This document shows positions 1 to 64,000 of a stretch of 64,000 nt of DNA, piece by piece (positions within the stretch are counted from its first letter, which is position 1; each line of letters starts with the position of its first letter). Location: contig JAGOMP010000006.1 of NCBI GenBank assembly GCA_017993505.1, positions 1 to 64,000 of the forward strand, given 5' to 3'. The notes under the pieces are model-generated. The model saw only the letters and a program-made list of their open reading frames with translations, did no database searches and was not told where the DNA came from. Position numbers and translations under genes: made by a program. The stretch is from Planctomycetota bacterium (GTDB lineage Bacteria > Planctomycetota > Uabimicrobiia > Uabimicrobiales > JABWCH01).

Positions 1-665
1 ACTAACTTACTCCACTACACAATTTTCATTCCCAGATCAAATTTACTCCCCAGATCATCTTTCCTCCCCATAGCAACTTTTCCTCCCCAGAGCAACTTTC
101 CTCCCCAGAGCAACATTTGCCTCCCCAGAGCAACTGACACCTCCCCAGAGCAACTTTCCTCCCCAGAGCAACATTTGCTTCCCCAGAGCAACTTTCCTCC
201 CCAGAGCAACTTTTCCTCCCCAGAGCAACTTTCCTCCCCAGAGCAACTTTTCCTCCCCAGAGCAACTTTCCTCCCCAGAGCAACATTTGCTTCCCCAGAG
301 CAACATTTGCCTCCCCAGAGCAACTGACACCTCCCCAGAGCAACTTTCCTCCCCAGAGCAACATTTGCCTCTCCAGAGCAACATTTGCCTCCCCAGAGCA
401 ACTGACACCTCCCCAGAGCAGACTAACTGACTAACTCCCCAGAGCAAAATTGCCTCCCCAGAGCAACATTTGCCTCCCCAGAGCAAGTCCCCAGAGCAAA
501 TTAACTCCCCAGAGCAACTTTCCTCCCCAGAGCAACATTTGCCTCCCCAGAGCAACTTTCCTCCCCAGAGCAACATTTGCCTCCCCAGAGCAAGTCCCCA
601 GAGCAAGTCCCCAAAGCAAATCCCCTGAGCAACATTTGCCTCCTCTGGCAACTCCCCAGAGCAAG
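1..665. repeat. Array of about 35 short degenerate repeats, core CTCCCCAGAGCAA
   Basis: The core CTCCCCAGAGCAA (revcomp TTGCTCTGGGGAG) recurs about 35 times, always in the same orientation. Copies are separated by a few types of 3-7 nt linker (CTTTC, CTTTTC, CATTTGC, CTGACAC, GTC), giving periods of about 14-20 bp. Copies at both ends are degenerate (positions 30-75 and 605-650), while the centre is almost invariant, as expected if copies are gained inside and decay at the edges. A short non-repeat stretch with stops in all plus frames lies at 420-435. Stop-free frames exist on both strands but follow from composition; none has a ribosome binding site and frames overlap freely. The array may continue left of the window. 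The same repeat family occurs inside a protein gene near 40.0-40.4 kb. Confidence 0.95.
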
Positions 666-683
666 TTTAATTCATTAAAAAGG

Positions 684-719
684 AAAAAAGCCTAGCAATG
701 ATTGATGCTAGGCTTTTTT
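684..719. terminator. Bidirectional intrinsic terminator
   Basis: The inverted repeat GCCTAGCA (690-697) / TGCTAGGC (706-713) has an 8-nt loop, an A-run before it and a T-run after it. It therefore works in both directions. It ends gpmI on the minus strand and separates it from the repeat array. Confidence 0.85.
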
Positions 720-751
720 CTATTTATAATATGAATACATTTTATATTATA

Positions 752-2425
752 TTATTGAATGAGAATTAAAGATGGTTGGTAAATTTCTGGGGCTTGATAA
801 CCTAGAAGGTTAATGAATGTAGATGCAATGTTGGCAATTCCTGGATTTTGGATGTCAGAATTTATTTTGTATTCGTTGTTGTATTGAAAATCAAGGATAA
901 AAAAGGGAACTGGGTTGAGTGTGTGGCTTGTTTTTGGTTTTCCTTTTTTATCGATTTTTTCTTCTACATTACCATGATCTGCAGTGATGATTACAATGCC
1001 TTCTTGTTTTTTCACTTCTTCTACGATTGTTGGAAGTAGATTATCAATGGTTTCCATGGCTTTGATGCATGCTTGGATGTTGCCTGTATGTCCTACCATA
1101 TCTCCATTGGCGTAGTTGACGCGTAGGAATTTATATTTTTTGCTTTGTATTGCTTGTAAAAGTTTATCTGTGACTTCTTGTGCACGCATTTCTGGATGAG
1201 ATTCAATCATTTCATTTGGTTCTGATGCAACTTCTTCATATTTTTCAAATTTTTCATCAATGTAGCCTGATTTATTTCCATTCCAAAAATATGTGACATG
1301 TCCATATTTATGAGTTTCTGCAATAGCGTAAGATGGTATTTCTGTAGCAGTTAAGTATTGAGCTGTTACGTGATGAATTTCTGGAGGTCGAACGAGTGTC
1401 ATGGGTGGCATATGAACTTCTGTATCGTATTCTAACATGCCAGCATATTGTACATTAGGAAAGTCTACTCTATCAAAGCCTGTAAAGTCTTTTTTTACAA
1501 AAGCTTCGGAAATTTCAATGGCTCGGTCACCTCGAAAGTTAAAGTTGATGACTGTATCACCATCTTGCATTTTTCCTATGGGCTTTTTATTTTCATCAAC
1601 AATGACAAATGTTGGATTGAATTGATCTTGCTTTTCTGGATATACTTTACGAGCTGTTTGAATGGCTTCTGTAGCTGTTGTATAGTATCCTGTGTAATCT
1701 GGATGGATGTCTTCAGGAGCAACAATTCCTCGAACATGGGCATTCCAACCACGTTGGACTATGTTCCAATCAGAATTGTATCGATCCATAGTAACGTGCA
1801 TTCTTCCACCACCAGAAGCAATGGCTATGTCTACGTCACTATTTTGTTCACGTATTTGATCAAATTTTTCTTCTAGTTGTTGTATGTAGATTAATCCAGA
1901 ATCTGGTGCAACATCTCGACCATCTAATAGAGTATGCACGCGAATTTTTTTTGCCCCTGCTTGGACTGTGTAGTCTAGTAAAGAAAAAAGTTGTTGGATG
2001 TGGGAATGAACGTTTCCATCGGAAAGTAAGCCGAGAAAGTGAATGGTATGATTTTGTTTTGCTGGTTCTACGATGAGTTTTTTCCAAGTATCTGATTCTT
2101 TGATACGTCCTGATGCAATGGATTCGTTGACAAGCATAGCACCTTGGTGGTAAATTTGACCAGAACCAATTGCATTGTGTCCTACTTCGCTATTTCCCAT
2201 GTCATCATCTGTAGGAAGTCCAACTGCAGTTCCATGAGCTTGGAGTTGTGTGTATAAGTTTTTTTCTTTTGTTTGTTGAATCCAATTGTTTAAATTTGTT
2301 GTTTTGGCTCTTGTAAATGCATTTCCTTCATAATCTTTACCAATTCCAACACCGTCTAGAATAATTAGTACAAGAGGTCCCTTTCGACCTGAAAAATTAG
2401 GATGGGGCTGTAGTTTGTAATTCAT
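752..2425 (-). CDS. gpmI: 2,3-bisphosphoglycerate-independent phosphoglycerate mutase
   Basis: Interconverts 3-phosphoglycerate and 2-phosphoglycerate in cytoplasmic glycolysis and gluconeogenesis, using two metal ions and a phosphoserine intermediate. The 557-aa protein has the usual family arrangement: metal-binding LDGVG at about residues 23-27, the catalytic serine in DMGNSEVGHN (Ser79), the HTLLDGRD segment in the inserted phosphotransferase domain, and the C-terminal metal motif TADHGN. Length is slightly above the common 510-550 aa. The start at 2425 gives MNYKLQPHPNF and is preceded by a weak purine-rich site. The gene stands alone, with a terminator downstream at 684-719. The family assignment is secure. 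Confidence 0.97.
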   Translation of the reverse strand: MNYKLQPHPNFSGRKGPLVLIILDGVGIGKDYEGNAFTRAKTTNLNNWIQQTKEKNLYTQLQAHGTAVGLPTDDDMGNSEVGHNAIGSGQIYHQGAMLVNESIASGRIKESDTWKKLIVEPAKQNHTIHFLGLLSDGNVHSHIQQLFSLLDYTVQAGAKKIRVHTLLDGRDVAPDSGLIYIQQLEEKFDQIREQNSDVDIAIASGGGRMHVTMDRYNSDWNIVQRGWNAHVRGIVAPEDIHPDYTGYYTTATEAIQTARKVYPEKQDQFNPTFVIVDENKKPIGKMQDGDTVINFNFRGDRAIEISEAFVKKDFTGFDRVDFPNVQYAGMLEYDTEVHMPPMTLVRPPEIHHVTAQYLTATEIPSYAIAETHKYGHVTYFWNGNKSGYIDEKFEKYEEVASEPNEMIESHPEMRAQEVTDKLLQAIQSKKYKFLRVNYANGDMVGHTGNIQACIKAMETIDNLLPTIVEEVKKQEGIVIITADHGNVEEKIDKKGKPKTSHTLNPVPFFILDFQYNNEYKINSDIQNPGIANIASTFINLLGYQAPEIYQPSLILIQ

Positions 2426-2660
2426 TGTTTTTCTTTCTATTCTCTATGAAGAGAATTTGTTTGTATTGATTGTAAAATTGTGTGATTTGATTAAATGAAT
2501 TGTAATTGTGTAATTTAATTGTGTGATTGAATTTGATTAAATTGTCTATGGTTATGTCTTTTTGAAAAACGACTTTGTAAATAAATTATTGATTGTACAT
2601 TAAAATTTGTGATTCATTTGTTTTATATTTTTATATTTTCTATGGTTATGTCTTTTTGAA
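2426..2660. other. AT-rich gap with a short direct repeat
   Basis: No gene is visible. A stretch of about 27 bp beginning TCTATGGTTATG and running through TTTTTGAAAAACG occurs near 2545 and again near 2639. The second copy runs straight into the terminator hairpin at 2661. The surrounding sequence is simple T/A/G-rich. The promoter of gpmI should lie near the left end, but no convincing boxes were found. Confidence 0.5.
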
Positions 2661-2699
2661 AAACGTACGTTGTACATAAAATAAATACAACGTACGTTT
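2661..2699 (-). terminator. Intrinsic terminator of the M14 carboxypeptidase gene
   Basis: Perfect 14-bp arms, AAACGTACGTTGTA (2661-2674) and its complement (2686-2699), flank an 11-nt loop. On the minus strand the stem is followed by TTTTTC. It lies 34 bp beyond the stop codon of the carboxypeptidase gene. Confidence 0.8.
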
Positions 2700-2732
2700 C
2701 AATATAGCGTCAATGAATACATATAGGCTCTA

Positions 2733-4073
2733 TTATTCGGCAACCATCTGTACATTTAAAATAGTGGGTTCAGTAGCGTCTTTGACTTGGACATTCGAAA
2801 CGATGAGATCTTTGTATCCATCTGCTGTGAATTTCACTGTGTATGTACCTGCAAGGAGAATTTTTTGATAGTCGCCATGGAGTTTAGATGCTACAATGGG
2901 TTTATTGATACCAACAATGTCAACATTGGCTGCTATAGGTTTTTTTGTGGCTTTGTCTGTGACTATGCCATGAATTCCTCGATTAGCTTGTTGAAAGAAC
3001 CAACGCATGGAATCTTTGTTGTCTGTCCAGTATTGTTCAAGTGTATCTGCTGAAGGCCATTTTCGTTGAGAGACTTCAATAGTTAAGTCAATGCAACTAT
3101 ACCAATTGTAGTTCCAATCTTGCATGCTACCATCGATTTCATACCAAGCTGCACCATTGGTGATTCCATTGGTAAAGGAAGTGGAATTGTACATAGGAAG
3201 ATTTCGTTTAGAATATCCAAGGGCTAAGAATTTTGTCAGTGCTAAATCAGGGATATCTCCTTTTTGAGTATCCCAAGGATAATTAACAACAACTGCACCA
3301 CCATGATAATTGAGGGAAATGCGGAAATTGCGTTCGTTTTGAAATTTCATCATAAGTTGCACTTCATGGGGACGTCCTGTAGGATCGTTAGTAGCATCAT
3401 TGACAGGATCAGGAAATTTTCTATTAAGGTCTTTCCATTCTGCATTGTAGCGACGTTTCGCAGCTGTGCCATCTGGGTTCATGTTGGGCATAATCCAAAG
3501 TTCTAGGTCATTGACCATGGCTGTAAGTTCGGCGTCTTTGCCATAATTTTCCAAAAGTTGACGAATAAAATAGATGCCGAGTTCCTGTCCTACGACTTCG
3601 TCACCATGCATGGTAGAAACATATTTCACTTCAGGTTCTGGTTCGTCTTGTTCTACATTATCAGATATTTTCATAACCCAAAGATCAAGTCCATTGACAC
3701 TTTTTCCTATGGTATACAATTTGGCAATATGAGGATATTGTGCTTCTAATTCTTGAAGTTCTGTAGTCAATGTTTCATGAGTATGGAACATTGCTCTTTC
3801 TGTATCTTCTCCAATTTCTGTAGGAGCGAGTGTGAATTCATAGCCAAGTTCTCGTAACATATTTTGTTCTTCTTGTGTAGCATATACATAGACTGTATCT
3901 AATTCTCGTGTACAATAGTCAACGTCTACATCAATGCGTACAAGATTTTCAAAATCTGATCGGCTTTGAATGGGAATAGCTATGCGCTCTTTTGCATAAT
4001 TCAGTTCATCAAAAGATTGGGCAAAAATGCTGCATGTAAAAATAAAAAGACATGCAATAATGATCTTTTTCAT
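2733..4073 (-). CDS. Secreted M14-family zinc carboxypeptidase with regulatory-like C-terminal domain
   Basis: The N-terminus MKKIIIACLFIFTCSIFAQ is a Sec signal peptide, so the enzyme acts outside the cytoplasm. After a pro-region of about 95 residues comes an M14 metallocarboxypeptidase domain. Zinc ligands are visible as His156 and Glu159 (MHGDE) and His257 (NYHGG). NMNPDGT at about 197-203 is the usual substrate-binding loop, and Glu333 in LTIEVSQRKWP is the expected catalytic base. Residues about 366-446 form a carboxypeptidase-regulatory-like beta-sandwich (GIHGIVTDKATKKPI), as in carboxypeptidase D/E/T-type enzymes. The start is set by a GGAGG site 9 nt upstream. Substrate specificity cannot be read from the sequence. 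Confidence 0.93.
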   Translation of the reverse strand: MKKIIIACLFIFTCSIFAQSFDELNYAKERIAIPIQSRSDFENLVRIDVDVDYCTRELDTVYVYATQEEQNMLRELGYEFTLAPTEIGEDTERAMFHTHETLTTELQELEAQYPHIAKLYTIGKSVNGLDLWVMKISDNVEQDEPEPEVKYVSTMHGDEVVGQELGIYFIRQLLENYGKDAELTAMVNDLELWIMPNMNPDGTAAKRRYNAEWKDLNRKFPDPVNDATNDPTGRPHEVQLMMKFQNERNFRISLNYHGGAVVVNYPWDTQKGDIPDLALTKFLALGYSKRNLPMYNSTSFTNGITNGAAWYEIDGSMQDWNYNWYSCIDLTIEVSQRKWPSADTLEQYWTDNKDSMRWFFQQANRGIHGIVTDKATKKPIAANVDIVGINKPIVASKLHGDYQKILLAGTYTVKFTADGYKDLIVSNVQVKDATEPTILNVQMVAE

Positions 4074-4467
4074 AAAAATTCCTCCATAGGGATTTTTTTA
4101 TGGCAAACAATGGAAGGAATATTTCATTATTTGTCAGGTTTAGAGCAAATGCTCAAAAATTATTGTATAACAACTACCATATAAATTATTATATAACAAT
4201 TACTATATAAGATGATATTATTATATAACAACTATCATATAATAAAACGATGTATAAGACGATTTTGGTGACTTTTGTATGCATAATGTGTTTATTTTTT
4301 TATTCTGTGTTTATTTTTTGTATATACTGTGTCTATTTTTATATTCTGTGTTTTCTAACCTGTATCTATTTTTTATATATACTGTTTTTATATATTCTAA
4401 GTTTATTTTTTTTGCATAATGTGTCTATATTATTAATATGTGTCTATTTTTATTTTTATAATATGTA
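4074..4467. other. Low-complexity AT-rich intergenic region
   Basis: About 390 bp with no credible gene. It has several near copies of a TTATATAACAACTA(T/C)CATATAA-like unit (4160-4245), then a T-rich stretch built from TGTGTCTATTTTT-like repeats (4270-4460). A stop-free plus-strand frame through this stretch (4250-4525) is very rich in F/Y/L/C and runs antisense into the ExbD gene. It is judged a composition artefact. Confidence 0.6.
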
Positions 4468-5112
4468 TTATTTCTTTTTCTCTAATTTTAATTTTACATT
4501 ATTCAAACCAGCACCATTGATTTGATCTAATACTGCGATGATAAAACCATAATCTATAGATTTATCTGCTACTAAGACTAAATCTTGTTCACGGACTTCA
4601 GCTACTTTGTGTTTCAATTGTTCTCGTAATGATGATAATTCAATTTGAGTTTTTCCTAAATAAATTTTTCTATCCTTATCAATGGAAACTGTAAGTCTTT
4701 CTTGTTTGAACAAAGCAGTATAGCCAGCTTTAGGAACTTGAATATTTTTAATTTCATGGACAGCAAAGTTTGCTGTGACAAGAAAAAAAATCAAAAGCAA
4801 GAATATACAGTCAATCATAGGTGTCATATCAAGTTCAATTTCATCATCTTCTTGCGTGTTCCAAAAAAATTGAAAATCAGCACTTGAAATAGTAGTAGCA
4901 CTAGATGAAGAGCGCGGTACAATGGAACCTAGCATTATTTTTAAATCTTCAATGTCTGTAGCAGGAACCCAATTTGCCATGCGGTCATTTTTTACTAAAT
5001 CGTTAGGTTCAATTCGACCTTCAATAACATAAATTTTAAGTGTATCTAGTGTTAAATTGCCATATTCTTTTCCACTGTCGGCTTTGCGCATGATCCAATT
5101 TGTTGCATCCAT
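4468..5112 (-). CDS. GYF_2 domain-ExbD/TolR fusion, proton-channel subunit
   Basis: Residues about 6-60 resemble the GYF_2 (DUF4339) fold: a Trp near the start, a G-x-L-T-x-x-x-L segment, GRIEPNDLVK, then a NWVPA ending. This is followed by an ExbD/TolR protein. Its single TM segment (about 97-117, MTPMIDCIFLLLIFFLV) contains the conserved channel Asp, and a periplasmic domain runs to the end (DLVLVADKSIDYGFIIAVLDQI). ExbD couples proton flow to motion of a TonB- or TolA-like partner. The ExbB gene lies 2 bp upstream. A cytoplasmic GYF_2 domain usually binds proline-rich or other peptide targets, which suggests the motor is tethered to a partner. It is the last gene of the operon. Confidence 0.9.
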   Translation of the reverse strand: MDATNWIMRKADSGKEYGNLTLDTLKIYVIEGRIEPNDLVKNDRMANWVPATDIEDLKIMLGSIVPRSSSSATTISSADFQFFWNTQEDDEIELDMTPMIDCIFLLLIFFLVTANFAVHEIKNIQVPKAGYTALFKQERLTVSIDKDRKIYLGKTQIELSSLREQLKHKVAEVREQDLVLVADKSIDYGFIIAVLDQINGAGLNNVKLKLEKKK

Positions 5113-5114
5113 AA

Positions 5115-5726
5115 CTATTTCCTCGTAGCCTGCATAACTCGTAAGAAACGAGTCAGGTAATGGTGGATTTCTAATTCAGTTCTGCGAATTCTAGCTTTAA
5201 AATATGCGTGGACAAAAAGAATAGGAATCGCAACAATCAATCCACCTGCAGTCGTAACTAATGCATAGCGAATACCATCTGCCATTTTTTGGGGATCGCC
5301 CAATCCATAGATAGCAACTACTTCAAATGTTTCGATCATACCAAGAACAGTTCCAAGTAGACCAAGCATAGGAGCACCTTTAGCAATAATGGCAAGAACA
5401 CTTAGATTTCGTTGCAGTGATGGCAATACATGAATTTGAATTTCATCAATCAAAATTTTACGAATATCATCGATTGTTTCATTGGCATGAAGCAGTCCTA
5501 ATAAAAAAAGGCGTGGCAATAATTTTGGCTTTTGTTCACATAAAGCCCCTGCTTCTTTGATTTTGCCTTGTTTGAGTAAATTTTCAAATTGAGGATAAAA
5601 GGTTTCCATATTTGTGCGGCAACCAGCATATACTATAAATCTTTCAATGATGAAGCCTAAGGCAATAATAGAACAAAAGATGATTATGTACATGATAAAG
5701 CCACCGGCGTGTATCATTTCTAACAT
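5115..5726 (-). CDS. ExbB/TolQ/MotA-family proton channel protein
   Basis: A 203-aa protein with three TM segments (about 8-28, 106-130, 150-175) and a cytoplasmic loop between the first and second, as in TolQ/ExbB. The channel signature is clear in APMLGLLGTVLGMIETF and in ALVTTAGGLIVAIPILF, including the conserved Thr residues of the pore. It forms the stator with the GYF_2-ExbD subunit encoded 2 bp downstream. It has a good Shine-Dalgarno sequence (AAAGGAAA). It is a different subfamily from the second ExbB at 9443-10072, so the operon carries two distinct motors. Assignment to TolQ, ExbB or a separate clade is not possible by eye. Confidence 0.92.
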   Translation of the reverse strand: MLEMIHAGGFIMYIIIFCSIIALGFIIERFIVYAGCRTNMETFYPQFENLLKQGKIKEAGALCEQKPKLLPRLFLLGLLHANETIDDIRKILIDEIQIHVLPSLQRNLSVLAIIAKGAPMLGLLGTVLGMIETFEVVAIYGLGDPQKMADGIRYALVTTAGGLIVAIPILFVHAYFKARIRRTELEIHHYLTRFLRVMQATRK

Positions 5727-5753
5727 GTTTTTTCCTTTTTTTAAGAATTAAAA

Positions 5754-6977
5754 TTAACGAATGCTATACATCCCACGATTTTCTTCTGCTAATTGTGCTA
5801 AAAAGTTTTTATCTTGGTGCGGACCAATGCCAATTGTGTTGATAATGATTTTCTTTTGATTCCATTGTTGGACAGCTTCCAAAAGCATTTTTTGATTCAC
5901 AATAGGTCCTGCAGTTGGTTGACCATCTGTTAAAAAATAAATACATTCTGCTGTAGGGGGTTGTTTTCCAATGGAAATAGAAGTTTGCAGAGCATCATGA
6001 ATATTTGTGCTACCTCCACTGTTGATTTGCATAATCCATTCATCAGCCGAGTCTTTATTTTCAGAAGTCGCTGGTACAAGTCGTTCTTTCCAAAAAGTAA
6101 TGTTACTATCAAAAACAATGATGTTAAAAAATTCAGATTCTTGCAAGTCATTATAGGAATTTTTTAATTGGATGCGTGCTTCGTGGATATTCATACTACC
6201 AGATATATCTAAGACAAATATCATTCGTTTTGCTAAAATTTTCACGCCATAAAACGTTCTTGGTTTGATAAGTCCAAGTTTTTGTCGTCCTCGAAGTGCT
6301 CTTGCAACATCACCAGCTTTTTCTTTTAATTGTTTACGATATGCTTTATGTTGTTGTATTTTTATTTCTTGTCTTTTTTGATGTACTTTAATAATTTCAT
6401 CACCATGCTCTGCAATATTTTCTTGCATAGTTTCTAAGCTATCATACACTTCACCTTCTAAATCTTCTTCAAAATCTTGGGGCATGTCTGGTAAATTTTG
6501 ATAGTATTCTTCGCCTGATTCTGCTTCATCTACTTCTTCGCCATAGCTTTCTTCACTGATGAAACCTACATCAATTAAATTTTCATCGAAAAAGCCACGA
6601 GCTGGCAAAATCAGCACACAGAGTAGTGTAATGACAATAGTATGTATAACAAAAGACAAGAAAAAACATTCTATAGAACGCGGCGTTAATAGTAGGGCAG
6701 AAAGAATAAATTTTCCCCATGTAGTTTTTTTTGGTTTGTTTTTTGTTGAATTTTTATTTTGTTGTTGGAAACGCTGTTGCGTTATTTTTTGATGTTGCTT
6801 TGGTTGTTGCTGATTGTATAGAGGTTGAATTAATTGTGTAGATTGTTCCTGTTTCACTTCATTCTGAAATTTTAACGGTTGTGTTTCTTGCATTTCATTA
6901 GATAATGTATTTTGGAAAGATTGAGACAATTCATTTTCAGTATTCAATTTTGGTTCTTGTGAATTTAGTGATTTCAT
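5754..6977 (-). CDS. VWA-domain membrane protein with TonB/TolA-like transmembrane helix
   Basis: A 407-aa protein in four parts. (1) Residues 1-88 are a Gln/Lys/Asn-rich cytoplasmic tail. (2) One TM helix (about 104-126) contains Ser108-F-V-I-His112, the S-x3-H pattern of TonB and TolA that contacts ExbB/ExbD. (3) An acidic and then basic, probably coiled, stalk spans about 137-235. (4) A von Willebrand factor A domain spans about 250-405, with the MIDAS residues DISGS (Asp257, Ser259, Ser261), a later Thr in GGSTNIHDAL and Asp in LTDGQPTAG. The VWA domain would face the periplasm. Adjacent genes encode ExbB and ExbD. The inference is that the protein is driven by, or recruited to, these motors. 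The start follows a good AAGGAG site. Confidence 0.88.
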   Translation of the reverse strand: MKSLNSQEPKLNTENELSQSFQNTLSNEMQETQPLKFQNEVKQEQSTQLIQPLYNQQQPKQHQKITQQRFQQQNKNSTKNKPKKTTWGKFILSALLLTPRSIECFFLSFVIHTIVITLLCVLILPARGFFDENLIDVGFISEESYGEEVDEAESGEEYYQNLPDMPQDFEEDLEGEVYDSLETMQENIAEHGDEIIKVHQKRQEIKIQQHKAYRKQLKEKAGDVARALRGRQKLGLIKPRTFYGVKILAKRMIFVLDISGSMNIHEARIQLKNSYNDLQESEFFNIIVFDSNITFWKERLVPATSENKDSADEWIMQINSGGSTNIHDALQTSISIGKQPPTAECIYFLTDGQPTAGPIVNQKMLLEAVQQWNQKKIIINTIGIGPHQDKNFLAQLAEENRGMYSIR

Positions 6978-6990
6978 AATGTCTCCTTGA

Positions 6991-8526
6991 TTAATTAGAA
7001 ATTGCCCCTTTCACATTTTCTAGAAAATCATTTTTTTTGTATTCCATTTTATTTGGTTGAAAAAATGCAATTCCAAAGCCTTGATTTTTATGAATTTTAT
7101 TATTTTCAATAATAGGGAGACTATTTTTATTTAATGAGATTCCATTATTCATATTATGGTTAATGTTGTTTTCTCGAATTTCTGCTGTTGATTTTTCAAA
7201 AATAACACCATCATTTTTATTTTCTTGAATAATGTTTTGAGTCATAGAACCTTGGCTATTTTTCCATTGAACGCCATTAATATTTTGACGAATAACATTT
7301 TCTTGCAATGTGATTTCAGAATTTTCAATTTCAAAACCATTTCCTATGTTTTGGTACACTTTATTGTTTTTGAACATTCCTTTTGTTTCTTTTTCAATGC
7401 GCACTCCCAGCATAGAGTTGGCAATATCATTTTCTGAAAATGTAATGTCTCTCGAACTTGCAATTTGAACTCCACCACCTGACAATTCTTTCATTTCCCC
7501 TTGTTCATCATACAAAGGTGTTCCAATGATGGAATTATTATCTATTTGAATATTGCGAGATGCTAAAATATAGAGACATTTTTTTTCTGGATCTTGGTTC
7601 AATAAGGCGTTTTGTTGTATTGTAATGGTATTGCAACCAGAAATAGCACAAGCATATCCATTTTTAGCTTTGATTTTATTATTTTCTCTATTTTCGTCTT
7701 GTTTTTCTCCAATCGTACAATTGCGACAATTTAACAAGAAAATAGCATCTCCATTGTCTGTAGTAATGTTATTATTCAAACAATATATATTTTGGCTTTC
7801 TTTTCCAAAAATTCCTTTTGTTGTACCAGAAATATGATTATTTACAATCATATTATTTTTTTCACCAGTAACTTTTGAAAATTGCACTCCTTGAATAATA
7901 TTATTAGCAATGGAAATTTCCGTAGATTGTTCCACAAGTAAAGCAATGTTTTTTTGAGTTTGGAAATTGCATTTTGTAATTAAAGCAACATTCGTCTGAA
8001 CGATTTTAATTTGTTCTGTTGTCCCAATTTCACTAAAATTCAAACGGTCACTTCCTGCTTGGATAACTGTAGAACCTTGAATCCTCAATTTCTGTACTTG
8101 TAAATCTGTTGATTTAATGATAGAAAATGCTGGTTGTTGTTTATCTTCTGTGTGTAAAACTAAATTGCGTATTTTGCATTTTGTACAATCTTGTAACAGT
8201 AAAGTAGAACCTCGTACAGCTGTTAAAAATGCACCTTCTACTCCTACAATTTCAATATTTTCACGATTCTTTAATTGAAAATTACCAACATATTTGCCTT
8301 GTTTTAATTGAATTACTGTTGAATTTTTCACATTTTCCAAAATAACTCGTAAATTATCTTTTGGTTCCACTACAATGGTATGTGGCTTGGGTTTGGTATA
8401 AAAAAACTTCATGGCACTTTTTTCATACCAAAAAAAATATACAAAACAAACACCGATTAACACAAGAAATGTGAAGAACATTAAACCACAAGAAGCAGTG
8501 AAAAGGGGCTGTTTCTTTTTTTTCAT
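6991..8526 (-). CDS. Membrane-anchored right-handed parallel beta-helix protein (PbH1/NosD-like repeats)
   Basis: An N-terminal TM segment (about 12-33) is followed by about 470 residues of parallel beta-helix repeats. Coil motifs of the form I-x-x-N-x-I recur about every 22-25 residues (for example ISIANNIIQG, IYCLNNNITT, IQIDNNSIIG, ITLQENVIRQ, PIIENNKIHK). Such folds bind or cleave polysaccharides or serve as extended scaffolds. No catalytic residues stand out. It overlaps the upstream gene by 4 bp (ATGA), so it is translationally coupled within the ExbB/ExbD operon. Orientation (N-in) suggests that the helix projects into the periplasm. Function is unknown; a structural or cell-wall-binding role is plausible. 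Confidence 0.85.
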   Translation of the reverse strand: MKKKKQPLFTASCGLMFFTFLVLIGVCFVYFFWYEKSAMKFFYTKPKPHTIVVEPKDNLRVILENVKNSTVIQLKQGKYVGNFQLKNRENIEIVGVEGAFLTAVRGSTLLLQDCTKCKIRNLVLHTEDKQQPAFSIIKSTDLQVQKLRIQGSTVIQAGSDRLNFSEIGTTEQIKIVQTNVALITKCNFQTQKNIALLVEQSTEISIANNIIQGVQFSKVTGEKNNMIVNNHISGTTKGIFGKESQNIYCLNNNITTDNGDAIFLLNCRNCTIGEKQDENRENNKIKAKNGYACAISGCNTITIQQNALLNQDPEKKCLYILASRNIQIDNNSIIGTPLYDEQGEMKELSGGGVQIASSRDITFSENDIANSMLGVRIEKETKGMFKNNKVYQNIGNGFEIENSEITLQENVIRQNINGVQWKNSQGSMTQNIIQENKNDGVIFEKSTAEIRENNINHNMNNGISLNKNSLPIIENNKIHKNQGFGIAFFQPNKMEYKKNDFLENVKGAISN

Positions 8527-8993
8527 TCTTCCCTCATGATGGTGCTAAAACTGAAATTGTTGTTTTTTAAAAGGTCTTCAGCGTGTTTTGCTAAAATATA
8601 AGGATCATTTTTATGTTTCAAATATTCAACATGAATTTTTTGTCTATTAAAATCTCTTTGTAGTTCTGGCAATGCATCTTGCAAAGCTTCAATGGTAGAA
8701 TATAAAACGCCATGAAGTTCCAATTGATTTTCTTTGAACTGCATATGGATAAGATGGATTTTCTCTGCTTCTCGTTTGATTTCTACTGTATTGTAGTCTG
8801 TACCATCACCTGTACCAAAGCCTGTACCAAAAAAACCTAATAAAGAACCGCCTAAATTCCAAGGTGAAAAATACATAATGGCACCAATCACTCCTAAAGC
8901 CAAAATTGATTTGACAGGTTTTCGTCTTTTTTTGCTGGCTTTTTTCATTTTTTTATATTCTTTTTCTGTGATTTCTACTTTTTTTTCTTTCAT
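8523..8993 (-). CDS. Single-pass membrane protein, possible divergent ExbD-like subunit
   Basis: Not recognised by name. The 156-aa protein has a very basic cytoplasmic N-terminus (residues 1-27), one TM segment (about 28-46) and a Gly-rich linker. Its periplasmic domain (about 70-156) has a pattern that resembles the ExbD C-terminal domain: a strand, then ELHGVLYSTIEALQDALPEL, a central strand KIHVEYL, an N-D-P-Y segment, a helix AEDLLKNN and a last strand. The TM segment lacks the proton-carrying Asp of ExbD. It lies between an ExbD gene (12 bp upstream) and the beta-helix gene (4-bp overlap). It may be an adaptor subunit; this is inference from pattern and position. Confidence 0.6.
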   Translation of the reverse strand: MKEKKVEITEKEYKKMKKASKKRRKPVKSILALGVIGAIMYFSPWNLGGSLLGFFGTGFGTGDGTDYNTVEIKREAEKIHLIHMQFKENQLELHGVLYSTIEALQDALPELQRDFNRQKIHVEYLKHKNDPYILAKHAEDLLKNNNFSFSTIMREE

Positions 8994-9005
8994 AATTACC
9001 TCTTT

Positions 9006-9446
9006 TTAAATTTGTATGATATGAATTACATTAAACTCATTTAATAATTGTTCTAATTGATCTACACTACCAGTTAAAGTAGGAATTCCAGGAGTATCTA
9101 TAATTTGCAAAAACACAAAATTAATATGAAGTTCATTAAATTGTTTGTTTAAATATTCACGCCATTTGTCTGGTAAAAGTTTTGTAGATTCATGATACAA
9201 TTCATCACTTCGAAATTGAAGCGTAATAGTCTTATAAATATTTCCTTTGCCAGCTTTTCGATCGCTGTATTGCCATTCATAATACTCAATTTTGCGAGCT
9301 CGTTCTGCATTTTCACTTTTTAAAGATGAAATTTGTACTTTGTCACCGCTTGTGATTCCATGAGGTAAAATGATAAAAAATGCAAGCAATAAAAATATAA
9401 TATCTAACAAGGGCAACATTCGTTTTGTAATTTCTGGCTTTCTCAT
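9006..9446 (-). CDS. ExbD/TolR-family protein
   Basis: A 146-aa protein with a short cytoplasmic N-terminus, then TM segment LPLLDIIFLLLAFFIILPHG, which carries the conserved ExbD/TolR Asp. A periplasmic domain follows, with the alpha/beta pattern of the family but little motif conservation (ending NVIHIIQI). Its ATG overlaps the stop of the ExbB gene by 4 bp (ATGA), so the two are translationally coupled, as usual for motor pairs. This is the first of two ExbD proteins in the operon. Confidence 0.85.
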   Translation of the reverse strand: MRKPEITKRMLPLLDIIFLLLAFFIILPHGITSGDKVQISSLKSENAERARKIEYYEWQYSDRKAGKGNIYKTITLQFRSDELYHESTKLLPDKWREYLNKQFNELHINFVFLQIIDTPGIPTLTGSVDQLEQLLNEFNVIHIIQI

Positions 9447-10072
9447 TCCTCTTTGCCTTCCGTGTGCAAGGAATTATCAGAAATACTAAATGTGCTATCC
9501 ATATTGATTTTTCGAACGCTATATTGACTAGCATCAATGCTTTGTTGGAAAAACATGTATTGTTGCATGGAATTCTTTTCCACATACATTTCATCTACAG
9601 GTGCAACAGATGATTGTGCTTCTAACTCCATACGAAAAGTATTGCATAGTTCACTGTAAAATGCGTCTAAATAATTATACAAAATCAAATTCGAAACTGC
9701 AAATAAAAGCCCAAAATATGTTGTGGATAAAGCAGGTGCCAACTCCACTGCAATTTGTCCAATCGTAGGATTGGGATATTCTGCAATGACAACCAATGCA
9801 TTGCGCAACCCCCAAACTGTGCCTAACAAGCCCAACATAGGCAAAACTTCAATCAAAGTAGATAAATAATTCAAACTAACTTCTGTTCGCACAATCAAAT
9901 GATGGTTTTCCCTTGCTTTTTTTAGAAATCTACGAGTACTGAACGTAGAAAGACGTTTTAAAATTTGGTAAAATAAAAGTGCAATACCAAGACCGATGAT
10001 TAAGAAATCTAGAAAGGTCAGTTTACTCTTTCCTAAAATTGCATGTATCATTTTTTGAATAATCAATTCCAC
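9443..10072 (-). CDS. ExbB/TolQ/MotA-family proton channel protein (second paralogue)
   Basis: A 209-aa three-TM protein with the ExbB/TolQ signature VLPMLGLLGTVWGLRNAL and a third helix ALSTTYFGLLFAVSNLILY containing the pore Thr residues. The start is GTG (10072), chosen because AGGAGAG lies 9 nt upstream and it begins at MELIIQK. The C-terminal tail of about 50 residues after the last helix is longer than in the paralogue at 5115-5726. It is the first gene of the seven-gene minus-strand operon that ends at 4468. Confidence 0.88.
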   Translation of the reverse strand: MELIIQKMIHAILGKSKLTFLDFLIIGLGIALLFYQILKRLSTFSTRRFLKKARENHHLIVRTEVSLNYLSTLIEVLPMLGLLGTVWGLRNALVVIAEYPNPTIGQIAVELAPALSTTYFGLLFAVSNLILYNYLDAFYSELCNTFRMELEAQSSVAPVDEMYVEKNSMQQYMFFQQSIDASQYSVRKINMDSTFSISDNSLHTEGKEE

Positions 10073-10352
10073 AATGATTTCTCTCCTGTATTTTTATCTA
10101 TATTATGTATTCGCCTTACCAAAATTTACATATAGTTTACCAAAAATCAAAGAAAACAAAAGAGATTTTTATAATCTTATGAATTCATTGAAATAAAAAA
10201 AGCTAGGATGATTTTTCATCTATGTTTTTTATATCTATTATATAGAGTACAGAAATCTTACTATCGTTTTTATCTTGTTATATAGCAAACATTTTTATTT
10301 TATTTTTATAAATATTTTCATCTCATTCGTAATTATGCGTTTTACTATGAAT
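10073..10352. other. AT-rich intergenic region upstream of the ExbB/ExbD operon
   Basis: No gene is seen. The left end holds the Shine-Dalgarno site and presumably the promoter of the minus-strand operon. No consensus boxes are convincing. The rest is simple A/T-rich sequence up to the tRNA-Leu terminator. Confidence 0.5.
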
Positions 10353-10390
10353 AAAAAAAAAAGATTCAGTGATCACTGAATCTTTTTTTT
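10353..10390 (-). terminator. Terminator of the tRNA-Leu gene
   Basis: A perfect 24-bp palindrome (10361-10384, AAGATTCAGTGA and its complement) is flanked by A and T runs. It starts 3 bp beyond the 3' end of tRNA-Leu on the minus strand. Confidence 0.85.
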
Positions 10391-10392
10391 TA

Positions 10393-10476
10393 TGCCAGAA
10401 AAGGGACTTGAACCCTTACACCCGTGAGGGCAACAGATTTTGAGTCTGTCGCGTCTGCCTGTTCCGCCATTCTGGC
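10393..10476 (-). tRNA. tRNA-Leu (anticodon CAA)
   Basis: The minus strand folds as a class II tRNA. Acceptor arms GCCAGAA/TTCTGGC pair fully, the anticodon stem ACAGA/TCTGT encloses the loop CTCAAAA (anticodon CAA, reads UUG), and there is a long variable arm and a TTCAAGT T-loop. The CCA end is not encoded. Confidence 0.95.
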
Positions 10477-10495
10477 TTTCTTAAATGTTAGTAAT

Positions 10496-10523
10496 ATTAT
10501 ATATTTTTTTTTGTTTTTGTCAA
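10496..10523 (-). promoter_or_regulatory. Sigma70-type promoter of tRNA-Leu
   Basis: On the minus strand TTGACA (10518-10523), a 16-bp spacer and TATAAT (10496-10501) lie 20 bp before the tRNA. Confidence 0.8.
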
Positions 10524-10590
10524 GTATTTTTTTATTTTTTTGCAAAACAAAAGAAGAAATTTGTTTTTTAATATTCTTTGAGTTTTTTTT

Positions 10591-10599
10591 TGTTATAAT
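10591..10599 (+). promoter_or_regulatory. Extended -10 promoter of the dynamin-like gene
   Basis: TGTTATAAT fits the extended -10 pattern (TGnTATAAT), 45 bp before the start codon; no good -35 box is seen. Confidence 0.5.
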
Positions 10600-10643
10600 G
10601 CCATGCATAGGTTGCATTCTCAATATACTAAAAAGGAAGATGT

Positions 10644-12371
10644 ATGAATCACATGCAAGAAATTTTAAATGATGAAGATAGAGCGTTGTTAGAACGTGTA
10701 AAGAAAATTTTACAAGAATTGCAAGATTTTTTTCTTTCTTTAGATAAACCAGATTTAGTACAACAAGTGGAAAGTTTATCCAATCATTTAGATGAACTTT
10801 TTCTTTTAGTTGTAGTTGGTGAAGTAAAATCTGGGAAATCTTCGTTTATCAATGCTTTGTTTGGTGAAAAACTCTGTAAGGAAGGTGTGACACCGATTAC
10901 AGATAAAATTCATATTCTTCGATATGGTGAAACGAATTCTACTCGTGAATTGGAACCATTTATTGTGGAACATTTGTATCCCTTTGAACCATTGAAGAAT
11001 ATTCAAATTGTGGATACTCCTGGAACGAATTCTCTTGTTTTGGAACATCAAAAGATTACAGAACGTTTTATTCCAAAGGCAGACCTTGTTTTTTTTATTA
11101 CTTCGATTGATCGTCCCTTCACAGAAAGTGAACGACAATTTTTAACATATATTAAAGACCTCTGGGGGAAAAAGATTGTTTTCATTTTGAGCAAAATTGA
11201 TATCAAAGAAAAAGAAGAGATTGAAGAAGTCACTGAATTTATTCGATTTAATTGTAAAGAATTGATGCAATTTCAACCATTGATTATTCCTGTTGCTAGT
11301 AAGTTGGCGTTTCAATCACGTCAAGATAAAACTTCAGAAATGTGGCAAAAAAGCAATTTTGGTGAATTAGAAAAATATATTTATGAAACATTGTCTGCAA
11401 AAGAACGGTTTAAGTTAAAGGTATCTGGTCCTCTTTTTACTGCCAATAAGATGATGGATAAGTTGCATACAGAACAAGACAAAGAAAAAGAAATGATTCA
11501 GTATGACCAAGAGGTTTTTAAAGAAATTCAAAAAACTATGGAGTATGAACAGAGACTGATCCAAAAAACATATTCTCATGAAACAGAAAAATTAAAAAAT
11601 TTACAACAAGAAATCCAGCGTTGGGCAGAAAAATTCTTTGAACAGAATTTAACGCTGAAACATTTGTTTCATATGTTAAGAACTCGTAAAAAACAAATCA
11701 AAACATTAGAACATGAATTGCAACCGATTCAAAAAAAAGCAGCCACTGCTATGAGAAATACGCAACAACAATTTTATACTACTGCACAAAAATTGTGGAA
11801 ACAAGTAGAAGGAAATATGCAATCTATGTTGAAAAGTAATCATTGTGACAAAACATTTACTGAAAAAATTGATGATGGGGAATATGATGATTTAATTTCA
11901 ACAACACAAAATATGTTTGATGAAAATATTAATCCAGAAAAGCTTTTGGAAAGTGCTACAAAAATATTAAATCGCACATATACTATTTTAATTGTAATTT
12001 CAGGGACTGTAGGTTTTATTCTTCTTATTTGTTTATTAGTGAACACTCTTAGCCATAGTTTTGCTGCAAATGCTATTTCTTTATTAGTGGCTGTTGGAAC
12101 AGTGTTTGCTTTTATAAAATACCAACCATTGCAAAAGAAGCAAGCGATTTTTTTCTTTACTCATAAGATCAAAAAGCAAATCCAAGATGTTGTGGAAGGT
12201 GCGAATGCATTGTATGAAAAACAATATTGTCAACTCATTGAACCTTTAAAAAATATGATTCGCCAACGTCAAGAACAATTGCAATCAAAATACCAATATT
12301 TTCAAGAAGTCCAAAATTCAATAGACGAACGCAAAAAAACGTTATCTGCTGATAATTTTTTTGAAACTTAA
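10644..12371 (+). CDS. Dynamin-like GTPase with C-terminal membrane segments
   Basis: A 575-aa bacterial dynamin-like protein. The G domain is near the N-terminus: P-loop GEVKSGKSS (residues 59-67), DTPG (G3) and SKID (G4). A long helical, coiled-coil-rich stalk (about 265-440) follows. Two hydrophobic segments (about 447-467 and 475-493) act as the membrane paddle, and a final helix closes the fold. Such proteins remodel or protect membranes after GTP-driven assembly. The start has an AAGGAAG site; an in-frame ATG three codons later is less likely. The gene stands alone between tRNA-Leu and a bidirectional terminator. A second, separate dynamin-like gene lies at 58963-61053. Confidence 0.9.
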   Translation: MNHMQEILNDEDRALLERVKKILQELQDFFLSLDKPDLVQQVESLSNHLDELFLLVVVGEVKSGKSSFINALFGEKLCKEGVTPITDKIHILRYGETNSTRELEPFIVEHLYPFEPLKNIQIVDTPGTNSLVLEHQKITERFIPKADLVFFITSIDRPFTESERQFLTYIKDLWGKKIVFILSKIDIKEKEEIEEVTEFIRFNCKELMQFQPLIIPVASKLAFQSRQDKTSEMWQKSNFGELEKYIYETLSAKERFKLKVSGPLFTANKMMDKLHTEQDKEKEMIQYDQEVFKEIQKTMEYEQRLIQKTYSHETEKLKNLQQEIQRWAEKFFEQNLTLKHLFHMLRTRKKQIKTLEHELQPIQKKAATAMRNTQQQFYTTAQKLWKQVEGNMQSMLKSNHCDKTFTEKIDDGEYDDLISTTQNMFDENINPEKLLESATKILNRTYTILIVISGTVGFILLICLLVNTLSHSFAANAISLLVAVGTVFAFIKYQPLQKKQAIFFFTHKIKKQIQDVVEGANALYEKQYCQLIEPLKNMIRQRQEQLQSKYQYFQEVQNSIDERKKTLSADNFFET

Positions 12372-12420
12372 TATCAGAAAATGTTAAGTTTTAAGCTAAT
12401 AAAATTATGCATATATAGAA

Positions 12421-12459
12421 AAAAATAATTGATGAATTTTAAATTCATCAATTATTTTT
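12421..12459. terminator. Bidirectional terminator between the dynamin-like gene and gspG
   Basis: A near-perfect 19-bp inverted repeat centred on 12440 (AATTGATGAATTT and complement), with A and T runs on either side, lies between two convergent genes. Confidence 0.85.
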
Positions 12460-12498
12460 TTTCATTTCAATTATATTCAAAAGCTATGGTACAATATA

Positions 12499-12906
12499 TT
12501 ATTCAGATTTCGCATCTGACTTCATTACAATGTCTTCTTCAATCCCAGTTCCGCCTTCACGACCATCGCTACCATAGCATGTGAGTGTATATTTGCTACC
12601 ACCAGTGGAACGATATTTATATTCATTTCCCCAAGGATCTTTGGGAATTTCTTTCATCAGTGGTTGACCACTCTTTGATTCTGTCAGTACTTTTAAACCT
12701 TTTGAGGTAGAAGGGTAGCTTCCAGATTGCATTCTGTATAAATCAAGAGCTTTTACAATTTCTGTCATTTGACTTGTCGCTGTTGTGACTCGTCCTTTAT
12801 CTAAAAATTGAATGACACTAACGGTAGATACGCTAGCAAGTAGTCCAATGATTACAATGACTACCATGATTTCAATTAAGGAAAATCCAGTATTGGTTTT
12901 TCTCAT
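12499..12906 (-). CDS. gspG: Type II secretion major pseudopilin GspG
   Basis: A 135-aa pseudopilin. The N-terminus MRKTNTG is a class III leader, cleaved by prepilin peptidase before Phe8, with Glu at +5 of the mature protein (FSLIE) and a long hydrophobic helix after it. The C-terminal domain has GspG hallmarks: YPSTSKGLKVL, PKDPWGNEYKYRS and the calcium-site region SDGREGGTGIEEDI. GspG polymerises into the short periplasmic pseudopilus that pushes substrates through the outer-membrane secretin. A good AGGAG site precedes the start. gspF lies 86 bp upstream in the same orientation. No other gsp genes are in the window. Confidence 0.95.
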   Translation of the reverse strand: MRKTNTGFSLIEIMVVIVIIGLLASVSTVSVIQFLDKGRVTTATSQMTEIVKALDLYRMQSGSYPSTSKGLKVLTESKSGQPLMKEIPKDPWGNEYKYRSTGGSKYTLTCYGSDGREGGTGIEEDIVMKSDAKSE

Positions 12907-12939
12907 TGGTTGTCTCCTATTTTTTTAGAAAACATCATT

Positions 12940-12978
12940 ATGAAAAGACCTATTATTATTTTTATTTGGTCTTTTCAT
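12940..12978 (-). promoter_or_regulatory. Hairpin between gspF and gspG
   Basis: Perfect 11-bp arms (ATGAAAAGACC and complement) flank a 17-nt AT-rich loop. No strong T-run follows on the minus strand. It may be an RNA-processing or partial-termination site that lets gspG mRNA outnumber gspF mRNA; the role is inferred. Confidence 0.5.
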
Positions 12979-12992
12979 ATGAAGTTAGATTT

Positions 12993-14198
12993 TTATAAAT
13001 TACTCATTTCCATAATAGGCATGATAATGGCTAATACAATAAAACCAACGATGGCAGAAATTGCCACAATCATGAGTGGTTCTAGAATCGAAGTGACTTT
13101 TTGAGTGGTGATTTCGATTTCATCATCATATGTTTCTGCAATTTTTTGTAAAATAGTTTCAAGTTGCCCTGTTTTTTCACCAATCGACATCATATAACCA
13201 ACTACAGAGGGAAATACTTTACTTTTTCGTAAAGGAGTTGCAATTTCACCTCCTTCCATGATCGTTCTTTGCACTTCATCGATGGTTTCCGCCATAAGAA
13301 TATTGTCCACTACATCTCGCACAATTTTTAAGGCTTCCATTGCGGGAATACCAGATTGTAAAAGTGTAGATAATGTGACTGCAAATCGTGAAACTGCTTG
13401 TTTTTTGAACAAAATACCTACTACAGGCAATCGAAATTTAATAGTATCATATTTTCGTCTTCCCCATGGTGTTTTGACAATGACTTTATATGCAATAATA
13501 AGAGCCACAAAGACTAAAATAATTGCCCACCACCAAGTAGTGCAAAAATTTGACCCCATAACCAAGAGTTGTGTAGGAAGGGGCAATTCTTTTTTTTGTT
13601 GTGTGAGTACACCTTGAATTTTTGGCACTACAAATGTCATTAAAAATAAAACTACGCCTGTGCCAATGAAAATCATCACTATAGGATAGGCTAGAGCGGC
13701 TCCTATTTTCCCTTGCATTTTGCTTTGAGCTTGTAGGTAATCTGCCAATTTTTTAAGAACTACATCTAAATTTCCAGCTGCCTCGCCTGCCGTTACCATA
13801 TTTACATATAAATTGTTGAAGTAGAATGGATGGCTGGAAAGAGCTTTAGCAAAGGATTTTCCAGAAGTAATTTGTTCACGGATGTCGCGGAAGGTAGTTT
13901 GCATTCCTTTATCTTCTAGTTGGTCAATCAAGGCACTGATAGATTCACGGAGAGGTATACCAGATTCCATCAAAGTTGCAAGTTGTCGTGTGACCATGGC
14001 TAAATCTAGAAGATTTCTGCGTCGAAATGTAGGTAGGATACTTTTCTTTTTTGCATCCCCTTGAATTTCTGCAAGATCTGTAACATGAATACCTTGGGCA
14101 CGCAGTTTATTTCGTGCATCTTTTGCAGTATCAGCATCTAATATGCCTGTTTTTATTTTACCGCGACTATTTAAGGCTTTATATTCATATATAGGCAT
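12993..14198 (-). CDS. gspF: Type II secretion inner-membrane platform protein GspF
   Basis: A 401-aa GspF/PilC-family protein. It starts with the typical MPIYEYKALNSRGK, followed by two homologous cytoplasmic GspF domains (about 65-185 and 270-390; FAKALSSHPFYFNNLYVNMV and TPLRKSKVFPSVVGYMMSIG). TM segments lie near 165-195, 220-240 and at the C-terminus. It anchors the GspE ATPase and the pseudopilus in the inner membrane. An AAAGGGAA site and a consensus promoter precede it. With gspG it forms a two-gene unit; GspE, GspD and the prepilin peptidase must be elsewhere. Type IV pilus PilC is the only alternative, but gspG next door favours type II secretion. Confidence 0.93.
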   Translation of the reverse strand: MPIYEYKALNSRGKIKTGILDADTAKDARNKLRAQGIHVTDLAEIQGDAKKKSILPTFRRRNLLDLAMVTRQLATLMESGIPLRESISALIDQLEDKGMQTTFRDIREQITSGKSFAKALSSHPFYFNNLYVNMVTAGEAAGNLDVVLKKLADYLQAQSKMQGKIGAALAYPIVMIFIGTGVVLFLMTFVVPKIQGVLTQQKKELPLPTQLLVMGSNFCTTWWWAIILVFVALIIAYKVIVKTPWGRRKYDTIKFRLPVVGILFKKQAVSRFAVTLSTLLQSGIPAMEALKIVRDVVDNILMAETIDEVQRTIMEGGEIATPLRKSKVFPSVVGYMMSIGEKTGQLETILQKIAETYDDEIEITTQKVTSILEPLMIVAISAIVGFIVLAIIMPIMEMSNL

Positions 14199-14232
14199 TA
14201 GATTCCCTTTATTGATTGTTAATTTTTTTTGT

Positions 14233-14260
14233 ATTATATCTTTTTTTTATTTATTGTCAA
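14233..14260 (-). promoter_or_regulatory. Sigma70-type promoter of gspF-gspG
   Basis: TTGACA (14255-14260), a 16-bp spacer and TATAAT (14233-14238) on the minus strand lie 35 bp before the gspF start codon. Confidence 0.75.
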
Positions 14261-14273
14261 TGTTGAATGTTGA

Positions 14274-15332
14274 TTATATGCCTACAAATGTGTATGTTGG
14301 ATAGTTTTTTTTATTTTGTGGGTGTGTTGTAATAATAGGAATGGGATGGTTGCATTTGGGACATGTGTTGTCTAATGTTAGTTGAATCGCTTTGATTATA
14401 TAGCCCTGTCGTTGGATAATGATGTTTTGACAATTAGGACATATTGTATTCTCATCTTCTGTGTGTGGTAAGTTACCAGGATATGCATATGGAAAACCAA
14501 ATTGTTTTGCTTGTTTCACTGTATTTGTAATGGTTTCAGGTGGAGTCGAAGGAAGGTGTCTAAGTTTATATTGTGGGTGAAATCTGCTAAAATGTAAAGC
14601 AATGTCTGTTCCTAGATTTTGTTTTGTCCATTGTAAAAATTCTTGGATTTCTTCTGGATTGTCGTTCAAAGTAGGAATGATGAGATACGTAAGTTCGATA
14701 TGTTTTCCATGTTTTTTTAAAGTTTTGCATGTTTCTAAGACAGGTGCAAGGCGTGAATGTGTGTATTTTTGATAAAATGTTTCTGTAAAGGCTTTGATAT
14801 CTATATTAGCAGCATCTATGTAGGGCAACATCTCTTGCAAAGGTTCTTGTTGGATATATCCATTCGTTACCCAAACAAGATTGTATCCTTTTCCCTTTAA
14901 ATATTTTGAATAATCAAGATATGTTTCATAGGAAATAAACGGTTCATTATATGTCCAAGCAATGAATGTACAATTATGTTGTTGAGCAAGTTTGTGGATT
15001 TTTTCCACGGACAATGTGGTAAATATGTTAGTGGGAAATGTTTGTGATATTGTATAATTTTGGCAATGTTGGCATTGTAAATTGCAACTTGCACCTCCAA
15101 AAGATAAAATCGGAGTTCCTGGATAATAATGGTAGAGAGGTTTTTTTTCCATAGGATCTATTTGACCACCACTGGCAATTTGACCATAATATAGGCTTTG
15201 TAGTTCATTGTTCCGTACGCCACGAACTCTACAAATTCCATTTTGATTTTCTGATAATACGCACTGATGGGGACATAAGTGGCATTGAATTTTATTATCT
15301 TTTGTAAAATCCCAATACATGGCTTTTTTCAT
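14274..15332 (-). CDS. amrS: AmmeMemoRadiSam-system radical SAM enzyme (AmrS)
   Basis: A 352-aa radical SAM protein. The [4Fe-4S] cluster motif is CNLQCQHC (Cys83, Cys87, Cys90). It is preceded by an N-terminal Cys-rich segment (CHLCPHQC, then GICRVRGV) and the GQIDPMEKKPLYHYYPG motif typical of the AmrS/PflA-like family. A C-terminal Cys cluster (CPNCQNI, CPKCNHP) suggests an extra metal site. The family is usually encoded beside MEMO1 and AMMECR1 partners; these are not in the window. The biochemical role is not established. A stand-alone pyruvate formate-lyase activator is a less likely alternative because no glycyl radical enzyme is nearby. Confidence 0.88.
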   Translation of the reverse strand: MKKAMYWDFTKDNKIQCHLCPHQCVLSENQNGICRVRGVRNNELQSLYYGQIASGGQIDPMEKKPLYHYYPGTPILSFGGASCNLQCQHCQNYTISQTFPTNIFTTLSVEKIHKLAQQHNCTFIAWTYNEPFISYETYLDYSKYLKGKGYNLVWVTNGYIQQEPLQEMLPYIDAANIDIKAFTETFYQKYTHSRLAPVLETCKTLKKHGKHIELTYLIIPTLNDNPEEIQEFLQWTKQNLGTDIALHFSRFHPQYKLRHLPSTPPETITNTVKQAKQFGFPYAYPGNLPHTEDENTICPNCQNIIIQRQGYIIKAIQLTLDNTCPKCNHPIPIITTHPQNKKNYPTYTFVGI

Positions 15333-15880
15333 ATTTTTCTCGCTTTATAAAAAAGTAAGTTGTTTTATTTTTATTATAAATCATATTTTATTTTAGTAAG
15401 TTATTTTATGATCATTATAAATCATATTTTATTTTAGTAAATTATTTTATGATCATTGTAATTCATATTTTATTTTAGTAAATTTGTGTTATGATTATTG
15501 TAAATCATGTTTTATTTTTATCTACTTAAATTTCATTTTTTTTCAAGGATGATTTTTTTATAAAATATAGGATTGTTTTTTTAATTTTGTTATCGTATAG
15601 TATACCAAATACAATTCTATGTCTATTTGAATATTTTCATTGAAAATGTTTATAAAAAACATATAATATATATTTTCATAAAACAAAACACATATTATAT
15701 ATATTTTCATAATATTCTTTTGACTCATTGCTTTAAAACATATATATTATACACAGATATATTATATATATTTTCATAATATTCTTTTTAACTTATTGCT
15801 GTGCGAAGAAAGAAAAAAATTCTTTGATATTATAGTTCTTTTTAAAAAAATCAAAGTTTTATACAACAAAAGAGAAAAAT
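15333..15880. repeat. AT-rich spacer with two sets of tandem repeats
   Basis: From about 15360 to 15515 a unit of about 41 bp containing TCATATTTTATTTTAGTAA is repeated four times (TCAT at 15381, 15422, 15463, 15505), with later copies diverging. From about 15660 to 15805 a second, AT-only unit containing TATATATTTTCATAATATTC is repeated (offset 67 bp for the two best copies, with a partial third). No gene is visible. The promoter of the downstream sensor-regulator must lie here but cannot be picked out of the AT-rich sequence. Confidence 0.7.
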
Positions 15881-17500
15881 ATGAATGAAGAGCCGATCCA
15901 TTGCTTAATCGCAGATGATGATGAATACATCGCAACTTTTTTGCAGGAAGCTATATCAGATTATGCTGAATTAACGACAACTGTTGTTGCCAATGCCGAA
16001 GAAGCTTTAGATTTATTTTCCACAGGCATTCCTATTGAAATTTTATTAACAGATTTGCATATGCCTGGCATTGGGGGAGAAGAATTAATCGCACGAATTC
16101 ATAAAATATCACCTAAAACATTGATTATTGTTATTACTGGTAATTCTTCTATTGACACTGCTGTTCATCTCATTAAAGAAGGAGCCTATGATTATTTGAC
16201 AAAACCCATAGAAATTATTGATTATTTACAAGCTGTGGATAAGGCAATTGAACAAGTTTATGCTATACGTAATAAGGATTTTAGTAGTGACATTGGGAAA
16301 ATGTGGCATATTAGTCAACTTATGGACAAAAATCTTACTTCAGATAAAATTTTGCAAGGCATTGTAGACAATGCTATTAAGATGTCCCAAGCACAAGGTG
16401 GAATTCTCTATTACTTTTCCAATGATACATGGGAAACACGCATTAAGATCAATGTTTCTGATGTACAAAATAAAATAATTCTTCAAAATATTTTACGTGC
16501 ACCATGGGAAAATCTACAGCAAGACAAAATTACAAAAGATATTTTGTATCAAAGTATATTGCCCGATCATTCTTTAATTTTAGCTTGTCCTTTTCTTGAT
16601 GACAATAAGCTTACCAGTATTTTAGCACTTCATTTTGGAAAAAATGTGTTAGATCCACAAATACAAGGGCTTTTAGCAGTATTTGCTTCGCAAGTATATA
16701 GCGTAGTCAATATGGCAAATCGAATCTATGAATTGCTTCGCACTCATGAAGAATCTTTAAAAACGCACGCGGAAGTGGATCGATTGCACGAAGAACTTAA
16801 ACAATCTACGAAATTAGCTTGCATTGGTGAGCTATCTGCCTCATTAGCTCACGATATTAACACTCCACTAACTTGTATCGGTGGATTTTTACAACTGTAT
16901 TTAAAACTTCTTAGCCAAGAAGATGTCACGTTAGATAAACTGCAAGATAGTCAAACGTATTTAGTCAAAGCATTAGAAGAAACAAAGCGTTGCCAAACTA
17001 TCATTCGTGATCTTCTCATATTTTCTAGAAAAGAAAGTCATGTATATGAACCGTTTTCTTTGATAGAATTAGTTCAAAAAATAAATAATCTTTTAGAACA
17101 ACAATTTCAACAAGCTAATATAGAATATATAGTAGACGTTCCTTTAACTATATCGCCCATTCTTGGAAATGCAAATCAAATACAGCAAGTTTTAATGAAT
17201 CTGCTTGTCAATGCCAAAAATGCAATGTTAGAAGGTGGAAAATTAACGTTGCAAGCCTTAGAACAAAACGATAAAATGGAAATCACTATTTCAGACACAG
17301 GAGCTGGCATTGCACCCGAGCATTTACAGAAAATTTTTGAACCATTTTTTACTACTAAAAAAGCAGGGAAAGGCACTGGCCTAGGGCTTTCTATTACAAA
17401 AAAAATTATTAAAGAACATGGCGGTGATATCAAAGTTCAAAGCATTGTAGACAAAGGAACAACTTTTATTTTACAACTTCCTATTCAAAAAATAACATAA
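15881..17500 (+). CDS. Receiver-histidine kinase hybrid (REC-GAF-like-HisKA-HATPase)
   Basis: A 539-aa cytoplasmic signalling protein with the receiver at the N-terminus. Acidic residues Asp12-Asp14, phospho-acceptor Asp58 (LLTDLHMPG) and the conserved Lys in LTKP are all present. Residues about 145-285 look like a GAF-type sensor. A coiled segment leads to a HisKA domain with His324 (SLAHDINTPL) and a HATPase_c domain with N box (NLLVNAKNAM), G1 (DTGAGI), F box and G2 (GKGTGLGLSI). There are no TM segments. An N-terminal receiver suggests that the kinase receives phosphate or input from another kinase. The target is unknown; no separate response regulator is adjacent. Confidence 0.93.
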   Translation: MNEEPIHCLIADDDEYIATFLQEAISDYAELTTTVVANAEEALDLFSTGIPIEILLTDLHMPGIGGEELIARIHKISPKTLIIVITGNSSIDTAVHLIKEGAYDYLTKPIEIIDYLQAVDKAIEQVYAIRNKDFSSDIGKMWHISQLMDKNLTSDKILQGIVDNAIKMSQAQGGILYYFSNDTWETRIKINVSDVQNKIILQNILRAPWENLQQDKITKDILYQSILPDHSLILACPFLDDNKLTSILALHFGKNVLDPQIQGLLAVFASQVYSVVNMANRIYELLRTHEESLKTHAEVDRLHEELKQSTKLACIGELSASLAHDINTPLTCIGGFLQLYLKLLSQEDVTLDKLQDSQTYLVKALEETKRCQTIIRDLLIFSRKESHVYEPFSLIELVQKINNLLEQQFQQANIEYIVDVPLTISPILGNANQIQQVLMNLLVNAKNAMLEGGKLTLQALEQNDKMEITISDTGAGIAPEHLQKIFEPFFTTKKAGKGTGLGLSITKKIIKEHGGDIKVQSIVDKGTTFILQLPIQKIT

Positions 17501-17700
17501 AATCATTGTATAAAAAAAACATATTTCTTCTTATTTTTTATTGTTTATAAATCGTATATTTGAATATTTCTTCTTATTTTTTTGTTATTCATAAAGCGGT
17601 TATCTGAATATTTTCCACTTGACTATAAATATTAGAAACAATATAATAACAAAAGTATTTTAGTATTTTACAATAATTTTTTTTCAGATAGGAGGATAAT

Positions 17701-18360
17701 ATGGCAAAAAAAATAGGAGTTTGTTTATCAGGTTGTGGTGTGCAAGACGGGTCAGAAATTCACGAAGCTGTTACATTGCTTTTGGCAATTGATAAAATGA
17801 ACGCAGAATATATTTGTTGTGCTCCAGAAGGCACACAAGGTCGTGTTATCAACCATGCAACAGGTAAATCTGTTTCTGAGAAACGCGATATTTTTGTGGA
17901 ATCAGCTCGCATTGCACGAGGCAATATTCGAAAAATTACAGATATGAAAGTGGAAGATATCGACGGATTGATTTTCCCAGGTGGTTTTGGAGCAGCGTTA
18001 AATCTTTGCACATTTGGTCTTGAAGGTGAAAAATGTAGTGTGCGAGAAGATGTGAAAAATTTCATAGAAGCCATGCACAGAGCAAAAAAACCAATTGGTG
18101 CGATCTGTATTGCACCAGCCTTGATTGCTAAAGTTCTTGGAAAAACAGGTGTAGAAGTCACTATTGGCAATGATAAAGAAACAGCTAGGAAAATTGAAGC
18201 TCTAGGTGCAAAACATATTAATTGTGCAGCAGATGGCATTGTTGTTGATAAAAAAAATAAAGTGGTCACAACACCAGCATATATGTTAGCTGACCGTATC
18301 AGCCAAGTATCCAAAGGTATAGAAACGTTAGTCGCAAAAATATTAGAATTGGCAAATTAA
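17701..18360 (+). CDS. elbB: ElbB-type DJ-1/PfpI family protein (glyoxalase-like)
   Basis: A 219-aa DJ-1/ThiJ/PfpI superfamily protein of the ElbB group. MAKKIGVCLSGCGVQDGSEIHEA matches the family start, FPGGFGAALNLC is the loop before the active site, and the nucleophile elbow is PIGAICIAPALI, where the Cys is the expected catalytic residue. ElbB proteins are linked to isoprenoid metabolism and show weak glyoxalase activity in E. coli. A strong AGGAGG site lies just upstream. The gene is followed at 52 bp by the GspE-N-like repeat protein. Confidence 0.92.
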   Translation: MAKKIGVCLSGCGVQDGSEIHEAVTLLLAIDKMNAEYICCAPEGTQGRVINHATGKSVSEKRDIFVESARIARGNIRKITDMKVEDIDGLIFPGGFGAALNLCTFGLEGEKCSVREDVKNFIEAMHRAKKPIGAICIAPALIAKVLGKTGVEVTIGNDKETARKIEALGAKHINCAADGIVVDKKNKVVTTPAYMLADRISQVSKGIETLVAKILELAN

Positions 18361-18411
18361 TTGTCAAACATAGACATCTGGCTCTAATTGCAATGAAAGT
18401 AGGGTCTGGGA

Positions 18412-19971
18412 ATGGGTAAAATATTTGAAAAACTTTTGATAAACAATTCTTTAATTACGGACGAGGAGTTAAAATATTATAAAAATTTACAAAACTCCCA
18501 ACCAGAAAAACATTTAGGTGAAATTCTTTTGCAAAAAGGTTTGATAGAACCTGATATTTTGCAACAATTGCTGAATGCTGAGCAAGAATCCCAGAAAAAT
18601 AAAAGTCTATTAAAAGAACAGCGAAAAGATAAAAAAGTTTTAGAAGTCGTCCAACAAATTGGAATTGTGCGACAAAAAGAAATCATAGAATGTATGCAAC
18701 AAAAAAGTGAACTAGAAAAAAAAGGAGAACATGTTTTTTTAGTTGATCTTTTTGTTCAACATAAATATTTAACCCCATATCTAGTGTTAAAATTCTATAG
18801 AAAAGGAAATGCACGAGTTCCTCTTCCAGAAGGAATCAGCAATTATGAAGATTTAGTCAGTGATCTACCACAATATTTACGAGATCGATTTTTAGCTAAA
18901 CTTGCTATTAAGAATAATATTATTTCTAAAATTCACATTAATATGTGTTGGGATATTTTAAAACAATATTGGCCTAGAAAATCATTGGCAGAAATCATAC
19001 AAGAAAAAAATTTATTAAGCCATCGCAAGTTAAAAACTCTATTAAATGCGGCCAAAGAAAGACTACCTCAACAATATCCCTATTTAGATGCTCAAATTCG
19101 CGATACATATTTAGCAAAATTATTAGTACGACGAAATTTTTTATCTCCTTGGCGTATCAATAAATGTTTAGCAGAACAATTAACGAACATTCGTGATGGC
19201 GTGTATATCCCATTACGCAGAATGCTTGTCAAAGAAGGATACTTAACAGACTATCAATTTGACAAAGTTCTGCAACAATATGGTCTATTAGTGACAATGG
19301 AAACACCTGCAGGATTAGTGCCTACAGATGAAATTCGAATTTTGGCCAAAGAAGATATTCAACAAGCTATCCAAGAGGCAACTTCAGATATCCATTTAAT
19401 CATTGACGAAGAAGATGGTGATATTATTCAATTTGCAGATTCTATCTCAGAAATGGAACAAGATAATTCTGAAATAGCGAAAAAAGAAAAACAAGCTGAA
19501 AAAATAGAGATCATAGATACCATTGCAGATGATATAGAAATTGAAGATCTTGAAAGTGGAGAAATGGACGAAATCGAAAGCGATCAAGATTTAATGCATC
19601 GCGATATTGGTGAAAATATTATAGAAACAGCAGGACGAACTGGAAGTTTTATATATAATCCAGATACTATTGAAGAAATTTTAAGACCACCCATCAATGA
19701 AAGCATTATGATTCCTGATGAAAATATTGAAGAACATGCAGATTGGATGGAACTTGCTGTTGAACATGAAGAAGTTGATATTGCTATTTCACCTATAAAT
19801 ACAAAAGATTTTCTTGAAGAAGACTTAACGCCAGAAGATTTAGAAAAAAAAGCAAAGCAACTCTTTAATCATGAAGACGATGAAGATGATGAAGAAGATA
19901 TTTTCATTGATGATGAATTTCATAGTTCTGGTGAATGCGATGTAGCAGAATTATCTGAAGATTTAATCTAA
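18412..19971 (+). CDS. Acidic protein with repeated GspE-N/MshEN-like helical motifs
   Basis: A 519-aa protein not recognised by name. Residues 1-310 contain several copies of a pattern resembling the GspE/PilB N-terminal (MshEN-type) module, L-x-x-x-G-x-I-x-x-x-x-L followed by L-G-E-x-L-x-x-x-G-x-I. Examples are LLINNSLITDEEL, LGEILLQKGLIEPDIL, LLVRRNFLSPWRINKCL and MLVKEGYLTDYQFDKVL. The C-terminal 200 residues are very acidic (for example EDDEDDEEDIFIDDEF) and probably disordered. There is no signal peptide. In GspE-like ATPases these modules bind c-di-GMP or the membrane platform, so an adaptor for a secretion or pilus system is possible; this is inference. Confidence 0.6.
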   Translation: MGKIFEKLLINNSLITDEELKYYKNLQNSQPEKHLGEILLQKGLIEPDILQQLLNAEQESQKNKSLLKEQRKDKKVLEVVQQIGIVRQKEIIECMQQKSELEKKGEHVFLVDLFVQHKYLTPYLVLKFYRKGNARVPLPEGISNYEDLVSDLPQYLRDRFLAKLAIKNNIISKIHINMCWDILKQYWPRKSLAEIIQEKNLLSHRKLKTLLNAAKERLPQQYPYLDAQIRDTYLAKLLVRRNFLSPWRINKCLAEQLTNIRDGVYIPLRRMLVKEGYLTDYQFDKVLQQYGLLVTMETPAGLVPTDEIRILAKEDIQQAIQEATSDIHLIIDEEDGDIIQFADSISEMEQDNSEIAKKEKQAEKIEIIDTIADDIEIEDLESGEMDEIESDQDLMHRDIGENIIETAGRTGSFIYNPDTIEEILRPPINESIMIPDENIEEHADWMELAVEHEEVDIAISPINTKDFLEEDLTPEDLEKKAKQLFNHEDDEDDEEDIFIDDEFHSSGECDVAELSEDLI

Positions 19972-19988
19972 TAATCAAGGCAAAAAAA

Positions 19989-20570
19989 ATGGGAATAAGA
20001 ACATTCATTGCGTTTCCAATCTCACAAGAAATTAAAGATCATTTATCTTGCATTTCAAAAGAAATAAATTTAGGAAATAAAATTCGTTGGGTCTCGCCAA
20101 ATTCTATGCATGTTACCATGAAATTTTTAGGTGACGTAGAAGAGGATATCATAGAGTATATTGAAAAAGACATGGTACAAATTGCGTATAAATATCGCCC
20201 TTGCCAAGTAGAAATTGCATCTCTAGGAGTTTTCCCCAATATGAAAGCACCAACTGTACTCTGGGCTGGGATGCAAGGCAATCTTCAAACACTTCAATGC
20301 ATTTATAAAGACTTACAAATTACTATGGAAGAATATGGGATTCCACCTGAAAAAAGAAATTTTTCCCCCCACATCACATTGACACGATTTCCAAAATCCT
20401 ACACTCCACAAAAATTTTTTATAGATTATTTAGAAAAAAACAAAACAAGATCGTTTGGCAAATTAGAGTGTAAAGAACTTATTTTGTATAAAAGTGAACT
20501 TCGCCCTACAGGGGCAATTTATACCCCTTTATCTCGTGCTAGTTTAAATTTTGAGGATGAGATTTCATGA
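19989..20570 (+). CDS. thpR: RNA 2',3'-cyclic phosphodiesterase (2H superfamily, LigT/ThpR)
   Basis: A 193-aa 2H phosphoesterase with both catalytic H-x-T motifs: HVTMKFLG near residue 38 and HITLTRF near residue 128. The start MGIRTFIAFPIS is typical of the family. It hydrolyses 2',3'-cyclic phosphates to 2'-phosphates, probably in RNA processing. Its stop overlaps the next start by 4 bp (ATGA), so it is coupled to the following receiver-like gene. Confidence 0.93.
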   Translation: MGIRTFIAFPISQEIKDHLSCISKEINLGNKIRWVSPNSMHVTMKFLGDVEEDIIEYIEKDMVQIAYKYRPCQVEIASLGVFPNMKAPTVLWAGMQGNLQTLQCIYKDLQITMEEYGIPPEKRNFSPHITLTRFPKSYTPQKFFIDYLEKNKTRSFGKLECKELILYKSELRPTGAIYTPLSRASLNFEDEIS

Positions 20571-21289
20571 CAAAGGATATTTTATTAATCGGCTTAGAAA
20601 ATAGATTGCCCTTATACCAAGGAGCATGTGAAGATTCAGAATACGAATATGCTTTCCATGTAGTTGGTACATTACCAGAAACATTAAGCTACTTAAAAGA
20701 CAACACGCCTGACGTGATCTTAGTAGACCATGAAGCTATTCCTGATAAAAGCATGGAAATTACCCAAATGTTAAAAAAATATCCTGGAACGCAAAGAATT
20801 CCTTTAATATTTATTGTAAATCAAGCCAATATTGAAATATTGCTAGAGGCATTATATATTCCTGTCAATGACTATCTATTTTTACCATTAGATCCTCAAG
20901 AATTTCACATTCGCATCAAAACACAATGCAATCTTTTAGACTATAAAGATGCCAAACAATTAATGTCTGTGGATGAAAAAATAGAAGAATTGCAAAAGCT
21001 TCTTGTTATTTTCCCAGATTATACAGCAGCACGTCAAGAATTATCAAGTATTTATGAAAAAACAGGCTTTATAGCAAAAGCCTTACAAGAAAATTTAGAA
21101 TTAGCACAGCGCTATTACAATCAACATAATTTAGGCTTAGCCATGGAAATACTTTCTAAAACAAAGACTATGCTATCTAAACAAGGAACATATCTAAAAG
21201 CACAATCTCCTCAGTTTGCTGAGTCTTTAAAGCGTTGCATGGATGCTTTTCATACAATGTTCCCAGAAAGTGAATCCAAAACTCAATAA
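20567..21289 (+). CDS. Degenerate receiver domain with TPR-like C-terminus
   Basis: A 240-aa cytoplasmic protein. Residues 1-125 fold like a response-regulator receiver: a central Asp in VILVDHEAIP (about residue 52) is present and the last strand YLFLPLDP matches the KP region. The N-terminal acidic pair is missing (LLIGLEN) and the conserved Lys is replaced. It may therefore be a phosphorylation-independent pseudo-receiver. Residues about 145-230 contain TPR-like helices (AARQELSSIYEKTGFIAKAL). It is translationally coupled to thpR. A scaffold role in signalling is inferred. Confidence 0.75.
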   Translation: MTKDILLIGLENRLPLYQGACEDSEYEYAFHVVGTLPETLSYLKDNTPDVILVDHEAIPDKSMEITQMLKKYPGTQRIPLIFIVNQANIEILLEALYIPVNDYLFLPLDPQEFHIRIKTQCNLLDYKDAKQLMSVDEKIEELQKLLVIFPDYTAARQELSSIYEKTGFIAKALQENLELAQRYYNQHNLGLAMEILSKTKTMLSKQGTYLKAQSPQFAESLKRCMDAFHTMFPESESKTQ

Positions 21290-21375
21290 TTTATTATATA
21301 GGACACATTAGTGTTTAACTTTATTTATAAGTTGCGTTCAACAACTTAGGTATCATTCATTATGGAGCAGTTTTT

Positions 21376-22692
21376 ATGAGACGAAAAGTTATTATTATGG
21401 GTGCAGCAGGAAAAGATTTCCACGTATTCAATACTTGCTATCGTGATCGTGAAGAATTTGAAGTTGTAGCATTTACAGCTGCTCAAATTCCCGATATTGA
21501 CAATCGAAAATACCCAGCTCAATTGGCTGGCTCTCTATATCCTGATGGTATTCCTATTGAGGCAGAGGCTAAATTGGTAGAACTCATAAAACAACATGGA
21601 GTTCAAGACGTTGTTTTTGCATATAGTGATGTTTCTTATGAACAACTTAGCAAAAAAGAACAAATCGTACGAGAAGCAGGTGCCAATTGGCAATTAGCTC
21701 CTGTAACTCCCTGTATGTTGCCTTCTAAAAAACCCGTCATTTCTATTTGTGCAGTTCGTACAGGCTGTGGAAAAAGCCAAACAACAAGAAGAATCGTTGA
21801 CATTCTCAAATCTATGGGAAAAAAAGTTGTTGTATGTCGACATCCCATGCCTTATGGTGATCTTTGGAAACAAAGAGTACAAAGATATGGTTGCGTAGAA
21901 GATATGGCAAAGCATGAATGTACCATTGAAGAAATGGAAGAATACGAACACCACATCCTCAATGGAACTATTGTATACGCTGGCGTAGATTATCAAGCCA
22001 TTCTAGAAGAAGCTGAAAAAGAAGCCGATGTAATATTATGGGACGGTGGAAACAACGACATTCCATTCTTTAAACCTGATTTACACGTCGTTGTTGTAGA
22101 TCCCTTAAGAGCAGGTCATGAAGTGGCTTACTATCCTGGCAAAGTCAACTTGGAAATGGCTGATGTGATTGTTTTCAATAAAATGGATGTTGCCACAGAA
22201 GACCAAGTAGCAATCATTATGGCTAATATTGAAAAAGTCAATCCAAAAGCTAAGATTGTCAAAGCTAACTCTAAACTTGACATTTCCAATGTAGAACTCA
22301 TCAAAGATAAAAAAGTTTTAGTGATTGAAGATGGTCCTACACTCACACACGGTGACATGAAGATTGGTGCTGGTACTGTTGCTGCACAACGTATAGGTGC
22401 TAAAGAACTAGTAGATCCACGTCCTTTCTTAAAAGGCAAACTCGCGGACACATTCAAAACTTATCCTAACATTGGTGCCTTACTCCCAGCTATGGGATAT
22501 GGTGCACAACAAATGGCAGATTTAGAAGCTACCATCAATGCTTGTGAATGTGATGCACTCATCATTGCAACTCCCATTGATTTAAGCAGACTCGTCAAAT
22601 TCACAAAACCATCCGCCCGTGTTGAGTATTCGTTAGAAGAAATAACAAAACCAGATCTTGAAGAAATCATCAAAGAAAGTGGCAAGTTCTAA
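21376..22692 (+). CDS. COG2403-type P-loop protein related to cyclic 2,3-diphosphoglycerate synthetase
   Basis: A 438-aa protein. An N-terminal Rossmann-like domain (RRKVIIMGAAGKDFHVFNTC) is followed by a P-loop domain with GCGKSQTTRRI at about residues 134-144, a Walker-B-like WDGGNNDIPF and an NKMD motif (FNKMDVA), as in G proteins. The best family match is COG2403, predicted GTPases that share the fold of archaeal cyclic 2,3-diphosphoglycerate synthetase. Whether it makes that metabolite in this bacterium is unknown. Codon use is less A-ending than in neighbours, which suggests high expression. It lies alone, closed by the terminator at 22702. Confidence 0.82.
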   Translation: MRRKVIIMGAAGKDFHVFNTCYRDREEFEVVAFTAAQIPDIDNRKYPAQLAGSLYPDGIPIEAEAKLVELIKQHGVQDVVFAYSDVSYEQLSKKEQIVREAGANWQLAPVTPCMLPSKKPVISICAVRTGCGKSQTTRRIVDILKSMGKKVVVCRHPMPYGDLWKQRVQRYGCVEDMAKHECTIEEMEEYEHHILNGTIVYAGVDYQAILEEAEKEADVILWDGGNNDIPFFKPDLHVVVVDPLRAGHEVAYYPGKVNLEMADVIVFNKMDVATEDQVAIIMANIEKVNPKAKIVKANSKLDISNVELIKDKKVLVIEDGPTLTHGDMKIGAGTVAAQRIGAKELVDPRPFLKGKLADTFKTYPNIGALLPAMGYGAQQMADLEATINACECDALIIATPIDLSRLVKFTKPSARVEYSLEEITKPDLEEIIKESGKF

Positions 22693-22701
22693 TTAAATGC
22701 A

Positions 22702-22735
22702 AAGCCCATACTTTATACTATATAAGTATGGGCTT
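22702..22735 (+). terminator. Terminator after the COG2403 gene
   Basis: Arms AAGCCCATACTT (22702-22713) and AAGTATGGGCTT (22724-22735) with a 10-nt loop. The T-tract is short and interrupted. Confidence 0.75.
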
Positions 22736-22758
22736 ATTCTTTATCGAGTGAGGGTAGT

Positions 22759-23034
22759 ATGAATTTTTTGTTCTTTGGATTTGGAATGCCAGGTGGTGGC
22801 GAATGGATTGTTATTTTATTTGTAGCATTATTAATCTTTGGTAAAAGATTACCAGAAGTTGCTCGATCCATGGGGAAAAGTATTAATGAATTTAAAATTG
22901 GACTCAATAGTGTCACAGATGATATTCAAGACAATCTAGAAACAACAGCAAAAAAAGATACAGAACCTAAACAAAAACAAACAGAATCTGTACAAAAGCA
23001 AAATGCAGAATCTGAATCTGTACAGAAACAATAA
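22759..23034 (+). CDS. tatA: Twin-arginine translocase subunit TatA/TatE
   Basis: A 91-aa protein with a short hydrophobic N-terminal helix after GMPGGGEWIVILFVALLIFG, the F-G-x-x-x-L-P hinge (FGKRLPEVARSMGKS) and an amphipathic helix, then a charged Gln/Lys/Glu tail with a repeated ESVQKQ element. TatA multimers form the pore for folded Tat substrates. A GAGGG site precedes ATG. No tatC is in the window. TatB is a less likely alternative because of the short length and the glycine-rich start. Confidence 0.92.
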   Translation: MNFLFFGFGMPGGGEWIVILFVALLIFGKRLPEVARSMGKSINEFKIGLNSVTDDIQDNLETTAKKDTEPKQKQTESVQKQNAESESVQKQ

Positions 23035-23080
23035 GTATATCTATAGAATCATACTGTAACAAAATAAAGACAAAAAAAAA

Positions 23081-23096
23081 TGAGTTGAGTAACTCA
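23081..23096 (-). terminator. Small terminator hairpin, outer copy
   Basis: TGAGTT-GAGT-AACTCA, followed by nine T on the minus strand. The hairpin and about 45 bp around it are repeated at 23164-23179. Confidence 0.6.
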
Positions 23097-23163
23097 CATA
23101 AAAATAAAAAGATAAGCTTGTTGAGATTTGAATCAAAAATTATTCTGTAAAGACAAAAAAAAA

Positions 23164-23179
23164 TGAGTTGAATAACTCA
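23164..23179 (-). terminator. Small terminator hairpin of the tRNA(CAU) pair, inner copy
   Basis: TGAGTT-GAAT-AACTCA followed by a T-run on the minus strand, directly downstream of the tRNA genes. It is a near copy of the hairpin at 23081, so the terminator unit has been duplicated. Confidence 0.65.
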
Positions 23180-23195
23180 CATAAAAATAAAAAAA

Positions 23196-23269
23196 TGGGC
23201 TCGCTGGGATTTGAACCCAGGACCGCCCGGTTATGAGCCGGGTGCTCTAACCAATTGAGCTACAAGCCC
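23196..23269 (-). tRNA. tRNA with anticodon CAT (elongator Met, or Ile2), copy 2
   Basis: A 74-nt cloverleaf. The acceptor GGGCTTG/CGAGCCC, D-arm AGCTCAATTGGTTAGAGC, anticodon stem CCCGG/CCGGG with loop CTCATAA and T-arm CTGGG TTCAAAT CCCAG are clear. CCA is not encoded. Elongator Met and lysidine-modified Ile2 cannot be told apart by eye. It differs from the upstream copy only in the acceptor stem, as a compensated base-pair change. Confidence 0.93.
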
Positions 23270-23313
23270 GATAAATAACAAAACAAACAAAAAAAACATA
23301 AGAAAAAATCCTG

Positions 23314-23387
23314 TGGGTTCGCTGGGATTTGAACCCAGGACCGCCCGGTTATGAGCCGGGTGCTCTAACCAATTGAGCTACAAACCC
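23314..23387 (-). tRNA. tRNA with anticodon CAT (elongator Met, or Ile2), copy 1
   Basis: A 74-nt cloverleaf identical to the downstream copy except for the acceptor stem (GGGTTTG/CGAACCC). The C-G pair of the other copy is T-A here, so pairing is kept. The two genes are 44 bp apart and share one promoter. Confidence 0.93.
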
Positions 23388-23410
23388 GATGTTTTTTCAA
23401 ACTGAATATC

Positions 23411-23438
23411 ATTATAATATATTTTTTGAAAATTGCAA
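23411..23438 (-). promoter_or_regulatory. Promoter of the tandem tRNA genes
   Basis: On the minus strand TTGCAA (23433-23438), a 16-bp spacer and TATAAT (23411-23416) lie 24 bp before the first tRNA. Confidence 0.7.
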
Positions 23439-23512
23439 GTAAAAAAGAAAAGAAAAACAAAAATTTTTTTTACATATAAAATTACAATAAAATCAAATAC
23501 AAGGTGTAGGAA

Positions 23513-24712
23513 ATGAGTGAATTATTAGCTCCTGCAGGAACATTAGAAAAATTAAAATGGGCAGTACAATATGGTGCTGATGCTGTATACTTTGGACTAA
23601 AAGATTTTTCATTACGAAGCTTTGCAGGAAACTTTACCTTGGACGAAGCCCAAGAAGGAATTGATTTTTTACACAAACAAAATAAAAAAGGATACGTAAC
23701 ATTAAATATATATCCTTTTACAGAAGAATATGATTCTTTATTAGAAACAGTGCAGGCTTTACAAGAAATTGGTGTGGATGCCTGCATTATTTCTGATTTG
23801 GGAGTCATTCATCTTCTCAAACAAAATAATATTAAAATACCTATACATATCAGCACACAAGCAAATACAATCAGTGCACAAGCAGCATTAGCATATAAAG
23901 AACTTGGTGCTAAGCGAGTTAATCTTGCCCGTGAATTAAGCCTAACAAACATCCAAGATATACAAATTTTTTTACAAGGACGTATAGAAACAGAAGTTTT
24001 TATTCATGGTTCTGTTTGTTATTCTTATTCTGGTCGTTGTTCCATTAGCGATTATTTAACAGAAAAACGAGCCAATCGAGGGGAATGTACATATCCTTGT
24101 CGATGGAAATATAATCTCTACTTAGAAGAAGAACTCCGCCCAGGTCAGTATATGCCTATTTTTGAGGATGATAGAGGCACATATTTTTTCCATGCCAAAG
24201 AATTGGCTTTATTTCATTATATTCCTGAATTATTAAAAGCTGGCATCACATCTTTTAAGTTAGAAGGACGTATGAAATCCATTCATTATCTTGCATATGT
24301 AGTTTCTTTATATAAAAAAGTTTTATCTGGAGAAAATATTAGCTTAGAAAAAGGATTAGAATGGCTTAATAAAGTACCAAATCGAGGTTATAGTGATGGA
24401 TTTATAAAAGGCGAAGTCAACCACGAAGACTACAATTACCACGCCACAGTCAAACAAGGCCATAGCCGTTTTGTTGCAGCATCCACAGAAGAACTCAAAG
24501 ATAATCAACGAGTGGTAGAAGTAAAAAATAATATCCAATCTGGTGAAACTGTAGAAATGCTCACACCAAACGGCGTCCTTACAAAATACACATTCCCCAC
24601 ACCATTAACATTAAAAGATGGAAAACAAGTTGACACTATCAATCAACAAGACATTTTATTACCTAATGACATACCAGCATATGCAATATTTTCTTCAAAT
24701 AATTTTTCATAA
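23513..24712 (+). CDS. U32-family (YegQ/TrhP/RlhA-like) iron-sulfur enzyme
   Basis: A 399-aa protein of the family annotated as peptidase U32; better-studied members are RNA hydroxylases or ubiquinone hydroxylation factors. The N-terminal MSELLAPAGTLEKLKWAVQYGADAVY region matches the TIM-barrel start, HISTQANTISAQAALAYKELG the central strand, and the family signature runs from HGSVCYSYSGRCSISDYL to NRGECTYPCRW, whose four Cys are the expected cluster ligands. TrhP (tRNA U34 hydroxylation) is the likeliest activity given the full-length C-terminal beta domain, but this is inferred. A good AGGAA site precedes the start. Confidence 0.88.
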   Translation: MSELLAPAGTLEKLKWAVQYGADAVYFGLKDFSLRSFAGNFTLDEAQEGIDFLHKQNKKGYVTLNIYPFTEEYDSLLETVQALQEIGVDACIISDLGVIHLLKQNNIKIPIHISTQANTISAQAALAYKELGAKRVNLARELSLTNIQDIQIFLQGRIETEVFIHGSVCYSYSGRCSISDYLTEKRANRGECTYPCRWKYNLYLEEELRPGQYMPIFEDDRGTYFFHAKELALFHYIPELLKAGITSFKLEGRMKSIHYLAYVVSLYKKVLSGENISLEKGLEWLNKVPNRGYSDGFIKGEVNHEDYNYHATVKQGHSRFVAASTEELKDNQRVVEVKNNIQSGETVEMLTPNGVLTKYTFPTPLTLKDGKQVDTINQQDILLPNDIPAYAIFSSNNFS

Positions 24713-24719
24713 TTAAGTA

Positions 24720-24749
24720 TTGACATTTTCTATACAAAGAAAGTAAAAT
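24720..24749 (+). promoter_or_regulatory. Probable promoter of the C25 peptidase gene
   Basis: TTGACA (24720-24725), an 18-bp spacer and TAAAAT (24744-24749), 70 bp before the start codon. Confidence 0.5.
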
Positions 24750-24819
24750 ATTGTCATTTATTTATGGCAGATGTTCTGTCATATTTTATTCATAATCGAC
24801 CTTTTACAAGGAAATACCT

Positions 24820-26595
24820 ATGAAAAAACTATTTTTCATTATAGCTCTAGTATGCATGATTGCACCTATGGCTGACGAAATCATGCTTTCTCGTGGAACA
24901 ACAGGGCTTAGTATTGTTGCAGATCAATTACAACAACGTGAAAAAGCAAGTTTAGTTTTAGAATGCAATATTCATTCTATTTTTACAGATGAAGTAGAAA
25001 CAGAAGTTGGCACCTTTACAAGATTATCTGTCCCTGGTTGGACCAATGAAAATGCTGTAGGTGCACCTGACATCCCTGTATTAACAAAATTGATAGAACT
25101 CCCACGTGGTGGCGAAGTTTCTGTACATGTACTCAATGAAGTAGAAGCAACTGCAGTACCAGTCAAAAATCTAGTGTATCCTACCCAACCTTCTTTTCGT
25201 AAAGACAAAACAGAAGTACCCTTTTCTTTTGACAAAGATTCTTATTTTAGAAATGAAAGAAAAGAAGTCGTCAAAGTAGAAGAAGTTGGTATTTTAAGAG
25301 GTAGTCGACTAGTATTAGTACAAGTTTTACCCATTAGTTATGATGCAGAAAACAATATGCTCGCTATCCAATCGAACATTCAATTCGAACTCATAGTAGA
25401 AAATGCAGATTGGGAAGCTACTCATGCAGCAAAAACAAAATATGCTTCGTCTTATTTTAGAAATGCATCTACCAGCGTTATGACTCCAGCTTCTTTAGAA
25501 TGCAGTGCACGAGGCGACGTTCATTATTTAATCATTGCAGCAGATATTTTTAAAAACAGTGCTAAATTACAAGAATTCATCGCTTGGAAAGAATCTATTG
25601 GCTTTGCAGTAAAATGTGCTTTCACAGATGAAACTGGTGCAACCAATGAATCTATTCGAGACTATGTAAAAGCAACATATGAAGGCAATTGCCCTCCTAC
25701 TTTTGCTCTATTTGTAGGCGATCATGAAGAAATTCCTGGCTGGTCTAAATCCTTTTACACAGATCTATATTATTTTACAGTAGACGGCTCTGATTATCTA
25801 CCTGATGTAATGTACGGCAGATTTTCTGCAAGAAATGAAGAACAACTTGCTCCACAAGTAGATAAAACAATCGCATACGAAAAAGGTATTTTTGCAGATG
25901 CAGACTTCCTCAAACGATATGCACTCGTTGCTGGTTATGATAGATACTGGGCAATTAAACGTGGATATCCACAAATTCGTTATGCTATCCGTGAATATTT
26001 CAAAGAACCTCATTATGTAGCAAATGAAATGGGTGGAAACGTATTCTTAACAAGCACATCTGGTGAAAACAAAGACAAAATCGTCGCACTTGTAAATAGT
26101 GGAGTAGGTTTTTTCAATTATACAGCTCATGGCGACGTCACATATTTTTGTGATCCTGCTTTCAGACCAACAGACATTGACAACTTAACAAATAAAAATA
26201 TGTACACCGTAGTATTGGCTAATTGTTGCTTAACAGGATCTTTCCAAGCTGACACATGCTTTGGTGAAAAATGGCTACGTGCTAAAGATAAAGGTGCTAT
26301 TGCTTTTATCGGCGGTTCTAGCTATACATATTGGAACGAAGATTTTTGGTTTGGTATTGGAACATGTACAATAACATCTAGTGTTGATGCAGGTAATCCT
26401 CCAGCAAAAGAAGAAACAGGCGACGGCACGTATGATGCTGTAATGCAAAAAGATTACGACAATTGCAATTTTGCTCTTATTATTGGTGGAAACTTAGCAG
26501 TAGAAGCTTCCAATACTTCCAGAAAAGAATATTATTGGAAAGTATATCATCTATTTGGTGATCCCTCTGTAAAACCAGTTTGGGCAAACAAATAA
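24820..26595 (+). CDS. Secreted C25-family (gingipain-like) cysteine peptidase
   Basis: A 591-aa precursor with a signal peptide (MKKLFFIIALVCMIAPM). A propeptide-like region of about 200 residues (LSVPGWTNENAVGAPDIPVL) is typical of C25 proenzymes. The catalytic domain (about 230-590) has the dyad His437 (NYTAHGDVT) and Cys470 (ANCCLTGSF), matching the gingipain H-G and C-x-x-G-x-F motifs. LPDVMYGRFSA and FVGDHEEIP are further family motifs. It lacks an Ig-like or C-terminal sorting domain, so it ends right after the peptidase fold. It likely acts in the periplasm or outside the cell, with unknown specificity. Confidence 0.92.
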   Translation: MKKLFFIIALVCMIAPMADEIMLSRGTTGLSIVADQLQQREKASLVLECNIHSIFTDEVETEVGTFTRLSVPGWTNENAVGAPDIPVLTKLIELPRGGEVSVHVLNEVEATAVPVKNLVYPTQPSFRKDKTEVPFSFDKDSYFRNERKEVVKVEEVGILRGSRLVLVQVLPISYDAENNMLAIQSNIQFELIVENADWEATHAAKTKYASSYFRNASTSVMTPASLECSARGDVHYLIIAADIFKNSAKLQEFIAWKESIGFAVKCAFTDETGATNESIRDYVKATYEGNCPPTFALFVGDHEEIPGWSKSFYTDLYYFTVDGSDYLPDVMYGRFSARNEEQLAPQVDKTIAYEKGIFADADFLKRYALVAGYDRYWAIKRGYPQIRYAIREYFKEPHYVANEMGGNVFLTSTSGENKDKIVALVNSGVGFFNYTAHGDVTYFCDPAFRPTDIDNLTNKNMYTVVLANCCLTGSFQADTCFGEKWLRAKDKGAIAFIGGSSYTYWNEDFWFGIGTCTITSSVDAGNPPAKEETGDGTYDAVMQKDYDNCNFALIIGGNLAVEASNTSRKEYYWKVYHLFGDPSVKPVWANK

Positions 26596-26638
26596 GATTC
26601 GTTTCTAAAAAAAATGTAATCATTAATCTATAAAAACC

Positions 26639-26682
26639 ATAGGCATCATTTCAGAACACACAGGAAAATGATGCCTATTTTT
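26639..26682 (+). terminator. Terminator of the C25 peptidase gene
   Basis: Perfect 13-bp arms ATAGGCATCATTT (26639-26651) and complement (26666-26678), then a T-run. Confidence 0.85.
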
Positions 26683-26699
26683 CTATTGATGGAACATAT

Positions 26700-28310
26700 A
26701 TGAATAAATGGATATGTTTTTTATTGCTATTTACTATTTCTGTATGCTATGCCCATGAAAAAACATCGTATCAAATCATTGATTATTATTGGGCCCAACA
26801 AAATTTTAAAGAAGTGAAACATCTGGGAGAAAAATTTTTACAAGCATATCCAGATAGTGAATATCGATATGAAATTATCAGTATGTTAAAAAAAATTGAA
26901 CAAAAAAATATTCAAATCTATGGTGTAAATACGATTTTTTTTGAACCTCAAAAGCCACTTTCTTTTTTTATGGTGGCACTGAATGTACCAGAAATTCATT
27001 TTGAAATAAAACACATCCCTTTAGAAACACTTTTGCAAGAAAAACGTAATCTCCATATTTTACCACATACTGCAAAAACTATTCAGACATGGATAGAAAA
27101 AAATGTTGCTAAAGAACACATGTTTTGTAAAGTGATCCAAATAAAACCTTTACCACAAGGCTGTTATTTTTTAGTGGCACGCTATCAAAATATTATCAGT
27201 GACCTTGGTTTTTTTGTCACAGATTTAGGTCTTGTAACAAAACAATCAGAAAATAAATTATTACTTTGGACTAGTCTACTCAATGGACAAAAAAATGTAA
27301 ACCCTACAGAAATCTATATATTTCACAACCAACAAATAATTCAAAAAGCACAGACTAATCAACAAGGAATTTTTACAACTACATTACAAAAAGATCAAAC
27401 ACCTATTACTATCCTTGCACATTCCAATGGAAATATTGCGATCACAGATATGCATTATTTTTATTATCATGGATTGCAAAAGCGATGCTATATTTATTTG
27501 AACAAAGAAGAGTATTTGCCAAATGAAACTGTACAAGCTCATATTTTAGCATGGCAAATAGATTCTGTAACAAAAGGATTGTTTGTTCCACAAAATAAAA
27601 TTTATCTAAGCATTCAAGATGAAACATGGCATAATGTATATCGAAAAGAGATTACATTAGATGCTTGGGGACATTCTCTCATTCATTTTAAGATTCCTCA
27701 TAATATGAAATTCGGAAGATATTGTTTTCGAGTTTATGGTGCAACATTAGGAGAAAAATATTTCCATATTTTAGAAAAAACAAAAAAAGTAGAAAAAAAA
27801 GATGGAAATCTTAAAACAAATACTATAGAATATATAGAGAACCAACAATCTCTCTCTCTTCCCAGTGGTTGGAAAAATAGATATATTTTGGCAACGTATG
27901 AAACAAATAATTTAGAAAATTTTCAAGTATTAAAAGATGTAGAAAAAATAGAAATTTTAAAATTAAAGACATTCTTACCAAAAATTCAACTTTCTTTACA
28001 TCAATTTCACAATAGAGAATTAATTCAAAATACATTGCCTATTTTTTTAGGAGAAAAAGTTATTTTTCAACCTAAAAGATTATGGAATTATAAAGACATT
28101 TTCTCCGAATTTCAGCAATATACACAAAATCCCCTTATACAATTCCCAGCCTATTCCATGCCACAAAATTATTTTTTAAATGCTCTCCCTAATCTCATTG
28201 AATTTTTCTGTGAACATTTTAAAAATAATATTTCCACCATAGATTCTTTACAATTTGAATTTCAAAGCGATTTAGAACATAGATGTTGGTTTTCTAAAAC
28301 AATAAAATAG
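26700..28310 (+). CDS. Secreted alpha-2-macroglobulin-like fragment (MG domains)
   Basis: A 536-aa exported protein (signal MNKWICFLLLFTISVCYA). A short helical repeat at about 25-65 is followed by beta-rich domains. Residues about 255-355 match the MG2 macroglobulin domain: a Y-L-P-N-E-T-V segment, IYLSIQDETW, and an L-D-A-W-G-H-S-L-I-H-F-K-I-P segment before FGRYCFRVYG. An MG1-like domain may lie before it (about 190-250). There is no bait region or thioester motif (CxEQ), and the protein is a third of the usual length. It could be a relic or a short adaptor. A lipoprotein gene follows at 12 bp, and a secreted peptidase gene precedes it. Confidence 0.7.
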   Translation: MNKWICFLLLFTISVCYAHEKTSYQIIDYYWAQQNFKEVKHLGEKFLQAYPDSEYRYEIISMLKKIEQKNIQIYGVNTIFFEPQKPLSFFMVALNVPEIHFEIKHIPLETLLQEKRNLHILPHTAKTIQTWIEKNVAKEHMFCKVIQIKPLPQGCYFLVARYQNIISDLGFFVTDLGLVTKQSENKLLLWTSLLNGQKNVNPTEIYIFHNQQIIQKAQTNQQGIFTTTLQKDQTPITILAHSNGNIAITDMHYFYYHGLQKRCYIYLNKEEYLPNETVQAHILAWQIDSVTKGLFVPQNKIYLSIQDETWHNVYRKEITLDAWGHSLIHFKIPHNMKFGRYCFRVYGATLGEKYFHILEKTKKVEKKDGNLKTNTIEYIENQQSLSLPSGWKNRYILATYETNNLENFQVLKDVEKIEILKLKTFLPKIQLSLHQFHNRELIQNTLPIFLGEKVIFQPKRLWNYKDIFSEFQQYTQNPLIQFPAYSMPQNYFLNALPNLIEFFCEHFKNNISTIDSLQFEFQSDLEHRCWFSKTIK

Positions 28311-28322
28311 GAGCTAAACATT

Positions 28323-28721
28323 ATGAAATATATTTTTATCTTCACAATTATCAATTTCGTGTTCCTTGGCTGTAGTTCTTATAGTGAAAGATTGCAAAAA
28401 GAATACGACCTTGTTTCCAAAAAAATTGAAGGCGTACAAAATGAATTAAAAGCAACAGTGAATGCACAACATGCTGCAGAAGATTATTTAAAAGCTTTTG
28501 AAAATTATAATGAAAAAATAGAAAAATTACAAAATGTACGAAGCCAAAATGACGACGAAGATATCCCTATAGGACCGTCAGTAAAAGTAGTAAAAGATCC
28601 TTATAAAGCAACCGAGAGTATGAAAGGAAATTATGATATTCTTTCAGATAAAATTTCTGAACTTAAAAAAGAACGTGCACGCATTGTAGAGGAACAAGTA
28701 AGAATAGAAAAAGAAAAATAA
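28323..28721 (+). CDS. Coiled-coil lipoprotein of unknown function
   Basis: A 132-aa protein. The signal peptide ends in a lipobox (NFVFLGCSS) with lipidation expected at Cys17. The rest is mainly charged coiled coil (residues 20-75 and 105-132) with an acidic break between (NDDEDIPIGPSVK). An AGGAG site lies 9 nt before ATG. It follows the MG-domain gene by 12 bp and is probably co-transcribed. No named family recognised. Confidence 0.75.
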   Translation: MKYIFIFTIINFVFLGCSSYSERLQKEYDLVSKKIEGVQNELKATVNAQHAAEDYLKAFENYNEKIEKLQNVRSQNDDEDIPIGPSVKVVKDPYKATESMKGNYDILSDKISELKKERARIVEEQVRIEKEK

Positions 28722-28793
28722 CATTTTTTATTTATAAATTTAAAAAAAGTGGGAATAAAACAAGAATTTAGACATAAGATAGATTCTTTTCTA

Positions 28794-28821
28794 TTGACTT
28801 TCTTATGAAATAGTATATAAT
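28794..28821 (+). promoter_or_regulatory. Promoter of the TPR gene
   Basis: TTGACT (28794-28799), a 16-bp spacer and TATAAT (28816-28821), about 105 bp upstream of the start codon. A small hairpin (AATAGCAA, 28886-28893, with TTGCTATT, 28899-28906) lies in the leader. Confidence 0.7.
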
Positions 28822-28925
28822 CAAAATGAGTTTTTTTGACTGCCCACTCTCATTGTAAATATAGCAATAGAGTTACGAATTATTAAATAGCAAGTGATTT
28901 GCTATTAGCAATTAAGGTGGTAAAT

Positions 28926-30284
28926 ATGGATGTATCAAAATTTTATGTTAAAGTAGAAGAAGCACTAAAACGGCGTAATTATGATTATGCTATAAAAATT
29001 TTGAAAAATCAGATTTTAACGTGCAATCCCAATGATGTAAAAGCTCGCAAATTACTAAGAGCAACTTGCATTGAAAAATACAAAAATTATGGAGAACTCA
29101 AACCTGCTGAAGTATGGCGCAAAGGCATTGGATCATATATCATAATGCAAATTTCCAAGATAATAAAAAAATGGGATACAGTGATTGATCATGCAGAAAA
29201 CTTTTTACAATACGATCCTAAAAATATTCCTGTTTTATTTGCTCTTGGTGAAGCATGCATGCATGCCAATTATCTAGATACTTCCATATCTGTATTTGAA
29301 AATATTCTAGCTTTTGATGGTAATCACGTCAAAGCACTCAAAGCATTGGGCAAAATTTGCGAAAAAGAAAATGATTTAGAAAAAGCAAAACATTATTACC
29401 AAAGAGCTTTGAAAATTAATCCTAGTGATGACGAAAGTGAAAAATTAGTCAAAGATCTTTCTGCACAAATCACTGCCAATACATATGGTCAAGCAAAAAG
29501 TAGTCATGAATTATTACGAGACCAAGAAAAAGCCAAAGATTTGGAAGATGAACAAGCTATTTTACGAACAGATGAAGATTATCTTCGTGCTATTGAAAGA
29601 ACGAAGAAAAAATTGGCAAGTGACCCTAAAAATAGAAAAGATTTACGTCGATTAGGTGAATTGTATCAAAAATCTGCACGATACGATCAAGCTGTAGAAG
29701 TATACAATCAAATTTTACAACTAGATCCAACTAATGCTGATATTAAAAACAGAATCACAGAATGTAAAGTAGATCGAATGGATTTTGAAGTTCGTTCTAT
29801 TCGAGAAAAATTACAAAAAAATCCCAATGACGAACGACTCAAACAAGAATATCAAAGAGCCATGAAAAGAAAATTGGAAGTAGAAATCCAAGAATACAGT
29901 CAACAAATTCAATCGCAACCAACAAATATGGACTTACGCCATAAACTTGGCTTAGCTTATTTCCAAGCAGCAAAATTTGATGATGCCATTGCTCAATTTC
30001 AATTCTCTGTGAAAGATCCTAGAAAGAAAAACATTGCACATTCCTATATGGGACAAGCATTTATGAAAAAACAAGAATTTGACATAGCCATTGAGCATTT
30101 TCAATCTGTCCTTGATAGCATAAGTCCTAAAGAAAGAGAATATAAAGAAGCTATGTATTGGATTGGTCAAGCTCATGAAGCTGCAGGACATCAAGAAGAA
30201 GCGTTAGAAGCTTATACTACTATCTACAGAGAAGATATTAATTTTAAAGATGTTCAGGCCAGATTAAAAAAATTACGAAATTAA
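28926..30284 (+). CDS. TPR-repeat protein
   Basis: A 452-aa cytoplasmic protein made almost entirely of tetratricopeptide repeats. Clear units include IPVLFALGEACMHANYLDTS, HYYQRALKINPSDDESE, RRLGELYQKSARYDQAVEVY and LGLAYFQAAKFDDAIAQF. The start at 28926 (MDVSKFYVK) is preferred over an in-frame ATG 27 bp upstream because AAGGTGG lies 6 nt before it. There are no TM segments or signal. TPR arrays act as protein-binding scaffolds; the partner is not evident. Confidence 0.88.
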   Translation: MDVSKFYVKVEEALKRRNYDYAIKILKNQILTCNPNDVKARKLLRATCIEKYKNYGELKPAEVWRKGIGSYIIMQISKIIKKWDTVIDHAENFLQYDPKNIPVLFALGEACMHANYLDTSISVFENILAFDGNHVKALKALGKICEKENDLEKAKHYYQRALKINPSDDESEKLVKDLSAQITANTYGQAKSSHELLRDQEKAKDLEDEQAILRTDEDYLRAIERTKKKLASDPKNRKDLRRLGELYQKSARYDQAVEVYNQILQLDPTNADIKNRITECKVDRMDFEVRSIREKLQKNPNDERLKQEYQRAMKRKLEVEIQEYSQQIQSQPTNMDLRHKLGLAYFQAAKFDDAIAQFQFSVKDPRKKNIAHSYMGQAFMKKQEFDIAIEHFQSVLDSISPKEREYKEAMYWIGQAHEAAGHQEEALEAYTTIYREDINFKDVQARLKKLRN

Positions 30285-30302
30285 CCATTATACTTTACTT
30301 TA

Positions 30303-30352
30303 TTGGAATCTTGCAAAGCCAAAATTCCAAAATACTCTAACATTTGAGAGTA
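30303..30352 (+). promoter_or_regulatory. Two hairpins in the rpsT leader
   Basis: TTGGAAT (30303-30309) pairs with ATTCCAA (30324-30330), and TACTCT (30333-30338) with AGAGTA (30347-30352), just before the rpsT start region. S20 is known to autoregulate in other bacteria, so a control structure is plausible. Confidence 0.45.
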
Positions 30353-30388
30353 CGTATTTATTTAAAATCACAAGGAGTTATTTAGTTT

Positions 30389-30691
30389 ATGCCAAATTTG
30401 AAATCTGCCAAGAAACGCACAAGACAAAATGAAAAAAAGAGACTACATAATCGCACTTTAAAATCTGCTATGCGTACACAAGTTAAAAAATTTTTAGCCT
30501 GTATGAAAGAAGATAGCATAGAAGACGTTAAAAAAACATTAGATAAGACTGTGAGCGTTTTAGATAAAGTTGGAAAAAAAGGCATTCTCCACAAAAATAA
30601 TATTTCAAGAAAAAAATCCGCTCTCTACAAAGCTTACAACCAACTTGTAGCCACCAAAGCAGCAGAAGCAATTATAGAAGAATCAAAATAA
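30389..30691 (+). CDS. rpsT: 30S ribosomal protein bS20
   Basis: A 100-aa basic helical protein that binds 16S rRNA early in 30S assembly. The N-terminus MPNLKSAKKRTRQNEKKRL and the segment KNNISRKKSALYKAYNQL are diagnostic. A strong AAGGAG site lies upstream. The length (usually 85-90 aa) is slightly extended. It is transcribed alone and followed by a terminator at 30767. Confidence 0.97.
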   Translation: MPNLKSAKKRTRQNEKKRLHNRTLKSAMRTQVKKFLACMKEDSIEDVKKTLDKTVSVLDKVGKKGILHKNNISRKKSALYKAYNQLVATKAAEAIIEESK

Positions 30692-30766
30692 ATTTGCTCG
30701 CATAGAATCAACACACAAATTATTCTGTCGCTGATTCTATTGGGGTTTATAAAACAAAGTGGTATG

Positions 30767-30807
30767 GAAAAAGCAGCGTCTACAAAATTGTAGAAAGCTG
30801 CTTTTTC
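30767..30807 (+). terminator. Terminator after rpsT
   Basis: GAAAAAGCAGC (30767-30777) pairs with GCTGCTTTTTC (30797-30807), with an inner CTACA/TGTAG stem and a T-run. Confidence 0.85.
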
Positions 30808-30820
30808 TTTTATACAGAAA

Positions 30821-31384
30821 GTGCAAAAATTGCAAGAAAACACAGTCATTAAGTATAATACAATAGATTTACCTTTAGACCCGACTGCCTTGTTACATGG
30901 TGAAAGAAATCCTGTATACCTAGTATTAGATAATATTCGAAGTGCCTTTAATGTAGGTTCTGCATTTCGTACAGGCGACGCAGCACTTGTTCAAGAAATT
31001 AATTTAATTGGAATCACAGCATATCCTCCCCATCCTAAACTCGCAAAAACAGCACTCAACAGCACAGAAGTTGTCCCATGGAAATATTATTCTAGCGGTG
31101 TGGAAGCCATACAATACTTAAAACAACAAGGTATTTGCATTTGTTCTATAGAACTTACAAGCACAAGTACAAATTTTTGGGACTTTTCATTTCCAAAACC
31201 AATTGCTCTTGTATTTGGAAATGAAGTCACAGGTGTGTCCGATGAAATTCTTTCCCTTTCTGATAAATGCTTATATATACCGATGCAAGGGAAAAAAACA
31301 ACACTCAATGTAAGTACCTCACTCGGAGTTGTTTTATTTGAAGTGTTGAGACAATGGAGTCGTACACAATCACAGCAATACTAA
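30821..31384 (+). CDS. SpoU/TrmH-family RNA 2'-O-ribose methyltransferase
   Basis: A 187-aa SPOUT methyltransferase without an extra RNA-binding domain. The three family motifs are present: NIRSAFNVGSAFRTGDA (motif 1, with the catalytic Arg), PIALVFGNEVTGVSDEI (motif 2), and YIPMQGKKTTLNVSTSLGVVLFEVLR (motif 3, SAM knot). It methylates ribose 2'-OH in tRNA or rRNA; the target is not decidable. The start is GTG at 30821, only 14 bp after the rpsT terminator, with a weak ribosome site (AGAAA), so its transcription may come from read-through. Confidence 0.88.
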   Translation: MQKLQENTVIKYNTIDLPLDPTALLHGERNPVYLVLDNIRSAFNVGSAFRTGDAALVQEINLIGITAYPPHPKLAKTALNSTEVVPWKYYSSGVEAIQYLKQQGICICSIELTSTSTNFWDFSFPKPIALVFGNEVTGVSDEILSLSDKCLYIPMQGKKTTLNVSTSLGVVLFEVLRQWSRTQSQQY

Positions 31385-31422
31385 ATCTCGTTAAAAAAAA
31401 ATCCACATCTTGGGAGAAAAGC

Positions 31423-32235
31423 ATGGGGAAAATAGCATTAATAGGAGACATTCATTCTAATTATGAAGCTTTAGAAGCAGTTTTAAAAGATATAGATCAG
31501 TACAATGTTGAAGATATTATTTCTTTAGGAGACAACATTGGATATGGTCCTAATCCAATTCTTGTATTACGTAAACTATATGAAAGACAGATTTTCAGCA
31601 TAGAAGGCAATCATGACAATGCTATACTTGACCAAAAAGCTTTTATGGACTCAGGTGCCCATGGTCCAGCACTCAAAGCCATTGAATGGACAAGGGATCA
31701 ACTTTCATTAGAAATTAATAAAGATCCAAGTTTTGAAGATATCGCAAGTTGTTATTTCGGAACGCCTCCATTCACACAATTGCCTGATGATCCCATTAGC
31801 ATACTCACCCATGGTCGACCAGGAAACAATAAAGTACGATTTGATTATCTCATTGAACCAGAAGATTTCTTATTACCTACAAGATACATGGTGAAAAAAA
31901 ATCTTCGAATCGCCTTTTTTGCCCACACACACCAACAAGGATTTTGGGAAGTCGATGAAAACGGTGTCTCCGTCCTAGATCTAGATTATGAATCTCCCAT
32001 GACATTTACAAAAAAAGAACTAGAAAACTGTATACTTTTTATCAATCCTGGAGCAGTAGGACAACCACGTGATAATAATCATAACTCTGCTTATATGATA
32101 TACGAATATTTAGAAGATCGATATAATTTCATATTCCGTCGAGTTGCTTATGATTATGAAACCACTATGGAAAAAATATACAATATACCAGAACTTGATG
32201 ATCGTCTAGGAGATCGTCTTTATTTTGGTAATTAA
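31423..32235 (+). CDS. Calcineurin-like metallophosphoesterase
   Basis: A 270-aa protein with all metal-binding motifs of the family: GDIHSN, GDNIGYGPNP, GNHDNA, THGRPG and AHTHQ. It belongs to the YfcE/diadenosine-polyphosphatase-like group by motif order. The start at 31423 (MGKIALIGDIHSN) is preferred over the upstream in-frame ATG at 31354, which would overlap the SpoU gene; GGGAG lies 6 nt before 31423. The substrate is unknown: nucleotides, phosphoproteins or phosphodiesters are all possible. Ser/Thr kinases nearby make a phosphoprotein substrate conceivable. Confidence 0.88.
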   Translation: MGKIALIGDIHSNYEALEAVLKDIDQYNVEDIISLGDNIGYGPNPILVLRKLYERQIFSIEGNHDNAILDQKAFMDSGAHGPALKAIEWTRDQLSLEINKDPSFEDIASCYFGTPPFTQLPDDPISILTHGRPGNNKVRFDYLIEPEDFLLPTRYMVKKNLRIAFFAHTHQQGFWEVDENGVSVLDLDYESPMTFTKKELENCILFINPGAVGQPRDNNHNSAYMIYEYLEDRYNFIFRRVAYDYETTMEKIYNIPELDDRLGDRLYFGN

Positions 32236-32315
32236 TATAGAGTTATTGAATATAGAGTATTTTATTGTGTTCTGTTCAAAAGAACTTCAACATAAACTTT
32301 TTTAGATAAAAAAAT

Positions 32316-34115
32316 ATGGAAAATATTAGAAATTTTAGCATTATTGCCCACATTGATCATGGTAAATCAACATTATCAGATAGAATTTTAGAAATATCAA
32401 AAGTTTTTACAAAACAACAAATGCGAGCACAAATGCTCGATACAATGGACATAGAGAGAGAGCGAGGCATCACTATTAAAAGTCAACCGATTGCCTTGCC
32501 TTATACAGCCAAAAATGGCAAAGAATACTTACTCAATCTTGTAGATACTCCTGGACACGTAGACTTTACATATGAAGTATCTAGAGCATTGGCTGCATGC
32601 GAAGGTGCTCTACTTTTAGTGGATGCCACACAAGGCGTAGAAGCACAAACAGTGGCTAATTTATATCTAGCTTTAAGCTGTGATCTAGAAATAATACCTA
32701 TTATCAATAAAATTGATTTACCCTCCGCAGACATTGAGAGATGTCGTGACCAAATCGATAAAGAACTAGGATTATTACCTACAGACGCAGTCTGTGCTTC
32801 AGGGAAAACAGGTGAAGGAGTAGAAGATATATTGGAAGCCATTGTAGAACGGATTCCTGCTCCTAAAGGAGATCCCAATGGTAAACTTTCTGCACTTATC
32901 TTTGACGCTATCTACCATGCTTACCGTGGTGTGATCATTTATTGTCGAGTTTTTGAAGGTACTGTCAAACCAGGAGACAAAATTCGATTTATGACCAATG
33001 ATCACGAATATGAAGTCGAAGAAGTAGGCTACTTACGAATTGAACGTGTTGAAAGAGATGAACTCTCTGCTGGGGAAGTAGGCTATATCATAGCTGGCAT
33101 TAAAGAAATTCGTCATGCAAAAATCGGTGATACTATTACGCATGTAGACATGCCTTGTGATAAAGGACTTCCAGGATTTCGAGAAGTAAAACCAGTTGTA
33201 TTTTCTTCGTTTTATCCCATTGCTTCGGAAGATTATCCTGACCTTTCTGATGCCATGGATCGATTGCAACTCAATGATGCGTCTTTTCATTTTCAAAAAG
33301 ATACATCAACAGCACTCGGTTCAGGATTTCGGTGCGGATTTCTTGGACTTTTACACTTAGAAATTACCCAACAAAGATTGGAACGAGAATTCAATCAATC
33401 TTTAGTTGTCACTGCACCCTCAGTACGTTATAGATTTGAACTCACGAATGGTGAAACAATTTATGTGGATAATCCTATTTTTTATCCTGATGTCACAAAG
33501 ATTGAAAAATCAGAAGAACTTATTGTTCGTGCTACGATTGTATTGCCTGCAGAATATATTGGTAATATTATTAAACTATGTATGGAACGAAGAGGCGTAC
33601 AACAAAGCATGCACTACCTTGCCCCCAATCGTGTAGAACTTATCTTCCAAATTCCTCTTGCAGAAATTATGTACGATTTTTACGACCAACTCAAGTCAAG
33701 ATCTCGTGGTTACGCTTCCTTTGATTATGAAATCATAGGATACCAAGAAAGCGATTTAATTAAAGTAGATTTTCTTGTTGCTGGTGAACCTGTAGATGCT
33801 TTAGGCATTATCATTCATAAAAGCCAAGCTGAGCATAGAGGAAGACAAATTTGTAAACGCCTTAAAGAAAGCATCCCAAGACAAATGTTTGCAGTGGCAC
33901 TCCAAGCTGCAGTTGGAGGCAAAATCATTGCTCGAGAAACTATCTCAGCATATCGAAAAGACGTACTTGCTAAATGTTACGGTGGCGATATTAGTCGAAA
34001 GAAAAAATTGCTAGAAAAACAAAAACAAGGCAAAAAAAGAATGAAAATGGTGGGACAAATTGAAATACCACAAGAAGCTTTTCTAGCTGTTTTGAAATCT
34101 GGAGATGATTCCTAA
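32316..34115 (+). CDS. lepA: Elongation factor 4 (LepA) GTPase
   Basis: A 599-aa translational GTPase that binds ribosomes, promotes back-translocation in vitro and aids 30S biogenesis. The G motifs are AHIDHGKST (G1), RGITI (G2), DTPGH (G3) and NKID (G4). The C-terminal LepA-specific domain is present (ISAYRKDVLAKCYGGDISRKKKLLEKQKQGKKRMK, partly quoted here as CYGGDISRKKKL). Length is exactly typical. A terminator follows 3 bp after the stop. Confidence 0.98.
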   Translation: MENIRNFSIIAHIDHGKSTLSDRILEISKVFTKQQMRAQMLDTMDIERERGITIKSQPIALPYTAKNGKEYLLNLVDTPGHVDFTYEVSRALAACEGALLLVDATQGVEAQTVANLYLALSCDLEIIPIINKIDLPSADIERCRDQIDKELGLLPTDAVCASGKTGEGVEDILEAIVERIPAPKGDPNGKLSALIFDAIYHAYRGVIIYCRVFEGTVKPGDKIRFMTNDHEYEVEEVGYLRIERVERDELSAGEVGYIIAGIKEIRHAKIGDTITHVDMPCDKGLPGFREVKPVVFSSFYPIASEDYPDLSDAMDRLQLNDASFHFQKDTSTALGSGFRCGFLGLLHLEITQQRLEREFNQSLVVTAPSVRYRFELTNGETIYVDNPIFYPDVTKIEKSEELIVRATIVLPAEYIGNIIKLCMERRGVQQSMHYLAPNRVELIFQIPLAEIMYDFYDQLKSRSRGYASFDYEIIGYQESDLIKVDFLVAGEPVDALGIIIHKSQAEHRGRQICKRLKESIPRQMFAVALQAAVGGKIIARETISAYRKDVLAKCYGGDISRKKKLLEKQKQGKKRMKMVGQIEIPQEAFLAVLKSGDDS

Positions 34116-34116
34116 T

Positions 34117-34150
34117 AAAAAATATGACGGTTGAACCGTCATATTTTTCA
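34117..34150 (+). terminator. Terminator after lepA
   Basis: AATATGACGGT pairs with ACCGTCATATT around a 3-nt loop, flanked by A and T runs. Confidence 0.85.
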
Positions 34151-34198
34151 ATCACATAATCTATTTTATACAAAAATTTAATAATGGATGTATGCAAC

Positions 34199-35953
34199 AT
34201 GAAAAAAACAGTTTACAACTTATCTTGTTTTTTCATCTTACTTTTCCTTTTCCTAGGTTGCGATCAAGAGAAACCAACACCCATACAACCAAAAACAAAA
34301 TTTGATGAAATAAACGATAGTGCATACGTAGGTGGGAAGGGATTTACAGGTGAAGGATGGGAAAGTAATAATGATATGCCTATTTATGCACAAAGAAATA
34401 CAAACAAAGGCGGAACCTTCCGAATATCGTATCCTTTCTTTCCTAGTACACTCCGAGTATCAGGAAAAGAAGCTGACTATGAAGTCCATGGAGTTATTCG
34501 AAATCTTGTGTATGAATCTCTTTTAAAACTCCACCCTAATACATTAGAACATATTCCTTCTTTGGCTAGCCATTGGCAAATTTTAAAAGACTATAAAACA
34601 TATCGATTTCGCTTGAACCATAAAGCAAAATGGGCAGATGGAACGCAAGTAACTACAAAAGATGTGATTGCATCTTGGGAATTTCACTTGCAAGATGATT
34701 TAGAATCCCCCTATACCCAAGAAATTTTTCAAAAATTTTATCCCCCCATTGCAGAAAGTAAGTATATCTTTCATATCACAGCAAAAGAATTGAATTGGCG
34801 ATTATTTCACTATTTTACAAGTACGCCTATTTATCCAGCACATATATTAAAAAACATTACAGCTAAACAATATATTACAGAATATAATTATCAAGCAATC
34901 TTAAGCTCTGGGCCCTACACTATGCGTCACAGCCCCAATCAAGATAAAATTATTTTTGAACGAAGATTAGATTATTGGGGTGGAAATGAACGATTTAATA
35001 AAGGTCTCTATAATTTTGATGTGATTGAAATTATTATTGAAAATGATTCTTCTAAAACATTCGAAAGATTCAAAAAAGGAGATTTTGATGTGCATTCTGT
35101 TCTCATAGCAAAACAATGGGCAACAGAAATGAATTTTGAAGAAATCAAAAATGGAAAAATAAAAAAAGAAAAAATATATAATCAACGCCCTCAAGGATTT
35201 AGCGGCATTGCTTTAAATATGAGGACTTCTCCTTTTAACGATATACGAGTGCGAAAAGCCTTTACTCTATTATTTAATGTGGAAAAAATGAATAAAAAAC
35301 ATTTTTATAATGAGTATCAACAATTAGATTCTTATTTTCCTGGTAGTCCTTATGAAAATAAAAATAATCCTAAATATAGATATAATGGCAGAGCAGCAGT
35401 GAAACTTCTCCGAGAAGCAGGTTGGCATAGAAAAGGGAAACTACGATATAAAAATAATAAACCACTCTCTGTAACTTTGATTTGTGAAGAAGGACTCATC
35501 CCTCTCATACAAGCGATTTATCAGAAAGATTTAAATAAAGCTGGTATCCGCATTGATTATTTACCTATACACATCCCAGAAAACGAACAACAACTGTATA
35601 ATTTTCAATTTCAAATGGCTTTTATCAGTTGGGGTGGAGACTTTTTCCCAGATCCCTCCAGTAGTTGGAAATCTAACCTTGCAGATAAAGAAAATTCAAA
35701 CAATATTCCTGGCCTAAAACATGAAAAAATTGATAAAATTTGTGATGCATATAATAAAATGTTTCTACAACACCAAAGAGAACAAGCTATGCAAGAACTT
35801 GATTATATTCTTATGGAACAAATACCTTATATTTTAGGTTGGGGCGGAAACTTTCAAAGAATTTTATATTGGGATAAATTTAGCTATCCAGAAGGTCATT
35901 TATTAAAAACAGGTGATGTTTGGGATATTGTATATCTTTGGTCCATGAAATAA
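34199..35953 (+). CDS. Peptide/nickel-type ABC transporter substrate-binding lipoprotein (SBP_bac_5)
   Basis: An about 584-aa extracytoplasmic binding protein. The signal peptide MKKTVYNLSCFFILLFLFLGC ends in a lipobox, so the protein is membrane-anchored. The family fold is shown by GGTFRISYP, VYESLLKLHPNTLEHIPSLA, the motif RFRLNHKAKWADGTQVTTKDV, SGPYTM, GIALNMRTSPFNDIRVRKAF and LNKAGIRI. The start at 34199 gives a clean signal peptide; an ATG at 34184 adds five residues and neither has a strong ribosome site. No permease or ATPase genes are adjacent, so the transporter partners lie elsewhere or the protein acts as a sensor. Confidence 0.9.
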   Translation: MKKTVYNLSCFFILLFLFLGCDQEKPTPIQPKTKFDEINDSAYVGGKGFTGEGWESNNDMPIYAQRNTNKGGTFRISYPFFPSTLRVSGKEADYEVHGVIRNLVYESLLKLHPNTLEHIPSLASHWQILKDYKTYRFRLNHKAKWADGTQVTTKDVIASWEFHLQDDLESPYTQEIFQKFYPPIAESKYIFHITAKELNWRLFHYFTSTPIYPAHILKNITAKQYITEYNYQAILSSGPYTMRHSPNQDKIIFERRLDYWGGNERFNKGLYNFDVIEIIIENDSSKTFERFKKGDFDVHSVLIAKQWATEMNFEEIKNGKIKKEKIYNQRPQGFSGIALNMRTSPFNDIRVRKAFTLLFNVEKMNKKHFYNEYQQLDSYFPGSPYENKNNPKYRYNGRAAVKLLREAGWHRKGKLRYKNNKPLSVTLICEEGLIPLIQAIYQKDLNKAGIRIDYLPIHIPENEQQLYNFQFQMAFISWGGDFFPDPSSSWKSNLADKENSNNIPGLKHEKIDKICDAYNKMFLQHQREQAMQELDYILMEQIPYILGWGGNFQRILYWDKFSYPEGHLLKTGDVWDIVYLWSMK

Positions 35954-36023
35954 TTTCATGTATCAAAACATTCTATATTTTTGATTTATGAAATAATTTC
36001 AATAGAAAATTTTATATGAAAAT

Positions 36024-36056
36024 AAAAAAAGTAGCTTGAATCAAGCTACTTTTTTT
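36024..36056. terminator. Bidirectional terminator between the SBP gene and rarA
   Basis: Perfect 16-bp arms centred on 36040 (GTAGCTTGA and complement), with A7 and T8 runs, lie between convergent genes. Confidence 0.85.
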
Positions 36057-38299
36057 TATTCATTTTCTTTTTTCTTTTTCTTGTTTTTTAAAGCTATATC
36101 ACTATAAATATAAGTCACTGTATATTCCCAAGGAATATTTTTTTGTAAAAAGCATAGTTTGAATTGATCATATAGATGTTGAATTTGATCTTCTGTTAAA
36201 AATGGCGATATATGATCATAATATGTTTTTTGTACACCATGTGTATTTTGATTTGTACTAAACCATTGTGTAAGAATAGTTTGTGTAACATACACTGTAG
36301 TTGTTTGTTGAACTGTTTGTTGTTGAATATGATTCAAATTTGTTTTTTGAAATTGTTGTAGGATATCTTCTGGTGTGACTTGTAAACTTGGATTTGTAGA
36401 ATCCTTATATATAGATTCTTCTGCTTCTTGTAGTTGTTGAAAATAAGGAAGCTGTTCTGGTGTAAATAGATTGTAAAGTCGCTGTGTTTTATTCGGAATC
36501 GTTTCTACGATAGAAATCACTCCTTTTTCTGATAAAAGAGTAGGCAAATCTTGAATCATATTCCAAGAAGATAAAAATGCATTTCTAGCAATAATAGCAT
36601 CGAACTTGATATTATTTTGTAGCAAAGTTGCTAATGTTATTTGCCAATTATCTGTATATAAAATAGGTTGTTCTTGGATGGGCATTCGTTGTATTTGTTG
36701 TTGTAAACCTTGAGCAAGTTGTTTGTTCTCTTCCCAAATACTTAATCCACCTTCCGGGGACATTCGTAAAACTTCCCAACTTAAAAGTCCTGTGGCAGCA
36801 TGCAAATCTAATACTAAGGAATTTCTTTGAAGTTTTGCATTTTGAAGAACTCTGTCTCTTTGTTGTCCAATGGATTTTCCTGTTTGTGCCATTGTTCGAC
36901 TCAACCATTTTTCTCGTTCAGCCTGGACATGTTTCCCAGAATATGTCATAATTTCTTGCTGTCCTGGAAGTATAGATTCTAACATTGCGGTAAGTTGTTC
37001 TTCTCGTTTTCTTGCCACTTCATAGGCTATATTTTTTTCATAACCTTGTTCCGTAGGAGAATAAAACGTTCGACCTTGTAAAAAATCTGGTAAATACTGC
37101 TGTGCTACCCAATGGTCTTTATACGCATGAGGATACATATACCCTTCACCATGCCCAAAAGATTCTGCATCTCGAGAAGCATCTTTTAAATGATTGGGAA
37201 CTTGGGCTTCCATTTCTTGTTCTACTGTTTTTAAAGCATCAAAAAAAGCCATACTACTATTAGATTTTGGTGCTGTAGATAAATATAATGCTGCCTCGGC
37301 TAAGTGAAACCTTCCTTCTGGTAATCCTACATATTCAAAGGCATTGGCACATGCTTGTGTAATAACCATTGCGTTGGGATCTGCTAATCCAACATCTTCT
37401 GCTGCAAAAATTAACATTCTACGAAATAAAAAACGAGGCGACTCGCCTGCATATACCATTCTAGCTAACCAATATAAAGCTGCATCAGGGTCTGACCCTC
37501 GCAAGCTTTTAATAAATGCACTAATAGTATCGTAGTGAACATCTCCTTCTTTATCATATAAGACTGCTTTTTTTTGTATCGACTCTTCTGCTACCTGCAA
37601 TGTCACAATAATTTTGTTGTCTTCATCTGGTGGAGTTGTGATCACTGCTAATTCTAGTGCATTTAATAAACTTCGAGCATCTCCATTAGACATTTGGATT
37701 AAATGATTTTTTGCTTCTTCTGTGACTATTGCATTATAGTTTCCTAAACCTTTTTTTTTGTCTTGTAAAGCGCGATGAAGAATTTGTTCTAAATCTTCTG
37801 CTTCTAATGATTTTAATTGAAAAATACGACTACGACTGACTAAAGGCTTAATGACTTCAAAATACGGATTTTCTGTAGTAGCTCCTATTAATGTAATCGT
37901 ACCATTTTCCACCCATGGAAGTAGAGCATCTTGTTGTGCTTTATTCCAACGATGCACTTCATCAATAAAAAGGATTGTACGCGTATCATATATTTCTTTT
38001 TGTTCTTTAGCCATGGCAATTGCTTTTCTCAATTCAGCAACACCAGCTAAAACAGCATTTAAAGATTGATAATTTGCTTTTGTTGTATTTGCAATAATTT
38101 TCGCTAATGTTGTCTTTCCTGTTCCTGGTGGTCCATAAAATAAGACAGACGAAAGCTGATCTGCTTCAATGGAACGACGCAAAAGACGCCCTTTCCCGAT
38201 AATATGTTCCTGTCCAAAAAAATCATCTAAACTTTCTGGTCGCAACCTTGCTGCTAAAGGTTCAAAATTTTTGTTTAAAGAAGTAAATAAATTTCCCAT
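36056..38299 (-). CDS. rarA: RarA/MgsA replication-associated AAA+ ATPase fused to a methyltransferase-like domain
   Basis: A 747-aa protein. Residues 1-440 are RarA: RPESLDDFFGQEHIIG, Walker A GPPGTGKTT, Walker B LFIDEVHRW, sensor TENPYFE, and the tetramerisation region ending in YMYPHAYKDHWVAQQYLPD. RarA acts at stalled replication forks. Residues about 480-640 look like a class I SAM-dependent methyltransferase Rossmann fold (LVLDLHAATGLLSWEVLRMS, FDAIIARNAF), with an E-x-N-K-x-L in place of the usual acidic ribose-binding residue. Such RarA fusions are known (the cyanobacterial-type fusion PRK13341), so the architecture is unusual but not new. There is no methylation evidence. Confidence 0.9.
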   Translation of the reverse strand: MGNLFTSLNKNFEPLAARLRPESLDDFFGQEHIIGKGRLLRRSIEADQLSSVLFYGPPGTGKTTLAKIIANTTKANYQSLNAVLAGVAELRKAIAMAKEQKEIYDTRTILFIDEVHRWNKAQQDALLPWVENGTITLIGATTENPYFEVIKPLVSRSRIFQLKSLEAEDLEQILHRALQDKKKGLGNYNAIVTEEAKNHLIQMSNGDARSLLNALELAVITTPPDEDNKIIVTLQVAEESIQKKAVLYDKEGDVHYDTISAFIKSLRGSDPDAALYWLARMVYAGESPRFLFRRMLIFAAEDVGLADPNAMVITQACANAFEYVGLPEGRFHLAEAALYLSTAPKSNSSMAFFDALKTVEQEMEAQVPNHLKDASRDAESFGHGEGYMYPHAYKDHWVAQQYLPDFLQGRTFYSPTEQGYEKNIAYEVARKREEQLTAMLESILPGQQEIMTYSGKHVQAEREKWLSRTMAQTGKSIGQQRDRVLQNAKLQRNSLVLDLHAATGLLSWEVLRMSPEGGLSIWEENKQLAQGLQQQIQRMPIQEQPILYTDNWQITLATLLQNNIKFDAIIARNAFLSSWNMIQDLPTLLSEKGVISIVETIPNKTQRLYNLFTPEQLPYFQQLQEAEESIYKDSTNPSLQVTPEDILQQFQKTNLNHIQQQTVQQTTTVYVTQTILTQWFSTNQNTHGVQKTYYDHISPFLTEDQIQHLYDQFKLCFLQKNIPWEYTVTYIYSDIALKNKKKKKENE

Positions 38300-38441
38300 G
38301 ATTTGCTTTTAATTTGTTTATTTTAGAAATAAAAAATGTTTTCATTCAATATAATTTATTATACATAATATAACAAAATAATTCATAGCAATATTTGCTA
38401 AAATATCAATCACCCAAAAAATATATGTGCATAAAAAAAAT

Positions 38442-38582
38442 CTACAAAAAACTCTTGGCTTTTTGCAGATTTTTATAACCTTTATACAAAGGTAAATATT
38501 AAAATTTTCGTTTGCAAATTTTAATACCACTTAGGTAATCTTTTTACTTTCTAAAAAGGAGGTCATCTACGTGTTACCACGC
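38442..38582 (-). ncRNA. Candidate structured small RNA with anti-Shine-Dalgarno-like linker
   Basis: Read on the minus strand, five hairpins follow one another. CGTG-GUAA-CACG (38570-38581) has a GNRA-type tetraloop. TACC/GGTA is at 38525-38537, a 10-bp ATTAAAATTT stem at 38498-38525, and ACCTTT/AAAGGT at 38478-38493. Last is CTGCAAAAA/TTTTTTGTAG (38442-38468) followed by eight T, which looks like an intrinsic terminator. The linker after the first hairpin reads ATGACCTCCTTTTTAG, matching the anti-Shine-Dalgarno end of 16S rRNA. No known Rfam-type family is recognised by eye. Confidence 0.4.
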
Positions 38583-38674
38583 TTCAAAATTTTATATTTT
38601 CAAATTTATATGTATTTTTTTATAAATTTGATTATTATCTATGTTGCCTTCAAGCAGGAACTATATAAATGATT
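38556..38674 (+). CDS. Possible small hydrophobic peptide gene (GTG start)
   Basis: On the plus strand AAGGAGG (38556-38562) is followed after about 8 nt by GTG (38571). The frame runs 33 codons to TGA (38670-38672) and gives a hydrophobic peptide with a charged tail (MYFFINLIIIYVAF then KQELYK). Such short peptides are typical of type I toxins. The second repeat copy keeps the last 20 codons from ATG but has a 2-bp insertion upstream and no Shine-Dalgarno site. The same DNA could instead be a minus-strand RNA, so the call is weak. Confidence 0.3.
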
Positions 38675-38865
38675 GTTTTTTCCGTGACTTACGAAGGCTT
38701 TAAATCTTTTATGCATAAATAAAATTTAAAAATTTTATATATTTTCAAATTTATATGTATTTTTTTATAAATTTGATTATTATCTATGTTGCCTTCAAGC
38801 AGGAACTATATAAATGATTGTTTTTTCCATGACTTACGAAGGCTTTGCATCTTTTATGCATAAAT
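38588..38865. repeat. Tandem direct repeat, two copies of about 133-135 bp
   Basis: Copy 1 (about 38588-38720) and copy 2 (about 38733-38865), offset 145 bp, differ by a 2-bp indel and three substitutions. Each unit has two inverted repeats: a 10-bp CAAATTTATA/TATAAATTTG hairpin and a longer stem GCCTTC/GAAGGC with an inner GGAA/TTCC. The high identity indicates a recent duplication or strong selection. Confidence 0.9.
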
Positions 38866-39233
38866 GCATTGTACTTTTTTTGAAAAAAAAGTCAAGAGTA
38901 TTTTTTTATTTTTTTTAAAAAAAATATTTTCTCTAAACATAACTCATTTATGTATAAAGTCTTTCCTCTAAAAAATATTTTTTATTTTGCAAAGAATATT
39001 TTGCTTGTTAGCAAAATATTTCATTCTGTTCATGAATTATTAAAAGAAAGATCTTACATCCTATTCATAGATTATTTTTTATATACTTCGTTGTTGTATT
39101 GTATTTTTATTGTATGAGAAAAATGCAAGAGTTTATTTTTAATATATATTATATATAATTCATTATTTTTTATAATTTACAAATAATTTATATTTTATCT
39201 ATGAAGATATAAGATAATTTAAATTTTTTTAAA

Positions 39234-39710
39234 CTATTTTTTTTCATTGTCAAATACAGGTACTTCTTTTTCATCTGTTACACTTCCATCATTCCAAAGC
39301 ACATGAAACTGTCCAAAATGACGTTTTTCAATATATTCAAAATCAATGTCTGTAAGAGGGATCTTAACACAAGGACTTTCCCAAACAATTGGTTTTTTTA
39401 TCTTTTGATACATTCTTTGAGGCGTTTGTGTGTGTATTTGATAAGAATATTGATGATCCTGCCAAGGAATACTAGGACAACTTGCGTATTTTGGATCTAT
39501 AAAATCTTTCATAAAAAGTTGAAAATTCGTCTCATTCAAAGGGCTAACTGATGATTTTGGAAAAAACATTTGCAATTCTACATAATAATATCGCAAATGA
39601 ACAGTACAAATATGATTCAAATAACATTGAACCAACATTTCTTTTACACCCAAAAAAAGAAAAAAAACACTGCTTAATAAAAGGGAAATAATACAAATTT
39701 TATATTTCAT
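39234..39710 (-). CDS. Membrane-anchored protein with H-X9-DG motif
   Basis: A 158-aa protein with an N-terminal TM segment (KICIISLLLSSVFFLFLG) and an extracytoplasmic domain. Near the end, His followed by exactly nine residues and Asp-Gly (HFGQFHVLWNDGSV) matches the H-X9-DG motif of the DUF1559 pseudopilin-like proteins that abound in planctomycetes. The canonical prepilin leader (G/FTLIE) is absent, so it may no longer be processed. The start at 39710 has a better ribosome-site distance than an ATG three codons upstream. It overlaps the HExxH gene by 11 bp. Confidence 0.65.
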   Translation of the reverse strand: MKYKICIISLLLSSVFFLFLGVKEMLVQCYLNHICTVHLRYYYVELQMFFPKSSVSPLNETNFQLFMKDFIDPKYASCPSIPWQDHQYSYQIHTQTPQRMYQKIKKPIVWESPCVKIPLTDIDFEYIEKRHFGQFHVLWNDGSVTDEKEVPVFDNEKK

Positions 39711-41118
39711 ATCGTTCATTTTCCATCAATACATTTGAAAAAAACAAAAGTATTCTTTCATTGGCCAATACATCTAAAGGAATTGTTGCCAATGTCAAAA
39801 GAAATATATAATGATTTTCATTAGTATAATATTTATTGGTAAGTATTTCAAGATTCTCTATAGCTTTTTGAAATAGACTATAGAGTGCGTAACGCACTTC
39901 TTGAGAAAATTGCTTTGTATAATAAAAAAATCGAGAATCATTGTGCAGGCAAATTTGCTCTAGGGAAAAACTATTCTGTGAAGAAACTGCTTTGGGGTTA
40001 ATATTGCTCTGGGGAAAATATTGCTCTGGGGAAAAACTACTCTGGGGAAAATATTGCTCTGGGCAAACTTGCTCTGGGGAAAAACTACTCTGGGGAAAAT
40101 ATTGCTCTGGGCAAACTTGCTCTGGGGAAAAACTACTCTGGGGAAAATGTTGCTCTGGGCAAACTTGCTCTGGGCAGACTTGCTCTGGGCAGACTTGCTC
40201 TGGGGAAAAACTACTCTGGGGAAAATGTTGCTCTGGGCAGACTTGCTCTGGGGAAAAACTACTCTGGGGAAAATGTTGCTCTGGGCAGACTTGCTCTGGG
40301 GAAAAACTACTCTGGGGAAAATGTTGCTCTGGGCAAACTTGCTCTGGGGAAAAACTACTCTGGGGCCAATGTTGCTCTGGGCAAACTTGCTCTGGGGAAC
40401 ATGAACATGTGAAAAAAAATTGTTTTTGCATTTGGGCAGAGAAAAAACCGAATGTTTTTAATATAGCAGACCAGTCGCAGAGCAATTCTATGTATAGGTG
40501 CGTTATAGATGTTTTATAGAGTCGATAAAATAAATAATGTGTGAATTCATGTTCTAAGCGGATATTATAGGATTTTTGTAACCATTGAGAAATAGGAAGT
40601 GATACATTACTATAAAAAGTTTGGTGGATTACTATAAATCTATCGATGAGTTTCCATGGTTCTAAATATAAAATTTTTTGTTTTTCTAAATTCCAAGGAT
40701 TTTTAGTATTGTTTTTGAAATATTTTTCACGAGATAAATTTTTATATTTTGGAATCATAAAGGCATTTATGTTGTTTCCAATAGAAATATTAGGAATGCA
40801 TTGAGAAATAATATGAATAAAATCTGTCCTATTTTTTGTAGCAATTACTGGCAAAGAACCAGCTAGGTGTTGTTGTATATGAATTTGTATATCGTTGAAA
40901 TCTTTTACTTTAATTCCTAAAAAAAAAGAAATTTTTTCTGGAGGATTATTTTTTAAAAATTCTTCCCAATAGGGAACGTGTTTTTCTGGTGTTTGTTGTT
41001 GGGGAAAAGTATATTTATGAACAGATTGGTTCATGTATAAGAGTAGATCTTCTGCTATATTTTTAGAAATCTGTAGATCTTGTAGATGTTTTAATCTTTG
41101 TTCCCATGGGAATAACAT
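39700..41118 (-). CDS. HExxH (gluzincin-like) putative metallopeptidase with inserted short-repeat region
   Basis: A 472-aa protein. The N-terminal half has no recognised family. His190-Glu-x-x-His194 (LEHEFTHYLFYRL) followed by Glu211 and Asp215 (ELLCDWSA) fits a gluzincin zinc site, so a peptidase is likely. Residues about 239-391 are a repeat of S/C-P-E-Q and F-P-Q-S blocks (CPEQHFPQSSFSPEQV, 16 residues). These are encoded by about 28 copies of the short DNA repeat that also makes the array at 1-665. An 81-aa tail follows. The start at 41118 is chosen over the ATG at 41220, which would overlap the upstream gene; TTGGAAAC precedes it. There is no signal peptide, so it is cytoplasmic unless exported otherwise. 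Confidence 0.75.
   Translation of the reverse strand: MLFPWEQRLKHLQDLQISKNIAEDLLLYMNQSVHKYTFPQQQTPEKHVPYWEEFLKNNPPEKISFFLGIKVKDFNDIQIHIQQHLAGSLPVIATKNRTDFIHIISQCIPNISIGNNINAFMIPKYKNLSREKYFKNNTKNPWNLEKQKILYLEPWKLIDRFIVIHQTFYSNVSLPISQWLQKSYNIRLEHEFTHYLFYRLYKTSITHLYIELLCDWSAILKTFGFFSAQMQKQFFFTCSCSPEQVCPEQHWPQSSFSPEQVCPEQHFPQSSFSPEQVCPEQHFPQSSFSPEQVCPEQHFPQSSFSPEQVCPEQVCPEQVCPEQHFPQSSFSPEQVCPEQYFPQSSFSPEQVCPEQYFPQSSFSPEQYFPQSNINPKAVSSQNSFSLEQICLHNDSRFFYYTKQFSQEVRYALYSLFQKAIENLEILTNKYYTNENHYIFLLTLATIPLDVLANERILLFFSNVLMENERYEI
39946..40404. repeat. Short-repeat array (CCCAGAGCAA family) inside a protein gene
   Basis: About 28 copies of TTGCTCTGGGGA/TTGCTCTGGGCA (plus strand), so CCCAGAGCAA on the coding strand. 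Sub-units of 17, 16 and 15 bp form a 48-bp higher-order repeat that keeps the reading frame. Degenerate copies lie at the left edge (39956-39995). Core and edge behaviour are the same as in the array at 1-665. Confidence 0.95.
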
Positions 41119-41179
41119 ATTTGTTTCCAAGATAAAAAATGTCGGATACTTACTAAAAACAATGGATATTTTAAAAAAA

Positions 41180-42298
41180 TTATATTTTTTGATATATAAA
41201 ACGCACACCGATAACATCACAACATTCTTTTTGGAAATTATTTTTTAGGAGTACTTTTTGAGAGTAAATATTTTGTTCCTTTGTATAGGCAATGATGGAT
41301 TGAACATTTTTTTGTAGTAAAGCCCATGAAACCAAAGCCTGTACTGCTTCTGTTGCATATCCTTGATGTTGAAATGGTTCATCGATAATATAGCCAATTT
41401 CTACTCGTTGATTATAATCTGGTGGCCCCATAAAGGCAATACAACCTATTTCTTGCCCTGTAGATAATAAAGAAATTTTCCAATTGCTGTTCCATTGAAT
41501 TGCTCCATGGAACATGTTTTGAAGCATGTCTTTGTATATACTTTGTAATTCTTCATCTTCTGTTTTTTCTATCAATTGTTTCATTTCTTTTTTATTTCTT
41601 GGACGTATCTTTAATCGTTTTGTATATAAAATATTTTTCATAAAAATTTTTTTAATGCAAAGTAAAATTAGGAGAAAAAAAATGCACAATATAAGGTATA
41701 ACATAATTACAGTACTAGATTTTGGGAAAGTAAAAGGTGGGAAAAAAGGGGTAAGCCAGTGAGTAGAATAGCAAAAATGACCTCTCAAGTGATCGTAGTA
41801 AGGAATTGTTTGTGTTATATTGGTAATAGGATTAAAGTATAAAAAAAGATTGCAGAAAAAAGTATTTGTGTATTGTAAAATAAAAACTTGTGCTACAGAA
41901 ATAAAAAAATATAAAGACAAAATAATATAGAAATTCCATTTTAATGTTTGCAATATTGCTACTAAGAAAACTAGATGTAAAAAATAAAGGATAGAAAATG
42001 AAATATACCAATGCCAATGTGGACGAAATTTTTCTACGATATCTTGACTAATATAGAAAAGAATACAAAAATGAACGATCAAAGCAAATAATCCGAAAAA
42101 AATTGTTTTTTTTATCTTACTGCATGCATGCCATATAATAGATACCCAGATTACATAGATTGTAAATTGTACATATGCACGGTAGTAAAAAATTTGAGAA
42201 CGTTTTGTTTCCATATTTTGATATAAATAAATACTCACAATTCCATAAAGAAGTACAGGAAGAAGATATAAAAAATAGATAAACAATTTTTTTTTCAA
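41180..42298 (-). CDS. Multi-TM membrane protein with C-terminal GNAT acetyltransferase domain
   Basis: The N-terminal 230 residues contain about seven TM segments rich in F, I, L and Y. Residues about 236-372 are a RimJ/RimL-type GNAT domain (LKIRPRNKKEMKQL, IGCIAFMGPPDYNQRVEIGYIIDEPFQHQGYATEAV; the Q-x-x-G-Y-A motif binds acetyl-CoA). The start is probably TTG at 42298 (MKKKLFIYFLYLLP), because GGAG lies 8 nt before it; an earlier TTG at 42313 has no site. It could acylate a membrane or exported amine. The 62-bp gap to the HExxH gene suggests an operon. Confidence 0.75.
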   Translation of the reverse strand: MKKKLFIYFLYLLPVLLYGIVSIYLYQNMETKRSQIFYYRAYVQFTIYVIWVSIIWHACSKIKKTIFFGLFALIVHFCILFYISQDIVEKFRPHWHWYISFSILYFLHLVFLVAILQTLKWNFYIILSLYFFISVAQVFILQYTNTFFCNLFLYFNPITNITQTIPYYDHLRGHFCYSTHWLTPFFPPFTFPKSSTVIMLYLILCIFFLLILLCIKKIFMKNILYTKRLKIRPRNKKEMKQLIEKTEDEELQSIYKDMLQNMFHGAIQWNSNWKISLLSTGQEIGCIAFMGPPDYNQRVEIGYIIDEPFQHQGYATEAVQALVSWALLQKNVQSIIAYTKEQNIYSQKVLLKNNFQKECCDVIGVRFIYQKI

Positions 42299-42444
42299 AA
42301 TATATTTCTCCAAAAATAGTGGAATAAATTTGTATTATATCATTTTTTTATATCAATTAAAGAGTGTACGGCTCTCTATGTTAAAAAAATAAATTTCAAA
42401 ATATATTTCTCCAAAAATAGTGGAATAAATTTGTATTATATCAT
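42291..42444. repeat. Direct repeat of the 5' end of the GNAT gene
   Basis: A segment of about 50 bp covering the start region of the GNAT gene (about 42294-42344) is repeated nearly exactly at about 42394-42444, offset about 101 bp. The second copy has its own GGAG and TTG but no gene behind it. It is a local duplication relic. Confidence 0.75.
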
Positions 42445-42593
42445 ATCCAATAATGAATCGAACATTTTATATGTAAAAATTGTTTTATTTTTTGAATTAT
42501 TTTTTTTTAGTATCAAAAAAGCTACCTTCAGAATATTTTTATGATATAATATATTATATGATTTGTATTTTTTAGTGTATATAGGAATAGAAC
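42345..42593. other. AT-rich gap between the GNAT gene and the glycosyltransferase gene
   Basis: It contains the second copy of the GNAT 5' segment and then low-complexity sequence. A TATAATATATTATATG stretch near 42545-42560 may be the -10 region of the glycosyltransferase promoter, with no clear -35 box. Confidence 0.45.
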
Positions 42594-43928
42594 ATGTCAT
42601 TACAAAAAATTTTATTAAAAATTGCTATTTTTGTTCGTAAATATGCTTCCAAATCAAAATTTCTTTGGTCTAAGATTCAAAAATTACAAAATATCTTGTT
42701 AAAAAATAAATTACGAAATTATTTGATGCAATCCAATGTTTCTTCAGAAGAATTAGCCAAACGTTCCCCAGAAACAAAAAAAGTTGGGATTAATTTAATA
42801 GGATATGCTAAAGCAGAATCTGGTTTAGGATATTCTCTTCGTTTAATGGGAAAAAGTTTAGAGACAACTTCAATTCCTTGGACTATGTATAATTTTGAAA
42901 CTCTTAATCCTGCCAGAAAAAATGATAATACTTTTCAACATAAAATTACAAATACAGCACCTTATAGGTATAGTATTTTTCATATCAATGCAGAGCAAAT
43001 GCCACTTGCCTATGAATATATACTACGTGATGCGTGGGATGCCTACCGAATCGGAGTTTGGTATTGGGAATTACCTGCATTTCCTGATCAATGGCTAGAT
43101 CGTTTTCAATATGTTGATGAATTATGGGTTTTTAGTCGTTTTATCCAAGAATGTTTACAAAAAAAAGCACCTTGTCCCGTAATATATATAACACCCTCTA
43201 TGATTTTAGAAACACCTCCACCACTTGCTAGAGAACATTTTCATCTACCAGAAAATGATTTTTTATTTTTAACTATGTATGATACTTCTAGCGTTCAAAT
43301 TCGTAAAAATCCTATGGCAACCATCAAAGCATTTCAACAAGCATTTCCTAATAATCAAAAAGGTGTGGGGTTAATTTTGAAAATCAACAATGCTCATTTA
43401 AAACAACAAGAAGTAATGACATTAAAAAAGTTGACAAAAGAAAATTCTAATATTTATTTTATTGAAGAAATTTTACCGCGCCAAAAACTCGATCAGCTAT
43501 ATCAAATGTCTGATGCGATTGTATCACTTCATAGAAGTGAAGGATTAGGATATCTTTGTCTAGAAGGAATGTATTTTGGAAAGCCCGTGATTGCAACAAA
43601 TTGGTCTGGGAATATTGATTTTATGGATCATGATAATTCTTGCTTAGTCGATTATGACCTAATCCCAGTTGAAAACAGTGCTGGTCCTTATAAAATAGAT
43701 CATACAGATCAAATCTGGGCAGAAGCAAAAGTAGAACATGCTGCACAATATATGAAAAGACTCTATGAAGACAAAGAGTATCGTGAAAAAATTGAAAAAA
43801 ATGCATATAGCTCTATTCGTACAAAATACACTCCTGAAATTTCTGGCAAACAAATGCAAGAACGAATTCAATACCTAGAAGAACATGAGCTATATAATAA
43901 AAAATCTATAAATACAATAAAGAAATGA
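42594..43928 (+). CDS. GT4-family glycosyltransferase
   Basis: A 444-aa GT-B enzyme. The N-terminal domain starts with VGINLIGYAKAESGLGYSLR, the donor-binding C-terminal half has KNPMATIKAFQQAF, KLDQLYQMSDAIVSLHRSEGLGYLCLEGMYFGKPVIAT and the E-x7-E-type motif HRSEGLGYLCLE. No TM segments are seen. It likely transfers a sugar from a nucleotide donor onto a surface polysaccharide or glycolipid. GGAA precedes the start, and a hairpin terminator follows at 44036. It is not linked to other polysaccharide genes except the GT at 55625, which is far away. Confidence 0.88.
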   Translation: MSLQKILLKIAIFVRKYASKSKFLWSKIQKLQNILLKNKLRNYLMQSNVSSEELAKRSPETKKVGINLIGYAKAESGLGYSLRLMGKSLETTSIPWTMYNFETLNPARKNDNTFQHKITNTAPYRYSIFHINAEQMPLAYEYILRDAWDAYRIGVWYWELPAFPDQWLDRFQYVDELWVFSRFIQECLQKKAPCPVIYITPSMILETPPPLAREHFHLPENDFLFLTMYDTSSVQIRKNPMATIKAFQQAFPNNQKGVGLILKINNAHLKQQEVMTLKKLTKENSNIYFIEEILPRQKLDQLYQMSDAIVSLHRSEGLGYLCLEGMYFGKPVIATNWSGNIDFMDHDNSCLVDYDLIPVENSAGPYKIDHTDQIWAEAKVEHAAQYMKRLYEDKEYREKIEKNAYSSIRTKYTPEISGKQMQERIQYLEEHELYNKKSINTIKK

Positions 43929-44035
43929 AAGTATCTGGCATCTATATAACTTAGAAAATAATGGACTCCTTAAATACATATAGCAATGTAAATAAAAAAC
44001 ATATTTTATATTAATAAATATTATTTTTCAAATTC

Positions 44036-44066
44036 AACATTTTGCTTTTCTAGCAAAATGTTTTTA
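44036..44066 (+). terminator. Terminator after the glycosyltransferase gene
   Basis: Perfect 11-bp arms AACATTTTGCT (44036-44046) and complement (44052-44062) with a T-run. The stem is close to that at 38995-39020. Confidence 0.75.
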
Positions 44067-44082
44067 TTTAAAAGAGAAAGAT

Positions 44083-46392
44083 ATGAAAAAAACAGAAGCA
44101 TATCCTGTTTTTATACAAAAATGGTTTCCTGGCATTGGTGCAACAAATCTTATTGGAGATTGGAAAGATAAATCCATGTTGCGATGGGTATTAGAAAAAA
44201 CTATGTCTTGGAATAACATAACGTTTCCTGAAGAAGGATATTATCGTCAATGCCTTACGTATGATGATACATATCGATTGTTAGGTTGGATGACATTAGA
44301 AGGAAAAGAAGAATTCGGACGCTCATATCAAGAAATTCGTGCTGTACTTTTAGATGACAATGTTGAATTGTCTGAGGAAGAAATTCGAATACTCCTTTTT
44401 CAACTTCCTGTAACAAGAGAAAGTAAACCATCTGATCTTGTTTTGCTGTTACCTGTCAAAGCAAAAGAAGTGGAAGAAGAAAAACAAGTTGAAAAAAAAC
44501 CTAAAATACAAGTCAATGTGGTTATGCCTCAGACTTCGATTTCCTTGCATTCCACACAACAAGAACATAAAAAACGTAATTTTCTTTATCCTTTGATTGG
44601 CGGAATTAGTTTTCTTATTTTTTGTTTTCTGCTATTCATAAATTTTCAAACTTCTGAAAAGCCAATATCAGAAACAATTTCTGAAGAAAAAATTGAAAAA
44701 CTCAATGAACAAATAAAACAGCAACCAATAAAAGAAGAATTCACAGAACAAGGGGAAAATATAGAAAATCAACTTTCCAAGAACGACAACATACAAAAAA
44801 ATGGTGTAGATGAAAGTGAAACTTCTGAAAATACAGATAACAAAGTATTCAACGTTCGAAATACATATCTTGTTCAAATAGATGTTCCTAAAAACATGCC
44901 CATAGACATTATCATTGGTTCGACTACTTTTGATATGATACGTACAAAAGCCTTTCGTCCAGGGAGATATAATGTTTTCATAGAATTAAAAAAATCAAAT
45001 TATTATTTTGAAAAAATTGAATGGAATAAAAAAGTTTTGCAAGAAAATTATATGCGAACGATTTTTGAACAAGATTTAGAAATTCAAAAAGATTCTATTT
45101 TAAAAATTACCATTGGACTTCAACATAAAATTTTTCCCAGTCCAGAGGCTGGTCAAATTCAATGGGATACGCAAGGGATTGTGCGTGCCATTCCTAATGA
45201 CAATTGGAAATTTATGCGTTGGGAAGATTATAGCCAACAAAATCCACGACAAATCTATGGGCGAGAAGGCATCATCACAGCTTATTTCCAAAAACAAGAA
45301 GTATCATTGCAAATCCAAGCACCAGAAAATGTATTTCAATTACTACAAATCAATGGAAAAAACGTACCTATCAATGAACCTATTCTTTTAAAACTAGATA
45401 AAACATATACTATGTCAGGTACTTGGGATCATGAAAAATGGAGATGGGTGGCTCCTGTTTCCATGGTAGGCAATAATGCAAAATGGCAAATTTCGAATCG
45501 ACAACTCGATACAGAATTTTTTTTGCAAGAAAATGAAACATGGAATTTTGATTTCCTCCTTGCTGCAGATTGCCAAGTTAATTTAAAAAATGCAGGCGAA
45601 ATCGTGTACAACTCGCAAAGCGTAGATGGTGGGAAACAATATTTTCCTAGACAAGCCAAGATCATTGCTAGACCTATAAATCCTCGATATTCTTTTCAAG
45701 AATGGCGTATAGAAAAAAACAACCAAATTAGCACGCACTATGAGCCAGAGCTTGTATTGCAAGAGCCATTGGAAAAAGTAGAAGCCATTTTTAAAGAACG
45801 AATAGAGTACATAGATTGGCAAAATTGGAAATATAAAGAAGACCAAGTCAAACGCCAAGCTGAACTTTTAGAAGAATGGCTTTCTTTATGGACACAATAC
45901 AAAGAATTTCTACAAGAAAACGAAATCATACGTTATCAAATCTACGAAGAAAAACTTCATCAATATAACGAAAAAAAACAAATCCTTGAACAAGATTTTC
46001 AACCACAAACAGAGTACAGTCAAGATGTTTGGACGCGTTGGGAACAAGAATACCAAGAATATTGTGATATTCAAATTCACATGCAATTTCAAATTTTTCT
46101 AACTACAAGCCAAAAAATACAATTAGAAAATATTTCTGAATTTTTAAATCAAAAAATTACATTACAAAATATGGAATTCACGATTCCTTTATCCACATTC
46201 TTTCAATATTTTAACATTAGAGAAAATCAAATAATTTTGCAAATTAATAAAAATACATCTATTTTATGGAGAGAACCTTATTATGTTCTTACAATAGGAT
46301 CTAGTAATAATATCTACATTGAAAAAATTACATACCAACTTCAGACTGGTAAACAAGAAATATTAAAAAAATTTTGGCAAAACATACAATAA
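44083..46392 (+). CDS. Single-pass membrane protein with InlB-repeat-like extracytoplasmic domains
   Basis: A 769-aa protein. Residues 1-160 are a cytoplasmic domain of unknown family (WFPGIGATNLIGDWKDKS). A single TM lies at about 167-187 and an acidic linker follows. The extracytoplasmic part has several beta-grasp repeats that resemble the divergent InlB B-repeat pattern, A-x-P-x-x-x-x-x-F-x-x-W (RAIPNDNWKFMRWEDYSQQN; ARPINPRYSFQEWRIE, then VEAIFKER). A Gln/Glu-rich coiled coil follows at 595-700. The giant kinase gene begins 12 bp downstream, so the two are likely co-expressed and may form one membrane complex. No enzymatic motif is seen. Confidence 0.72.
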   Translation: MKKTEAYPVFIQKWFPGIGATNLIGDWKDKSMLRWVLEKTMSWNNITFPEEGYYRQCLTYDDTYRLLGWMTLEGKEEFGRSYQEIRAVLLDDNVELSEEEIRILLFQLPVTRESKPSDLVLLLPVKAKEVEEEKQVEKKPKIQVNVVMPQTSISLHSTQQEHKKRNFLYPLIGGISFLIFCFLLFINFQTSEKPISETISEEKIEKLNEQIKQQPIKEEFTEQGENIENQLSKNDNIQKNGVDESETSENTDNKVFNVRNTYLVQIDVPKNMPIDIIIGSTTFDMIRTKAFRPGRYNVFIELKKSNYYFEKIEWNKKVLQENYMRTIFEQDLEIQKDSILKITIGLQHKIFPSPEAGQIQWDTQGIVRAIPNDNWKFMRWEDYSQQNPRQIYGREGIITAYFQKQEVSLQIQAPENVFQLLQINGKNVPINEPILLKLDKTYTMSGTWDHEKWRWVAPVSMVGNNAKWQISNRQLDTEFFLQENETWNFDFLLAADCQVNLKNAGEIVYNSQSVDGGKQYFPRQAKIIARPINPRYSFQEWRIEKNNQISTHYEPELVLQEPLEKVEAIFKERIEYIDWQNWKYKEDQVKRQAELLEEWLSLWTQYKEFLQENEIIRYQIYEEKLHQYNEKKQILEQDFQPQTEYSQDVWTRWEQEYQEYCDIQIHMQFQIFLTTSQKIQLENISEFLNQKITLQNMEFTIPLSTFFQYFNIRENQIILQINKNTSILWREPYYVLTIGSSNNIYIEKITYQLQTGKQEILKKFWQNIQ

Positions 46393-46404
46393 AAAGGAAT
46401 TGTC

Positions 46405-49400
46405 ATGGGTGATTCTATAAAACAAAATAAAATGAGTGAAATGAAACAGAATTCGCAAGAAGAAATAACACCACGAAAAAAAATTGGAAAATATAATTTA
46501 ATTGAAGTTCTAAGTGAAGGATCTTTCTGCTCCATGTATAAGGCAGAATTTAAAGATAAATTATATGCGATTAAGTTGCTTAAACCCTATGTAGATAACG
46601 AAGATAAAGCATTGTTCTTAAAAGAGGCTCAAAAACTTCAATCCTTACGACATCAAGCACTTCCTAAATTTATGGAATTAGAAAAATCCAATCCAGAAGA
46701 TGGATTTGAAGGTTCTCCATATCTTGTGATGGAATACATAGAAGGTCTCACTTTAGATAAAATTGAAAAGGCAGATTTAGATACAGCATTAGGTTGGCTC
46801 TATGACCTTGCAAGAGTTTTATCATACTTACATAAAAATAAAATACTGCACAATGACATTAAACCTTCGAACATTCAAGTTAGTTGGTCTTCTTCACGAG
46901 GGCGTAGTCTAAAACTCTTAGATATAGGCATCTCCTCTTTTTATAATAATGCAAATACAAAATTATATGGCACTTTAGCATACATGGCTCCAGAACGATT
47001 CAAAGGCGAATCCATGACAACAGCGTCTGACGTTTATTCTTTTGGGCTTGTGGCCTACGAACTTCTGAATTATACATCTGCATACGATAAAAAAGCAAAC
47101 ACGTTAGAGGCTTGGGAAAAAATTCATTGCAATACAGAAGCAAAGCCTATAACAAGAATTGATATACAATCAAAAATTGCACAATTAATTATGCGTTGTT
47201 TAGACAAAACACCAGAAAAACGACCAGAACTTGATGAAATTATAGAAACAATTGGAACACAAGTGATTGGAATTGGACAACCTAGTTACATTGGGATTGT
47301 AGGCTCCAGAAGCTCTGGAAAAACTTGCTACTTAGTTTCTTTATATAATGAAGCTTTTTCCACAGGCACTACACAAGAAGTTTTAGAACCGCTGTATATC
47401 AATCTCTATCAAAAAGGAATCTTGCCTAAAGCCACAGCAAAAACTGTTTCTCACCTTGAATTCAAAATTGATAACCATACATTGATTACAAAAGACTATG
47501 GTGGTGAACTTTTAAAAGGACGTCGGAAAAAAGAAGAACTCAATCCTCTGATTAAAGAATTTACAGAACAACAAATGGATGAAATATATGAATTCTTTGA
47601 AAATGCACGAGGAATTCTGATTTTATTAGAAACATTTTTAGAGGATGAAAATTTACAGAGACTCACAGATTGTTCCAATGAAATAAAATATCTCATTGAA
47701 CAAATTAGCATTCGACAAGATAACCAACAAAAATTTCCTATACCAGTAGCACTTGTTGTCAGCAAATGGGATAGACAAGTTTTTAAACAAAATCGACAAA
47801 ATGAAATTCCATTAGATCCAGAAAAAGAACGAAAATATGCCATTGAATATTTACAAAATTCTCATTGGCGACAAATTTATCAAAGATTCACTGAAATTTG
47901 TAACCATGTGGAAGTGTTTCCTATTTATTCTTTTTTAGGCGACAATCCTAAAACAACAGACATTCAAACATTCAATTTGTGCAAGCCATTATCTTGGTTA
48001 GCAGAAAGAGCAGAAAGTTGCTTGTTGGAACGTGCCAATACATTCCACCAAGAAAATAAAGAAAACTTTTCTCTTGTTTTAGACAATTTTCATCGCCTTT
48101 TAACAGCAGAAAATATTTTAAATCTTGAAATACGAAAAAAAATACAAAATACAATACAAACTGTATCTCAAGAATATTTACAATATATTGTAGAAGAAGA
48201 AAAAGTCTATCGACTTCGTCCAGATATTATTATAGATAAATATGAAGAACTTTTACAAACAAGAGGAATTTACTCACAAGTTAAAGAACAAGCCACAAAA
48301 AATATCAAGCGAGTGCAGCAACAAGGGAAAAAACAACTTACTATTTATTTAACCATTGCATGTATCGTAATACTTTTTGGTAGTCATTTTTTGTATGAAA
48401 ATTGGCAGTCTCGTAGTTTGCAAACAGAAATTGGGGAAATTACGATTGACACTACAAGCACACATATTTTAAACCATGTTCAAGAATATAGAGGCAATGC
48501 AACGTACAATCCACTTCGTAGATTTTGGTTTGCATGCAATATTAAAAATCAAATTGTGCAAAAGTGTCATTCTATATTAGCTCGAGAATTGCAAATTTTA
48601 AAAAATACGAATCCGCCCCAAGTTCCAGACACTACAAAAAAATATACAAAACATGAAGAAGCATTTTTAAATGATGACATTCAAGATGCCCAACGCAAGC
48701 TCACGTCTTTGGTACAGAGAGAAAAACAATGCGAACAGTGGAAAACGTTTCACCATACATGGTATCATATTCTTGATGATGAAGAAAATAATGTAGAAGA
48801 ATGTCAAAAACTTTTATTACAAACTCGTTCTCTTAAAAGTCAATGGCAACAACAACTTCAAACATTACAGACATTGGCAAATTGTTTTTCAGAATGGGAT
48901 AAAGAACAAGCAACGATTTCTCAACTTCAAGAAGAAATTATTTTGACATATCCTATGGATGGTCAAGAAATGATTCAAACTTTAGAAAAATATATACAAC
49001 AAAACCAAACAAAATTACAAACTATATCTCATTTGCCTCAATTTTTTCAAAATCACCAAAAACATGAATGTCCCTATAAAAAAGACATAGAAAAACTCAA
49101 TGAACAATACAATAAATATAAAGCAAAAATCAGCTTGCAAGAAGATGTACTTCGTTCTGTTCAAAATAATTATACATTTTATACACGCGTCTTAGAAAAT
49201 ACGAAAACGATTTTACAAACACAACTGACTTCTCTTCCGCAATATGAACAGCTAAAATCAAATCAAATTCCAAAATTACAACAAGAAATACAAACGCAAC
49301 AACACAAATTACAAGAAAGCTTAGAAGAAACACAAAAGCATAATTATAGCACGCTATCTAATGCTATTGAACGTCATATCAAACTGTTACAAACAAACTT

Positions 49401-51429
49401 AGAACAACTTGAATTGCATAGTATAGGAATAGAAAAACAACTAGAATATCTTGTTCAAGAACTTCGTTTACAAGCAGATCAAACATTGCAACAACTGACA
49501 TTTCAACTCCAACAAATCAATGACGAAGTGCCTACAGAAAACACTGGGAAAACATTGCAAGAATGGAAAAAACAAATACAAAATTTAGAAATCACATATC
49601 CTATTGAAAATAAACAAGATATACAAAGGAAACAACAAGCAGAAAATCTGATTGTATCTATTCAAAACAAGTACATTGCTTATGAAAAATATTGGAACAT
49701 TGCACAGCCTCCATTAGAGCGAACGGAAAAATACTATATCCATGAAAATCAAACACAAGAACGCATCAACTATAACGTAGACAAACTACAAGCATATGAT
49801 GTACAGGCAAAGAAAAAAATTGAAGATTGGCAAGAATTTCAAACACAATATCCCCATGATTTCACACGAATTGTCAAAGATAATCAACAAGAATTAGAAA
49901 AAAATCGTACTATTGTTGCCAATCAACTTTTATTTGCCGAAAACCAACTTCAACAATTCCTAGTAAGTGAAACAAAACAAAAAATCAACCAAATCGAAGA
50001 AGAAGCCAACTATAAACTACAAACAGAAACAGATTTAGAAAAAATTAAGATTATTAGCCAACAAATAACACAAAAATTGCAAAATATATCTTTGCCTAAA
50101 AACTTTACACCAGAAGAACAAGATATGCTAGAGGCAAGGCAAGAGCAGATAATGCAACTTTTACAAAATTATTATATTAAAGGCATACAAAATAAACTTC
50201 AAGAATTACAAATACGAGCTAATATCAATATACAAGAAGATTCTACCCTAACTACATTACAGACTATACAAGAATCACTCCTTACTATACAGAATGAAAC
50301 GAATAAAATTCCAGTAGAAGAAGAAATAGTTCTAGAACATTATCAAAATTTTCAAACAAAAAAAGAAAATATTTTTCAAACTATCCAAAAAAAACAACAA
50401 CAAATCCAATTATATACTCAAATTCAAAACATAAAAAAATATATGCAACAACAACTGGCAAATACAAACGTAGAAGAAAGCCCAGAAAATTTAACAAATG
50501 CTAACCAAACGTTAGAAATTGCAAGAAATACAATCGCTACTTGGAAAATAGATGAAACATTCACAAAAGAAGCAAAACAAAAAATCCGTAGTGCCCAGTA
50601 TGATTTTCAAAAAATATTACAAGATCGGATCACAGAAAATAAAACAAAGATTGCCCAATTAGAACTTTTAGAAACACAACTCAACAATTTTACATTAGAA
50701 AATCTAAGCACAAAAATTCAAGCACAAAAAAGCTATTCGAATATCCTCTATGAAATTCAACAACAACAAAATAACCTTCAAAATTATCCTGCATTCCAAA
50801 GAAAATATTCTCAAATATTAGAAACACTTCATACGCAAATTACTACGATGAGAGAACAAGATATCCTAGACTATGAAACAATACGAAAAGAACTTAAAAA
50901 TGCAGAAATTTTAAAAGCATATCAACATATACAAGAATACAATACAACAACGAACCACCAACATATATGTGACATTACAATATTTAAAAATAGAACAACA
51001 TACCCTGTCCAAACAACAATTAGCATTATACCAGAAGCTAATTTTGATGATGGTGGTGATATTCCTACATTTTACTTTGATATACAAATGCAAAAACAAA
51101 CAGATAAAACAGTAGTCCAAATTCATAATCTGACTACAAAAAATATAGTTTCACCACAAGAAAAAGAAACTATTATACACGAATACTTATACCATTTCAG
51201 TCTCATCCACAATAACATTCTTCTTTTAACTATCCATGAAAGCGACTGGTTTAGAAATGAACATTATGGCACGCATCCCATAAATATGAACGAACTCTTA
51301 AACAATAAAAAAATTACTCGCACTATAGACTGTATAGATAGTGGTGTTATGGATGGGAAACTAGAATGCAATATCACACCTCATGTCGTTCCTATAGAAA
51401 TAGAAGCTTGGGTAGAAGGAAATTTTTAA
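46405..51429 (+). CDS. Giant membrane-spanning Ser/Thr kinase-GTPase-coiled-coil protein
   Basis: A 1674-aa protein. Residues about 27-290 are a Hanks-type kinase: ATP-binding Lys57 (YAIKLL), catalytic loop His149-Asn-Asp151 (HNDIKPSN, with Asn in place of Arg), DIG for DFG, and APE in MAPERF. Residues about 293-480 form a GTPase-like domain: P-loop GSRSSGKT (300-307), DYGGE, and VSKWDR as G4. It resembles the DO-GTPase2/TRAFAC-like domains found in bacterial signalling and conflict proteins. A TM at about 645-663 is followed by about 900 residues of Gln-rich coiled coil (about 690-1550) and a C-terminal beta-rich domain. The preceding gene is 12 bp upstream. Activity is likely but untested. 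Confidence 0.85.
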   Translation: MGDSIKQNKMSEMKQNSQEEITPRKKIGKYNLIEVLSEGSFCSMYKAEFKDKLYAIKLLKPYVDNEDKALFLKEAQKLQSLRHQALPKFMELEKSNPEDGFEGSPYLVMEYIEGLTLDKIEKADLDTALGWLYDLARVLSYLHKNKILHNDIKPSNIQVSWSSSRGRSLKLLDIGISSFYNNANTKLYGTLAYMAPERFKGESMTTASDVYSFGLVAYELLNYTSAYDKKANTLEAWEKIHCNTEAKPITRIDIQSKIAQLIMRCLDKTPEKRPELDEIIETIGTQVIGIGQPSYIGIVGSRSSGKTCYLVSLYNEAFSTGTTQEVLEPLYINLYQKGILPKATAKTVSHLEFKIDNHTLITKDYGGELLKGRRKKEELNPLIKEFTEQQMDEIYEFFENARGILILLETFLEDENLQRLTDCSNEIKYLIEQISIRQDNQQKFPIPVALVVSKWDRQVFKQNRQNEIPLDPEKERKYAIEYLQNSHWRQIYQRFTEICNHVEVFPIYSFLGDNPKTTDIQTFNLCKPLSWLAERAESCLLERANTFHQENKENFSLVLDNFHRLLTAENILNLEIRKKIQNTIQTVSQEYLQYIVEEEKVYRLRPDIIIDKYEELLQTRGIYSQVKEQATKNIKRVQQQGKKQLTIYLTIACIVILFGSHFLYENWQSRSLQTEIGEITIDTTSTHILNHVQEYRGNATYNPLRRFWFACNIKNQIVQKCHSILARELQILKNTNPPQVPDTTKKYTKHEEAFLNDDIQDAQRKLTSLVQREKQCEQWKTFHHTWYHILDDEENNVEECQKLLLQTRSLKSQWQQQLQTLQTLANCFSEWDKEQATISQLQEEIILTYPMDGQEMIQTLEKYIQQNQTKLQTISHLPQFFQNHQKHECPYKKDIEKLNEQYNKYKAKISLQEDVLRSVQNNYTFYTRVLENTKTILQTQLTSLPQYEQLKSNQIPKLQQEIQTQQHKLQESLEETQKHNYSTLSNAIERHIKLLQTNLEQLELHSIGIEKQLEYLVQELRLQADQTLQQLTFQLQQINDEVPTENTGKTLQEWKKQIQNLEITYPIENKQDIQRKQQAENLIVSIQNKYIAYEKYWNIAQPPLERTEKYYIHENQTQERINYNVDKLQAYDVQAKKKIEDWQEFQTQYPHDFTRIVKDNQQELEKNRTIVANQLLFAENQLQQFLVSETKQKINQIEEEANYKLQTETDLEKIKIISQQITQKLQNISLPKNFTPEEQDMLEARQEQIMQLLQNYYIKGIQNKLQELQIRANINIQEDSTLTTLQTIQESLLTIQNETNKIPVEEEIVLEHYQNFQTKKENIFQTIQKKQQQIQLYTQIQNIKKYMQQQLANTNVEESPENLTNANQTLEIARNTIATWKIDETFTKEAKQKIRSAQYDFQKILQDRITENKTKIAQLELLETQLNNFTLENLSTKIQAQKSYSNILYEIQQQQNNLQNYPAFQRKYSQILETLHTQITTMREQDILDYETIRKELKNAEILKAYQHIQEYNTTTNHQHICDITIFKNRTTYPVQTTISIIPEANFDDGGDIPTFYFDIQMQKQTDKTVVQIHNLTTKNIVSPQEKETIIHEYLYHFSLIHNNILLLTIHESDWFRNEHYGTHPINMNELLNNKKITRTIDCIDSGVMDGKLECNITPHVVPIEIEAWVEGNF

Positions 51430-51491
51430 AAGTAATGTTAATAATATAGTCTCTATATTTTGATTTTTACGAAAAATATAGTTTTAAAATT

Positions 51492-51529
51492 AAAAAAAGT
51501 AGCTATATTCGAATATAGCTACTTTTTTT
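51492..51529. terminator. Bidirectional terminator between the giant kinase gene and hslO
   Basis: A perfect 38-bp palindrome (19-bp arms, GTAGCTATATTC and complement) with A and T runs. Confidence 0.88.
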
Positions 51530-51576
51530 ATATGCATCTCTTTACATTATTATTTTTTTATATGTTTCTCTTTACA

Positions 51577-52455
51577 TTATTGTTTTTGTATTTGAAGAAG
51601 AATATCTTGAAAATCTTCATCTGTGAGTACATATTCTTTATTGCAATAATGGCATATCATTTCTCGTTGATTTTGTTCTTGCATATCTTTGATTTCTTCT
51701 TGTGTAAATGTAAGAAGCTTTGATTTAAAATTTTTATGAGAACAGCGACAGTAAAAATCAAGGAGAGTGTTGTTGGTAATACTATGTTTTTGTGGGAAAA
51801 GTTGCTCTAAGATGCTTTGGGGATTGCTACTATCGATCAATTGGGGAAGTGTTGTAAAGTTGATAGTACTGGCTAGTTCATTGATTTCTTCTTGTGTTGT
51901 TCCTGGCATAGCTTGAATTAAAAGTGCTGTAGACAGTATGATTTGTCCTTGTTCATCTGTTTCTGTATATAACCAAACATAGGAAGCTATTTGGTCAGAT
52001 TGTGTTAGAAAATATTGATAGTCTGAAGTTATATCGCCTTCTTGTAACTTAATAATGCCAGTCATTGGTTCATATTTGCCATATAAAACTTTATCGATTC
52101 GAAAAATTCCAGGTTTCAATGTTTTTGGAATTTGATCTACCGTGACATTATCTTCTAATTGTACATATCCACGAACCTCTCCTGTATGCATAGCTTCAGC
52201 GAGAATAGTCGTATATGTTGTTTCTGGTTTAATGTAAACAGTGACTCGTTCTTCTCCTTTGAGTAAAGAGGAGGAGAAAATAGCACAGGATGCTGCTTTG
52301 GCCCAATATTGAACAGACATATAGTCTAAATTATGTTGTTTTTGTGCTGTTTGTGCTGTGGTTGTATTTTTGATAAGGGAGATTCTGTACTTCCCATCAT
52401 CTGTAAGAATAGAGACAAGACGGTCTCTTTTTCGTAAGTATTCTTGTTTTTTCAT
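51577..52455 (-). CDS. hslO: Hsp33 redox-regulated chaperone
   Basis: A 292-aa protein of the Hsp33 family, a holdase activated by oxidation and unfolding. The C-terminal zinc centre C-x-C...C-x-x-C is present (FYCRCSHKNF and ICHYCNKEY). The N-terminal substrate-binding domain and the linker KPGIFRIDK-type strand are recognisable. The start at 52455 has only a weak purine-rich site. It lies upstream of the giant-kinase terminator and 58 bp downstream of trkH; it could be co-transcribed with trkH, or separate. Confidence 0.92.
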   Translation of the reverse strand: MKKQEYLRKRDRLVSILTDDGKYRISLIKNTTTAQTAQKQHNLDYMSVQYWAKAASCAIFSSSLLKGEERVTVYIKPETTYTTILAEAMHTGEVRGYVQLEDNVTVDQIPKTLKPGIFRIDKVLYGKYEPMTGIIKLQEGDITSDYQYFLTQSDQIASYVWLYTETDEQGQIILSTALLIQAMPGTTQEEINELASTINFTTLPQLIDSSNPQSILEQLFPQKHSITNNTLLDFYCRCSHKNFKSKLLTFTQEEIKDMQEQNQREMICHYCNKEYVLTDEDFQDILLQIQKQ

Positions 52456-52513
52456 TGTTTTTCTTTTATATGTAAAAATAGATTGAAAAGTATGTTAATT
52501 CTGCAATACGATA

Positions 52514-53965
52514 TTATTTATGTTGCCAAAAAATTGGCATGAAAATCACTAGTACAGAATATATTTCTAAACGCCCCACCATCATAATAAAACTAAGATA
52601 CCATTTTATATATGCTGGATAGAAAGCAAAATTTTTCGTGGGGCCTACTGAATTAAATCCTGGTCCTATATTTCCTATAGTTGTTAAGGCTGTGGTAAAA
52701 GCAGTAGTAATATCATGATTATGGGTTGCAACAATCAATGTTGTAAATAATACAAGAGTAATGTACATACTCACAAAGCCACTAATGGCATATACAACAT
52801 CTTTTTTAATAGGTTTATTATTAACTGTGAGTAAAAATAAACCTCTAGGATGAAGCAAATATTTCATTTCATTAAACGCTTGCTTGATTACAGTAATAAT
52901 TCGAATGATTTTTATACCGCCTGCAGTGGAGCCAGCACAACCACCAAAAAACATAAGTAGCAAGATAATGGCTTGCGATAAATGTGGCCATTGTTCATAA
53001 TCTGCAGTTGCAAAACCTGTAGTTGTTAGGATAGAAGCAACTTGAAAGGAAGCGTATCGAAATGCTTCTGCATATGTTTTGTAATAAGGTTGTAAGTTAT
53101 ATGTCATAATCAAAGTAGCAGTAAAAAAAATAGCTAGATAGACTTTATATTCATCATTTTTTCTTGCTTCTTGAAATTGTCCTGTTAAAATTTTATATTG
53201 AAGAGCAAAACTAATTCCAGACAGTACCATGAATATGGTAATGATCATATCAATAGTAGCAGAATTATAAAAGCCTACGCTAGCATTTTTAGGAGAAAAA
53301 CCGCCTGTGGCTATTGTTGCAAAAGAATGTGTAACAGCATCAAACCAAGACATCCCACAGCATACTAATAAAACGGTTTCTATGCATGTATAGCCAATAT
53401 ACATCATCCATAAAATTTTTGCCGTAGAGGTAATTCTAGGAGTCAATCGATCTACAGTCGGTCCTGGTGCTTCTGCAGCAATGAGTTGTAAACCACCAAT
53501 TCCTAAAAGTGGTAGAACAGCAACTGCTAAAACAACAATTCCCATGCCTCCTAACCAATGCGTTTGAGCTCTCCAAAATAAAAGTGAGTGAGGCAATGCT
53601 TCAATATTTGATAAAATTGTAGCACCTGTTGTGGTAAAGCCCGACATCGTGTCAAAAAAAGCATCTGTATAACTAGGAATTGCATTTGAAAAATAATAAG
53701 GGCAGGCACCAAATAATGAGGCTACTACCCAAGTTAAAGTAACAACTAAAAAACTATCTCGCATGGAAAGTTTTGTATTCTTACTTTTTTTAGTCCATTG
53801 AAGAGCTAATAATGAAATTGTTACCATTACAGCAATTAAAATAAAAAATGTTTCTTTTGTATTTTGTTCTTGGTAGTATATTGTCATCAGTGCTGGAAAC
53901 ATGAGAGCTATAGCTAAAATCAAGATAATAATGGCAAGTGTGCGTATGATTAATAATATATTCAT
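52514..53965 (-). CDS. trkH: TrkH-family potassium uptake channel subunit
   Basis: A 483-aa integral membrane protein with about 10 TM segments in the four-repeat K+ channel fold. Selectivity-filter-like motifs include the TTTGAT segment of MSGFTTTGATILSNIEALP, the IATGGFSPK segment, a TTTGFATAD segment and the last IGNIGPGFN segment. The HWLGGMGIVVL helix is diagnostic. It imports K+ together with a TrkA regulatory subunit, not in this window. No strong ribosome site was seen. Its position next to hslO has no obvious functional meaning. Confidence 0.95.
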   Translation of the reverse strand: MNILLIIRTLAIIILILAIALMFPALMTIYYQEQNTKETFFILIAVMVTISLLALQWTKKSKNTKLSMRDSFLVVTLTWVVASLFGACPYYFSNAIPSYTDAFFDTMSGFTTTGATILSNIEALPHSLLFWRAQTHWLGGMGIVVLAVAVLPLLGIGGLQLIAAEAPGPTVDRLTPRITSTAKILWMMYIGYTCIETVLLVCCGMSWFDAVTHSFATIATGGFSPKNASVGFYNSATIDMIITIFMVLSGISFALQYKILTGQFQEARKNDEYKVYLAIFFTATLIMTYNLQPYYKTYAEAFRYASFQVASILTTTGFATADYEQWPHLSQAIILLLMFFGGCAGSTAGGIKIIRIITVIKQAFNEMKYLLHPRGLFLLTVNNKPIKKDVVYAISGFVSMYITLVLFTTLIVATHNHDITTAFTTALTTIGNIGPGFNSVGPTKNFAFYPAYIKWYLSFIMMVGRLEIYSVLVIFMPIFWQHK

Positions 53966-54175
53966 AAATTTTATAAAAACTTAAAAGAAATGTTATTCAT
54001 GTTAGAAAACATATTAAAAATATGAAAATATGTTTTCAATAATTTTTCTACTTCGTGTATTATATGATATTGTTATTTTTTTTCTAGCAAAATAAAGTTC
54101 TCTTTATAAAGCTTACTACTATTTGTGTTTCCTTATTGATTGATTTTATAAACAGTATATTGTTGTAAGATAAAA
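53966..54175. other. AT-rich gap with partial 3'-end duplication
   Basis: No gene. The 18-bp sequence AACAGTATATTGTTGTAA occurs at 54151-54168 and again at 54182-54199, the latter being the last codons of the glutamate-cysteine ligase gene. This is a small local duplication. Confidence 0.7.
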
Positions 54176-55345
54176 CTATAAAACAGTATATTGTTGTAAA
54201 ATATCTTGTGCATTTATAGTTTCTGTTTTTTGTTGTTTTTTTTGTTCAACCACTTCATACAGTGGTAGCAAATAATGTTGTTCTTGTTTGGGTAAATTAT
54301 TATGTGCTATATCTAAAAGTTCTGAAAGTGTTTTTCCTTGCAAGTTTTGTTGTGGAGATGTATAAAAAAGTGATTGGACAAGGGCAGTGTATGCCAGCAA
54401 AAATTTAGGTTTATGAGAATCAAAAATTCGGATTTCCAAGGTTTTATTATTAAATCGAACTGCAGTAAAGATAGTATTGAGATGTAAAATCCAATCTTCA
54501 TACGTGGCTGTATATTCTTGGAAACCATATTCTAAGTATTGTCGAAATGTAGTTTTTGTAGGAAAAGCAATGTATTGATTCTCTCGACATATAAAAAACA
54601 TAGGAATGTCTAAGGCATAATCTATATAATCTTGAAAAGATTGAATGGGATGATGCCCTGTACGCTCTGTGCAAGTATTTTGCCAAATATAGCTTCGATA
54701 GTAAGGAGGATTAGGAATTGCATTTTCATACAATGGTGTGTTACTAGTTAAAGGTACGAGTGTAGGATGAATATGTAATGCTGTATTGTATTTATAAATG
54801 GCATCTTGTTCTGAATTGTAGTCAATGTTGATTTGAATGGCAGCAGTTTGTTTCATCATACAGTGGCTTTTATCATTGAATTGGGCAAAATATTTTCTCA
54901 TAATTTTATAACGTTGTTTAGGCATCCATGGAATTTCATCTAGTGTATGAAAAGGATCAACACCCATAGCAATAAATATAATAGGATATTTCATTTGTAT
55001 TTGTTGTAAAATTGCTAAATAATTGTCTAATTTTGTTTGAAATTCTAATAAATTGGTGCAAGGTAAAAAAGATGCTTCAAGTTGTCCTCCTGGTTCCAAC
55101 GTAATGCTATAATCTTTGTTTTTTAAAGCAATCGTATTGTTGTTTTCTTGGATAATTTGAGAATTGGTTTGTTGCTGAATATGATGCAATATTGTCTGTA
55201 TTCCAGGATCACTATCATAAGCAAGACGATCTAGAGTGTCTTTATGAAAACAAAATATTTCATACTCCACTCCTATTTTATTTTGTGATATAAGTGCTAT
55301 AGAATTTTCAAAATGTTTTTGAATCTGTTGTATGGTAAGTTTCAA
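54176..55345 (-). CDS. Glutamate-cysteine ligase (GCS2 family)
   Basis: An about 390-aa ATP-dependent ligase of the GCS2/plant-type group, which joins Glu and Cys in the first step of glutathione or related thiol synthesis. GVEYEIFCF (metal-binding Glu), YSITLEPGGQLEASF, and TAAIQINIDYNSEQDA are family motifs. The start is TTG at 55345 (MKLTIQQIQKHFE), because GGGAG lies 5-8 nt before it; an ATG at 55393 would add 16 residues with no site. No glutathione synthase gene is adjacent, so the end product is not known. An EgtA-like role in ergothioneine synthesis is an alternative. Confidence 0.85.
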   Translation of the reverse strand: MKLTIQQIQKHFENSIALISQNKIGVEYEIFCFHKDTLDRLAYDSDPGIQTILHHIQQQTNSQIIQENNNTIALKNKDYSITLEPGGQLEASFLPCTNLLEFQTKLDNYLAILQQIQMKYPIIFIAMGVDPFHTLDEIPWMPKQRYKIMRKYFAQFNDKSHCMMKQTAAIQINIDYNSEQDAIYKYNTALHIHPTLVPLTSNTPLYENAIPNPPYYRSYIWQNTCTERTGHHPIQSFQDYIDYALDIPMFFICRENQYIAFPTKTTFRQYLEYGFQEYTATYEDWILHLNTIFTAVRFNNKTLEIRIFDSHKPKFLLAYTALVQSLFYTSPQQNLQGKTLSELLDIAHNNLPKQEQHYLLPLYEVVEQKKQQKTETINAQDILQQYTVL

Positions 55346-55393
55346 AATTTTCTCCCTTTCACATGGAAATATTGATATTTTATTGTAAAACAT

Positions 55394-55624
55394 TATACAT
55401 TCATTTTTTAAAAATATAAATATTATTTCTCAATTCTATATAGTCAAAAAGAATATAATTTTTATAATGAGGTTAAAATTAAGTGCCTTTAGTCGGAGAA
55501 AAAGACTATAAAAACGGTGGAAAAATTAAAAATGGTGGAAAATAAAGACAATGGAAAGAGTCTAAAGTGGTGAAAGAGTCTAAATGACATGGAAAGAGCT
55601 TATAAAAATGAAAGGATTTGATAT
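55394..55624. other. Divergent promoter region between two genes
   Basis: No gene. Upstream of the plus-strand glycosyltransferase it carries a degenerate run of G-G-A-A-A-G-A-G-T-C-T-A-A-like units (about 55510-55600). Promoter boxes cannot be identified with confidence. Confidence 0.4.
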
Positions 55625-56716
55625 ATGAAAGTTTTGCAAATTCTAACAGAACTTGGCGTAGGTGGAGCCGAACGTGTATGTTTAGATTTGAGTAAGGAAT
55701 TATTAAAATCAGGATACGAAGTAGGTGTGATTTCATTAAAATCTGCTCCTACCAATAAAACAATAGAAAATGCTTTTAAAAAATTAGAAATTTTCCCTCA
55801 ATATTTAGGCATGGATTCCTTAAAAAATATTTTTCTATTGCATACATTACGCTCCATGATACAAGATTTTCATCCTGATATTGTCCATTCACATTTGATG
55901 CATCCCAATATATTATCACGCATTGCTTGTTTAGGGTTGCATATTCCTTTAATCAATACGATTCATATTTCAGAGAGAAGAAAAGGACAAGGTTTATTTT
56001 TTTTCTTAGATCGTTGTACATTTCCTATAAGTTCGCTATGTACTTGCGTTTCTCATGCATCAGCTCAATTCCATGAAAAAAAATTGGGACTTAAACAACA
56101 CGTCATTGAAGTAGTATATAATGGTGTAGATATAGTTCCCAGTCTTTCTCAGGATGAAATTGTTCATTTTAAGAAACAATGGGGTGTGGAGGAATGTACT
56201 CATATTTTTGGTTCCATTGGACGTTTAGCAGACCAAAAAGGATATGAACGTTTATTTCCTATTTTGCATGAATTATCTTCTCAAATACCTAGCAATGAAC
56301 AATATGGAGTTGTTCTCATTGGAGAAGGACCTAATCGAATAAATTTAGAAAAAATGGCAAAAAATTTACCTAAAAATATTACCTTTGTCATGCCTGGTTT
56401 TTATGAAAATGCTTCTTCTTTAATTTCAGTGTTCGATGTTTTTATCATGCCATCGTATTATGAAGGATATGGACTTGCATTTGCAGAAGCTATGACGTTA
56501 GGCGTTCCCTGCGTCGTTCAAAACATTGATTCTTTGCCAGAATTGGCACAAAAATATGAAAATAGTTTATTGGTTGATTTTGACAATATTATAGAATCTG
56601 TAAATACATTATTACAAGCTTTAACATATGAACGTTGTAAACCATGCATCATACAAACAAAAGAACAAATGGGAAAAGAATATATGAAAATATATTCTCG
56701 TTTTATTTCAAAATAA
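55625..56716 (+). CDS. GT4-family glycosyltransferase
   Basis: A 363-aa GT-B enzyme with a strong GT4 pattern: MKVLQILTELGVGGAERV, HSHLMHPN, VYNGVDI, GRLADQKGYERL, and the E-x7-E catalytic motif in PSYYEGYGLAFAEAMTLGVPCV (Glu pair in EGYGLAFAE). It most likely builds a surface polysaccharide or lipopolysaccharide. A good AAAGGA site precedes the start. It is more similar to typical Gram-negative GT4 enzymes than the one at 42594. Confidence 0.92.
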   Translation: MKVLQILTELGVGGAERVCLDLSKELLKSGYEVGVISLKSAPTNKTIENAFKKLEIFPQYLGMDSLKNIFLLHTLRSMIQDFHPDIVHSHLMHPNILSRIACLGLHIPLINTIHISERRKGQGLFFFLDRCTFPISSLCTCVSHASAQFHEKKLGLKQHVIEVVYNGVDIVPSLSQDEIVHFKKQWGVEECTHIFGSIGRLADQKGYERLFPILHELSSQIPSNEQYGVVLIGEGPNRINLEKMAKNLPKNITFVMPGFYENASSLISVFDVFIMPSYYEGYGLAFAEAMTLGVPCVVQNIDSLPELAQKYENSLLVDFDNIIESVNTLLQALTYERCKPCIIQTKEQMGKEYMKIYSRFISK

Positions 56717-56811
56717 ATTCATTTATTTTCAAACAAACAACAAATAAATGTATTATTCAACATGCTTTTTAATTTTCTAAAAAAGTTTTTTTTCTCATTA
56801 AAGAAAAATGC

Positions 56812-56840
56812 TTGACAAAATTATAAAGTTTTAATATAAT
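56812..56840 (+). promoter_or_regulatory. Perfect sigma70 consensus promoter of the RRM gene
   Basis: TTGACA and TATAAT are exact consensus, 17 bp apart. A promoter this strong followed by a terminator suggests control by attenuation. Confidence 0.85.
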
Positions 56841-56873
56841 TATTAAAATATGACATCAAAGATAAGCCATTTG

Positions 56874-56904
56874 CTCTGATTGCAATAAAATCGGAGTTTT
56901 TTTT
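56874..56904 (+). terminator. Leader attenuator hairpin
   Basis: An 8-bp stem (one G-U) with a 7-nt loop and eight T, between the promoter and the RRM gene. Termination here would limit expression unless something relieves it. Confidence 0.7.
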
Positions 56905-57075
56905 ACATTCGGATGTTGTTTAGTGGCTAAAGGGGATCTGTTTTTCCATGAGCCTATTTATAGGATTTTTTTTAAGTTTAAAAAAAATTATTTAATTAAA
57001 CATTATTTAACTAGATATCTAGAATATCTCTTAAAAAAATCCGCTGTGTTACTGCTTTTATACAAGGAATTTTTT

Positions 57076-57357
57076 ATGAATATTTATGTCGGGAATCTTT
57101 CCTACAGTTTAACTGAAGAACAATTGAGAGACTTATTTGTAGAATTTGGTGAAGTTTCCAGTGTACGTGTTATGACAGATAGAGAATCTGGTCGCCCCAA
57201 AGGCTTTGGCTTTGTTGAAATGCCCAACAGCAGTCAAGCCAATGATGCAATTGAAGCTCTCAATGGTAAGGAAGTAATGGGTCGAAAAATGACAGTCAAT
57301 GAGGCAAGACCTCGTGAAGATCGTCCAAAAAATCGTGACAGAAGACCAAGGAATTAA
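57076..57357 (+). CDS. RNA-recognition-motif RNA-binding protein
   Basis: A 93-aa protein of one RRM domain. RNP2 (IYVGNL, residues 3-8) and RNP1 (KGFGFVEM) are intact, and the tail is basic (RPREDRPKNRDRRPRN). This matches the short bacterial/cyanobacterial RRM proteins, some of which are cold-induced and bind RNA. ATG at 57076 is chosen because AAGGA precedes it and the domain starts at once; an open frame upstream from 56923 has no site. The long leader with attenuator fits a regulated RNA-binding protein, possibly autoregulated. Confidence 0.92.
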   Translation: MNIYVGNLSYSLTEEQLRDLFVEFGEVSSVRVMTDRESGRPKGFGFVEMPNSSQANDAIEALNGKEVMGRKMTVNEARPREDRPKNRDRRPRN

Positions 57358-57416
57358 GAAAGATACCCGCACACTAAGCATGTTTTTATAACAATTAGTG
57401 TAGTGTATTTTATCAG

Positions 57417-57450
57417 AAGCGTCCTCCTCCCAAGGAAGACGCTTTTATTT
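57417..57450 (+). terminator. Terminator after the RRM gene
   Basis: AAGCGTC (57417-57423) pairs with GACGCTT (57438-57444), with an inner TCCT/AGGA stem and a T-run. Confidence 0.85.
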
Positions 57451-57559
57451 TTTTTATAATCGTCTTTTTTATGGAAAAATTGACAATATTATAAATTTAT
57501 GTAATAATATACACATATTTTATTTTATTTTTATGAATATTTCTTAAAAGGCAAAAAAT

Positions 57560-58960
57560 ATGAAACGAATCATTCTTTTTTTCATCCTTTGTAGTCCTTT
57601 ATTTGCTCAAGAACAATGGGGTGTGTCTTTTTTATCTGTAACAAAAACAAAAGAAGAAAAACAATTGGCAGCATCAGTACAAAAAAATATTCTTACACTT
57701 TTGCCCAGCGAGCAGATACTACAGTTGTCTTCCAAAAAATCTGGTCCAATTCTTCAAAAACAAGGATTTTGGAAAAATTGGTATAGAGGAGAAATGAAAG
57801 AGAAAGTAAAAATAGCACTACAAAAAGCCAATGTTCATTTTATTATTATCATGGAATTTAAAACTAATAAAAATAAAATGGCTAGTCGTGGTCGCATTTT
57901 AAATCTGCAAGATGAAAAAGCAAGTGCAGGTTTTATATTCAAAGCAAACACAGTAGAAAATATACAAAAATCATGGATTGAAAAATTTCAATCTTCTAGT
58001 ATGAATACTTTTTTTATAAGCCGTGCACACGAGGAAGAAGCAAGTAAAAATATAGCAGAATTGGCCCAAGAACAGTTATCAGAACAACAAGGTTGGTTTG
58101 GCGAAACAATGCCCAACGGCTTAACACGATCCACAATTCCTGGAGAATATATTTGGAAACAAGATGGAAGCATCATGGTATATGTTCCAGCAGGAGAGTT
58201 TATACAAGGGAAAGATGAAACAACGAACGAAGCTGAAGATGAATTGCCTATCCGAACAGTGCATTTACCTGCCTACTATATTGATAAATATGAAGTCACC
58301 AATGAACAATATGCTAGTTTTTTAAATGCAATCCAAGAAAAAGATAAAATTGCAAACTACATAGATATAGAAAGTGAATATAGCCAAATTAAACAAGAAT
58401 CTAATGAATATAAACCACTTCTTCCAGCATTATATTTCCCCGTTGTCAAAATTTCTTGGCTAGGTGCTCAACAATATGCAGAATGGGCAGGAAAAACATT
58501 ACCTACAGAATCACAATGGGAAAAAGCTGCACGTGGTGGAAAAATGATTCCACAAAATAAGTACAATACAATTCCTTTACAACTCGTTGAAAATACAAAT
58601 CCACAACGTATGTATCCTTGGGGAAATGAACCCTTTGATCAAATGTTTGTGCGAGCCAATGCAAAAAGTACTTTTCCAAAATATGTGCAAGAATTAGAGG
58701 GACTTGGAGATTCTCCTTACGGATGTGTCCATATGGCAGGAAATGTTTGGGAATGGTGTCAAGATTTTTATGTACTAGACGCCTATACAAAGCTTACTGA
58801 AAATCCTGAGGCAACAATAGTTTCTGACGCGAAAGTTTGTCGAGGCGGTTCTTGGGGTAGTGATGCACATGCCATTCGTTGTTCTTATCGTTATGGCGTA
58901 CTTCCAGAAAAAATGCATAATGATCTTGGTTTTCGATGTGTTCTTATTATCAAGGAATAA
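57560..58960 (+). CDS. Exported protein with formylglycine-generating-enzyme (SUMF1-like) domain
   Basis: A 466-aa protein with a signal peptide (MKRIILFFILCSPLFAQ), a first domain of unknown fold (about 20-190), and a C-terminal FGE-sulfatase/SUMF1 domain (about 200-465). Markers are MVYVPAGEFIQG, DKYEVTNEQYASFLNA, PVVKISWLGAQQYAEWAGKTLPTESQWEKAARGG, NVWEWCQDFY, and the closing CRGGSWGSDAHAIRCSYR and GFRCV. Such domains modify or bind proteins; many bacterial copies lack the Cys pair and act in ligand binding. The motif here has Cys in WCQDFY, CRGGSW and CSYR. The dynamin-like gene starts 3 bp downstream, so they share a transcript. Confidence 0.88.
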   Translation: MKRIILFFILCSPLFAQEQWGVSFLSVTKTKEEKQLAASVQKNILTLLPSEQILQLSSKKSGPILQKQGFWKNWYRGEMKEKVKIALQKANVHFIIIMEFKTNKNKMASRGRILNLQDEKASAGFIFKANTVENIQKSWIEKFQSSSMNTFFISRAHEEEASKNIAELAQEQLSEQQGWFGETMPNGLTRSTIPGEYIWKQDGSIMVYVPAGEFIQGKDETTNEAEDELPIRTVHLPAYYIDKYEVTNEQYASFLNAIQEKDKIANYIDIESEYSQIKQESNEYKPLLPALYFPVVKISWLGAQQYAEWAGKTLPTESQWEKAARGGKMIPQNKYNTIPLQLVENTNPQRMYPWGNEPFDQMFVRANAKSTFPKYVQELEGLGDSPYGCVHMAGNVWEWCQDFYVLDAYTKLTENPEATIVSDAKVCRGGSWGSDAHAIRCSYRYGVLPEKMHNDLGFRCVLIIKE

Positions 58961-58962
58961 AT

Positions 58963-61053
58963 ATGCAACAAAACACATTTAAACAATTCAATCAAATGCG
59001 AGAATGGTTGGCACTACAATTTCATTACCTCATTGTCTTAGTAGGAAACAAAGTATTTCATGGACAAATTCGTCCAGAAAACGATTTATTAGCAGAAATC
59101 AATCGCCAATACCAAATGGCAGAACCAGAAAAAAATTCTTTGCGACAAATGTATTACTATGCCCAAAATTTAATGCATAGCCGTTTTTTATTAGGCGTAT
59201 TGGGACGATTTAAATCAGGGAAAAGCACAATTTTAAATGCATTGGCAGGTCAAGATATTTCGCCTATGAATACACGAATTTCTACGGGTGTTCTAAATTT
59301 CACATATTGGAATGAACAGGAAGAATGCAAGGTAGTATATGATAGCGGTGCTTCTATCTCTATTGCCCCAGAAGATAAAATACAATACATTGATGCACAA
59401 CATAATCCTGACAATGAAAAATGTATTCATAGCGTACGCCATGGTTCTCCTACTTTTCAATTACAAAAAGAAATTATCTTTGTAGATACTCCAGGATTAG
59501 ATGCTGTTCAAGAAGTTCATGAAAAAATCACACTAGATTTTATTGCACAATGCCACGCTGGCATCATTGTTTCTACGTATCCTCCGTTTGGTGCCAGTGA
59601 ACTGCAATTTTACGAAAAAACAAAAAATACGATTCGAAATATATTTTTAATACAAAACTTACCACCTGACAAGTTTCAAGATTGGCTTGAATTAGAAGTT
59701 CAAACACTAGAAAATTTACATAAACTCGATTTTTACACATTAGACCCAAAATACAACAACGAACCAGTTCGTGACATTTTACAAAAAATTTCCAAAACAA
59801 AAAACGAATCTAAACTGGAACAATTCAAACAAGATCACAATATCCATTTATATAGCATCAATGCAAAACAAGCATACGAAGCATACTTAGCAAAAGATAA
59901 CAATGCTTTAGAAAAAAGTCGATTTTTATCATTTCAACGAGATTTATATGCATACCTTACACAATATAAAGGTGCAGAACTCCTTGATAATTATAAACAA
60001 AAAGCTCAAGTTGTCCTACAAGAACTCATCAACATGATTCAATATCGTCAAACATTGCTCCGCCAATCTGTAGATGAACTAGAAGAACAAATTCAACAGC
60101 AAGAAAAAAAACAAGAAGACGCAGAATCAAAAATTGATATTATTTTAACAAAAACAAGCTTACTAATTTTAGAAAAATTTAAAACATTGAAACGAACATT
60201 GTTAGACATTGAATTACAAGCTTTAGAAAGTGATATTCAAAATAGCTACCTAGAAAACAATGTTTTTTTACTCACAAAACAAGAACAAAAAAATATCAAA
60301 ACAAAAATTTCACAATTTAATCGCACAGTAGGGCAATCTATACAAGCGTATATCAGTGACATAGAAAATGAAATCAACCAAGCCCAAGAGAATATTAAAC
60401 AAGTCATTGATTCGGAACAATCGTTTGGAAAAATAGAAATTAGTAGCAACTTTTCAAATATAGAAATTGTAGAAATTGAAAATGCAAATAAATTAGACAA
60501 GGGCATACGATGGACATTGCGAGGTGGACTCGGCTATATTGCAGGTTCATTGGCTGGTGGTGGTGGAATTGCATTATTTGGTGGCGGATTGCTTCCCATT
60601 TTAATTGGTGGTAGCATTGGAGTAGCTCTTTCTTTTCCATTAGAAAAAAAACTAGCTCCTTGGATAGATCAAGGAAAAAAACTTCTTGGTAAAGTTTTTT
60701 ATAAGCCTATGGAAAATATTTTTACAGAATTTCGAGCTAAAATTCAAGAGGAACTTGATCAATTTGAAAAAAATATTCTAGATACTAGTAGAATATCATT
60801 TCAAGAACAAATCCAAATAGCTACGAACGAATATTTTCAACTCATGCAAACAAGATTACAAGAAATCAAAGAGAAAAAAACAAACAATATGACGCACCAA
60901 GAATGCCAACAAGAATGCCAACAACTAGAAACAATTATAGAACAACTTACTAAAATTCAAAACACACTTTCACCACAACAAGAAGAAAAACAAACACAGG
61001 AACAAGAAATCAATACAATGGGGGCTCTATTTAATAAAATATTCAAACGATAG
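58963..61053 (+). CDS. Dynamin-like GTPase (second, larger paralogue)
   Basis: A 696-aa protein. The P-loop GRFKSGKST (residues 81-89) and DTPG motif are intact. The G4 position (NLPPDK after IFLIQ) lacks the NKxD consensus, so nucleotide specificity may differ. A long coiled-coil stalk (about 350-480) precedes a Gly-rich hydrophobic region (about 520-560, LGYIAGSLAGGGGIALFGGG), which should insert into or wedge the membrane, and a further helix bundle. ATG at 58963 is used because AAGGA lies just before it. It is the second gene of the FGE operon. It shares no close identity with the paralogue at 10644. Confidence 0.87.
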   Translation: MQQNTFKQFNQMREWLALQFHYLIVLVGNKVFHGQIRPENDLLAEINRQYQMAEPEKNSLRQMYYYAQNLMHSRFLLGVLGRFKSGKSTILNALAGQDISPMNTRISTGVLNFTYWNEQEECKVVYDSGASISIAPEDKIQYIDAQHNPDNEKCIHSVRHGSPTFQLQKEIIFVDTPGLDAVQEVHEKITLDFIAQCHAGIIVSTYPPFGASELQFYEKTKNTIRNIFLIQNLPPDKFQDWLELEVQTLENLHKLDFYTLDPKYNNEPVRDILQKISKTKNESKLEQFKQDHNIHLYSINAKQAYEAYLAKDNNALEKSRFLSFQRDLYAYLTQYKGAELLDNYKQKAQVVLQELINMIQYRQTLLRQSVDELEEQIQQQEKKQEDAESKIDIILTKTSLLILEKFKTLKRTLLDIELQALESDIQNSYLENNVFLLTKQEQKNIKTKISQFNRTVGQSIQAYISDIENEINQAQENIKQVIDSEQSFGKIEISSNFSNIEIVEIENANKLDKGIRWTLRGGLGYIAGSLAGGGGIALFGGGLLPILIGGSIGVALSFPLEKKLAPWIDQGKKLLGKVFYKPMENIFTEFRAKIQEELDQFEKNILDTSRISFQEQIQIATNEYFQLMQTRLQEIKEKKTNNMTHQECQQECQQLETIIEQLTKIQNTLSPQQEEKQTQEQEINTMGALFNKIFKR

Positions 61054-61165
61054 ATTTTAAAGTCTGCTGAACTTTCACCATAGCAAAATGAAAAACAAAC
61101 ATAGGAATAAGAAATCAATACTCCAGCGTTCTATTTAATAAAATATTAAAATGATAGATTTTGAA
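60966..61165. repeat. Tandem duplication of the 3' end of the dynamin-like gene
   Basis: About 93 bp at the 3' end of the gene (from ACTTTCACCA, 60966, to GATAGATTTT, 61058) is repeated, with about 20 differences, at 61071-61162. The duplicated copy carries the terminator. Confidence 0.8.
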
Positions 61166-61193
61166 GCTTGCTCTGCAGACTTCAAAATCTATC
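61153..61193. terminator. Bidirectional terminator between the dynamin-like gene and disA
   Basis: Perfect 14-bp arms GATAGATTTTGAAG (61153-61166) and complement (61180-61193). The loop CTTGCTCTGCAGA resembles the short repeat family of 1-665. Confidence 0.8.
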
Positions 61194-61200
61194 GATAAAC

Positions 61201-62340
61201 TTAAAAATCTATCGTTAAATCTGTCACTCTATCATCTGTGTATTTTCTACGTAGAGTTTTGAAAATAGTTGTTGCTCGTTTTGTACCCACACCTTCTACT
61301 TTTTTTAATGTTTCTATATCTGTTTTCTGAATTTTTGCTAGACTTTGAAATTCATCAACTAAATTTTTAGCAATGTACATGGGTAAACGGGCAACGTACT
61401 TTAAAAAGCGATATCCATGAGGTGAAACAGGATATTCATCTATTTGGTTATTGTTAGAAAAATCATATCCCAAATTTTTGCATACAACTAATGGACTAAG
61501 TTCGCGTATTTTTGTTAACGTATTGACCATTTCTCGAGCTTTTTCTTCTGTAAATTCTTCTACAGTATCTTGCTCTGGACGTTCTTGCTTAAGTTCATCT
61601 TTTTTTACATTGTCTTGTTTACAATCCTCCTGATTTCTATAATCCATTATGATAAAAGCAAGGTATGATTCCATTTCCAAAACATTTTCATCTAGCTGTA
61701 CCTTAACTAAATAACCTTCAATACCTAATTCTACTACAAAAGAATCCATATACTCTTTAATTCGTAAAATTTTAATTCCTTTGATAATAATCTCGATAAT
61801 ATCGTAAAGATTGACTGTATTTTGAATTTCTGCATCATTTAACTGCTTTAACTTATCATCAAATATGCCTCTATATTTTTCTAATGTGTCTAGTGCTTGA
61901 CCAACTCGAGTTAATAAAAGTTTGACGTCTTTCAATAAATATTTATTTTTATTATAATAAATAGTCAAGGCATTTCTTCTTTTAGAAATGGCAAGTACCA
62001 TGCACTGCAAATGTTGTGATGTTCTATCAGCAGCTCGATGACGCATACCTGTTTCAGGTGTATTGAATTTTTGGTCAGGGAGTAAGTGAACGTTTGCTTT
62101 TAGAATTTTTTGAGCTTCTAGATCTAAAATAATAGCACCATCCATTTTTGCTAATTCATATAATTTTTCTGGTGCGAAATTACAGTTTATGTCAAATCCA
62201 CCTTGGAAAATTGGATCATTGATGTTTTGAGAATCTATAAAAACTAAAATTGCTCCAAACTGTGCCATTATAATATCATCAATAGCTGTTCTAAGTTTTG
62301 TACCAGGAGCTAATAATTTAATTTGATCTAATAATTCAAT
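61201..62340 (-). CDS. disA: DNA-integrity scanning diadenylate cyclase DisA, probable ATT start
   Basis: Converts two ATP to c-di-AMP. The N-terminal DAC domain has the catalytic DGA (Asp67-Gly-Ala in the extended numbering) and GMRHRAADRTS (Arg100-His-Arg102). A linker domain is followed by a C-terminal HhH DNA-binding domain (KKVEGVGTKRATTIFKTL) that scans branched DNA. The ORF from ATG at 62268 would lack the conserved LLAPGTKLRTAIDDI segment, which is open and in frame upstream. No ATG, GTG or TTG exists there before the stop at 62377. The codon at 62340 is ATT, and AAGGAGG (62349-62355) lies 8 nt before it. The 379-aa protein matches the family length (about 355-360 aa plus extension). 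The adjacent Ser/Thr kinase is divergent. Confidence 0.9.
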   Translation of the reverse strand: MELLDQIKLLAPGTKLRTAIDDIIMAQFGAILVFIDSQNINDPIFQGGFDINCNFAPEKLYELAKMDGAIILDLEAQKILKANVHLLPDQKFNTPETGMRHRAADRTSQHLQCMVLAISKRRNALTIYYNKNKYLLKDVKLLLTRVGQALDTLEKYRGIFDDKLKQLNDAEIQNTVNLYDIIEIIIKGIKILRIKEYMDSFVVELGIEGYLVKVQLDENVLEMESYLAFIIMDYRNQEDCKQDNVKKDELKQERPEQDTVEEFTEEKAREMVNTLTKIRELSPLVVCKNLGYDFSNNNQIDEYPVSPHGYRFLKYVARLPMYIAKNLVDEFQSLAKIQKTDIETLKKVEGVGTKRATTIFKTLRRKYTDDRVTDLTIDF

Positions 62341-62574
62341 AGGATGTTCCTCCTTGTGTTTTTTTAAAATTTTGTTTTACTTTTTTTATGTTTTTCACTA
62401 TAATTTTGAAAGGAACTTATATTTATATGAGCATCTTTCTATTTTTATTTTGAATTTCAAATTCAAAAAGTCAAGAAAAAAATAAATCTTTATTCCAAAG
62501 AATATATATATTTTAAAAAAAACTATTTTCTTTATAAGAAGATTGTTCTATTTTTATCATGAAAGAAAAAATCA
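62341..62574. promoter_or_regulatory. Divergent disA-kinase intergenic region with an operator-like palindrome
   Basis: The 21-bp palindrome TTTTGAATTTCAAATTCAAAA (62448-62468) lies between the two divergent genes and could be a shared operator. Shine-Dalgarno sites for both genes lie at the ends. No convincing -35/-10 pair is seen. An ATG at 62560 opens a 9-codon ORF ending just inside the kinase start. Confidence 0.45.
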
Positions 62575-63573
62575 ATGGAGGAGAATAGGATAGCTGGCTA
62601 TCAATTGTGTAGGACACTGGGGAAAGGTTCAATGGGGACTGTGTACCTTGCTATTAATATTGCAACAAATCGTGAAGTAGCATTAAAAGTTTTAGACAAA
62701 GAACTTTCACACGATCCTAGATTTGTAAATCGTTTTCTACGTGAAGCAAGAAATGTTGCAAAATTAAAAAATCATGAAAATATCGTAGAAGCATATGATT
62801 TTGGTGAATATCAAAAAAGATATTATTTTGCAATGGAATATGTCCCTGGGAAAAGTTTAGCTCAATTAATTTTTGAGCAAGGTAAATTATCAGAAAGAAT
62901 GGCGTTGGTAATCACAATGAAAGTCGCAAGTGCATTAGAACATGCGTCGTACTATTCTATTGTTCATCGTGATATTAAACCTGAAAATATCTTAATCTCT
63001 CAAGAAGGAACTGTCAAATTATGCGACTTAGGATTAGCAAAAGACTTGACTTGGGATGGAACCAATACTCGCGAAGGAATTATGTTAGGAACTGCTTGTT
63101 ATGCAGCACCTGAACAAATTGCTGGTAAATTAAATGTAGATGGTCGAGCAGATATTTATTCGCTGGGAGTAACTCTATACCATATGTTGACTGGTGTAGA
63201 TCCTTTTGAAAATAAAAAATCTCGAGACATTCTTTTATTGCATGCTTCTAATAAACCTGCTTTTGTTCCTTCTACAAAATATGGGATTTCCAATTCTGTT
63301 TTAAAATTAATAAAAAAAATGACAGCCAAAAATCCTGATGAACGACACCAGACTCCTAAAGAAGTTTTATTAGACATTGAATATATTTTATTAAATCCAG
63401 AAAATATACAGCCTCGTCCTGTCTATCAGCCCAAAAAAATTGTTTTAGAAAAAAGAAAATGGAGATTTCATCTACAATTTATCAGTCCTTCGCATAAGTA
63501 TATTTTTATATTGATTGCAGAAATCATCATGATTATATTCATTTGTTTAATTTTACATATTTTAAAAACTTAA
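62575..63573 (+). CDS. Hanks-type Ser/Thr protein kinase with C-terminal membrane anchor
   Basis: A 332-aa receptor-like kinase. All core motifs are intact: glycine-rich loop GKGSMGTVY, VALKVL (ATP Lys), HRDIKPENIL, DLGLAKD (DFG as DLG), and APEQ. The kinase domain spans about 7-275. A single TM segment at about 308-330 anchors it, with almost nothing outside, so it probably senses through partners. The start ATG at 62575 is poor in ribosome-site quality, since GGAGG lies just after it; a start at ATA (62590) with that GGAGG is possible. The region is divergent from disA. Confidence 0.9.
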   Translation: MEENRIAGYQLCRTLGKGSMGTVYLAINIATNREVALKVLDKELSHDPRFVNRFLREARNVAKLKNHENIVEAYDFGEYQKRYYFAMEYVPGKSLAQLIFEQGKLSERMALVITMKVASALEHASYYSIVHRDIKPENILISQEGTVKLCDLGLAKDLTWDGTNTREGIMLGTACYAAPEQIAGKLNVDGRADIYSLGVTLYHMLTGVDPFENKKSRDILLLHASNKPAFVPSTKYGISNSVLKLIKKMTAKNPDERHQTPKEVLLDIEYILLNPENIQPRPVYQPKKIVLEKRKWRFHLQFISPSHKYIFILIAEIIMIIFICLILHILKT

Positions 63574-63584
63574 AATTATTTTCT

Positions 63585-64000
63585 ATGAACAATATACAAG
63601 AAATTCAAAATTTACAAAAAAAATTTTTCTTCAGTGGTAGGACAAACCATTATAGATTTCGGTTGCAACAACTCTGTAAGCTAGAAAAAGAAATAAGAAA
63701 TCAAGAAACAGTCATTATATCTGCTTTACAAAAAGATTTAGGAAAATCATCAGCAGAATCTTTTATTTCTGAAATCAGCTGTGTTCTCTCAGAAATTCGA
63801 TATATACAAAAACATTTAAAATCATGGTGTAAAGCTAAAAAAGTACATACTCCCATTGCGGCTGGTCTTGCCAAGAGTTATTACATTGCAGAACCTTATG
63901 GCTTAAGTCTCATTGTATCACCTTGGAATTATCCTTTTTTACTTTCCATGATTCCCCTCATTGGTTCTATTGCAGCTGGGAATTGTTGTGTTCTCAAACC
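63585..64000 (+). CDS. Aldehyde dehydrogenase family protein, 5' part (cut by the window end)
   Basis: The frame opens at ATG 63585 and runs without a stop to the window end (at least 138 codons). It translates to the N-terminal NAD(P)-binding half of the ALDH fold. SLIVSPWNYPF is the family segment before the cofactor-binding loop, and SIAAGNCCVLKP the start of the Rossmann core. The 5' region (LQKKFFFSGRTNHYRFRLQQL) fits the short class 3/fatty-aldehyde type that lacks the extended N-terminus. It follows the kinase gene by 11 bp and may be in its transcript. The catalytic Cys lies beyond the window. Confidence 0.85.
   Translation, partial: MNNIQEIQNLQKKFFFSGRTNHYRFRLQQLCKLEKEIRNQETVIISALQKDLGKSSAESFISEISCVLSEIRYIQKHLKSWCKAKKVHTPIAAGLAKSYYIAEPYGLSLIVSPWNYPFLLSMIPLIGSIAAGNCCVLK

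Follow-up and report, generated by a model that had tools for sequence, protein, structure and literature searches.

The window, i.e. the whole 64,000-nucleotide stretch of DNA that was analysed, lies on contig C62 of a fragmented genome assembly (G000; 3.08 Mb, 103 contigs, 86% complete) and carries on its minus strand an uninterrupted ORF of 506 amino acids (39700-41220). The likely start of the gene is the ATG at 41118 (MLFPWEQ...), which is preferred since a start at the GTG would overlap with the neighbouring ORF. Residues 64-268 of the product, which is metallopeptidase-like, match PF22541 (E 5.4e-29, 101.6 bits against a gathering threshold of 27), hence it is a member of the DUF7005 family. 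Upstream of the repeat described below, the protein has an HEFTH sequence (HExxH; residues 224-228, 40537-40551, minus strand), the presumed zinc site. DUF7005 is present in two of the 246 genomes of the phylum, and the orthologue in G010, which is 23% identical, retains H224, E225, T227, H228 and E245, its motif being HESTH. The preliminary description of this locus had proposed a zinc-site domain, which is reasonable in view of this motif, the conservation of E245 in one orthologue and the DUF7005 match.

Between the DUF7005 domain and the C-terminal part of the protein (39703-39945, minus strand), which resumes after the repeat and aligns weakly with the G010 orthologue past the insert, there is an in-frame repeat tract (39946-40404, minus strand; 459 bp). 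Its length of 153 residues (273-425), its roughly 28 units (28.1 according to TRF, at 39951-40399) and the division of the 48-bp higher-order unit, which codes for SPEQVCPEQHFPQSSF, into sub-units of 17+16+15 bp all agree with what had been reported before. The 18 exact cores of the tract (40004-40396) are mostly spaced by 15 and 33 bp (33 being 17+16), consequently 17 of them have a common frame, from which the third, diverged sub-unit, CCCCAGAGTAG, departs. A non-coding array of the same family (31-664, plus strand) is situated at the contig end and adjoins the 3' end of a phosphoglycerate mutase gene (752-2425, minus strand), downstream of that gene. It comprises 33 cores with at most one mismatch, 27 of them exact (86-664), and about 30 units by TRF (31-593). 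Its cores are mostly 18-20 bp apart, as in other intergenic arrays, thus the frame is not kept. The earlier statement that an identical repeat occupies the peptidase gene and the non-coding DNA at 1-665 is borne out by these 45 exact CCCAGAGCAA cores (shuffled windows contain 0.03 on average). The coding tract is also similar to a non-coding array on contig C75 (75% over 350 bp, 79% over 236 bp). Rfam covariance models detected solely tRNAs in the window and none matched the repeat. Two further tandem repeats of the window are outside long ORFs, one with a 41-bp unit in four copies (15354-15518) and one with a 145-bp unit in 1.9 copies (38586-38865, 96% match).

The repeat is a genome-wide family. 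The exact CCCAGAGCAA core occurs 960 times in the whole of G000, compared to three occurrences of the reversed control word, and 473 paired cores were counted in G000 and none in 20 relatives, all from other genera and three of them from the same family. In the sequence stretches surveyed for arrays, which amount to 78% of the genome, 905 exact cores, 136 arrays (at least three cores, with one mismatch allowed), nearly all of a single orientation, and approximately 109 tracts outside genes were found. Arrays contain 883 of the 905 cores (the other 22 being elsewhere), have a GC content of 50% as against 32% for the genome, and the repeat is strongly depleted from genes. Arrays are often found at contig ends, and their positions account for many of the break points of the assembly.

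The core of the repeat is TCCCCAGAGCAA and the consensus is cTCCCCAGAGCAA(A/C); tandem units measure 15-20 bp, with a genome-wide peak of core spacing at 18-20 bp. The consensus includes neither a palindrome nor a GTAG/GGAG head, and the units fold weakly. The core is near-invariant across arrays while the linkers are locus-specific, 13% of linker pairs being identical within arrays vs 0.7% between arrays, which suggests that arrays grow by local duplication. The constancy of the core throughout the genome may be due either to its recognition by something or to recent spread. Gene ends beside arrays are 3' ends in 99 cases and 5' ends in 50 (p 7e-5), divergent promoter regions are rare array sites, and the arrays have no gene-strand bias. 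A second family, ACGCATTTCTACGTAATTCTACG, alternates with CCCAGAGCAA arrays in shared intergenic tracts (C44:30970-31760, C94:1900-2500 and C17:12480-13170), and 8-mers such as AAATGCGT are enriched about 10-25 fold close to arrays. Duplicated genes that combine serine/threonine kinase and FGE-like parts have CCCAGAGCAA arrays between or beside them (C44:22275-30918, C69:654-3764 and C75:19406-24263).

The much stronger conservation of the core compared with the linkers suggests some sequence recognition, and this, together with a slight bias of array orientation relative to GC skew (62 to 40, p 0.046), agrees with the core being a functional DNA motif (for protein binding, nucleoid or replication organisation, or as a recombination hotspot) that is selected as such, the coding copies being tolerated sites. 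However, the replication bias is weak, the relatives from the same family have no paired cores, the cores are clustered in arrays unlike evenly spread uptake or Chi-type sites, and the depletion from genes fits a burden. We therefore regard a selected DNA motif as an unlikely explanation of the family.

Within the 78% of G000 read, at least five long ORFs have arrays inside credible coding sequence, in every case in the sense orientation: the DUF7005 gene of the window, the genes of MetH (C70) and CheA (C82), and those of a kinase-like protein of 1893 amino acids (C36) and a low-complexity protein of 495 amino acids (C41). Across the five genes, 52 of 53 exact cores are read in the CCA-GAG-CAA frame (PEQ), while the three frames are mixed in intergenic arrays; core spacings are multiples of three in 61 of 63 instances in genes vs 368 of 1341 (27%) outside, although the tandem copies of a tract are not independent, so p-values for these spacing counts overstate the evidence. 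In its other sense frames the core would encode Pro-Arg-Ala or Pro-Gln-Ser, and on the opposite strand Leu-Leu-Trp-Gly or Cys-Ser-Gly; PEQ being the most hydrophilic reading, selection would be sufficient to explain the frame bias. The same counts bear on an assembly artefact, by which chimeric joins at repeats would have created the coding copies. Many contigs of this 103-contig assembly do end in arrays, but the five coding tracts are contig-internal and consist of non-identical units, and in-frame spacings of this regularity are not expected of chimeras, which renders an artefact highly improbable.

The codons of the repeat are unusual for this genome, in which GAG accounts for 9.4% of Glu codons. 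At the Glu of the repeat EQ pair, GAG is used at 18 of 18 positions in the DUF7005 gene, 14 of 15 in CheA, 14 of 16 in the kinase-like protein, 6 of 11 in MetH and 24 of 47 in the low-complexity protein. The mixed codons of the latter two may indicate that their repeats are older or partly protein-driven. In the kinase-like protein and CheA, the linkers between cores are protein-like, unlike intergenic linkers, and the repeats of all four genes outside the window may either be long-standing or derive from a single core that expanded within the gene. A tricorn-protease-like ORF (C27:3144-6374, minus strand) has a terminal PEQEPEQEPEQ tail with GAA as its main Glu codon and adjoins a non-coding CCCAGAGCAA array, i.e. 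it has a like peptide encoded by different DNA.

The inserts are missing or much shorter in related proteins; the comparison covered MetH, CheA and DUF7005. In MetH the insert separates the homocysteine-methyltransferase domain (S-methyl_trans, 12-292) from Pterin_bind (438-670); these domains are 1-32 amino acids apart in 11 relatives and 106-140 apart here, the net excess calculated from the coordinates being 105-109 amino acids in all 11 comparisons. In CheA the insert lies ahead of the second Hpt domain (339-430), and three relatives are 111, 126 and 176 amino acids shorter at the inter-Hpt linker. The G010 orthologue of DUF7005 has few residues at the corresponding site and no repeat, the insertion point being approximate because this sole orthologue is 23% identical.

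These comparisons also weigh on selection at the protein level, according to which SPEQ-rich linkers are favoured in several proteins and the likeness of their DNA is a matter of coincidence or codon preference. A single frame common to five genes, the location of the spacers in linkers wherever domains are known, and the PEQ low complexity without the core in the C41 protein and in the C27 tail are in line with such selection. It is at odds with the nearly exclusive use of a rare Glu codon in three tracts, with the third sub-unit of the window gene, which has the same DNA core in another frame, with the identical core in the non-genic tracts, and with the absence of long linkers in relatives; we consider it improbable. 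The preliminary description had named, as the sign of protein-level selection, orthologues in which unrelated DNA codes for the same peptide, and the opposite was found: the relatives of MetH and CheA do not have most of the spacer, the coding DNA equals the non-coding consensus including the rare GAG, and the one peptidase orthologue lacks the repeat. On account of the GAG-rich repeat codons, the shorter MetH of relatives and the interdomain position of the insert, the spacer peptide is most likely a by-product of the spread of DNA, which selection for frame and linker position would have filtered.

Several known systems of short repeats are comparable to this family. DNA uptake sequences (DUS/USS) consist of about 1000 copies of a 10-mer that also occur in genes, in preferred frames. 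The present family is similar to these in copy number, in having a 10-mer and in its preferred frame in genes, but uptake sequences are singly dispersed, whereas 98% of the cores are in arrays here and genes are strongly depleted of them, which sets the family apart. Few bacterial cases of mobile or selfish DNA becoming protein sequence have been described to our knowledge, those of Rickettsia being the best known. The Rickettsia palindromic elements (RPE; Ogata 2000) are selfish repeats, palindromic, about 150 bp long and located in frame in many genes (reviewed in PMC10969869). The likeness lies in a family that populates non-coding DNA (the approximately 109 tracts) and stands in frame in five unrelated genes, and in an interspersed repeat being tolerated as an extra peptide. 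Orthologues without the insert, the mark of an RPE-type insertion, exist for MetH (11), CheA (3) and DUF7005 (1). Unlike in the RPE, the units are 15-20 bp long, non-palindromic, weakly folding, in tandem and able to expand inside genes, no relation to RPE sequences is known, and the family is not an RPE by its unit; the working principle is like that of the RPE, with a different unit. The TAACTGA repeats of Beggiatoaceae are likewise high-copy, short, direct, arranged in tandem sets and taxonomically patchy, but they are mostly placed just before start codons (PMC4679880), a position that does not fit the 3' preference of the arrays described here. PARCELs, 25-residue amphipathic motifs with dyad symmetry that are associated with mobile elements in some taxa (PMC2996958), resemble the present case in that tandem-repeat coding tracts have spread between genes; they are described as coding elements rather than as members of a far larger pool of non-coding repeats, and the family does not fit among them.

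REP/BIME sequences are palindromic, have a GTAG-type head and stand in inverted orientation around a Y1 (PF01797) gene (PMC2817692, PMC3116915), inverted REPs being described as constant neighbours of RAYT genes on both sides (PMC2817692). G000 shares with these systems the hundreds of short intergenic repeats and a Y1 transposase flanked by copies in six of seven genes, but it has tandem arrays, direct orientation, coding copies and no palindrome. As palindrome and GTAG/GGAG head are absent, the flanks are direct rather than inverted and folding is weak, we did not file the arrays as REPs. The six Y1_Tnp genes (on C13, C90, C60, C54, C46 and C32) are within about 0.3-0.7 kb of arrays, always in the same orientation, and each has an array on one visible flank or more. 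Loci with both flanks visible consist of an array, the 57-bp tandem repeat, a short hairpin, the transposase gene, about 380 bp and a second array, in this order, and the homology between transposase copies ends at the array. The approximately 57-bp repeat upstream of Y1 transposase genes (ACGCATTGAAAACACCTGTCCAATG... in C54) is followed by the hairpin AGAGACTACAC..GTAGTCTCT and is located at C90:14211-14768, C54:3173-3873, C60:1-255, C32:329-769 and C101:17765-18099. A near-identical 126-bp repeat lies at the end of the contig of the window (C62:97252-97377) and in about 20 other places, at contig ends and at some internal sites; read together with its flank, this repeat resembles the zinc-finger region at the C terminus of TnpB-type proteins, and may therefore form an IS605/IS1341 right end.

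The arrangement of the six loci raises the tentative idea that a Y1 (IS200/RAYT-like) transposase is the mover of the family, with the arrays as its terminal or target repeats; units or arrays would be handled as single-stranded DNA and inserted elsewhere, including into genes. This idea overlaps with the general reading proposed below, being a specific form of it and not a competitor. The preference for gene 3' ends is compatible with it, and so is a locus of Bacteroidetes Prado069 (G246), an unrelated genome in which one of the four Y1_Tnp genes stands between two arrays of the same 10-mer. Weighing against the transposase as mover, the transposase copies are related to one another and the six cases hence not independent, the link to a transposase is seen for only about 10 of the 109 tracts, the units are non-palindromic, weakly folding and devoid of the GTAG/GGAG head, with direct flanks, and Prado069 contributes a single locus in which the arrays are opposite in orientation to the transposase gene. 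At this locus (L039), 12-bp arrays of TTGCTCTGGGC(T/C) occupy 719-838, 980-1630 and 1661-1730, and such arrays occur on several further contigs of Prado069. A paired-core scan matched at least 59 stretches of GTDB contigs other than those of the genome of the window, and six of IMG/VR. Mostly these matches, among those listed, are lone tandem pairs in unrelated taxa in which the same family is not evident, with the exception of the Prado069 lead, and L039 alone has a Y1_Tnp gene close by. Paenibacillus foliorum (NZ_WHOD01000121.1, L043 7300-8000) has an 11-bp array, TTGCTCTGGGT, of diverged units that is several hundred bp long and reaches the locus edge. A still bolder proposal, which we find doubtful, is that of a new Y1/HUH single-strand transposase class which would recognise the non-palindromic core TCCCCAGAGCAA, arranged in direct tandem arrays, as its motif, would spread such arrays through a genome and would insert the motif into housekeeping enzymes, where it forms in-frame spacers able to expand, and whose pairing with the motif would recur in the unrelated Bacteroidetes genome.

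We propose, with a probability of roughly 0.8, that an intergenic repeat family spread, entered genes, was retained there through a filter for frame, sense and linker position, and expanded inside the genes. The preliminary description had offered two readings, either that a short sequence had spread into a gene or that it had expanded at both locations; the two seem to hold together, given a family of about 960 cores throughout the genome, at least five genes entered and local growth afterwards. The TCCCCAGAGCAA family, organised in tandem arrays with locus-specific linkers, would have multiplied chiefly in intergenic DNA, and a single unit or a short array would now and then have landed within a gene. 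Such an insertion would survive only if it had the sense orientation and the CCA-GAG-CAA frame and lay in a surface loop or a linker, since the repeat then encodes a hydrophilic Pro-Glu-Gln spacer that is probably disordered. Insertion would come first and expansion second, the later growth taking place gene by gene through tandem duplication of units that are multiples of three (24, 33, 42 and 48 bp) and ending in the spacers of about 100-175 residues of MetH, CheA and DUF7005. Both the act of insertion and the translation of the spacers are deduced from sequence, the spacers are presumably neutral in function, and the Y1/IS200-type transposase flanked by arrays is put forward as their mover as a proposal only.

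What had been recognised at the window locus is extended by the genome-wide scale of the family, by four further genes, by a constant PEQ frame and by the link to a transposase. In one genome, repeat DNA would have turned into protein sequence in at least five genes, including those of the core enzymes MetH and CheA, with the filter (sense orientation, a single frame, linkers) as well as the growth inside genes still legible. The organism may offer a natural test of the birth of disordered linkers from repeat DNA, together with a candidate transposase.
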